A DNA stretch of 31,302 nucleotides from a virus. The notes beneath the pieces were generated by a model, which had not been told where the DNA came from, did no database searches, and saw only the letters and a program-made list of their open reading frames with translations. The stretch spans positions 1-31,302 of IMG/VR virus record IMGVR_UViG_3300040771_000180; one strand, written 5' to 3'. Positions 1 to 31,302 of the stretch are shown here, one piece after another (the stretch's first letter is position 1; every line of letters starts with the position of its first letter). The position numbers were made by a program, and so were the translations under genes.

Positions 1-195
1 ATATAATTATATACAAATATACCGTTTTAAAACTACAATGTCAATGATTTATAACTATTATTTTAATATAATATCTAAATAGCTGATAATCAATGATACT
101 TAAACATTAATATATCAACTATTTAATTAATTTAAATATAAAAACAATTTCCTGGTTAAAATATTTAAATGTTATGGTTTCCTGGCATTCCAGGT
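1..195. other. Left-edge non-coding AT-rich stretch
   Basis: No convincing ORF on either strand. It lies just 3' of the tape measure stop codon. It has a small inverted repeat, CCTGG-CATT-CCAGG, at 181-194, and TTTCCTGG occurs twice nearby (about 148-155 and 178-185). The 5-bp stem has no clear U tract on the minus strand, so I do not call it a terminator. No ATATTTATA-type promoter motif is present. Confidence 0.5.
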
Positions 196-2568
196 TTAAC
201 CTCTAACAACCCCACCATTTATTGCTTTCTCAGTTTGAGCATGTACCATATTCGTTATAGACCTTATAAACGCTTGGTCTTTTAGTAATTCAACTGAAAC
301 TGACTGACCATTTGTATTTGAAACCTTCAGTTCGTCAAATTTAAATCTAATTTCACCAAATTCAATCTTCATTGTACTAGGTTTAGTATTACCGTTACTT
401 TTCATCGACTTATCGATTGGTCCATTTGGTTTATAAGCAACTAAATCATCTTTGTTATCAATTGGTGTTATGTGACCACCTTGTATTATTCCTCTACCTT
501 GACTGAAATCACCATGGGCTATACCATCGTTCATACCTCTACCTACAGTTGCCCCACCAACAGCTGAACTATCTTGATTCATACTATCACCAACAACTTT
601 ACCAACAGTACCACCAGCTAACCCACCAGCAGCAGCTAAAGCTATTACGGCTGGAGTAGCTAAACCACCAGTCAATGCTATCGCTGCAACACTAGCAGCA
701 ATAGCTGCACCAGTCCACATTGCTGATGTATCACCTTCTTTGGTGTCTTTATTACCCATAGATTTAGAAATCTTTCCACCAACATATGACCCAACTTTAG
801 ATGCGGCAGCAACAGCCAACAACCCAAGCACGAGTGGACCAGCAGCACCTAATAAAGGAATAAGTGATGTGGTAAATGAAGCGACTGAAATACCAAGACT
901 AATAAGTGAAGGTATTAACATTACAGCTAAAACTCCTTTTGGTCCTAACGCAACACCCACTTCAGCGACATATTTAACTATTTTTGCACCAGCTTTTACA
1001 AACTCACCAATGTCTCTACCTAAACCTTTTAAGTTATCTTGAAATTTATCATTTGCGAATATCTCCTTAACTAAAGGACCTAAAATTTCATTCATTCCTT
1101 CAACTATTGGTAACATACTAGTTTTAACCATACTGATTAAATTAGTTAATTTGTCATCAAAAGTCTGTGATGATATAGCCCTTGCTTCCAATGATTTCTT
1201 CTCAAGCATTTGACCAGCTAATATTTTCTTATCACCATCATTTAACTGACTAACAAGTTTTGGTGATGAACCTATCATAACTGTCGCCTTACCATTTTTA
1301 AATTCAGCGGTACTAGCCAAGAACTCTTTTGTTTCATCATCAACATCTAAACTGACTTGACTTTTAATCATCGTTGCTTTCTTAGCACGCTTACCAGCTT
1401 CAGCTAATTCGTCAATTGATGCACCAGTTTGGTCAGATATAATACGAAGTCTATGCATTTCCATACTTGAAATCTCCATTTCGCCAGTTTTCTTATTAAA
1501 AGTAACCATAGATTCAGCGGCCTTACCCAGTTGTTCGGTTAAAGCACCCATATCATTACGAGCCATATAAGCCAATTTAAATGGGTCGGCCATATTTGCC
1601 CATGCACCACCCATAACTTGTAGCTGTGCGGCCATATCTACAGCTCCTTCAATATCAAATAACTTATCTGCCATACCAGCGGCCATTTCCATACTAACAT
1701 TCATCTTGGCAACTTGCTTCGCCATTTTAGCTAGACCTTCAGTACCACCCTTAAAGTTATACCTATTCATCATCTTCATTCCAGTAGACATGTTTTTAAT
1801 AGTCTTAGTACCATTGATACCCATTTTACTTGATGAGTTCATGGTTTCTTCCATTAAATCACGGGTCTTCTCAACAGATAGACCTTGCGCATCCATAAAA
1901 GCAGCCATTTCTGAAGCACCTTCAGCACCTAAACCAGTTGCTGTTGCCATTTGAGCCATAGCACTTAGACTTTGTTTACTTAACATAACTGTTCTACCCA
2001 TCTCCAAACTATAATCAGCTTGCATCTTGGTTAATTCTGTCAAGGTAATACCTAACTCAGCAGTGCTTTGAGATATGTCCTTTATATTGCTTTCGTAAAA
2101 TTTTGATTGTGAACCTAGAATACCCATTTGTAAGGTAGACATTTTCATAGATTTCTCCATTTCAAATAGGCCCCAACCTTTTATTTTACCAAATGAATTT
2201 TTTAATAATCCTGGAAGTTTACCGAAACCTTTAACTGCACTAGCACCAGCAGCTGCTAAAACAAGGTTAGTTTTTTTAGCTGTTGCTAATATATCTTCCT
2301 CTGTTTTAAGGGTTTTTTTTAATTCATCGTTTACTTCTTTTAGAACATCAAGTTTCTTCTGAGCAGTAATTTTAGCCTGTCCTACGGCTGTATTAACTTC
2401 AGCTTGTAATTTATTTTCAGCCTCAGTACTTTCTAGAATTGTTTTCCTTAATTTTTCAATTCGTTCTAACGCCTTAAGATATTCACCAAGACTACCATTT
2501 ACCCTTTGTTGTGCTTCCGCTTGCGCTAATAACGCAGCGGCTTCCGCTTTAATTTGTGCTGTTGTCAT
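196..2568 (-). CDS. Tail tape measure protein
   Basis: This 790-aa protein is the probable tape measure, which sets tail length and is threaded through the tube lumen. The N-terminus (about residues 5-95) is a long charged Ala/Lys/Glu coiled coil. The middle is Met/Ala-rich and helical. Two strongly hydrophobic stretches at about 541-595 and 615-670 look like the membrane-inserting segments typical of tape measure proteins. The C-terminus becomes Gly/Asn-rich and polar. It is the last gene of the tail block read on this strand, next to a gp26-like chaperone candidate, the position of T4 gene 29. T4 gp29 is 590 aa, so at roughly 0.15 nm per residue this protein suggests a tail somewhat longer than T4's (inference). 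The call rests on composition, size and context, not on a conserved catalytic motif. Confidence 0.8.
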   Translation of the reverse strand: MTTAQIKAEAAALLAQAEAQQRVNGSLGEYLKALERIEKLRKTILESTEAENKLQAEVNTAVGQAKITAQKKLDVLKEVNDELKKTLKTEEDILATAKKTNLVLAAAGASAVKGFGKLPGLLKNSFGKIKGWGLFEMEKSMKMSTLQMGILGSQSKFYESNIKDISQSTAELGITLTELTKMQADYSLEMGRTVMLSKQSLSAMAQMATATGLGAEGASEMAAFMDAQGLSVEKTRDLMEETMNSSSKMGINGTKTIKNMSTGMKMMNRYNFKGGTEGLAKMAKQVAKMNVSMEMAAGMADKLFDIEGAVDMAAQLQVMGGAWANMADPFKLAYMARNDMGALTEQLGKAAESMVTFNKKTGEMEISSMEMHRLRIISDQTGASIDELAEAGKRAKKATMIKSQVSLDVDDETKEFLASTAEFKNGKATVMIGSSPKLVSQLNDGDKKILAGQMLEKKSLEARAISSQTFDDKLTNLISMVKTSMLPIVEGMNEILGPLVKEIFANDKFQDNLKGLGRDIGEFVKAGAKIVKYVAEVGVALGPKGVLAVMLIPSLISLGISVASFTTSLIPLLGAAGPLVLGLLAVAAASKVGSYVGGKISKSMGNKDTKEGDTSAMWTGAAIAASVAAIALTGGLATPAVIALAAAGGLAGGTVGKVVGDSMNQDSSAVGGATVGRGMNDGIAHGDFSQGRGIIQGGHITPIDNKDDLVAYKPNGPIDKSMKSNGNTKPSTMKIEFGEIRFKFDELKVSNTNGQSVSVELLKDQAFIRSITNMVHAQTEKAINGGVVRG

Positions 2569-2570
2569 AA

Positions 2571-3890
2571 TTAATCAATTTCTTCGTTATCTATTGGGTT
2601 ATACCCTTCTGAGGCTGGATTAAATTCAAGGTAAATACCTTCTAATTTATCGGAGTTACCAGATTGTCCTGTAGTCCTCATTGGGTGATATAAATCACAA
2701 CGATATACATTAGGTTTTTCAGTTTTACTTTGAATAACAATCTCAAAGTTCTCCCTTTTATTTATTAAAATCTGGTTTTCTGCATTAAGTTCTAGTTCTT
2801 TTGGGTAGGCTCTTCGGTCCCAATCTCCTGTCCTTATTTGAAATGAGTTAAGCTCAATATTGTTTTTATAAGCTTTAATCTCTACCCATTTTCTTGGTAT
2901 AAACGTTGCATCTAAATCATTGTTTAAATTTTTACCTCTATTTGCTCTAACTATTTGTAGTGTTGGTAAGATACCAGTTCCTGGTGCTTTTTTACCTGTT
3001 AATTCGGCAACAAACAGATTCCATAATGATGGTGCTTTATAAAATGCTTGTTGTAATGTTTTATCGGCTAATATTTCATCATAGGCTAATTTGGCTTGCC
3101 TTTTCAACTCTTTATCATCAAGCTTAATATCTTTTGGTTGTTCGTCATCATCAGTCGCAGCTTTAGCCCTACCGCCACCACCAGTTATCGTGAAACGTTT
3201 GATTGGTATTGTGAATTCAATCTCAGCACCTGTTTTAACATTTTTTTTTATCGCACTAAACATTACGTTACCATTTTGTTCATAAAAATGTACTTTATTA
3301 AAATCTATTAATAAAAGACTTGATTCTTTATTTGTACCGTGTTCTGAAAATTCTACTTCAAAACCATCAGCGGCTTTATTATATACAATACCGTCATATT
3401 TTTTTGTTGAATCAAAAAACAATTGACTACCATTATTTGAATCCATAAGGTCATCATTATATATTTGTACTAACGAATCAGCATCAACATTTGTTGTGTT
3501 GTTAAAAGTAATCTGGTCAAGTTGTTGGTTATTGGAATCAAAAAGTCTAATCCCAGTAACCTTATTAATCATAAGTCTTTTACCACCACAATTAAATATA
3601 ACTTCATCATCGTACAGAAAATCGTTAAGTCTAACGTTTTGTGAACAACCTCTTGTTTTGGTACCCTTATTTAAATCAGTAATATGAAAATCACCTAAAC
3701 CAGCGAATTTAACACCAAAACGGTATGAGTTATCTTGACCATCTTTTTGTTTATTATCCACCATAAAATAGCTGGTTTCTTTATTTTTATTAAAGAAATC
3801 AATTAAATTTATTGATTTAGGTGGAACCCTAGATTCTGAAATGTATTGTTCTATTCTTTTAAATTGTGCCTCAGTCAGTTTTATTTTCAT
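2571..3890 (-). CDS. Unknown tail-block protein with possible processed N-terminus
   Basis: A 439-aa protein I do not recognise. It lies between the gp26-like/frameshift pair and the tape measure, where T4 has genes 27 and 28, so a baseplate-hub or tail-initiator role is a reasonable guess only. The first half looks beta-rich. A Gly-rich then acidic linker (GGGGRAKAATDDDEQ) sits near residue 240, followed by a helical segment and another beta-rich region. The N-terminus, MKIKLTEAQFKRIEQYISES, resembles those of two other proteins in this window and contains an I-S-E site like those cut by T4-type prohead protease. The start is supported by an ATATTTATA motif 15 nt upstream (3906-3914). The stop is 2 nt before the tape measure start, so the two genes are probably co-transcribed. 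Confidence 0.7.
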   Translation of the reverse strand: MKIKLTEAQFKRIEQYISESRVPPKSINLIDFFNKNKETSYFMVDNKQKDGQDNSYRFGVKFAGLGDFHITDLNKGTKTRGCSQNVRLNDFLYDDEVIFNCGGKRLMINKVTGIRLFDSNNQQLDQITFNNTTNVDADSLVQIYNDDLMDSNNGSQLFFDSTKKYDGIVYNKAADGFEVEFSEHGTNKESSLLLIDFNKVHFYEQNGNVMFSAIKKNVKTGAEIEFTIPIKRFTITGGGGRAKAATDDDEQPKDIKLDDKELKRQAKLAYDEILADKTLQQAFYKAPSLWNLFVAELTGKKAPGTGILPTLQIVRANRGKNLNNDLDATFIPRKWVEIKAYKNNIELNSFQIRTGDWDRRAYPKELELNAENQILINKRENFEIVIQSKTEKPNVYRCDLYHPMRTTGQSGNSDKLEGIYLEFNPASEGYNPIDNEEID

Positions 3891-3905
3891 AATAAATTAC
3901 TTTTC

Positions 3906-3914
3906 TATAAATAT
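3906..3914 (-). promoter_or_regulatory. Probable phage late promoter motif
   Basis: Exact ATATTTATA read on the minus strand, 15 nt upstream of the start at 3890 and just after a hairpin terminator. Confidence 0.6.
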
Positions 3915-3925
3915 GTTATAAAACA

Positions 3926-3949
3926 AAATACTCGCAATTGCGAGTATTT
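3926..3949 (-). terminator. Hairpin terminator
   Basis: Arms AAATACTCGC (3926-3935) and GCGAGTATTT (3940-3949) pair perfectly around an AATT loop. It lies directly after the stop of the frameshift ORF (3953) and before the promoter of the 439-aa gene. The U tract is short on the minus strand, so termination strength is uncertain. Confidence 0.65.
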
Positions 3950-3952
3950 ATT

Positions 3953-4258
3953 TTATATTAATGGTATATCACCCGAATTCATTCTATTTTTTAATTCATT
4001 TCCAGTAAAAACACGTTTACCGCTACCACTAACCGATTTCTGGTCTTGGGCTTTTTCCTCTCTTGTGACGAACTCTTTAGTTAATAAACCTAAAAAGTAT
4101 CTACGTTCAAAAGTCGGCATGGATAACACATCGTTATAGGACATTCCTTTTAAATGCTGGGTACAAATATATATTTCTTCAAGTAACGGGACTTTATAGC
4201 TGGATGTTAGGCCAAAAAAATCTGATGTTAAGTGGAAGAAAGGTGGCAATAGACCCAC
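3953..4258 (-). CDS. Downstream ORF of frameshifted tail-chaperone pair (gp51 position)
   Basis: The open frame is 101 codons from a GTG at 4258, but the first 45 bp overlap the end of the gp26-like gene and this GTG has no properly spaced ribosome site. I think it is expressed mainly as a C-terminal extension of the gp26-like protein through slippage on the T7 run at 4214-4220. The segment HLKGMSYNDVLSMP then FERRYFLGLL resembles the short helical downstream ORFs (lambda T-like) of tail assembly chaperone pairs, where a W/Y-x-x-(I/V)-x-x-MP-x-(W/F/Y)ER pattern recurs. In T4 the matching position, after gene 26 and before the tape measure region, is gene 51. An independent start at the internal ATG of MSYNDV is possible, but it has no spacer after its AAGGA. 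Confidence 0.65.
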   Translation of the reverse strand: MGLLPPFFHLTSDFFGLTSSYKVPLLEEIYICTQHLKGMSYNDVLSMPTFERRYFLGLLTKEFVTREEKAQDQKSVSGSGKRVFTGNELKNRMNSGDIPLI

Positions 4259-5462
4259 CTCTTGGAGTCGGAACGTTGATAGTTAAATCAATACCGCTTT
4301 CTATTTTTTCTATGTACTTATTAAATTCATTTCCATCATGTATTCTAATTGAATCCACAAAGTCTGATATAGATTGTCTATCTCTAGTACCGTTAACTTC
4401 AACAACAGCTCTTTTTAGACTATATATCGCAGTGTTATCAACTAAAGAATCATTATCTGTGTCTCTAGAAACCAATTGTTCAACAGCATCAACATCACCA
4501 CATGTCAATAATTTAAATTTTATTACCGCACCAGACAATGGCATTGTGAATTCGAACAACCCTTCGACATCTGGTTCAGCACCAAGTTTTTTTGTTTTAA
4601 GGTCATTTAAATTAACGTCAGCATCAAAAGCTTCACCTTGTTCATCCAATATGGTTATTGGGTACATTTCACCATATGATGTTGCTCTTAACCATAACAT
4701 AATTGCGTTTCTATCACCAATATGTAAATCAGAATATCGCATATCAGTTTCCAATAATTTTCTATTTATAAGTACTTCTAAAAATTGACCACTTTGTAAT
4801 AGATTAGGACTAGTAAGGATATTCTCATCAGCTGTTGTCATAAATCCAATTCTTACGTTTTTTCTTTTATTAGCGTATAATTTACCCTCTGAAGGTAATG
4901 GGATTACATCAAAAGCACAATTATAGTTTGGTTGACTAAGTTGTACTATTTGTGGGTTAAGGTTAGGGTTGTTACTACCATAATTATCACCATAACCATT
5001 GGACGTATTCGTTGGTGGTTGTGTTGGTGTTGATGGTGTGAAATTGTTGTTATTTTCCATATGTTGTTTTTCTTTTGGTTGTAGATGTCTATTTGTCGCT
5101 GCTTCAGATAAGTTTTGATAATTTCTTGTCTGTTCTTTATTTTTCTCCAACTGCTCATCACGAAGTCTAATTTGTTCAGCATTATTGTTTGATGCAACAG
5201 CATTTGTTCTAGGTTTTTTTTCAGCTAAAGATTCATCGATAACAATACCGTTCTGCTTGTTTTGGTTGATTTGATTCATTGTTCTAGCACGCATAGCTTC
5301 CATCGCATCAGTATGTTGTTGTGGTGTGTCTGATGGTTGCTCGTTAAAAATACCATCCACTACTTCAGCTTTTTTAGCTTCATATTCGGCAATTTTAGTC
5401 GCAGTATCTTTATTCGCACCCTGTTGGTCTTTTGAAGGGAAAACATTTGGTTTAATATCCAT
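4194..5462 (-). CDS. gp26-like baseplate/tail-chaperone protein
   Basis: A 422-aa protein. Residues 1 to about 170 are polar, Gln/Asn-rich and probably disordered or coiled. From about 180 (FDVIPLPSEGKLY) to about 400 there is a compact domain resembling the T4 baseplate protein family that contains gp26: the 'LPS.G..Y....' entry, the middle LLQSGQFLEVLINRKL, the conserved helical patch IGDRNAIMLWLRATSYG, and a Phe/Thr-rich strand region ending in VEQL. In T4, gene 26 precedes gene 51 and the tape measure region, and the same order is seen here. The last codons overlap another frame at a T7 slippery run, so this is probably the upstream half of a tail-assembly-chaperone frameshift pair. Start: ATG at 5462, with a TATAAATA/ATATTTATT promoter-like cluster at 5484-5499 and a terminator upstream of that. 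Confidence 0.65.
   Translation of the reverse strand: MDIKPNVFPSKDQQGANKDTATKIAEYEAKKAEVVDGIFNEQPSDTPQQHTDAMEAMRARTMNQINQNKQNGIVIDESLAEKKPRTNAVASNNNAEQIRLRDEQLEKNKEQTRNYQNLSEAATNRHLQPKEKQHMENNNNFTPSTPTQPPTNTSNGYGDNYGSNNPNLNPQIVQLSQPNYNCAFDVIPLPSEGKLYANKRKNVRIGFMTTADENILTSPNLLQSGQFLEVLINRKLLETDMRYSDLHIGDRNAIMLWLRATSYGEMYPITILDEQGEAFDADVNLNDLKTKKLGAEPDVEGLFEFTMPLSGAVIKFKLLTCGDVDAVEQLVSRDTDNDSLVDNTAIYSLKRAVVEVNGTRDRQSISDFVDSIRIHDGNEFNKYIEKIESGIDLTINVPTPRGGSIATFLPLNIRFFWPNIQL
4214..4220 (-). other. T7 slippery site, predicted +1 (or -2) ribosomal frameshift
   Basis: On the minus strand the zero frame reads AGA TTT TTT TGG CCT AAC ATC CAG CTA TAA, so it ends six codons after the run. The overlapping ORF is in the frame reached by a +1 or -2 shift. 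tRNA-Phe in the P site on UUU can re-pair perfectly after moving +1 (UUUU) or -2 within the seven U residues. Reading then continues GGC CTA ACA into the 101-codon ORF. The fusion would be 502 aa (+1) or 503 aa (-2). Confidence 0.6.
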
Positions 5463-5483
5463 TTAAAACTATTTAATTTTTGT

Positions 5484-5499
5484 TATTTATAATAAATAT
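5484..5499 (-). promoter_or_regulatory. Probable late promoter motif (variant)
   Basis: On the minus strand this reads ATATTTATTATAAATA: an 8/9 match to ATATTTATA fused to a TATAAATA, the T4 late consensus. It lies 21 nt upstream of the start at 5462. Confidence 0.5.
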
Positions 5500-5540
5500 A
5501 GTTTTTTAAGTTTTTTTGTAAATGACAAGTGTATTAAATA

Positions 5541-5570
5541 AAAAAACCATCTAGAAATAGATGGTTTTTT
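5541..5570 (-). terminator. Rho-independent terminator
   Basis: Perfect hairpin with arms AAAAAACCATCTA (5541-5553) and TAGATGGTTTTTT (5558-5570) and a 4-nt loop, with further T residues on the plus side. It follows the stop of the 175-aa gene at 5587 and ends the tube-containing unit. Confidence 0.85.
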
Positions 5571-5586
5571 TTTAATTGATTATATA

Positions 5587-6114
5587 TTATGACTCGTATG
5601 GGTTATCAGAATCACTCAATTCATTTTTTTGAAGGGTAATAATGAATCTCTCAATTCTTCTCGCATAATTATCTGGCACTTGTACATTATTATTATGGTT
5701 AGCAGTATATTTATTTTTAAATATATTATATTGTAATAACTTAGTAGCTCTTCCACTATACTCATCCTTCTTATCAAAGGTTAGAACGATTTGACTTTCA
5801 GTATCTGCAACTTTTTTTATCGCACCATTAAGACCTAAATAATTCCCAATATCGTTAACTGATGTTTCATATTTCTTCGGTAAACTATTACCAATTGCGT
5901 GTGCTTGTTGTCGTCTTCTATCAGCTTTCAAAGGATTTAGCGTATCTGGGCTATTTGCATTACCGTGAACACTAGCTTGATAACTTGCTTTATTATATGC
6001 TGCTTGTTTTAATTCTGGTGAAAGCTCATTTACAGAACCTTTAGCTTCCAAATAACGTTGTTCAGTTAATAAATTGGCTTTTGCCAAGTTTATAAGTTTA
6101 TCTATTTTTCTCAT
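5587..6114 (-). CDS. Unknown tail-block protein with possible processed N-terminus
   Basis: A 175-aa basic protein with no recognised family. It starts MRKIDKLINLAKANLLTEQ, an amphipathic helix ending in an L-T-E site, as in two neighbouring proteins. It then has a Lys/Gln/Asn-rich stretch with a basic KADRRRQQ segment (about residues 64-71), a central alpha/beta-looking part, and a polar C-terminus DSDNPYES. It lies 12 nt after the tail tube gene, so the two are almost certainly co-transcribed, and a terminator follows it. The leader AAAACAAAGTTATT has no Shine-Dalgarno. A tail completion or chaperone role is possible but unsupported. Confidence 0.6.
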   Translation of the reverse strand: MRKIDKLINLAKANLLTEQRYLEAKGSVNELSPELKQAAYNKASYQASVHGNANSPDTLNPLKADRRRQQAHAIGNSLPKKYETSVNDIGNYLGLNGAIKKVADTESQIVLTFDKKDEYSGRATKLLQYNIFKNKYTANHNNNVQVPDNYARRIERFIITLQKNELSDSDNPYES

Positions 6115-6126
6115 AATAACTTTGTT

Positions 6127-6615
6127 TTAGAAAAGTAATATTGCTCTATCAAATCTTAATGTTACAATTATCTCAGCAATACCATCATCGTCCATCGATA
6201 AATCACCAAAAGCAGCAGATGTTATCATAGTACCATCTAATAACCATTTTTCAATAACCACACCAGTAGGGTCAAGCATTTCAAGTTCAACAGGTCTTTT
6301 ATATCCAGCAGCATAACCTTGACGACCAGAAATTGATTCAGAGTGTAAACGTACCCATTCCATAATCGCCTGTGATGCTGAAGGTCCAATTGGGTCACGG
6401 AAAGTAACATCAATTGTTTCCCAGTTAAATCTACCAAGAACATAAGTTGAAGTGTTAAGAAAAGGTATCTCTACTTCACTTTGAGTTATAGTAGGTCTAG
6501 ATGCAGCAGATAACCACCATTGTTGGATTCCCAAATCCGCTGGAAATGTAATTAACCAACGATTCTTCTTTTTAGGTTCGTATGGAAGGGGCATTTTCAT
6601 TAATAAATCAGCCAT
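6127..6615 (-). CDS. Tail tube protein (gp19-like)
   Basis: A 162-aa protein, essentially the length of T4 gp19 (163 aa), which stacks as hexamers to form the inner tube of the contractile tail. Family-like features are the N-terminal RWLITFPADLG strand, the SAASRPTITQSEVEIPFLN segment, the FNWETIDVTFRDPIGPSAS core (tube proteins have a W-x-x-I/L-x-V/I-T-F-x-D signature), the helix AIMEWVRLHSE, and the paired strands LEMLDPTGVVIEKWLLDG and IIVTLRFDRA. It lies downstream of the sheath with one small gene between, which matches the sheath-then-tube order of contractile tails. Two overlapping late motifs lie 54-68 nt upstream, and the leader AAACAAAAAACAAA has no Shine-Dalgarno. Confidence 0.9.
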   Translation of the reverse strand: MADLLMKMPLPYEPKKKNRWLITFPADLGIQQWWLSAASRPTITQSEVEIPFLNTSTYVLGRFNWETIDVTFRDPIGPSASQAIMEWVRLHSESISGRQGYAAGYKRPVELEMLDPTGVVIEKWLLDGTMITSAAFGDLSMDDDGIAEIIVTLRFDRAILLF

Positions 6616-6669
6616 TTTGTTTTTTGTTTAAGTTGTTTATCAGTACATTGGCACCAATAATTATTGTTA

Positions 6670-6684
6670 TATAAATATAAATAT
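6670..6684 (-). promoter_or_regulatory. Probable late promoter, double motif
   Basis: Two overlapping exact ATATTTATA copies on the minus strand (6670-6678 and 6676-6684), upstream of the tail tube gene. The doubling may fit the large amount of tube protein needed. Confidence 0.55.
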
Positions 6685-6736
6685 CATAAAAAATAAAATA
6701 ATGTGTAAAAACTAAAATTTTATTTAAAAATATAAA

Positions 6737-7180
6737 TTATTTTGCGATAGAATTTAAATTAAGTGCGGCTTTGATACCAATAGTTGTATCAATACTATTA
6801 GATTTTGCTGTTTTATTAAAATCATATACCATGCTCTCTGGATTAACTGATAACATTTTGTCTGGGGCTTTCATTCCTTTCTCAAGCAATGAATCAATTA
6901 ATTCACTTATTTTTACTTCATCTTCTAACGTGGCCTTTATTTCGGCCATGATAGTTGGGTCTTTAACCGCATTATCGGCAATTTCTTTATTCTGGCCAGT
7001 AAGGTTAACACCACATAGCATAGCAACACCTAAAACAACGTCTTTCCAAGCTTCATTTAATAATTCTGGTCTATGTGTTGTCGATTCGATTATAGTTGCT
7101 CTATTAGCGTTTAAACGTGTCGTTTGTTCATGTAACAAAATTGCGTTATATTGTTCTTTAGTTATTTTTAGTTTTGACAT
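6737..7180 (-). CDS. Unknown protein with possible processed N-terminus, between sheath and tube
   Basis: A 147-aa protein of no family known to me. The N-terminus, MSKLKITKEQYNAILLHEQ, follows the K-(I/L)-(T)-x-(E/A)-Q-(Y/F) pattern seen in the 439-aa protein and contains an L-H-E site. A second such patch, RPELLNEAW, lies near residue 60. A hydrophobic run VVLGVAMLCGVNL (about 67-79) is too short and mixed for a confident membrane segment. The rest is helical (EIKATLEDEVKISELIDSLLEKG). It has its own terminator upstream (7205-7237) and a late motif 12 nt from the start (7193-7201), so it is a separately controlled unit between two abundant tail genes. Confidence 0.6.
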   Translation of the reverse strand: MSKLKITKEQYNAILLHEQTTRLNANRATIIESTTHRPELLNEAWKDVVLGVAMLCGVNLTGQNKEIADNAVKDPTIMAEIKATLEDEVKISELIDSLLEKGMKAPDKMLSVNPESMVYDFNKTAKSNSIDTTIGIKAALNLNSIAK

Positions 7181-7192
7181 TGTTTCTTTTAA

Positions 7193-7201
7193 TATAAATA
7201 T
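7193..7201 (-). promoter_or_regulatory. Probable late promoter motif
   Basis: Exact ATATTTATA on the minus strand, 12 nt upstream of the start at 7180, immediately after the sheath terminator. Confidence 0.6.
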
Positions 7202-7204
7202 ATA

Positions 7205-7237
7205 AAAAAACCCTAACTGACTAAGTTAGGGTTTTTT
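7205..7237 (-). terminator. Rho-independent terminator after the sheath gene
   Basis: Arms AAAAAACCCTAACT (7205-7218) and AGTTAGGGTTTTTT (7224-7237) pair perfectly around a 5-nt loop. It lies 18 nt past the sheath stop. Confidence 0.88.
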
Positions 7238-7255
7238 ATTTATTTATCCTTAAAA

Positions 7256-10072
7256 TTAGATATTATCAAATGATGCACCAGTGTTCATGATTACGAACTC
7301 AACTTGAATAAATTCTAAGCTTCTTGTCGGTTTCAAGAATATTTGACCAGTTAATTGATTTCTATCTATATCTTCTGGGTTACTCGAAAGAACAACACGG
7401 AAGTCAGTTAAACCACGTTCGCTTCTAATGTTATCCAAGATAGGGTTAACAAGTGATAAGAATTGACTTCTAACAACTGAATCATTTTGTTCAAACAATA
7501 GTCTGATAGATACAGCAGAAATAAGTTTTCTTGCTTGAATAAGAAGTCTTCTAACACTAATTCTATTAAGAGCTGTTTCTTTAACTTGAAGCGTTTTATT
7601 ACCCCAGATTTTAACTCCATCAGTTGTGAACGTAGCGATAGGATTTATTCTATTTTCATATAATTCATCTCTTTCAGCAAGTGTAAGTTTCTTTCTAGCT
7701 TTAACTGCATCAACATCCCCTCTTTGAATACCAGCAACTGCAAACCAAGGGAAAGCAATATTATCTGTCAACGCAATGTTTCTAACAACATCTCTTGTTG
7801 GTGGTACATAAATGAATACATTATTTTCAACATCATTAATTTGTACCCAAGGCCAGTATGTACAAGAATAGTTTGAATCAATTTGACCATCTAATTGGTC
7901 AACCACATCACCAACACTTAAGATTTCGCCATTAGCTGTATCTGGTGTTGTTATAATATATAATGAATCGGCTCTATCTTGTTCAACCATTTCGATTGCT
8001 GCCTCAACTAAGTTAGTGTTTTCGAAGTTATCAATTCCAGGTGTTGCAAACACATTCACATTCACCGCCTCTGGGTTTTTAAATGTCCAAATAGCTTCTA
8101 AATAAGCATAGTAATCAGAGTTAATACCCAAGTCACCGTTAGATAAAACTCTATTCGTGAATCTACCAGATAACAACCCAGCTGAACCACCAGTACCATT
8201 TATAATAAATTTATCAGTGTTTGTTCTTCTAGAGTTATAAACATCCCATCCATCGAAACCACCAAAAGGTACTAACGTAAATTTACGTGCGTAAACTTTT
8301 TCATAAGGACCGTTAAATAAATCAGCATCAGTTCTAAACTCACCAACACCAGCATCAAATTTATAAATTGGATTATATCTATCACCATTTTCTATAGTAA
8401 CACTACCAGCATCAATATCCATGTGGAAACCATTTGTTAGACCAGTCCACATGTTTGGGTTAGCACTTAATGGAACACCTTTGTAGTCAAAGAAATCGGC
8501 ATCGATACCTACAGCTTGAGAAACACCTAAATAAATCTTACGTTTGTTTTCAAAAGGACTATATGATTGTTTGTACATCAATGATGGTGCAAGAACAGTA
8601 TCGTTATCATTAGCTTGGTAATCTCTAACTGGGTAACCAGTAAATCCAGCTGGAAACGCATCACTAGTATCACTAGCATCATCACACTCAACTAAAACAA
8701 ACGTTGATTTAGAACCGTAAGTACCATCAGTTGTCCCAATTCTTCTTCCAATATAATTAGCTGAAGATGGGTCCATCGTACAACGGCTAAAAGATTCTAA
8801 AACAACTGGTTGGTTGTCAGTATCATAAAAAGCTCTTACTTGGATATCAAATTCTCTAGCATCTGGTTTAATGTTAACAATAGATATTTTAAATTGTTCG
8901 TTCGCTGCATTACCATCAGAAATGGTATGGAATCTAAACAATCTTAATATTTTGTTACCACGTAATTCAGATACAATATAAGGTGTTACAGCTGCACTAA
9001 ATTGGTTTAAATAATCTGAAAACTCAGAGTTATAATTAACCATAGTTTGTTTAATACCTCTTATTTTGTTAGAAGAAACAGCATCTTTAAACATATTACC
9101 GTATAACTCCTCAACAAATATTGCTGCTCTACCATCTTGAGCTGTTCTACCTAATACTTTAGGTAAGTAGTTTTTCTTTGTTCTATCTAAAGACACACTA
9201 TAATCAAATGTTCCTTGAAGACTTGAAGTACCTTTCAATGAAAAATTACCTAATGGATTGTTAATTGAATCAGTAATTGATTCATCAAAAGTTAACCCAT
9301 CAATAGTATCAACCTCAAACGAAGTTAATTGACTTACTTGGTTAACACTACCTCTTGAACGAATTAAAGCAACTAACTTATTTTCTACGTCACCAAAAGC
9401 TTGACCATAAAAATGTGTTGTATTACCAGAGGCAACACCAACAATATCACCACCATTATTAACTGTTCTTGATGTAACAGTTAAGTTCATCGATGCACCT
9501 AAAAATGTACCATTCACTTTATTATATTTTGCAGTTATTGGTCCACCAGAAGCTAAAGGTGCGTTACCTAAAAATGCAAGAGATGAAGTAAATTCACCAG
9601 AATCAATAAGTGATTGTATTAATGAACTACTAGATGTAAGGTTTGTTACAATACCAGCAGTGTTAGCTGAATAACTAATTAATGCTGGGAAATCACCACC
9701 ACCACTTACTTCTACAACTGAAGCTTCATTCATTGCGGCATCAAGTGTGATACCCCAAGCCATACCAGCATCGTATCCAGACAAACCTAATACTCTAGTT
9801 ACGAATAATTGATTTGATTGTGATAGATATGATTTAGCAACATAAGGTAATTCATATAGTGGACTTCCCGTGTCTTTTACTAATGTGTTGTTTAACCCAC
9901 CGAAGAATGACTGAAACTCACCATAATTACTTATGAATATTGGTTGGAACGCTGGACCGATTGTTGTCTCACCTACCAAACCAAGTGTTGTTACCCCTAC
10001 TTGACGAGTAACAAATGTTAAGTCTTTTTCTGACGTATAAACCCCAGGACTAACGAATACTTTTTGTGACAT
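7256..10072 (-). CDS. Contractile tail sheath protein (gp18-like)
   Basis: This 938-aa protein polymerises around the tail tube and contracts on infection. The N-terminus, SPGVYTSEKD, followed by QVGVTTLGLVGETTIGPAF is the classic start of sheath proteins. The C-terminal third carries the conserved sheath core: YCTYWPWVQI-like 'YWPWVQI', VYVPPTRDV-type 'IYVPPTRDVVRN', AFPWFAVAGIQRG, then DELYENRINPIATF, KIWGNKTLQ, ISVRRLLIQARK, and a final strand LEFIQVEFVIMN. T4 gp18 is 659 aa, so about 280 extra residues are present, mostly in the Ser/Thr/Gly-rich region between about 130 and 560, probably extra surface domains. A late motif lies 49 nt upstream and a strong terminator follows, making it a single-gene unit. 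Confidence 0.93.
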   Translation of the reverse strand: MSQKVFVSPGVYTSEKDLTFVTRQVGVTTLGLVGETTIGPAFQPIFISNYGEFQSFFGGLNNTLVKDTGSPLYELPYVAKSYLSQSNQLFVTRVLGLSGYDAGMAWGITLDAAMNEASVVEVSGGGDFPALISYSANTAGIVTNLTSSSSLIQSLIDSGEFTSSLAFLGNAPLASGGPITAKYNKVNGTFLGASMNLTVTSRTVNNGGDIVGVASGNTTHFYGQAFGDVENKLVALIRSRGSVNQVSQLTSFEVDTIDGLTFDESITDSINNPLGNFSLKGTSSLQGTFDYSVSLDRTKKNYLPKVLGRTAQDGRAAIFVEELYGNMFKDAVSSNKIRGIKQTMVNYNSEFSDYLNQFSAAVTPYIVSELRGNKILRLFRFHTISDGNAANEQFKISIVNIKPDAREFDIQVRAFYDTDNQPVVLESFSRCTMDPSSANYIGRRIGTTDGTYGSKSTFVLVECDDASDTSDAFPAGFTGYPVRDYQANDNDTVLAPSLMYKQSYSPFENKRKIYLGVSQAVGIDADFFDYKGVPLSANPNMWTGLTNGFHMDIDAGSVTIENGDRYNPIYKFDAGVGEFRTDADLFNGPYEKVYARKFTLVPFGGFDGWDVYNSRRTNTDKFIINGTGGSAGLLSGRFTNRVLSNGDLGINSDYYAYLEAIWTFKNPEAVNVNVFATPGIDNFENTNLVEAAIEMVEQDRADSLYIITTPDTANGEILSVGDVVDQLDGQIDSNYSCTYWPWVQINDVENNVFIYVPPTRDVVRNIALTDNIAFPWFAVAGIQRGDVDAVKARKKLTLAERDELYENRINPIATFTTDGVKIWGNKTLQVKETALNRISVRRLLIQARKLISAVSIRLLFEQNDSVVRSQFLSLVNPILDNIRSERGLTDFRVVLSSNPEDIDRNQLTGQIFLKPTRSLEFIQVEFVIMNTGASFDNI

Positions 10073-10121
10073 ATTATTTTTTTTTGTTAATGTTATTATT
10101 TACTTTTATCGTTTTCTTTAT

Positions 10122-10130
10122 TATAAATAT
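10122..10130 (-). promoter_or_regulatory. Probable late promoter of the sheath gene
   Basis: Exact ATATTTATA followed by ATAAAG on the minus strand, 49 nt upstream of the sheath start. A 12-bp palindrome lies 16 nt further upstream. Confidence 0.6.
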
Positions 10131-10146
10131 TAGGTTTTTTCCAAAA

Positions 10147-10158
10147 GTAAGTACTTAC
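10147..10158. promoter_or_regulatory. 12-bp palindrome, candidate operator
   Basis: GTAAGTACTTAC is a perfect palindrome, flanked by CCAAAA on one side and CCAAAAG on the other. It lies between the divergent sheath promoter motif (10122-10130) and the small ribbon-helix-helix gene (10226). Related TACTTA hexamers recur at about 10205-10210 and 10220-10225. This is the usual arrangement for an autoregulatory ribbon-helix-helix repressor; binding is inferred. Confidence 0.4.
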
Positions 10159-10225
10159 CAAAAGATAAATTTGATTTAGTATGTTTTTTGACCTACTTCT
10201 ATCATACTTATAGTTAAATACTTAT

Positions 10226-10378
10226 ATGGTACGAGATAAAAACTTAAAAATAACGACAAAAACCCATCTTATCCTCAAAAAATACTGTGAAGAAAATGGG
10301 TTAAAGATGTTTTCATTTGTTGAAAAACTGATAAATGATAAATGTGTACCTAAAAAAGGTATTTATGGTGAAGATTAA
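10226..10378 (+). CDS. Small ribbon-helix-helix DNA-binding protein
   Basis: A 50-aa ORF, ATG to TAA. The segment NLKITTKTHLILKKYCEENG then LKMFSFVEKLINDKC reads as an Arc/MetJ-type ribbon-helix-helix fold: a short beta strand (LKIT), a Thr-x-x-H cap, helix 1 (LILKKYCEEN), a Gly turn, and helix 2 (MFSFVEKLIND). Such proteins bind DNA as dimers and commonly act as repressors. It is the only forward gene within about 22 kb of reverse late genes, sits just upstream of the sheath promoter, and has a palindromic candidate operator 68 nt upstream. Its stop codon overlaps the stop of the convergent 158-aa gene (TTAA). A weak TAAATTTG (-7-like) lies at 10166-10173, with no well-placed TTG. The short length leaves some doubt, but the fold pattern is clear. 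Confidence 0.72.
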   Translation: MVRDKNLKITTKTHLILKKYCEENGLKMFSFVEKLINDKCVPKKGIYGED

Positions 10379-10851
10379 TTAATATTAAAAAATACTACCA
10401 TTTTCGACATTTCGGTTTTCTGTTCTGGTGACATTCGTTTACCAGAAAAATACATTATTGGTGTAAAAAATAATCCACCAAACAATGTTAACCCTATGAA
10501 TCGGCTCCATGTTGAGTAAGCCGCTGAACCCATACGCTCCATTTCTTTAGCGTAAATTAAATCAGCGTACCATTTATATTTAACATTAACCGAAACATTG
10601 TATTTCACATATAAGTAATCGTGAAGCATCGCATGAATATCAAGGTTAGGTATACTCTTTAAATCCTTAACTATTGTTGCGCCATCAAATTCACTTGGTT
10701 CAGCACAGAAGAAATCATATGCTTCTAAGTAAAGTTTTGTAACTAGATAGTTTCTACCCCAAATATTATTTAATAAGAAAATTAGTTGGTCCCTTCTATC
10801 GGCCAACCTAGCTGAATCTTGTAAGAAAAAATCGTTTTTACTTCCGAACAT
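10375..10851 (-). CDS. Unknown protein with one membrane-like segment
   Basis: A 158-aa protein I cannot assign. The first 110 residues are mixed and aromatic-rich (NNIWGRNYLVTKLYLEAYDFF; YVKYNVSVNVKYKWYADLIYAKEMERMG). A hydrophobic run, FIGLTLFGGLFFTPIMYFSG, at about residues 118-137 would fit a single transmembrane helix, followed by a positively charged patch (GKRMSPEQK) and a short hydrophobic tail (MVVFFNIN). There is no signal peptide. It lies 24 nt downstream of the GH16 fibre gene, so it belongs to that unit, and its leader AAACAAAAACAAA has no Shine-Dalgarno. It could be a virion protein touching the membrane during infection or a membrane protein made late; the sequence does not decide. 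Confidence 0.6.
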   Translation of the reverse strand: MFGSKNDFFLQDSARLADRRDQLIFLLNNIWGRNYLVTKLYLEAYDFFCAEPSEFDGATIVKDLKSIPNLDIHAMLHDYLYVKYNVSVNVKYKWYADLIYAKEMERMGSAAYSTWSRFIGLTLFGGLFFTPIMYFSGKRMSPEQKTEMSKMVVFFNIN

Positions 10852-10875
10852 TTTGTTTTTGTTTTAAATTGTTTA

Positions 10876-13500
10876 TTATGGTTTTATGTAGTCTCCAAAT
10901 GGGTATGTAACACCTAATACTCTCTGTTGTGCTGTGAAACCACTAAATGGTGTAAATTTAAACCCCTTAACTTTAAGCTCAACGGAACCAAAATTAGCTT
11001 TCATACCACCATCAGCTGTTACCGTTCCACCAGCCCATGCATTTTCTGGGTCAGCCAACCAAGGTTTAGCTGTTAAAGGTGATGATGGGAACCATGACCC
11101 AAAAGTAAAATAACCAGCTATATTTGGTATCGTTTTAGTGACACTATTTTTTAAAACATCGTCAACATAGTAGTCAACACGTGTTGGGTACCAATCAAAC
11201 CTAATTTTATGATAATTACCATCAGCAATATTAAAACCTACAGGTGTTAACGCAATAGTATTTTCAGCAGATAATTCACCTATCCAAGTATTACATTTCA
11301 TATTATTAAGGCTTGGGTTATTATAAGTTCCACCAGTTAAATGTGACGGGAATTCTATATCTATTTCATGGTTACGAGCAATATAATTACTAACACCTTG
11401 TGGTGACAAACCTTCAGCTAGATACTCATTATACCTTGGGTCATCAAGATATATTTCGTTATAGAAAAATGTCCAAAAAGCATAAGACACGCCTAATACA
11501 TTAGGTATCAATGCGTTTACCTCATAACTACCATACCCAGTCAGTTTATTATACGATATAACCCCACCAACCCTATTTGTCCATGGTAAACCAAATTGTG
11601 GGTCTGAAGGGTTAGTATGGAATTTTTTAACTCCATTACCATCAACACCTTGAGTTGTTCCAGTATAATTATCACCATTACCTTTTAATATTAAAACACC
11701 ATCTCTTAAAAACACATTATCTGGTACAACACCACCGTTGGCACCACCCCAAGCAGTGTTTGAGAAAAGATAGTTATTTTTAAGTGTTGTTTCATCACTA
11801 AAATCGTCAATGAATTCCGTGGTTGCAATTACTGGTTTATTAACGGTAACTGGAAGACCATATGATTCCTCGATATCTGAGTATCTAAGTAATACATCAT
11901 AAATACCTTCGGTAACGTTTGGTGGTACAGTAAAAGAGATATATTCATTAGTACTATTTAATAACCAATTACTTGGTACAATTGATTCAGCTAAAGTTGT
12001 TTTGTTTTTAAAGATAATTTTAGTGTTACCCCTATTTAAATATTTTGAAAGGTTAATCGGTGTTAACGCTTGTAATTTCCAATAAACGTATTTATACCCA
12101 GTACCGATAGTTGAGTAAACAGTACCAGCAACAATAACTGTTGCTGGTGGAAAAGCGATTGCGCCAGCAACAGGTGGTGCGTATGTCCAACTACCAGAAG
12201 TAAATCTCATTGTGTCGGACCCACCAGTATCTGATGAAAAGATAAATTCCGTATCGCCAATAACAGCAGTTGTGCTAGTACCTAATAAAACATTGTTTCT
12301 ATACCATGTTAATGACCCAGCATTTGAATCGTAAATACAACCTACAATATCACCAGTAGTGAATGTATTTGCACCACCACCCCATACAACACCGTTATCT
12401 TTATTAAAAGTTCTAGAACTACTTGTTATACTCCAAGTTAATAAACCAACACCATTACCATTAGTCACCGAATCAGATGTACTACCAAGACCTAACCATT
12501 GCCATCCAGAACCAACAGCATTAATAAATACTTCGATATAGTATTTACCAGTATTACGTGATATAACCATATTACTTCTTGATGTATAATAGTTTACATC
12601 ACTAGATGTTATGGTTAAATTATTGTTACTAAGTGCATACGCTGGTGCTGTCCTAGTAGTTGACATAGCTGGTGATATAGGCGTTGTTGACCCACTAGTA
12701 AATGAAGCACCAACTCTAACTAAATTATTAAGAGATGGGGTTATTGTAACTAATGATGATGTTGTTACAGCTGTTGTTGTTCCAGATAAATACATTTTTG
12801 TTGTACCAGTTGTTCTATTAATTAAAAATGAATTCCACCCTACCTTTATTTTTCCACTCCCAGAGTCAATTAATAAAGGTGAACTACCAGTATATATTTT
12901 TTGTTGTAAATTCCCACCAGATGTTACCACTACTTCCATACCATTAGCTGCGTTACCATAAGATAAAACAGGGGTAACTGTTGACCCACTAGGTAAAGTG
13001 TTTAAATAGAAATAAGAACCTAAATTGTAATTTTTATTACCATCATTACCAAAAATACCAATTGCATCTAAATCACTAGGTAAGTTGAAATAATCATTAT
13101 TTGTTGTTATACCCAGAGCTGGTTGACCACCAAATAATTGACCAATACTTGGTGTCCCAACTAACGTACCACCAGCAAAATTTCCATATAAATCACTAAG
13201 ATTAGCAGTCAATTCAAAATAACCACCATCTGCTGGGAACATAACTTGATTTCCAACTAAATTACTTCCGTATATCGTTAATGAGTTACCCGTTACTACT
13301 TCATAACCTTCTAGGTATCGGACAAAAAAGTTACCACCTAAATCTATTGGGTTTTTAGTATATGTTAATCGCCAATACCCATTATCACCAACATATTGAA
13401 ATGTCTGGTCCTTCCATTGGTTATCAACACCAATAGACCTACTTGTTATTCCACTCCAACCACCATTAACTCCTATGTAACCATTACTATTATTTGCCAT
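10876..13500 (-). CDS. Fibre-type protein with SPRY domain and GH16 glycoside hydrolase
   Basis: An 874-aa modular protein. Residues 1 to about 300 are Gly/Ser/Thr/Asn-rich and beta-rich, as in virion fibres. Residues about 315-440 look like a SPRY/B30.2 domain: TGKYYIEVFI, a GLGS strand, RTFNKDNG, GDIVGCIYDSNAGSLTWYRN and a late phenylalanine-rich strand. Residues about 520-570 may be an Ig/IPT-like linker. From about 575 to the end is a GH16-type jelly roll with the catalytic signature HEIDIEF (E712 nucleophile, D714, E716 acid/base), preceded by GYGSYEVNALIPN and followed by YHKIRFDWYPTRVDYYVDD around W770. The EIDIE spacing is the non-bulged type of lichenases and xyloglucan endotransglycosylases. 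GH16 enzymes cut beta-1,3/1,4 glucans and galactans, so it probably degrades a host capsule or matrix polysaccharide. It lies among the fibre genes, 3 nt after an 83-aa ORF. Confidence 0.82.
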   Translation of the reverse strand: MANNSNGYIGVNGGWSGITSRSIGVDNQWKDQTFQYVGDNGYWRLTYTKNPIDLGGNFFVRYLEGYEVVTGNSLTIYGSNLVGNQVMFPADGGYFELTANLSDLYGNFAGGTLVGTPSIGQLFGGQPALGITTNNDYFNLPSDLDAIGIFGNDGNKNYNLGSYFYLNTLPSGSTVTPVLSYGNAANGMEVVVTSGGNLQQKIYTGSSPLLIDSGSGKIKVGWNSFLINRTTGTTKMYLSGTTTAVTTSSLVTITPSLNNLVRVGASFTSGSTTPISPAMSTTRTAPAYALSNNNLTITSSDVNYYTSRSNMVISRNTGKYYIEVFINAVGSGWQWLGLGSTSDSVTNGNGVGLLTWSITSSSRTFNKDNGVVWGGGANTFTTGDIVGCIYDSNAGSLTWYRNNVLLGTSTTAVIGDTEFIFSSDTGGSDTMRFTSGSWTYAPPVAGAIAFPPATVIVAGTVYSTIGTGYKYVYWKLQALTPINLSKYLNRGNTKIIFKNKTTLAESIVPSNWLLNSTNEYISFTVPPNVTEGIYDVLLRYSDIEESYGLPVTVNKPVIATTEFIDDFSDETTLKNNYLFSNTAWGGANGGVVPDNVFLRDGVLILKGNGDNYTGTTQGVDGNGVKKFHTNPSDPQFGLPWTNRVGGVISYNKLTGYGSYEVNALIPNVLGVSYAFWTFFYNEIYLDDPRYNEYLAEGLSPQGVSNYIARNHEIDIEFPSHLTGGTYNNPSLNNMKCNTWIGELSAENTIALTPVGFNIADGNYHKIRFDWYPTRVDYYVDDVLKNSVTKTIPNIAGYFTFGSWFPSSPLTAKPWLADPENAWAGGTVTADGGMKANFGSVELKVKGFKFTPFSGFTAQQRVLGVTYPFGDYIKP

Positions 13501-13503
13501 AAA

Positions 13504-13755
13504 TTATCCGCTATACGTGACCCACTGGTCACCATTAGATGGTATTCCTGTTGGTGGTAATAATGAAACAGTAATTGCACTACCAGAACCACTAGCTTCT
13601 AAACCCCAATTTATACCACCATTATTTTTATATTTAATTCCAGTATCTACATTTATATATGTACTACCAATTGCTGAAAAATGGCTTGGCGAACCATTAC
13701 CACTTTGTAACTCTATTGAACCAATAGTTACTCTTTTTAAATTACTTGTTGCCAT
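13504..13755 (-). CDS. Small fibre-associated protein
   Basis: An 83-aa protein, MATSNLKRVTIGSIELQSGN..., rich in Gly, Ser and Asn. The pattern 'STYINVDTGIKYKNNGGINW' looks like the 'G..Y.n..tG..Y.....W' unit frequent at the ends or joints of phage fibre proteins. It stops 3 nt before the start of the GH16 fibre gene and shares its NGDQWVTYSG-type polar tail with fibre linkers. A likely role is an adaptor or small tip subunit for the GH16 fibre (inference from position and composition). The leader is AT-only, with no Shine-Dalgarno and no exact ATATTTATA motif. Confidence 0.6.
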   Translation of the reverse strand: MATSNLKRVTIGSIELQSGNGSPSHFSAIGSTYINVDTGIKYKNNGGINWGLEASGSGSAITVSLLPPTGIPSNGDQWVTYSG

Positions 13756-13794
13756 TATAATATATTATATTTATTTTTAATTATTTTTGGATTA

Positions 13795-15012
13795 TTAGTA
13801 ATCCGATTCAATGTACATTCTGTTAACACCTATAGCGGCTACACCAGCACCAGCGTTAGTACCAGAACCTATTGCCGCTGTTGCGTTAAGCATAGTTGTT
13901 GAAATTGGTAAGTCAATAGCTGTTGATGTGTCAATAATTGTTAAACCAGATGATACGTCATCAAGTCTGTAGAATACTGTCGTATCATTTGGTTTACAGA
14001 ATATATACGCATCATAAGCATTATTACTAGATAAGGCTGGTTGTCCGACAATAACGTCTTTAATTGCGACACTAGTACCATCATTATGTATAAAGCTAAT
14101 TGCGGTATCTGCTGAATCAACCGCAAAACCAAGAGTGTTAAGTTTAGATGATGGGTCAGCCGTTATTAAAGCGGTAGTATCAACGGCCAAACCTATAAAC
14201 AACCTATTTCCTTGGGTCCAAGTTGTAAAACCAAACCTACAAAAGAAAAAGAAACCACCAGCACCAACTGTTGCGCCTCTAAAAAAAGTAGCTTCGCTTC
14301 TAAGACTATTCATTGTGTTAACACCAGTTGCTGAGGTAAACACACTTCTACGTAAACTAGTGTATCGATTTGTTACTGTTGGAAGTGTTGAAACACCAGC
14401 AGTTATAACTGTCTGTAGTGCGCCAATCATAACACCAGAGGTTGCCGCTGGATTCCACATAACAATATTATTACCAAAAAAAGCTGGTTGAAATGGTGTG
14501 TCAAGCCCAGATGGGCCCTTCCATTTTGGTAACATTCTACCAACAACTGGTTTTGCGTAAACCCTTAAATCACCAATTGCTGGAGATACTGGGTCGGAAA
14601 TACCTAGCCAGTCTTGATATCCAGTATGGTAGTCGTTATTAAGTGTGTTAACTAATGTAGAACCAAGGCTCCAACCATTTCCACTTTCATACACCATAAA
14701 TGTCCCAGCCTGTAAAAGCGTATCACTAGTTAATAAATATTCAATTGTCGATACATCTTTATTAACTGAAATTGTATTTGCTAAAGATGCATGTTTGTTT
14801 CTAATAAAGACCGATTTAATTTGTCTTGAAACTGATGCTGCTGGTGCCGATAATATCACGGTTATACCAATAGTTGTAATTTTTCCTTGGAAACTACCAG
14901 GAGTTGCTGAAGTAGATGGAACTACATCTACAAAATTTACTTGGAAATCAATATCAGCGATAGATGTAGTTTTAATCTCTAAAGATTCATTTGTTGTGTT
15001 TAAAAAAATCAT
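13795..15012 (-). CDS. Tail fibre/tip protein with lectin-like C-terminal domain
   Basis: A 405-aa protein. The N-terminal 120 residues form a beta-rich domain (IDFQVNFVDVVPSTSATPGS...IKSVFIRNKH). From about 150 a domain familiar from many phage fibres begins: MLPKWKGPSGLDTPFQPAFF, then NIVMWNP, a paired-Arg motif TSLRRSVF, an FFRGATVGAGGFFFFCRFGF strand, RLFIGL, and a final MYIESDY. Many phage tail proteins share this module and end in a similar 'YIE(T/S)DY'. It is thought to be a receptor-binding, sugar-binding-like tip, though I cannot name a ligand. The gene ends 39 nt before the 83-aa gene and starts 3 nt after the stop of the 1148-aa fibre, so the three are probably one transcript. Confidence 0.7.
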   Translation of the reverse strand: MIFLNTTNESLEIKTTSIADIDFQVNFVDVVPSTSATPGSFQGKITTIGITVILSAPAASVSRQIKSVFIRNKHASLANTISVNKDVSTIEYLLTSDTLLQAGTFMVYESGNGWSLGSTLVNTLNNDYHTGYQDWLGISDPVSPAIGDLRVYAKPVVGRMLPKWKGPSGLDTPFQPAFFGNNIVMWNPAATSGVMIGALQTVITAGVSTLPTVTNRYTSLRRSVFTSATGVNTMNSLRSEATFFRGATVGAGGFFFFCRFGFTTWTQGNRLFIGLAVDTTALITADPSSKLNTLGFAVDSADTAISFIHNDGTSVAIKDVIVGQPALSSNNAYDAYIFCKPNDTTVFYRLDDVSSGLTIIDTSTAIDLPISTTMLNATAAIGSGTNAGAGVAAIGVNRMYIESDY

Positions 15013-15015
15013 AAT

Positions 15016-18000
15016 TTATATGTTTAATGTTGTTATTGCGTATAATTGACCAAAAGATAGACCACCACCAGTAGATGGTAAATTAAGGTATGTTGTTGCC
15101 GATATTGTTGTTGCGGTTAAACCACCATATAACCTTGTTCCACCCGATACCTCAAATGCTTGGATTGGGTCAATAATGTTAACGCCTATTTTACCTTGGG
15201 TTTGTGGTGTAATACTTGGATTACCCGTTATTGTTGAATAGACCCCAGTCCCAAATAAAACACCACCTAAATTAATACTATTTGTTTTACCACTAACCAA
15301 TGATATGTTAGTACCAATAATTATATTATTTGACCCAATACTTTTTAAGTTTGCACCGTTACCGACATTAAAACCAATTAAGGTTGAGTAAGAAGCACCT
15401 GTTGCGCTTCTACCAGCTTGGGAACCAATAAAGGTTGAACCACTTGCATTTGTTGCAAGAACACCAGCTTGGTAACCTATAAAATTTGATTGTGAAGCAC
15501 CTATTGAAAATTGCCCAGCATTATGACCGATAAAATTTGAACCAGTCGCACTTGATGCTGAGTCACCAGCACTCTGACCAATGAAATTTGAAAAAGAAGC
15601 ACCCGTAGCCCCATTACCAGCATAATAACCAAAGAAATTTGAATCATTAGCAGTTGTTGCTTGAAATCCAGCATTTTGACCAAAGAAATTTGAATTACTG
15701 GCATTTGTTGCTTGATTACCAGTTTGAAAACCAAAGAAGTTTGAGAATTGAGCACTTGTCGCACTACCTACTTGGAATCCGATAAAATTTGAATAAGTAG
15801 CGTTTGTTGCTTCTTGTCCAGCTTGAGCTCCAATGAAATTTGAATTGTTAGCATTTATAGCATTTTGACCAGCACTAAAACCAAAAAAGTTAGAGTTACT
15901 AGCATTTGTTGCTCCATTACCAGCACTTCTACCAAAGAAAAGTGAATCAACTCCTATTGAGCCATTCCCAGTATTAGCTAAACCTGTTGAGAATAAGCTT
16001 GATGTGTTAACAATTGTTATCGGTGACACACTACCAGTACCACCAGTACTAAAACCAGTAACATTAAACGTGCCACCAGTATTATTTGTAAATGTGGCTG
16101 TACCATTTGAATGTGTTCCACCAGTTACTCTAATATCTGTTGGTAAACCTAAATAATTAGTGGCTGTTATAGCACCAACAACTATTGTTGATGCAGAAAT
16201 ATTTGTTGATAATGTTAATATATTATTAGCAGCAATTCCTTGGTCAATAATATTATAATATGATGCCCAGTTATATGTGTTTGCTGAAATACCTGTAACA
16301 TAAATATTAATTGCATTTCCAGTAATTGCACTATATACTATAGTGTTTCCAGTAAATCCAGAAGATACTTTATCTAAATCAGCGTTTTCATGAACAATAA
16401 CAGGAGTACCACCACTAGTAGTTACGCCTAATGTTCTTTTCCAAACACCATACTCATTATTTGATTTATTTGCAGTAACGTATGACTCAATAATATATGT
16501 ACCAATAGTAATCCCAGTTATTATACCTAAGAGTGTTTGTGATGTTCCCGTTGTAGTTACGGTATTTTTTTGTCTTAAATCGCCATAAGTATTTGTGGTA
16601 AAACCAGTAATATTAAATGTACCACCAGTATTATTTGTGAATAACGTTGTACCGTTTGAATAAGTTCCACCAGTTACTCTAATATCTGTTGTTATTGGTA
16701 AATTTAAATATGTTGTTGCTGAAATAGTATTAGCTGTTAGGCCACCAGTGAACTGCGTTGCACCACTAACCGTACCACCTGTGAATGTACTACTTCCACC
16801 ACCACCAGTACTAAAACCAGTAACATTAAATGTACCACCAGTATTATTTGTAAAGGTTGCTGTACCATTTGAATGTGTACCACCAGTTACACGTATGTCA
16901 GCTGTTATTGGTAAATTAAGGTATGTTGTTGCTGAAATTGTTGTAGCTGATACACCACCAGTAAACGTTGCACCAGTTAGATTAGCTTTTTGTTGTAATG
17001 ATGTGTTAACACCCAACACTGTATTATAATCATTTGATGTTAAGTGATAGTATTCCCCAACACTACCACCTTGAAGAGACGATAATTCATTATGGTTATT
17101 AGTAGAGCCTTGAGATACAAGTGTACCATACGGTAATTGCACCTCAGTAAAAGTATTTGCACCTTTTAATATAATTATTTTAGCCGCAAATAAACTAAAA
17201 TCATTCATTACCTTTGGTAGGTTAGCTGGAACAACACTACTCTGGGTTAATGATAAGGTTGTATTTGTTTGACCCATTAATACGTCTACCTTACCACCTG
17301 TTCCAACATATACGAAATAAGAAGAATACCTACCGTTTGTTAATTGTGGTGTGGTTCCGTCATTATCGTATATGTTAGGGTCTAACGTAGTTTGACTTGC
17401 TAATTCATTGAACCCACCAACTCCATTTCTAGTAAATAATGTAAATGTACCACCAGAAATAGTTGAGAATGGTGGGAATATGTTTCTATTTAAGGATGAC
17501 CATATAATACCAGTAGACACCTTAAAACCTAATGTACCAGTTTCACTTGTTATGATACCAGATGTTCTCTGATAACCAAAAGCTTCAGTTAATCGTCGTT
17601 GTATTTTTCTAGGTAAGTTAGATATCTCTGTACCAGTTTGTGCCGTATAGATATCGTTGTTTTTCCTATAAACAGATGCTAAAATAAACTGTGTTGTTTG
17701 TGTAACGCTCAGTGAATCCGTTGTTGCTGTAATTAAAGGTAATCCACCATTATAATCGACATAAAGGTAAGATGTTTGTTCATTTACTAATGATATGTTA
17801 TTCTGCGTGTTCCAACTAAAGAAATTTGTGTTTCCAAGAATATTATCGGTTGTTTTAATCATACCAGAACCTAATAGTATGTTAACAGTACCATTTCCAT
17901 TATTAACCAATTCACCACCAGAAATCCTACCAGCAGACCAACCAACATCAATAAAATCTTGAAGTTTAGAGAATGATGAACCAAGTTCTGATTTAACTGG

Positions 18001-18462
18001 AATGTTCGATGACGTAAACCCAGTTACATTAAAAGTACCACCAGAGTTATTAGTGTATACTGCAACACCATTATTAAACGTACCACCAGTTAAAATAGTA
18101 CTACTTCCACCACCAGTACTAAATCCAGTAACGTTAAACGTACCACCAGTATTATTTGTAAACGTGGCAGTACCATTTGAATGCGTACCACCAGTTACAC
18201 GTATGTCAGCTGTTATTGGTAAATTAAGGTATGTTGTTGCTGATATTGTTGGTGAGTAAAGAGGCCCAGTCATGGTATCACCAGTCTTGCTCACCCTATC
18301 CCAACCAATTGGCAATATAGAATTTGCTGTTGTTCCAGAAGTATATAAAATAACATCAGCTGTGTTAAGGGCTAATTCACCCAGTAAAATCTGACCAGCT
18401 GTAGGTTTATTACCAGGAACGTTTGAACGTTTTATTAAAAACGTATTTTTTCTATTTGCCAT
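15016..18462 (-). CDS. Long repeat-rich tail fibre
   Basis: A 1148-aa fibre. The N-terminus, KRSNVPGNKPTAGQILLGEL then ALNTADVILYTSGT, is a common phage-fibre attachment module, followed by KTGDTMTGPLY. Five units of about 30 aa carrying VTGGT-x-SNGT-x-x-FTNNTGGTFNVTGF are spread along the protein, often preceded by ISATTYLNLP. A non-repeat domain (about 150-500) includes the widespread fibre motif HNELSSLQGG...GEYYHLT. Residues about 840-1045 contain twelve 17-aa repeats (SNF-(F/I)-G-x-x-AG-x-x-AT-x-A-x-x) like YadA-type trimeric beta-roll heads. The C-terminus shares SLVSGKTNSIN-(L/V)-GGVLFGTG with the partial fibre at the right edge. It presumably forms a trimeric fibre for host contact. 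The start has a late motif 62 nt upstream and a terminator before it. Confidence 0.85.
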   Translation of the reverse strand: MANRKNTFLIKRSNVPGNKPTAGQILLGELALNTADVILYTSGTTANSILPIGWDRVSKTGDTMTGPLYSPTISATTYLNLPITADIRVTGGTHSNGTATFTNNTGGTFNVTGFSTGGGSSTILTGGTFNNGVAVYTNNSGGTFNVTGFTSSNIPVKSELGSSFSKLQDFIDVGWSAGRISGGELVNNGNGTVNILLGSGMIKTTDNILGNTNFFSWNTQNNISLVNEQTSYLYVDYNGGLPLITATTDSLSVTQTTQFILASVYRKNNDIYTAQTGTEISNLPRKIQRRLTEAFGYQRTSGIITSETGTLGFKVSTGIIWSSLNRNIFPPFSTISGGTFTLFTRNGVGGFNELASQTTLDPNIYDNDGTTPQLTNGRYSSYFVYVGTGGKVDVLMGQTNTTLSLTQSSVVPANLPKVMNDFSLFAAKIIILKGANTFTEVQLPYGTLVSQGSTNNHNELSSLQGGSVGEYYHLTSNDYNTVLGVNTSLQQKANLTGATFTGGVSATTISATTYLNLPITADIRVTGGTHSNGTATFTNNTGGTFNVTGFSTGGGGSSTFTGGTVSGATQFTGGLTANTISATTYLNLPITTDIRVTGGTYSNGTTLFTNNTGGTFNITGFTTNTYGDLRQKNTVTTTGTSQTLLGIITGITIGTYIIESYVTANKSNNEYGVWKRTLGVTTSGGTPVIVHENADLDKVSSGFTGNTIVYSAITGNAINIYVTGISANTYNWASYYNIIDQGIAANNILTLSTNISASTIVVGAITATNYLGLPTDIRVTGGTHSNGTATFTNNTGGTFNVTGFSTGGTGSVSPITIVNTSSLFSTGLANTGNGSIGVDSLFFGRSAGNGATNASNSNFFGFSAGQNAINANNSNFIGAQAGQEATNATYSNFIGFQVGSATSAQFSNFFGFQTGNQATNASNSNFFGQNAGFQATTANDSNFFGYYAGNGATGASFSNFIGQSAGDSASSATGSNFIGHNAGQFSIGASQSNFIGYQAGVLATNASGSTFIGSQAGRSATGASYSTLIGFNVGNGANLKSIGSNNIIIGTNISLVSGKTNSINLGGVLFGTGVYSTITGNPSITPQTQGKIGVNIIDPIQAFEVSGGTRLYGGLTATTISATTYLNLPSTGGGLSFGQLYAITTLNI
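15340..15945 (-). repeat. Twelve 17-aa (51-bp) YadA-like repeats inside the long fibre
   Basis: The unit is S-N-F-(F/I)-G-x-x-(A)-G-x-x-A-T-x-A-x-x, twelve copies in tandem. Copy 4 (SNFIGFQVGSATSAQF) is one residue short. The last copy runs into a SNNIIIGTN transition. DNA copies are diverged and remain in frame. Confidence 0.8.
16801..16943 (-). repeat. 143-bp direct repeat, copy A
   Basis: Nearly identical to 18109-18251 (about 8 mismatches in 143 bases by eye). It encodes one NNTGGTFNVTGF unit plus the adjoining ISATTYLNLP linker of the same fibre gene. Such long homology could drive in-frame deletion or exchange. Confidence 0.8.
18109..18251 (-). repeat. 143-bp direct repeat, copy B
   Basis: Partner of 16801-16943, about 1.3 kb apart within the same fibre gene. 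Recombination between them would remove the non-repeat domain that carries the HNELSSLQGG motif. Confidence 0.8.
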
Positions 18463-18524
18463 ATCTATGGTTTTAATTAATACTCTATCTAGAGTTTATT
18501 CTATTGGTTATTTAACCAGTATAA

Positions 18525-18533
18525 TATAAATAT
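18525..18533 (-). promoter_or_regulatory. Probable late promoter motif
   Basis: Exact ATATTTATA on the minus strand, 62 nt upstream of the long fibre start at 18462 and just after the terminator at 18562-18603. Confidence 0.55.
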
Positions 18534-18561
18534 GCGTAAAATAAAGTTTATTTACTTTAAT

Positions 18562-18603
18562 AAAAAAAAAAAGAGATAACATGTGTTATCTCTTTTTTTT
18601 TTT
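18562..18603 (-). terminator. Strong rho-independent terminator between fibre genes
   Basis: Arms of 11 A plus GAGATAAC (18562-18580) and GTTATCTC plus 11 T (18585-18603) pair around the ATGT loop. The gene that starts at 20297 stops at 18618, 14 nt before it. Confidence 0.9.
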
Positions 18604-18617
18604 ATTAAATATTTTAA

Positions 18618-20297
18618 TTAGTAAACCCCACCATCTAAAACATCAAATTCGGCCAATAACCTAACACCATTTGGTGTGTTGATATTTGTGCTTCGAATAA
18701 CGATATCGTTTAGTTGTGTAACAAAACCTCTATTTGCGTATCCAGTTGCCCCACCATATTCACTAACATTCGGTATTTGTGTACCAGTTAGCCCACTAAA
18801 TACGTTCATTGCTCTAATATCGAAGTTAACGTCACCAGTACTAACACCATTACCATCTTGGATAGTCCAACCAGCACCAACAGATGTTGCGACAGTACTT
18901 CCAGTAGGGTTAAAGTTAAGTGAAATGTTGTTATCCTCAACATATAATTGAGATGTAAATGCTGAGAAGGCATTACCAAATACTGTTATGTTACCATTAA
19001 CAATAAGGTCTCCAGTTCCAGCAACACTTGGTGAACCACCACTACCAATGATTAAACCACCACTACCAACAGTTAACGAACCATTCGATGGTAAGTTAGT
19101 ATTAGTTCCATCAAAAACTGCGGTACCAGTTAATAGTTTACCACCAGTTGTTGTATAAACAAGTCTATTTGTTGCTAAATCAGATACAGTTAAACCAGAT
19201 ACAGCTGAAAGCGTTACATCTAGATTAGCTATTCCGTTTTGCGCTATTGTAAATTTATTTTGTGTTGGGGTGTATGTAAAACCACTAACATAAGTATCAC
19301 TACTTGATGTACCAGTAGCAAAACCACCAACGTTAAACGTACCACCAGTACTATTTGTAAACGATGCTGTACCATTTGAGAAAGTACCACCAGTTACACG
19401 TATGTCGGATAATGCGTTAACACTGAAAGTACCACCAGTATTGTTGGTGAACGTATAAGTTTTAGCACTATCATTACCAGTCGCCCCAGTTACTACAGTA
19501 TCAGATTCTTTGAAACCAGTAACGTTAAACGTACCACCAGTATTATTACTGAAAATAGCTGTACCGTTTGAGTAAGTACCACCAGTTACACGTATGTCGT
19601 TTAATGCGTTAACGTTAAAAGTACCACCTGTATTATTTGTGAAGGTATAAGTTTTAGCACTATCATTAGCAGTACCACCAGTTACACGAACATCACTAAA
19701 ACCAGCAACGTTAAACGTACCACCAGTACTATTTGTGAAAATAGCCGTACCGTTTGAGAAAGTACCACCAGTTACACGAATATCAGATAATGCATTAACA
19801 GTAAATGTACCACCTGTATTATTTGTGAAGGTATAAGTTTTAACACTATCATTACCAGTAGCACCAGTTACAACCAAGTCAGATTCTTTGAATCCAGTAA
19901 CGTTAAATGATGCACCGAAATTATTTCTGAAGGTTGCTGTACCAGCGTTGTAAGTACCACCAGTAACATATGTATCAACACCAACAATATTTGCTATATC
20001 GGCTAAAACGAACCCACTAGTTGTACCAGAAAGGAATTTACCTGTTAGGTTAGTTAAACCATTGTATGCTGTTATTCTATTTCTAATTTTTAAATCATAA
20101 AGATTAGACCCTACCTCAAAAAATGAAGGGTTAGGACCAGCTTGTGTCCAACCAGCTGTTGAGCTAGTAGAACCAGAGAAGAACATAATACCTTCAGCGG
20201 TATTAATAATTGGTTCACCTTTTAATAATACCGAAGGTAACGGTCTTGCAATTACATCACTATTTTTTAAAATGTGTGTGGTTATTCTATTTGCCAT
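18618..20297 (-). CDS. Repeat-rich tail fibre with alternating units
   Basis: A 559-aa fibre. The N-terminus (ILKNSDVIARPLPSVLLKGE then PIINTAEGIMFFSG) is a diverged copy of the attachment module of the 1148-aa fibre. Residues 108-329 are seven tandem 30-32-aa units of two alternating subtypes: one with FTN-x-TGGTFNVxGF, the other with ND-S-(A/V)-KTYTFTNNTGGTF-x-VNAL. After that come a beta-rich stretch with repeated G-S/G-G strands (SLTVGSGGLIIGSGG) and a domain with NNISLNFNPTG and GWTIQDGNGV, ending in VLDGGVY. That tail resembles the end of the 128-aa protein upstream (SLNGGEY). The late motif is 15 nt from the start and a strong terminator follows. The likely role is a structural or adhesive fibre segment. 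Confidence 0.82.
   Translation of the reverse strand: MANRITTHILKNSDVIARPLPSVLLKGEPIINTAEGIMFFSGSTSSTAGWTQAGPNPSFFEVGSNLYDLKIRNRITAYNGLTNLTGKFLSGTTSGFVLADIANIVGVDTYVTGGTYNAGTATFRNNFGASFNVTGFKESDLVVTGATGNDSVKTYTFTNNTGGTFTVNALSDIRVTGGTFSNGTAIFTNSTGGTFNVAGFSDVRVTGGTANDSAKTYTFTNNTGGTFNVNALNDIRVTGGTYSNGTAIFSNNTGGTFNVTGFKESDTVVTGATGNDSAKTYTFTNNTGGTFSVNALSDIRVTGGTFSNGTASFTNSTGGTFNVGGFATGTSSSDTYVSGFTYTPTQNKFTIAQNGIANLDVTLSAVSGLTVSDLATNRLVYTTTGGKLLTGTAVFDGTNTNLPSNGSLTVGSGGLIIGSGGSPSVAGTGDLIVNGNITVFGNAFSAFTSQLYVEDNNISLNFNPTGSTVATSVGAGWTIQDGNGVSTGDVNFDIRAMNVFSGLTGTQIPNVSEYGGATGYANRGFVTQLNDIVIRSTNINTPNGVRLLAEFDVLDGGVY
19311..19976 (-). repeat. Seven alternating ~31-aa fibre repeats
   Basis: Units begin D-(I/T/L/V)-x-VTG-(G/A)-T. 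The order is A-like, B, A, B, A, B, A, where A ends in NV-x-GF and B contains NDSAKTYTF and ends in VNAL. The same A unit occurs five times in the 1148-aa fibre and at least once in the right-edge fibre. Confidence 0.82.
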
Positions 20298-20312
20298 TTA
20301 TCTTTGTTTTAT

Positions 20313-20321
20313 TATAAATAT
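20313..20321 (-). promoter_or_regulatory. Probable late promoter motif
   Basis: Exact ATATTTATA followed by ATAAAAC on the minus strand, 15 nt upstream of the fibre start at 20297. Confidence 0.6.
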
Positions 20322-20343
20322 GTTATTTTATTTAAATGTTCAT

Positions 20344-20730
20344 TTAATATTCACCACCATTCAAAGAATCGTATTGAATGATAGAGTTTTGTGCGTTTAT
20401 TTCTCTATTTTCACCATTAGCATCTAGACCTAAAGCTAATGTTGGGGTTTTAACTTTTTCGGTAACTGCCCAAACAGATGTTGTACCACTCATAACGTTT
20501 ATGTCTCTAAATCTTTTCAATGGTGTACCCAAAACGATAAAATCAGTTGTTTCTGGTACAATATTAGTGTTGAAAATAGTTTGAGTTCTACCCAAATAGA
20601 TAACAGCACCATTTTCACAGTTTATTAATCTATTTGTATATACGTTTGTACACCCCGAACTAGCTAGTTGTTCTGGGGCAGATATTATGAATGTTTGGTT
20701 AATGTCCGAATGGTTGTTTGTTCTACTCAT
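20344..20730 (-). CDS. Small fibre/baseplate-associated protein
   Basis: A 128-aa protein with no firm family. It contains FIVLGTPLKRFRDINVMSGT then TSVWAVTEKVKTPTLALG, a pattern common in phage fibre and baseplate proteins ('LG...(R/K)-(W/F)-R-(D/N)-I-(Y/N)-(V/L)', where reconstructed features are listed by position). The C-terminus, IIQYDSLNGGEY, resembles the end of the next fibre (VLDGGVY). It overlaps or abuts the gene upstream (start 20730, upstream stop 20732), so it is translated from the same message as the 352-aa gene. A fibre-attachment or adaptor role is likely but inferred. Confidence 0.65.
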   Translation of the reverse strand: MSRTNNHSDINQTFIISAPEQLASSGCTNVYTNRLINCENGAVIYLGRTQTIFNTNIVPETTDFIVLGTPLKRFRDINVMSGTTSVWAVTEKVKTPTLALGLDANGENREINAQNSIIQYDSLNGGEY

Positions 20731-20731
20731 T

Positions 20732-21790
20732 TTACGTTGTGTTTCCTTTCAGTTTAAAAATACCTTCACTACTAAAAGGTTTATTTACTCTAATCTTAAT
20801 GCTATCGTTAGCGTTAACTAATATAGGTGTTATTAAAACAGTTCCGTCAAAAACTACACTTTCGTTAATTGAAATAACTATACGTGTTACGTTTGAGATA
20901 TCCAAAATTTGTGTAAAACTAACATCATATTGTGATATAAAGGTAAATTGTGTATCCGATTGCGGTTTAAAATTGAATGTAAATACAACACCATTTGTTG
21001 AAACAGCGAAATCAGTAATTACATTACTAGGTAATAATGATGCTACTACTTCTGTAGACACCATTGTTCGGTTAATCGTAGGGATTACCTCAAAATCTTC
21101 TTCGTCTAAAATATAACCCAATAATTTCATCTCAAACATTTGAATGTAAAACCTTCTATTCTCAAAATCATCGATATTAGATTCATCACCAATATTTTCT
21201 AAATGCAATGGCATTGGGTGACCATTAACATTGATATAACATTGTCTTGATTGAAAAGCTTTTTGAACCTTTCTATTGAATTTATTTAAATCTTTCATTC
21301 GATTAGTGAATATTCTCACTTCGTATGTCATGTCTACAGATGTAGGTTGTGGGACTTTATAAACATCGAAACCTTTTCTGGCACCATCCCATGTTGGTAC
21401 TTTCATATAGGTGTATGAGCGATTTCCTGGTATATTCCATAAACCAGCTTGGTTTTGACCTTGTTGTATATCTGGTTTTCTAACAACAGTGATAAATGGT
21501 AACTCGATATTTTTATATTTATCAGAGAATTGCCAAGTTTTACTAAACTCAGTCCATCTTTGAATTGTTAAAAAAATAACTGGCACTACTTCACCATCAA
21601 TGGTTAATCCTATGGTTTTGTCTGATTTAATAAAATCTAATAGTGTTTGGTCCATATCTTCTTCCAAAACACCATTTGGTAAGAAAGTATTTTTAGCAGC
21701 AATCCCATCCAGTATTTCTTGTCTTCTATCAGTACCTATTTTACTAGGGTTGATATTAATATTCGTTCGATAACCTTTAGGCATTGCCAT
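20732..21790 (-). CDS. Tail completion / sheath-terminator candidate (gp15 position)
   Basis: A 352-aa protein. Residues about 60-230 form one domain with alternating strands and helices: PVIFLTIQRWTEFSKTWQFS, LPFITVVRKPDI, MTYEVRIFTNRMKDLNKFN, KVQKAFQSRQCYINVNGHPM, and the region ENRRFYIQMFEMKLLGYILD. A membrane or signal segment is absent. The C-terminal 100 residues are a separate beta sandwich (FAVSTNGVVFTFNFKPQSD... RIVISINESVVFDG). It follows a gp14-like gene and precedes the fibre, sheath and tube genes. T4 has 14-15-16-17-18-19 in this order, which makes gp15-like tail completion the best positional guess; I see no motif that proves it. It lies 22 nt after the gene upstream and directly before the 128-aa gene. 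Confidence 0.5.
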   Translation of the reverse strand: MAMPKGYRTNININPSKIGTDRRQEILDGIAAKNTFLPNGVLEEDMDQTLLDFIKSDKTIGLTIDGEVVPVIFLTIQRWTEFSKTWQFSDKYKNIELPFITVVRKPDIQQGQNQAGLWNIPGNRSYTYMKVPTWDGARKGFDVYKVPQPTSVDMTYEVRIFTNRMKDLNKFNRKVQKAFQSRQCYINVNGHPMPLHLENIGDESNIDDFENRRFYIQMFEMKLLGYILDEEDFEVIPTINRTMVSTEVVASLLPSNVITDFAVSTNGVVFTFNFKPQSDTQFTFISQYDVSFTQILDISNVTRIVISINESVVFDGTVLITPILVNANDSIKIRVNKPFSSEGIFKLKGNTT

Positions 21791-21812
21791 AATTAACTAA
21801 TTTTTTTATTTA

Positions 21813-22331
21813 TTATACACCCTTAAATTCAGTGGTGTCTGCTGGTGTACAGATTACTGTTTGAAAAGCACCTTTATACCCCATTATTGTGTGTTTATTA
21901 TCATAGTTTTTACTACCATCATTAACCACGGTAAAATACCGTATCTCTGTTTCTGAAACAGGGTAACCGATATAATCACCATAAGATATCGTTGTTTTCA
22001 ACTCAACTAATTGTGCCGAATAAATACCAAATGTTAACTGACCATCTTGTAGGTATCTTAACCCACCATTATTGTTATATGTTTTATTTACTGCTTCCGC
22101 TAATATCGGAATTACCTTCAATTCTATTGGTGGGAAATAACGTATACCATCTTTTGATGCTTCACCATATAAGTTATCTGATTCGGTCATTTCCCTATCA
22201 ACACGATACAATACAACGGTAAAATTACCATCACCTTCAATAGCCTCACGACCCATTTCCACTTCCAAATTAAAGTCCTCACCAGAAAAAAATTTGTTAA
22301 TTCTAGTGATTGGAATTATTTTTTTACTCAT
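21813..22331 (-). CDS. Neck protein candidate (gp14-like)
   Basis: A 172-aa protein, beta-rich. It has a strand FTVVLYRVDREM, then DNLYGEASKDGIRYFPPIEL, where a 'D-x-LYGE' patch followed by an aromatic-rich strand recalls T4 gp14-type neck proteins. Next come QLTFGIYSAQLVEL and SYGDYIGYPVSETEIRYFTV, a 'GDY(I/V)' strand typical of head-closure and neck proteins. In T4 the order is 13-14-15; here the gp13-like gene is divergent, on the other side of the SNF2 helicase. The first of the minus-strand late genes, it has a variant motif ATATTTATT 8 nt from its start (22340-22348). The identity is inferred from pattern and position. Confidence 0.45.
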   Translation of the reverse strand: MSKKIIPITRINKFFSGEDFNLEVEMGREAIEGDGNFTVVLYRVDREMTESDNLYGEASKDGIRYFPPIELKVIPILAEAVNKTYNNNGGLRYLQDGQLTFGIYSAQLVELKTTISYGDYIGYPVSETEIRYFTVVNDGSKNYDNKHTIMGYKGAFQTVICTPADTTEFKGV

Positions 22332-22339
22332 CTTTTTAT

Positions 22340-22348
22340 AATAAATAT
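22340..22348 (-). promoter_or_regulatory. Variant late promoter motif
   Basis: ATATTTATT (8 of 9) followed by ATAAAA on the minus strand, 8 nt upstream of the start at 22331. It lies in the 111-bp divergent region shared with the SNF2 helicase gene. Confidence 0.45.
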
Positions 22349-22377
22349 TTACATTTTAGATAATAAACAATAAACTA

Positions 22378-22408
22378 TTGATTTTTATTAAATCTTTTAG
22401 TATATTTA
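22378..22408 (+). promoter_or_regulatory. Possible Bacteroidota-type promoter for the helicase operon
   Basis: On the plus strand a TTG at 22378-22380 is followed after 20 nt by TATATTTA (22401-22408), a 7/8 match to TAnnTTTG, about 34 nt upstream of the TTG start at 22443. It overlaps a degenerate form of the phage motif (ATATTTAAT). Confidence 0.35.
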
Positions 22409-22442
22409 ATAAAATTACCAAGTTTAAACACATAATTATTAA

Positions 22443-24293
22443 TTGATAAATTTAGAAAACATAAAAAGTCGTCAAGCTCTATCACTATTGGAGAGCTACG
22501 ATGGTATCAACCCATATATAAGAAAACTTAAAAATGAGTTACTTAAAAAGAAAAAATTGGTATTAACAGAGAATCAGACGAAATATATTATGGACAACCA
22601 TCAAAAGGCTCCGATGTATATTAATAGAGTCTTAAATATCACTAAATATTTAGGTGATGAGCTTCAAAAGCAACACGGGTTAAACTTTACACCAGAGAGG
22701 TTGTTGGTTGAATTCATTTTAGCTGAAACTGAAAAAACATTTCATGTTTATGGAAAGTTAACACAAAAACAAGTTGAATCAGCAATGTATTGGTTACCTA
22801 AAACGCAAGTAACTGATGACCCATATTTTGATGATATCAAGGTAGCTGTTGATTTTAATGTGTATAATGATGTTTTAGGTAAAACGGGTAAAAAATTGTA
22901 TACTCACCAAGAGGAAGGTATTAAATTTTTATTAACTAGAAATGGGTGTATCTTAGCTGACGATATGGGTCTGGGTAAAACTACCCAAGCCATTATTGCT
23001 GCTATAGAGTCAAAAGCTAAAAAAATATTAGTTGTTGCACCAGCTTCGGCAAAAATTAACTGGGAGCGTGAGATAAACGTTTTCAGTGATGAAACAGCTA
23101 TTGTTGATGGTAAGGTGTGGAATGAATCAAAATTCACAATTATCAATTTTGACATACTTAAAAACTTTCACGGTATGGGTGAAACAAAGAAACCCAAAGA
23201 AGGTGAAATTGTTGTGCCATTAAATCGAGATTTAGTTAACGCTGGTTTTGATTTAATAATTATTGATGAGGCCCATTACCTTAAAAACCATGAGAGTATT
23301 CGTGGTAAGATAATGGCTGAATTGAGTGTTAAATTTAAAACACCTAAAGTTTGGTTATTGACTGGAACACCCGTAGCTAATAGACCTATGGATTTCTTTA
23401 ATTTATTGAAAATTATTAAGTCTCCTATCGCTGAAAACTGGAAACACTATGCCGTTAGATACTGTGATGGGAAACAGTTCTTTAAAGTGCTTAAAAATGG
23501 TCTTAGGAAACAGATATGGCTTACTGATGGAGCATCTAACTTGGATGAGTTGTCAGCAAAAACTAAAAATATTATTTTAAGGAGACTTAAAGTTGATGTT
23601 TTGGATATGCCAGATAAAGTAATTTCCCCGACATACCATAACCTATCAATAAAAGGTGTTAAGGAATACAATGCGCTATGGGATGATTATATCGAAACTA
23701 AACAAAAAGCTGGTAAAAAAACAGGTAATTTACAAAAAGATTTAGTTGAATTAATACTGTTAAGGCAATTTATCGCTAACCAAGCGATTCCATACACTAT
23801 TGAAATGGTTGAGAATGCTATTGCTATGGGTAGAAAAGTTATTATCTTTACTAGTTTTACTGAAGAATTAGAAACGCTATCAAAACATTTTGGAAAATTG
23901 GGTGTTTGTCATAATGGAGTTATGAGTGCTAAAGCCAAGCAAAAATCAGTTGATGCGTTCCAAGAAAACGCTAAAGTTAAAGTTTTTATTGGGAATATTA
24001 AATCGGCTGGTGTTGCGATTACACTTACAGAAGCAACGGTTGTAATCTTTAATTCATTTGACTGGGTACCAGGAAATAATGAGCAAGCCGAAGATAGAGC
24101 GTTTCGTATAGGTCAGAAAAATGACGTAAATGTTTACTATCAATTATTTTCAAATACTATATCGACTAGAATGTGGTCTATGTTAAAAAATAAAAAAGAT
24201 ATAATCAATATAATCATGGGTGATAAAAAGTTAAGTGATGAAGAAATAACTACTTTAATGGTAGATGAATTAATAAATGGAATAGATGGTTAA
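22443..24293 (+). CDS. SNF2-family DNA helicase/ATPase
   Basis: A 616-aa superfamily 2 ATPase of the SNF2 type. Motif I is DDMGLGKTTQA (D173-A183, Lys179), motif II DEAH (D275-H278), motif III LTGTPVANRP, and motif VI QAEDRAFRIGQ (Q548-Q558) with Arg552 and Arg555. The N-terminal 140 residues are helical and probably accessory, and a long linker separates the two RecA lobes. SNF2 proteins translocate on duplex DNA; in phages a similar enzyme (T4 UvsW, different subfamily) handles replication forks and recombination. The start is a TTG immediately after an in-frame TAA, and no in-frame ATG occurs before residue 50, so TTG is the best start. It overlaps the glutaredoxin gene by 8 nt, showing translational coupling. 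A Bacteroidota-like promoter lies upstream. Confidence 0.88.
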   Translation: MINLENIKSRQALSLLESYDGINPYIRKLKNELLKKKKLVLTENQTKYIMDNHQKAPMYINRVLNITKYLGDELQKQHGLNFTPERLLVEFILAETEKTFHVYGKLTQKQVESAMYWLPKTQVTDDPYFDDIKVAVDFNVYNDVLGKTGKKLYTHQEEGIKFLLTRNGCILADDMGLGKTTQAIIAAIESKAKKILVVAPASAKINWEREINVFSDETAIVDGKVWNESKFTIINFDILKNFHGMGETKKPKEGEIVVPLNRDLVNAGFDLIIIDEAHYLKNHESIRGKIMAELSVKFKTPKVWLLTGTPVANRPMDFFNLLKIIKSPIAENWKHYAVRYCDGKQFFKVLKNGLRKQIWLTDGASNLDELSAKTKNIILRRLKVDVLDMPDKVISPTYHNLSIKGVKEYNALWDDYIETKQKAGKKTGNLQKDLVELILLRQFIANQAIPYTIEMVENAIAMGRKVIIFTSFTEELETLSKHFGKLGVCHNGVMSAKAKQKSVDAFQENAKVKVFIGNIKSAGVAITLTEATVVIFNSFDWVPGNNEQAEDRAFRIGQKNDVNVYYQLFSNTISTRMWSMLKNKKDIINIIMGDKKLSDEEITTLMVDELINGIDG

Positions 24294-24546
24294 AGTTTAT
24301 AGTATACCAAATTGTCCTTACTGCGTTGAATTAAAAGATATATTCATAGCAGAGGGTGTAGAATTTTTAGATGTGGATGTAAATCTACCAGAGAATGAAT
24401 CAGAATATAATCAGTTAACTGAAATAACTAAATCAGATGACGTACCCATCGTTGCGGTTAAGAACCAACTTTTAATACCGAATGTGTCATTTAAGTCAAT
24501 TAGAGAGTGTTATGAGATTACTGCACAAATTCTAAGAGAAGAATAG
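24286..24546 (+). CDS. Glutaredoxin
   Basis: An 86-aa thioredoxin-fold protein with the CPYC active site (C10, C13) after the first strand KVYSIP, a cis-proline motif DDVPIVAV, and a Lys/Gln end of the second half. The length is typical of short glutaredoxins such as T4 NrdC-like proteins, which reduce ribonucleotide reductase and other disulfides in the cytoplasm with NADPH-linked electrons. No partner reductase is visible in this window. It overlaps the end of the helicase gene by 8 nt and is followed 1 nt later by the next ORF, so the three genes are almost certainly on one message. Confidence 0.85.
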   Translation: MVKVYSIPNCPYCVELKDIFIAEGVEFLDVDVNLPENESEYNQLTEITKSDDVPIVAVKNQLLIPNVSFKSIRECYEITAQILREE

Positions 24547-24547
24547 T

Positions 24548-24964
24548 TTGTTAGTTAATAAAAGTGAGCAATTATTATTGTTTAAACATGTAAGACGTGT
24601 ACTGGGTTACCCTATTAGGCAAATAAACATTACTGATGAAATTTTAGAGCAATTATTAATAATTACCATTGAGGATTATATTCGTTATATAAAAGAATGG
24701 AGCGATACCAATAATGTAGATATTAAATTATTAGAACTTCCTTTAGAAATTAATGGAAAAAATTTTATAGTTACTAAACTTTTTGTAGCTGAGGTTAAAA
24801 AAAATTTAAGTTATGTTTTAAGTAGTTTTCCTATGTTAAATATAGCGACAGACGATGGTGGTATAATCGATTGTGAATCTCTCATGGTTGATGCCATTCA
24901 AAGTAAAAAGTTCTTATATGAAAGTTTAGATATAATACTAAAAGGATTTGGGTTACTAAAATAA
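24548..24964 (+). CDS. Miniature paralog of the gp13-like neck protein
   Basis: A 138-aa protein with a TTG start; no ATG is available upstream of the conserved region, and an in-frame stop lies just before. Residues 9-55 align with residues 10-56 of the 381-aa protein encoded next, with 22 of 47 identical by eye (shared GxPIRQI and TDE cores, and ED-Y-x-x-Y-x-x-EW). The end (LFVAEVKKNLSYVLSSFP and ESLMVDAIQSKKFLYESLD) aligns with LFIAEAKKALGRTRGKFG and ETLISEGNEEKKAVLERLD of the larger protein. About 200 residues of the central domain are missing. It is therefore an intact short copy, not a random truncation. It sits directly after the glutaredoxin gene. A role as an assembly regulator or capping variant is only a guess. 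Confidence 0.75.
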   Translation: MLVNKSEQLLLFKHVRRVLGYPIRQINITDEILEQLLIITIEDYIRYIKEWSDTNNVDIKLLELPLEINGKNFIVTKLFVAEVKKNLSYVLSSFPMLNIATDDGGIIDCESLMVDAIQSKKFLYESLDIILKGFGLLK

Positions 24965-24992
24965 TTATTTTAAAATAATTCATTATTTTATT

Positions 24993-25001
24993 ATATTTAT
25001 A
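24993..25001 (+). promoter_or_regulatory. Probable late promoter motif
   Basis: Exact ATATTTATA followed by ATAAAAG on the plus strand, 14 nt upstream of the gp13-like start. The only plus-strand exact copy, it keeps the same orientation relative to its gene as the minus-strand copies. Confidence 0.62.
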
Positions 25002-25015
25002 ATAAAAGAAAAATT

Positions 25016-26161
25016 ATGCCAGTAAGTAACGAAGACCAAGATAAACTTTTCCGTCAGTTTAGACATTCAGTAGGTGCTCCTATTAGACAAATTGAAGTTA
25101 CGGACGAAATGTTGTGTACACTATTAGAAATGTCTATTGAGGATTATGCTCAGTATGTACAAGAATGGCTGGTAGAACACCAATGGCAATCATTATTAGG
25201 TCAAAACGTTGATAGCACTGATATGGCATTTGCCCTTAGTGTTAGAGGTTTTGATTTTACGACACAATACACTTATGCGTATTCAAAACAAGTTGGTTTA
25301 CAAACCAATGGACCTTGGGAACTTAAGAAAGATTATGTTGAGCTTGAAGCTGGTAGACAAGTTTATTCAATACCAGCTGGACGTGAAGTTAATGAAGTGT
25401 TATGGATAACTCCACCAGCTACTAGCCAAGCGTTACTTGCCAATTATGGTGGAATTGATTCTGGTTTTGGTGGTGGTATGGCACAAACTGGTGGTGGAAT
25501 GGGAACTGGTGGTGGTGGTCAAAGAAGTGGGTATTATATCGCACCAGCTTTTGATATCTTACTTACTGCTGCTGATATGAATCTTAAAAATAGAATTGTT
25601 AGAAGTGAATTAGTGTATAAAATTACGGCTGGTCCTAATGGGACCAAATTGTTGCATTTGTTATCTGTTCCTGGTTCTAAACTATCGTTTGGCTCTGCTG
25701 GTTCTGGTGCTGCTGGTAATAGTTCAATAAACATGACTGGTTGTAATGTTTGGTATCATTATTACGATACGACACCAGAAAATTTGGCTGATTGTAAAAG
25801 AGATAACCCAGACATTATAAAATATCCAAATCAAGTGGGTTTGGCGAAATTAGATTTTTCTGATTTTAATGAACCAACCAAAACACTTGTTAGACAATTA
25901 TTTATTGCTGAGGCAAAAAAAGCATTAGGTAGAACACGTGGTAAGTTTGGTGGATTAGTTGGACCACCAGAGGCTGAAAGAACAATGGATTATGAAACGC
26001 TTATATCTGAAGGTAATGAAGAGAAAAAGGCTGTCTTAGAAAGATTGGATGCGAGACTATTGAGATTGAGCTCTACTGCACAATTAGAGCGAAGTGCGAA
26101 TGAGGCTGAAAATTTAAATAAATCTTTAGGTTTTAGACCACTAGGTTTTTACGTATATTAA
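25016..26161 (+). CDS. Neck / head-tail connector protein (gp13-like)
   Basis: A 381-aa protein. The N-terminus, FRHSVGAPIRQIEVTDEMLC, then LLEMSIEDYAQYVQEW matches the family pattern of T4-type gp13 neck proteins ('LG-x-P-x-x-x-x-E-(V/I)-(T/S)-D-x-(Q/M)... A/S-(I/L)-x-(D/E)-Y/F'). The middle holds the strand QVYSIPAGREVNEVLWITP, a Gly-rich loop (GGGMAQTGGGMGTGGGG) and a beta-rich region ending GCNVWYHYYDT. The C-terminal third is helical (VRQLFIAEAKKALGRTRGKF, RLDARLLRLSS), ending in GFYVY. T4 gp13 (309 aa) caps the filled head before the tail joins. It has its own late motif and ends 5 nt before a bidirectional terminator, unlike the helicase unit upstream. Confidence 0.65.
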   Translation: MPVSNEDQDKLFRQFRHSVGAPIRQIEVTDEMLCTLLEMSIEDYAQYVQEWLVEHQWQSLLGQNVDSTDMAFALSVRGFDFTTQYTYAYSKQVGLQTNGPWELKKDYVELEAGRQVYSIPAGREVNEVLWITPPATSQALLANYGGIDSGFGGGMAQTGGGMGTGGGGQRSGYYIAPAFDILLTAADMNLKNRIVRSELVYKITAGPNGTKLLHLLSVPGSKLSFGSAGSGAAGNSSINMTGCNVWYHYYDTTPENLADCKRDNPDIIKYPNQVGLAKLDFSDFNEPTKTLVRQLFIAEAKKALGRTRGKFGGLVGPPEAERTMDYETLISEGNEEKKAVLERLDARLLRLSSTAQLERSANEAENLNKSLGFRPLGFYVY

Positions 26162-26166
26162 ATAAA

Positions 26167-26186
26167 AAAGGGGCCTAAGCCCCTTT
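26167..26186. terminator. Bidirectional terminator between convergent genes
   Basis: AAAGGGGC and GCCCCTTT form a perfect 8-bp GC-rich stem around CTAA, with A and T runs on both sides. It separates the gp13-like gene (plus) from the DNA polymerase gene (minus), whose stops are 30 nt apart. Confidence 0.92.
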
Positions 26187-26191
26187 CTTTA

Positions 26192-29100
26192 TTAAAAACC
26201 CCATTCATCGTCTGATTCCACTTTAGTTGCAACAACTATAATTTTATTAACTATAACTGGTTCTATTTTAATCTTACCAATTTCATTATTTATTATTGGT
26301 TCGACCAAAGTGTTACCATATGGTTCATCATCAGTATATGATTCGTAATTTACTTCATAATCATCGGGCATATCAGCAACCGAATCATCAAACTCATCAT
26401 CTAACTTAAGGTTCTCATCTTCTCTTGAGATAACATTACCCTTAGCATCAAGTACAACACCCGTATCGTCATCATCGGTTTCAACACTACCTTTTTTCTT
26501 AACAACTGTTTCTTTATTCGTTTCAATAATATTACCGTTATTTGTTTTTAAGTTACTAATCAATTCACCTATTGGTCTTTCAACAATAGCAACCTCAACG
26601 TAACTGACTGATATTGTGTCACCAGTCATAATTTTTCGCTCCATGTCGTAATCCAAATATTTCTGATACCTTTTTACATCTGTTTTAAGACCCATCAAAG
26701 TATAATACTCGTCTCGTTCAATCGCTAATTCCTCATATTTAAAAATATCGTTTAATTCGCATAAACTCTCACCCCATCTTCTAGACTTCAAAGAGTTATC
26801 ACTATCTGAAATGTCGGCAATAGCCAATATATCAATTGGTAATATGAACGTATCATACATTATGTTAATCTCATCTAACTCTAGGTGTTTAAATATGTCT
26901 TCTAAAGCCTCTTTTTCTCTTTCGATACCTTCTGCTTTGGCAATGACCATTCTAACCTTATAATCGTCTCTAAGTGCTATCCACTCATCATCATCCATAT
27001 TATTCGGAACCATATCTACTTTGTCCCAAAATTTAATCTCTTTATCTTCCATACGCATAAGGTCCTCATATGAATCTTGGTCACCAGCTTTCATTGGTAT
27101 TCCAGAAATCAACTCACACTCTTGTTTGGTAAAAATTGTTCTCTCTTTAAGTTTTTCAGTAACTTTTTTTGTTGCTTTATCTTTAATTTTAATGATGTCT
27201 AATAGAATTGTTGCACGAACATCTTCATTAAAACAAACCAATAAAGGTTTAACTTTTTTATTAAATGCATCTAAATAACGAGCAACGTTATATTCATCAG
27301 TAAACAACTCATCATTGATTGTGTCGATTCTAGCTTGAACAAATTCATAACTATCATCACCATCCTCTAGAACTCTAGTCAATGCTTTTTTAAGCACATC
27401 TAGTTCTTTGATTTTTTCAAAATCCTTCTCAACTACATTAGGTTCAATTAATTTACAGTTGAGTGTAACCGTTGACACACCCGTTTCCTTATTTTTTGTA
27501 GTTTTTAAATCACCATGAGATTTTACGACACCAGTGTTTATATAATAAATAATATCGCCTAATTTAATATCTAACTCATTTCTAAGAGCCAATTCCATAT
27601 GCGCTTGTTTAGGCATAGGGTTACCAGCTTTATTTTTCTGAGTTGCTTTCTTTCTGTAGTCAGACATTGTAATCTTAACCTTACCTTTAGAAGCTATCTT
27701 AACTAATGGTATTTGATAGTTATAGATTTTATCAACATACTCATAATAATACTGTATAAAAGAATAACCATCGCCATCTAATAACATACGAATAGATTTA
27801 CCTAAGAAATCTTCGATATAAACTGGCATCCTTTTAGACTTAACGGAGTTTCCAACTAATTTAATTTTACCACCGATATCATTAGCGTAATTCTTTCTTG
27901 CAAAGTTGATTGTCGATGAACAAATGTCGTCAATATCTAAACCCATGCGACCTTCCATATAGTGCTCGTTAAATTCAGCTAAAACGGCATCTAACCCAGT
28001 TAACTCTTTGTTTGCATCATCTGTTGTTTTCCAGTGACTCCCAATTGCGGTGTATTTAATATCGTCTATATTATCTGGAAACGAAAAGTTAAAACCATCG
28101 GTATCACCAACCAACGCCCTAAAACCATGTTTTTCAGTAAAATGTCTAACCATTAAACGTAAATACTGTCTACCTCTACAAGTTGTTTCTTCAGCTGAAT
28201 CTGTGTCACCCCAATTAAAGATATATGGCGCACCATATGAACCAAACCATGAGTTAGCTAAAATTTTAAGTGGTAATTGTTTCTTATCATATAAATTAGC
28301 CAATGCTTTATGTTTTGCTATTTCCTCGGTAAGATTAGTTATTTCACTCTCAGATAATGAAGCTTTGTTTTCAGCTAATTGTTTTTCTAATTTTTTATAT
28401 GTTTTTTTCTCTTTACCGTTAAGGAATTTAAATTTATCACGTGTATCAACTACATAGGTTAACATACCTTGCATAACACCACTAATATCTAACAAAGGGA
28501 AAATACCATGTGTTAATTGAATTTTAGGGTATAATGCAGCATAATCTAGTTTAACAACATTCTTAGCGTAACCTACCTCTAATAAACGAGCCAAACCACC
28601 TGTAAATTCACGTTTAGATTGTGTTTCTGGTATAGCTAAACCATTTTCATATGACCAAGCGGCCATAATCAATTTCCACTGACCAGCAGTACCCATTGTT
28701 GAACTTCTTTGGAATGAAGTAGGTAACATTTTACCAATTAAGAAAGATGCTTGATTGAATAAATTATCAATTTGTTCTGTCTCCCATAAATCATCACATA
28801 AGTAACGTTGTACAATATAATCACCTTTTACTACCACGTAGTTAGTTTTTAAAGGTTTTTTATCTGTTATCATATAATAATCACCATTGGTGTCATTAAA
28901 TGCATAAGAATTTACCTTATCGGCCCAAGTTGTGTTAATTTTATCACCAGGAACATAAACCCTATTAGGTTTTGCAATCTCAGAGTATTGTGTAATATAC
29001 TTTAACCCCCAAGCCTTGATTTCTGAGTTTATCGCCATTGCTCTCCGAACAGCATGTGATATGTCAATAATATTATACCCAAACATGTGTGTCTGTTCAT

Positions 29101-29953
29101 ACCTCTCAGTATCACCACCAAATTTAACTGTTGCTGGTTTACGTTTAATTTTAGATATTCTATTTAGGGTGATTGCAACATCAGTAACGTCCATGTTAAG
29201 TCTTTCAGCACGCTGAAAAATATAGGGCCAGTCAAATGATTCTGAATTATAACCAGTTATAATATCGGGCTGTATTGCATCAATCACTTTAAAAAACTTC
29301 TCGATGTTATCTCTTTCAGATTGTCTGTTTTCAAGGCCAGTCTTACCAAGTGTTTCCAAGACTCCTTCAAACCCTCTGTTATCACGAATACCTATTTGGA
29401 AAATAGCGTTAGATGAGGCAAATAAACCCTCGGTTTCTAAGTCAAATTGAAGTCTATGCACATCATCATAATCGTCCATCCCTTTGAATAGTCTTTTACC
29501 CGTTTGGATTAAAAACTGTTCTACTGGACTAAATGTTACGAAAAGTCTTCTGAATTCCTCGTTAAAACAGTCAACACCACCATATTTAAAGAAATTGATT
29601 AAGTTGTTGTAAGAGTGTGTACAAGTAGCTAGGTATTTATAACCATTTGCTAACCGTTCTGGTGAGTCACCATTATCATCACAAGTTCTAAGTTTTGTGA
29701 GTTTTACACCATATTTCTGGCAAGCCTCAATTATTTTGAGTCGTTTACCGCCATAAATTAATTGAGTTACATCTTCCTTAAACCATAAAAAAGGTTTAAA
29801 TTTATGTTCAACCATTTTTTTATCCTCATTCGGGTCGTTAATTACCAAAGTTACGGTAGCTTTATCGTACCCACCTTCTACAGCTACGATATATTTTTGT
29901 GGGTCCGAACCTTCTAAAAAATTCTCAATTTTACTATTTTCTATTTTACTCAT
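26192..29953 (-). CDS. Family B DNA polymerase
   Basis: Replicative polymerase with 3'-5' exonuclease. Numbering from the longer possible start at 29992: Exo I DLETEG (D184, E186), Exo II GYNSESFDWP (N249, D254), Exo III YLCDD (Y397, D401), polymerase motif A DYAALYPKI (D483), motif B KILANSWFG (K576, N580), motif C VGDTDGF (D630, D632). The usual DxxSLYPS and YGDTDS are altered to DYAALYPKI and VGDTDGF. T4 gp43 is 898 aa; this is 1253 aa, with long parts after motif C and an acidic tail (about 1160-1266) ending SDDEWGF, which may bind a clamp or partner. I place the start at the ATG at 29953 because a good host-type promoter overlaps the upstream ATG at 29992 (14 residues longer). The polymerase is transcribed away from the fibre genes to its right. 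Confidence 0.93.
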   Translation of the reverse strand: MSKIENSKIENFLEGSDPQKYIVAVEGGYDKATVTLVINDPNEDKKMVEHKFKPFLWFKEDVTQLIYGGKRLKIIEACQKYGVKLTKLRTCDDNGDSPERLANGYKYLATCTHSYNNLINFFKYGGVDCFNEEFRRLFVTFSPVEQFLIQTGKRLFKGMDDYDDVHRLQFDLETEGLFASSNAIFQIGIRDNRGFEGVLETLGKTGLENRQSERDNIEKFFKVIDAIQPDIITGYNSESFDWPYIFQRAERLNMDVTDVAITLNRISKIKRKPATVKFGGDTERYEQTHMFGYNIIDISHAVRRAMAINSEIKAWGLKYITQYSEIAKPNRVYVPGDKINTTWADKVNSYAFNDTNGDYYMITDKKPLKTNYVVVKGDYIVQRYLCDDLWETEQIDNLFNQASFLIGKMLPTSFQRSSTMGTAGQWKLIMAAWSYENGLAIPETQSKREFTGGLARLLEVGYAKNVVKLDYAALYPKIQLTHGIFPLLDISGVMQGMLTYVVDTRDKFKFLNGKEKKTYKKLEKQLAENKASLSESEITNLTEEIAKHKALANLYDKKQLPLKILANSWFGSYGAPYIFNWGDTDSAEETTCRGRQYLRLMVRHFTEKHGFRALVGDTDGFNFSFPDNIDDIKYTAIGSHWKTTDDANKELTGLDAVLAEFNEHYMEGRMGLDIDDICSSTINFARKNYANDIGGKIKLVGNSVKSKRMPVYIEDFLGKSIRMLLDGDGYSFIQYYYEYVDKIYNYQIPLVKIASKGKVKITMSDYRKKATQKNKAGNPMPKQAHMELALRNELDIKLGDIIYYINTGVVKSHGDLKTTKNKETGVSTVTLNCKLIEPNVVEKDFEKIKELDVLKKALTRVLEDGDDSYEFVQARIDTINDELFTDEYNVARYLDAFNKKVKPLLVCFNEDVRATILLDIIKIKDKATKKVTEKLKERTIFTKQECELISGIPMKAGDQDSYEDLMRMEDKEIKFWDKVDMVPNNMDDDEWIALRDDYKVRMVIAKAEGIEREKEALEDIFKHLELDEINIMYDTFILPIDILAIADISDSDNSLKSRRWGESLCELNDIFKYEELAIERDEYYTLMGLKTDVKRYQKYLDYDMERKIMTGDTISVSYVEVAIVERPIGELISNLKTNNGNIIETNKETVVKKKGSVETDDDDTGVVLDAKGNVISREDENLKLDDEFDDSVADMPDDYEVNYESYTDDEPYGNTLVEPIINNEIGKIKIEPVIVNKIIVVATKVESDDEWGF

Positions 29954-29968
29954 ATTATGTATTTTGTG

Positions 29969-29999
29969 CAAAACTACTACATAAAATCCCATTTAGCAA
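29969..29999 (-). promoter_or_regulatory. Bacteroidota-type promoter of the DNA polymerase gene
   Basis: On the minus strand TTG (29997-29999), a 20-nt spacer, then TAGTTTTG (29969-29976), a full match to the Bacteroidota -33 TTG / -7 TAnnTTTG pattern. The expected transcript start is near 29964, giving a leader of about 10 nt to the ATG at 29953. A variant phage motif (ATATTTATG, 30008-30016) lies just upstream. Confidence 0.6.
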
Positions 30000-30076
30000 C
30001 CCAGACCCATAAATATTTTTTTAAGTTTGTAGAACAAACTTACTTTTTTAAAATTAGATAAACAACATTTTGAAGG

Positions 30077-30451
30077 TTATTTTTTAATACTTCCCTCTAA
30101 TACGTTGATAAATAACTCTTCACGTACTGGTACAATTAATTTACCAGTACCGTTAAGAAAATCTATCTCAAATTGACCAACGTACCTTCCAGCTACAGAT
30201 GTTTCTTTTTGATTGAATTGGTAGACAAGATAATATTCTTCACCAACACAATCACTTGTTGGTAAAACCAATTCAATTCCAGCAGTTTTTTTTGCTATTT
30301 TTTTTACACCAGTGATTACATCTGTCATTGTAAAAAAAATATTAGCATTTTGAATTTCTTGATAGAAGGAATTATAATCATTCCTTCCATCTTGAATAAG
30401 TTCTAACTTTAATTTGTTTAAAGTTGCATTTTTGTTTATAAAAAACTCCAT
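30077..30451 (-). CDS. Baseplate upper protein-like (BppU N-terminal type) small protein
   Basis: A 124-aa beta-rich protein. The core NIFFTMTDVITGVKKIAKKT, then YYLVYQFNQKETSVAGRYVG, QFEIDF, then GKLIVPVREELFINVLEG matches the pattern of BppU-like N-terminal domains of phage baseplate and fibre proteins ('F.M.D..TG..KI', 'YYI.Y.W...DT...G.Y.G.F.I.F', 'G.LI.PI.E.L.I.I'). As a free-standing protein it would act as a small baseplate or fibre-base subunit. It lies 44 nt downstream of the right-edge fibre, with a late motif 17 nt from its start. The family call is by pattern only. Confidence 0.6.
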   Translation of the reverse strand: MEFFINKNATLNKLKLELIQDGRNDYNSFYQEIQNANIFFTMTDVITGVKKIAKKTAGIELVLPTSDCVGEEYYLVYQFNQKETSVAGRYVGQFEIDFLNGTGKLIVPVREELFINVLEGSIKK

Positions 30452-30468
30452 AATTTGTTTTATTTATT

Positions 30469-30477
30469 TATAAATAT
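30469..30477 (-). promoter_or_regulatory. Probable late promoter motif
   Basis: Exact ATATTTATA followed by AATAAA on the minus strand, 17 nt upstream of the 124-aa gene. Confidence 0.58.
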
Positions 30478-30495
30478 ATTAAGTTTATAATTATT

Positions 30496-31302
30496 TTAGC
30501 TTAATGTAATTGTTTTTGTAATTCCGTTAACTCTTATTTTTAGCCCAGTGTCAGTATTTGATTCAAACCAAATATCACCATCGTTTGGTGTTGTCGGTGC
30601 TGAACCTATACTAAGTCTCATAAGAGCAGATAATGTTGTTGATGGTCCAATATGTAATACAGCTGTTGGTTCAACAATGTTAATACCTAACCTACCAGTT
30701 GTTTGACCAGAAACACTTGGGTTACCTGTTGTTGCTGAATAGATTCCAGTTCCAAATAAAACCCCACCTACGTTTATACTATTTGTTTTACCACTAACCA
30801 ATGATACATTATTTCCAATAATAACATTATTATTCCCAATACTACCATTACCAATACCAGCCCCAGCAAAATAACCGATGCAAACTGAGTAAGATGCGCC
30901 TGTTGCTCCATCACCAGCACTCTGACCAATGAAATTTGAGTTAGATGCATTTGTTGCTCCCCTACCAGCATTCTGACCAAATAAATTTGAATTAGATGCA
31001 CCACTTGCGTTAAAACCAGCATTAAGCCCAATGAAACTTGAATTAAACGCATTTGGGGCATTTTGCCCAGCTGCTTGACCAAAGAAAATTGAGTGTGTAA
31101 CACCCGTTGCACCAGCACCAGAATTAGATAAACCAGTTGAGAACAAATTATTCGTATTAATTACTGATATAGCGGATGTGTTAGGTGCAGTGCTAAATCC
31201 AGTAACGTTAAACGTACCACCAGTATTATTAGTAAATATAGTCGTACCATTTGAATACGTACCACCAGTTACTCTAATATCGGTATTACTAAATCCAGTA
31301 AC
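30496..31302 (-). CDS. Tail fibre, 3' part (cut by window edge)
   Basis: The C-terminal 268 residues of a fibre; the reading frame continues through position 31302 without an internal stop, so the gene starts outside the window and the ATG at 31146 is only an internal Met. The visible part opens with one VTGGTYSNGT...NNTGGTFNVTGF unit, then five YadA-like 17-aa repeats, then SLVSGKTNSINVGGVLFGTG and a TGRLGINIVEPTAVLHIG region. That last stretch is shared with the end of the 1148-aa fibre (QGKIGVNIIDPIQAFEVSG). It ends with the common fibre tip pattern PTTPNDGDIWFESNTDTGLK then IRVNGITKTITLS. It is therefore a paralog of the long fibre, 12 kb away, with a different tip. Confidence 0.85.
   Translation of the reverse strand, partial: VTGFSNTDIRVTGGTYSNGTTIFTNNTGGTFNVTGFSTAPNTSAISVINTNNLFSTGLSNSGAGATGVTHSIFFGQAAGQNAPNAFNSSFIGLNAGFNASGASNSNLFGQNAGRGATNASNSNFIGQSAGDGATGASYSVCIGYFAGAGIGNGSIGNNNVIIGNNVSLVSGKTNSINVGGVLFGTGIYSATTGNPSVSGQTTGRLGINIVEPTAVLHIGPSTTLSALMRLSIGSAPTTPNDGDIWFESNTDTGLKIRVNGITKTITLS
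30838..31092 (-). repeat. Five 17-aa YadA-like repeats in the right-edge fibre
   Basis: Units begin SIFFGQAAG, SSFIGLNAG, SNLFGQNAG, SNFIGQSAG and SVCIGYFAG. This is the same repeat type as 15340-15945 but with five copies instead of twelve. Confidence 0.78.

Follow-up and report, generated by a model that had tools for sequence, protein, structure and literature searches.

The window analysed here (the whole stretch of 31,302 nucleotides covering positions 1 to 31,302 of the virus record IMGVR_UViG_3300040771_000180) contains a gp26-like tail gene from which, with high probability, a pair of tail assembly chaperones, TAC-N and TAC-NC, is produced by a programmed +1 frameshift. The case is a comparative one, built from sequences, and combines the frame relation between two ORFs, the site at which they meet, codon bias, the change of coding frame at that site, homology and gene position; as to direction, it likely favours +1 and disfavours -2. 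On the same comparative footing, the data support the prediction of a first-pass annotation that a programmed shift would add a C-terminal extension to the chaperone. In the mechanism that we propose, most ribosomes would read TTT_TTT_TGG in the zero frame and end at TAA, giving TAC-N (422 aa), while at the second Phe codon some fraction would move ahead by a single base. The peptidyl-tRNA-Phe would slip from UUU (4217-4215) to UUU (4216-4214) with the A site waiting at UGG; GGC would then be the next codon, and some 86 more codons would complete TAC-NC, with R-F-F-G-L-T at its junction. By analogy with the G/GT pair of phage lambda, TAC-N, present in many copies, would serve as a coat for the tape measure protein, and TAC-NC, present in few, would recruit the tube protein. 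We infer the shifting in the cell, its rate, the movement of the tRNA and the role in assembly. Both the class of programmed-shift chaperones and its connection to T4 are already known; within the open literature that we searched, the novelty lies in the +1 direction of this site, in how well it is conserved and in a mirror group shifting by -1, and our searches of open papers brought up neither the +1 version nor a code for the direction of slippage.

Two ORFs on the minus strand were confirmed, 5462-4194 (422 aa) and 4258-3953, and the annotated overlap of a gp26-like ORF with a +1-frame ORF at a run of seven T residues is thus present as described. At the junction, the zero frame reads ATC AGA TTT TTT TGG CCT AAC ATC CAG CTA TAA and the +1 frame reads FFGLTSSYKVPLLEEIYI; the overlapping ORF, lying one base forward of the gp26-like frame, encodes FFGLTSSYKVPLLEEIYICTQHLKGMSYNDVLSMPTFERRYF. 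The gp26-like protein matches PF12322 (T4_baseplate; E=3.7e-8, residues 239-399, above the family cut-off) and phrog_150 (baseplate hub; E=2.7e-10, residues 190-400), with family matches confined to residues 190-400 and residues 1 to ~184 looking of low complexity by eye. A run shorter by one base would turn the two frames into a single ORF, as would suit a sequencing error or a broken gene, but this explanation is extremely unlikely: a longer record of the same virus (a 119,658-bp contig that may draw on some of the same reads) agrees with the window at every position across 11,462 nt, the frame relation is the same in 57 other loci, and the frame changes at this place in 77 and 79 loci of two further groups of the family.

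The surrounding genes form a tail cluster (Table 1), ordered on the minus strand as sheath, a 147-aa protein, tube, a 175-aa protein, the gp26-like gene, a 439-aa protein and a 790-aa protein. The last of these is the probable tape measure protein. By eye, its N-terminal part is coiled-coil-like and its C-terminal part carries hydrophobic stretches; searches against PHROG and Pfam assigned it to no family at E<=0.01, and a 1348-aa ORF that follows the chaperone gene in Microcystis phage Mel-JY01 resembles it weakly (E=1.6e-4 over 119 residues). The chaperone gene of the window accordingly sits between the tube gene and the probable tape measure gene, with one gene intervening before the latter. 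In the annotations of LIS04 and SP-15, the chaperone gene is likewise flanked by tube and tape measure genes; the order in immuto is the same, but the preceding gene is called a tail completion protein. In these three phages, the chaperone gene directly precedes the annotated tape measure gene, a small ORF or gap aside.

Table 1. Features of the tail gene cluster and of the predicted shift site in the window.
Feature	Position	Strand	Remarks
Sheath protein	7256..10072	-	938 aa; phrog_23 E=1.9e-59
Tube protein	6127..6615	-	phrog_4542 E=2.3e-26
gp26-like gene (TAC-N), zero-frame ORF	4194..5462	-	422 aa
5' element CTTCCnnTTA	4229..4238	-	nucleotide-invariant in 40/40 distinct junctions
Guard base before TTT TTT	4221	-	A in the window; never T in +1 members with TTT TTT
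Putative shift site TTT_TTT_TGG	4212..4220	-	T7 run 4220-4214
Zero-frame stop TAA	4194..4196	-	24 nt after first T of run
Predicted TAC-C, +1-frame extension	3953..4219	-	stop included; 88 aa from FFGLTSSYK; motif MSYNDVLSMPTFERRYF
Terminator-like stem-loop	3926..3949	-	directly after +1-frame stop; consensus match only; also called on + strand
Protein of no assigned function	2571..3890	-	439 aa; between chaperone and probable tape measure
Probable tape measure protein	196..2568	-	790 aa

To place the junction among its relatives, we searched IMG/VR with peptides of the overlapping ORF (the C ORF), one of them ending at the run, and obtained 58 loci. One of these is the same virus as the window, and L001 and L003 (same virus) were dropped; the junction set comprised the window plus 57 loci (58 in total), which the removal of 18 duplicates reduced to 40 distinct junctions, hereafter the window clade. 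The comparison of the run and of both frames among relatives, which the first-pass annotation had proposed, gave a uniform picture: measured against the gp26-like frame, the C ORF is shifted by +1 in all 58 loci and the window, TTTTTTTGGCCT is unchanged across 40/40 distinct junctions, and, counting from the first T of the run, the zero-frame stop comes 18-30 nt later in 40/40. At and after the site, the +1 frame is conserved as the stretch FFGLTSxYKxPLLEEIYI. When six stretches about the site were folded as a consensus, the energies were 0 to -4.2 kcal/mol and no conserved RNA structure emerged, so no stimulator was identified. The RNA fold of the window itself is ordinary (z -0.98, with 35/200 shuffles as good), and a hairpin, AGGTGG/CCACCT, is present in that fold and absent from the consensus. 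We also considered AGAGGTGGG as a Shine-Dalgarno stimulator and rejected it: it is located 34 to 42 nt before the run and is absent in L052. Shine-Dalgarno spacings known for -1 shifting or for prfB are shorter than this distance. Cellular genomes were also scanned for the C domain; 44 stretches matched a pattern, and none of them was confirmed as a relative.

Selection on the nucleotides themselves was assessed by aligning the gp26 core of 39 sequences codon by codon (L050 being left out as too short) and considering the 63 columns in which the amino acid is conserved at >=95% and the code is degenerate. Synonymous change was seen in 58/63 columns, and the 5/63 without it all lie inside 11 columns at the site: TTT and CTT about 20 nt upstream, the TTT TTT of the site and the CCT right after TGG. 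Other conserved Phe columns are mixed, with TTT:TTC ratios of 27:12, 36:3 and 34:4. With regard to a possibly slow A-site codon, TGG accounts for 44/16,408 upstream codons in the same genes. Asn before the site is AAC in 9/9 window-clade cases, even though a third-base T occurs in 6,666/16,408 codons of window-clade genes and in 163/505 codons before Phe. Up to the site, the mean variability of the three codon positions (0.54, 0.42 and 1.01 bits) fits the zero frame; it fits the +1 frame in the doubly read stretch after the site (0.40, 0.34 and 1.26 bits) and beyond that stretch (0.74, 0.47 and 1.27 bits). This switch from zero to +1 frame indicates that the coding frame changes at the site.

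The same data bear on whether the second ORF could be a gene of its own, initiated within the first at GTG 4258 or TTG 4249 with help from AGAGGTGGG. Both codons are present in the +1 frame of the window, at -38 (GTG) and -29 (TTG) from the run, the TTG standing behind AGAGGTGGG; the earlier statement that the overlapping ORF is without a good start is thus not strictly true for the window, but in 21/40 distinct junctions the +1 frame is free of ATG, GTG and TTG from its last stop up to the site. Some such codon precedes the site in the other 19/40, the window among them. Additionally, when the TTT CTT CCN NTT stretch is read in the +1 frame, its invariant bases come to stand at second codon positions, and some constraint on that frame before the run is therefore possible. 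Against an internal start speak the 21/40 window-clade junctions just mentioned and 27/60 distinct loci of a second +1 group (A1, below), with only these three codons considered; a stop just before -26 that interrupts the +1 frame in 19/40 distinct junctions; and the variability of codon positions before the run, which follows the zero frame. If translation began beyond the site instead, most loci would lose much of the conserved FFGLTSxYKxPLLEEIYI. We consider a separately started gene very unlikely and retain a +1 shift out of the gp26-like frame.

The arrangement extends well beyond the window clade. By eye, a further open ORF in the +1 frame follows the gene end in eight known phages (Mel-JY01, immuto, LR756508, LIS04, GXN1, RM378, SP-15 and phiXF1), and one in the -1 frame in seven (XacN1, PA5oct, LR756511, Melnitz, S-CAM9, S-PRM1 and AG-345-F15). 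Two larger groups were collected via N-domain peptides rather than via the site: A1, with an SP-15/LIS04-type query, taken as the best 80 of at least 513 confirmed stretches, and A2, with a cyanophage-type query, taken as the best 80 of at least 594. Among these, 77/80 A1 and 79/80 A2 loci were readable, the rest running off or being too short. The C-domain HMM of the window clade, which was built from no A1 or A2 locus, matched the +1 frame in 73/77 A1 loci and the -1 frame in 15/79 A2 loci, and found nothing in frame 0, -1 or one reverse frame of the A1 loci. An A1 C-domain HMM matched +1 in 77/77 A1 loci (its own members) and -1 in 79/79 A2 loci (non-members), and a cyanophage C-domain HMM matched -1 in 79/79 A2 loci (its own members) and +1 in 8/77 A1 loci; frame 0 and one reverse frame gave no C-domain match by any of the three HMMs across the 77 A1 and 79 A2 loci. 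Two loci deviate in detail: L081 (A1) matches in both +1 and -1 with the A1 HMM, and L093 is assigned to -1 by the longest-frame rule, yet has its C domain in +1. Before the shift, ATG, GTG and TTG are absent from the new frame in 27/60 distinct A1 and 78/78 distinct A2 loci. These profile matches place the homologous second domain of cyanophage-type members in frame -1, at the Phe-Phe codons that also mark the junction in the +1 members; this sister group thus appears to slip backwards where the +1 members would slip forwards.

Site sequences were then compared between a +1 set of 107 distinct members (40 from the window clade, 60 from A1 and 7 known phages) and a -1 set of 84 (78 from A2 and 6 known phages); the counts tally sequences, not independent events, and L070, outside the count of the motif script, reads T_TTT_TTT by eye. 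The +1 sites are TTT_TTT_TGG (77), TTC_TTT_TGG (8), TTT_TTT_CGT (5), TTT_CTT_TGG (5), TTT_CTA_TGG (3), TTC_TTT_CGT (2) and seven others with one each. The Phe pair of the -1 set is TTT_TTC in 83 members and TTT_TTT in 1, preceded by T in every case. The heptamer T_TTT_TTN is accordingly found in 84/84 distinct -1 members vs 0/107 distinct +1 members. Among the 86 +1 members with TTT_TTT, the preceding base is C in 34, G in 32, A in 20 and T in 0, and it is this base alone that keeps the heptamer away. A second codon of the form TTT-Y or CTT-T, permitting a +1 move onto a Phe codon, occurs in 102/107 site variants. The remainder, TTT_CTA (4/107) and TTT_TTT_AGT (1/107), allow no perfect +1 re-pairing at the second codon; these members would have to slip at the first codon or with imperfect pairing.

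These variants also discriminate between a +1 move and two other routes into the same frame. The ribosome could instead move back two bases, adding one Phe at the junction: the T7 run of the window permits re-pairing from TTT 4217-4215 to TTT 4219-4217, the first Phe codon is TTT in 39/39 window-clade sequences although +1 does not need it, and Mu offers a precedent (PMC5009743). In TTC_TTT_TGG (8), TTT_CTT_TGG (5) and TTC_TTT_CGT (2) of the 107, however, a -2 slip would bring tRNA-Phe onto TCT or tRNA-Leu onto TTC, whereas +1 gives TTT or TTC; fitting +1 and not -2, the three variants speak against the backward move, which we regard as improbable. Of the two directions left side by side in the first-pass annotation, +1 is thus the one supported. 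The same three variants are without a long T run and so also speak against slippage of RNA polymerase on T7, by which mRNAs with six U residues would encode the fusion directly. Although the seven-T run is kept in 40/40 window-clade junctions, as polymerase slippage would have it, the frame relation is also seen where the run is four (TTC_TTT_TGG) or three (TTT_CTT_TGG, TTC_TTT_CGT) bases long, and a slipping polymerase is expected to be indifferent to the preceding base, yet T is missing there in 86/86 TTT_TTT members. This route is therefore a highly improbable one, and a +1 ribosomal shift remains our preferred reading.

Taken together, the +1 and -1 sets lead us to lean slightly towards a broader interpretation, namely that one homologous Phe-Phe pair in the gp26/51 family acts as a switchable site. 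The preceding base and the third bases would set the direction, -1 with T_TTT_TTY or +1 with V_TTT_TTT_Y; lineages would have crossed from one to the other while keeping the same trans-frame domain, and selection would remove the preceding T under +1. The T4 branch, finally, would have retired the shift by gene duplication, TTC_TTT_GAG being a possible remnant. This triplet series is the Phe-Phe pair near the end of T4 gp26 and suits neither slip; three other Straboviridae gp26 genes, of four looked at, have no Phe-Phe near the gene end, and the retention of a remnant in just 1/4 lowers the odds of the interpretation. On a quick tree of 124 rows, the +1 label and the -1 label require 2 changes each, with several long branches (phiXF1, RM378, PA5oct and others) that make the number of switches uncertain. 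In this tree, gp26 stands beside gp51 (support 87), on the cyanophage side.

The connection to T4 can be followed at the level of protein families. T4 gp26 and gp51 both belong to PF12322 (E=8.8e-64 and 3.9e-52), phrog_150 spans gp26 to position 235 and gp51 to position 280 of 282, and the gp26 and gp51 groups match each other at 99.3% in hhalign. Together with the match of the cyanophage C domain to the C-terminal end of gp51 (97.0%), this makes gp26 look like the short form and gp51 like the long one. Frameshifting is reportedly kept in several T4-like groups, with T4 itself using genes 26 and 51, according to work of Vladimirov from 2022. The first-pass suggestion that T4 26/51 and the frameshifted chaperones are one system stands as regards the link to T4, but this link was already in print. 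Its further idea, that the pair is physically fused here, does not quite describe the relation: gp51 itself consists of a gp26-like domain plus a C domain, so that the counterpart of the short product is gp26 and that of the long, frameshifted product is gp51. Profile comparisons of the N domain form a chain, from window to A1 (100%), A1 to cyanophage (97.9%), cyanophage to gp26 (98.6%) and cyanophage to gp51 (96.5%), and the C-domain chain through the A1 and cyanophage groups gives 99.1, 62.6 and 97.0%. Compared directly, the window-clade N core matched cyanophage N, gp26 and gp51 at 0.0, 0.1 and 0.3%, the window-clade C domain matched cyanophage C and gp51 C at 19.0 and 11.4%, and A1 C matched gp51 C at 1.3%. 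The proposed link of the window clade to T4 thus runs through PF12322 and the chain via the A1 and cyanophage groups. PF12322 gave no match in immuto and Mel-JY01, although phrog_150 matches there. Separate short and long full-length genes of the T4 type were not seen, the layout being instead of the frameshift type; a PF12322 search of 6 records returned one match each in 3 and none in the other 3, all of which hold the gene, and the model is therefore too insensitive to exclude a second copy.

From a structural perspective, an AF2 model of residues 185-422 of the gp26-like protein (the N core) reached a pLDDT of 89.3. It returned 52 matches in BFVD (predicted viral proteins) at E<=0.001, many of them named baseplate hub, and no PDB match at E<=0.001, the HK97 entry 2ob9 ranking 20 in Foldseek with E 2.4. 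Upon re-alignment of 988 PDB chains, this HK97 tail assembly chaperone was the best (Z 4.4, next 3.2), aligning 86 of 107 residues at an rmsd of 5.2, a match too weak to stand alone. At most, it hints at an HK97 chaperone-like fold in the N core. The C domain is predicted to be helical (model pLDDT 77), and its model had no BFVD match at E<=0.001.

Sites for +1 shifting are difficult to recognise, and these observations contribute a well-defined set of predicted ones; the homologous -1 set at the same codons makes the question of slippage direction testable by changes of one or two bases. Gene models are affected as well: the C domain is unannotated in LIS04 and S-PRM1, and is listed as a small stand-alone ORF in immuto, SP-15, S-CAM9, Melnitz, Mel-JY01 and RM378.

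Among the closest known systems, lambda G/GT has the same layout as the window, as described in passages of PMC5009743 and PMC2147016: two products from one start with a common N domain, a shift near the 3' end, and a gene that follows the tube gene and leads into the tape measure region. The likeness drawn here is one of layout, and the window differs from the -1 shift of lambda in its predicted +1 direction, its Phe-Phe-Trp site and its PF12322-type N domain. Two short and long chaperone forms are also described for 0305phi8-36 (gp143/gp144), which has them, however, as two genes, the relevant passage of PMC2147016 stating that its authors found no frameshift. As for the frame entered, part of PMC5009743 describes the tail chaperone of HSTV-2 as very likely made by +1 and that of Mu by -2; both, like the window, would reach a tail chaperone by a shift into the +1 frame, a likeness drawn from their description. 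The influenza A PA-X site, UCC_UUU_CGU, for which PMC3498833 reports a +1 direction established by mass spectrometry, shares UUU_CGU (tRNA-Phe moving from UUU to UUC) with the site in 7/107 +1 members, e.g., TTC_TTT_CGT of GXN1; it belongs to a eukaryotic virus and an unrelated gene, and the window has UUU_UGG instead. For the T4-like phages, poly-T -1 signals in TAC genes are noted in the 2025 Adele paper (PMC12846349, citing Vladimirov 2022), and some of these phages have one short gene and one longer fusion gene according to the PRFect paper (PMC10885494, citing Vladimirov, Gautam and Davidson 2022). Kyanoviridae with gp26 and a short ORF called gp51, e.g., S-CAM9, share with the window the family, the Phe-Phe at the same place and a homologous C domain, but carry that domain in the -1 frame behind T_TTT_TTC. 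T4 gp26 and gp51, finally, resemble the predicted short and long products in their shared PF12322 membership and in the C domain that gp51 adds to its gp26-like part, and differ in being encoded by two separate genes on opposite strands.

Upstream of the T7 run at which the window's gp26-like chaperone gene probably shifts frame, the element CTTCCnnTTA occupies a fixed place, 9 to 18 nt ahead of that T stretch, with the same bases in all 40 distinct shift-site regions (junctions) from the window and its close relatives. This conservation exceeds what the encoded protein requires, and no RNA structure accounting for it was found at these junctions. By coordinates, small stand-alone ORFs annotated in six public phage records share the frame of the C domain, the extension read after the frame change, and are probably pieces of the frameshift product.

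Close to its 3' end, T4 gp26 carries TTC_TTT_GAG, possibly the remnant of a lost shift site; no such sequence was seen in gp26 of three further Straboviridae examined. Among the window's other tail-region proteins, one of 158 aa, encoded upstream of the sheath gene, has a match to phrog_1158, a family labelled tail assembly chaperone; either it would be a second chaperone or the family is mislabelled. The long sheath protein has its family matches, among those listed, from residue ~649 onward.

Features of the window and of related phage loci (L-prefixed coordinates)
Feature	Coordinates	Strand	Basis
CTTCCnnTTA	4238-4229	minus
N-terminal extension, ~184 residues	5462-4911		low-complexity by eye
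Sheath, 938 aa	7256-10072		family matches
158-aa protein	10375-10851		phrog_1158, E=1e-4
874-aa tail-region protein	10876-13500		GH16 glycosyl hydrolase, E=5.4e-7; SPRY, E=2.5e-6
1266-aa DNA polymerase-like protein	26192-29992		families of phage DNA polymerases; phrog_262, E=2.4e-67
Mel-JY01 small ORF	L061:6007-6243		public annotation
immuto small ORF	L062:5827-5937		public annotation
RM378 small ORF	L066:3623-3799		public annotation
T4 gp26, TTC_TTT_GAG	L067:5803-6429		sequence
SP-15 small ORF	L068:2821-2940		public annotation
Melnitz small ORF	L071:3256-3399		public annotation
S-CAM9 small ORF	L073:3211-3384		public annotation

The window's chaperone differs from both T4 gp26 (208 aa) and the immuto chaperone (246 aa) in its N-terminal extension, which neither of these proteins possesses.
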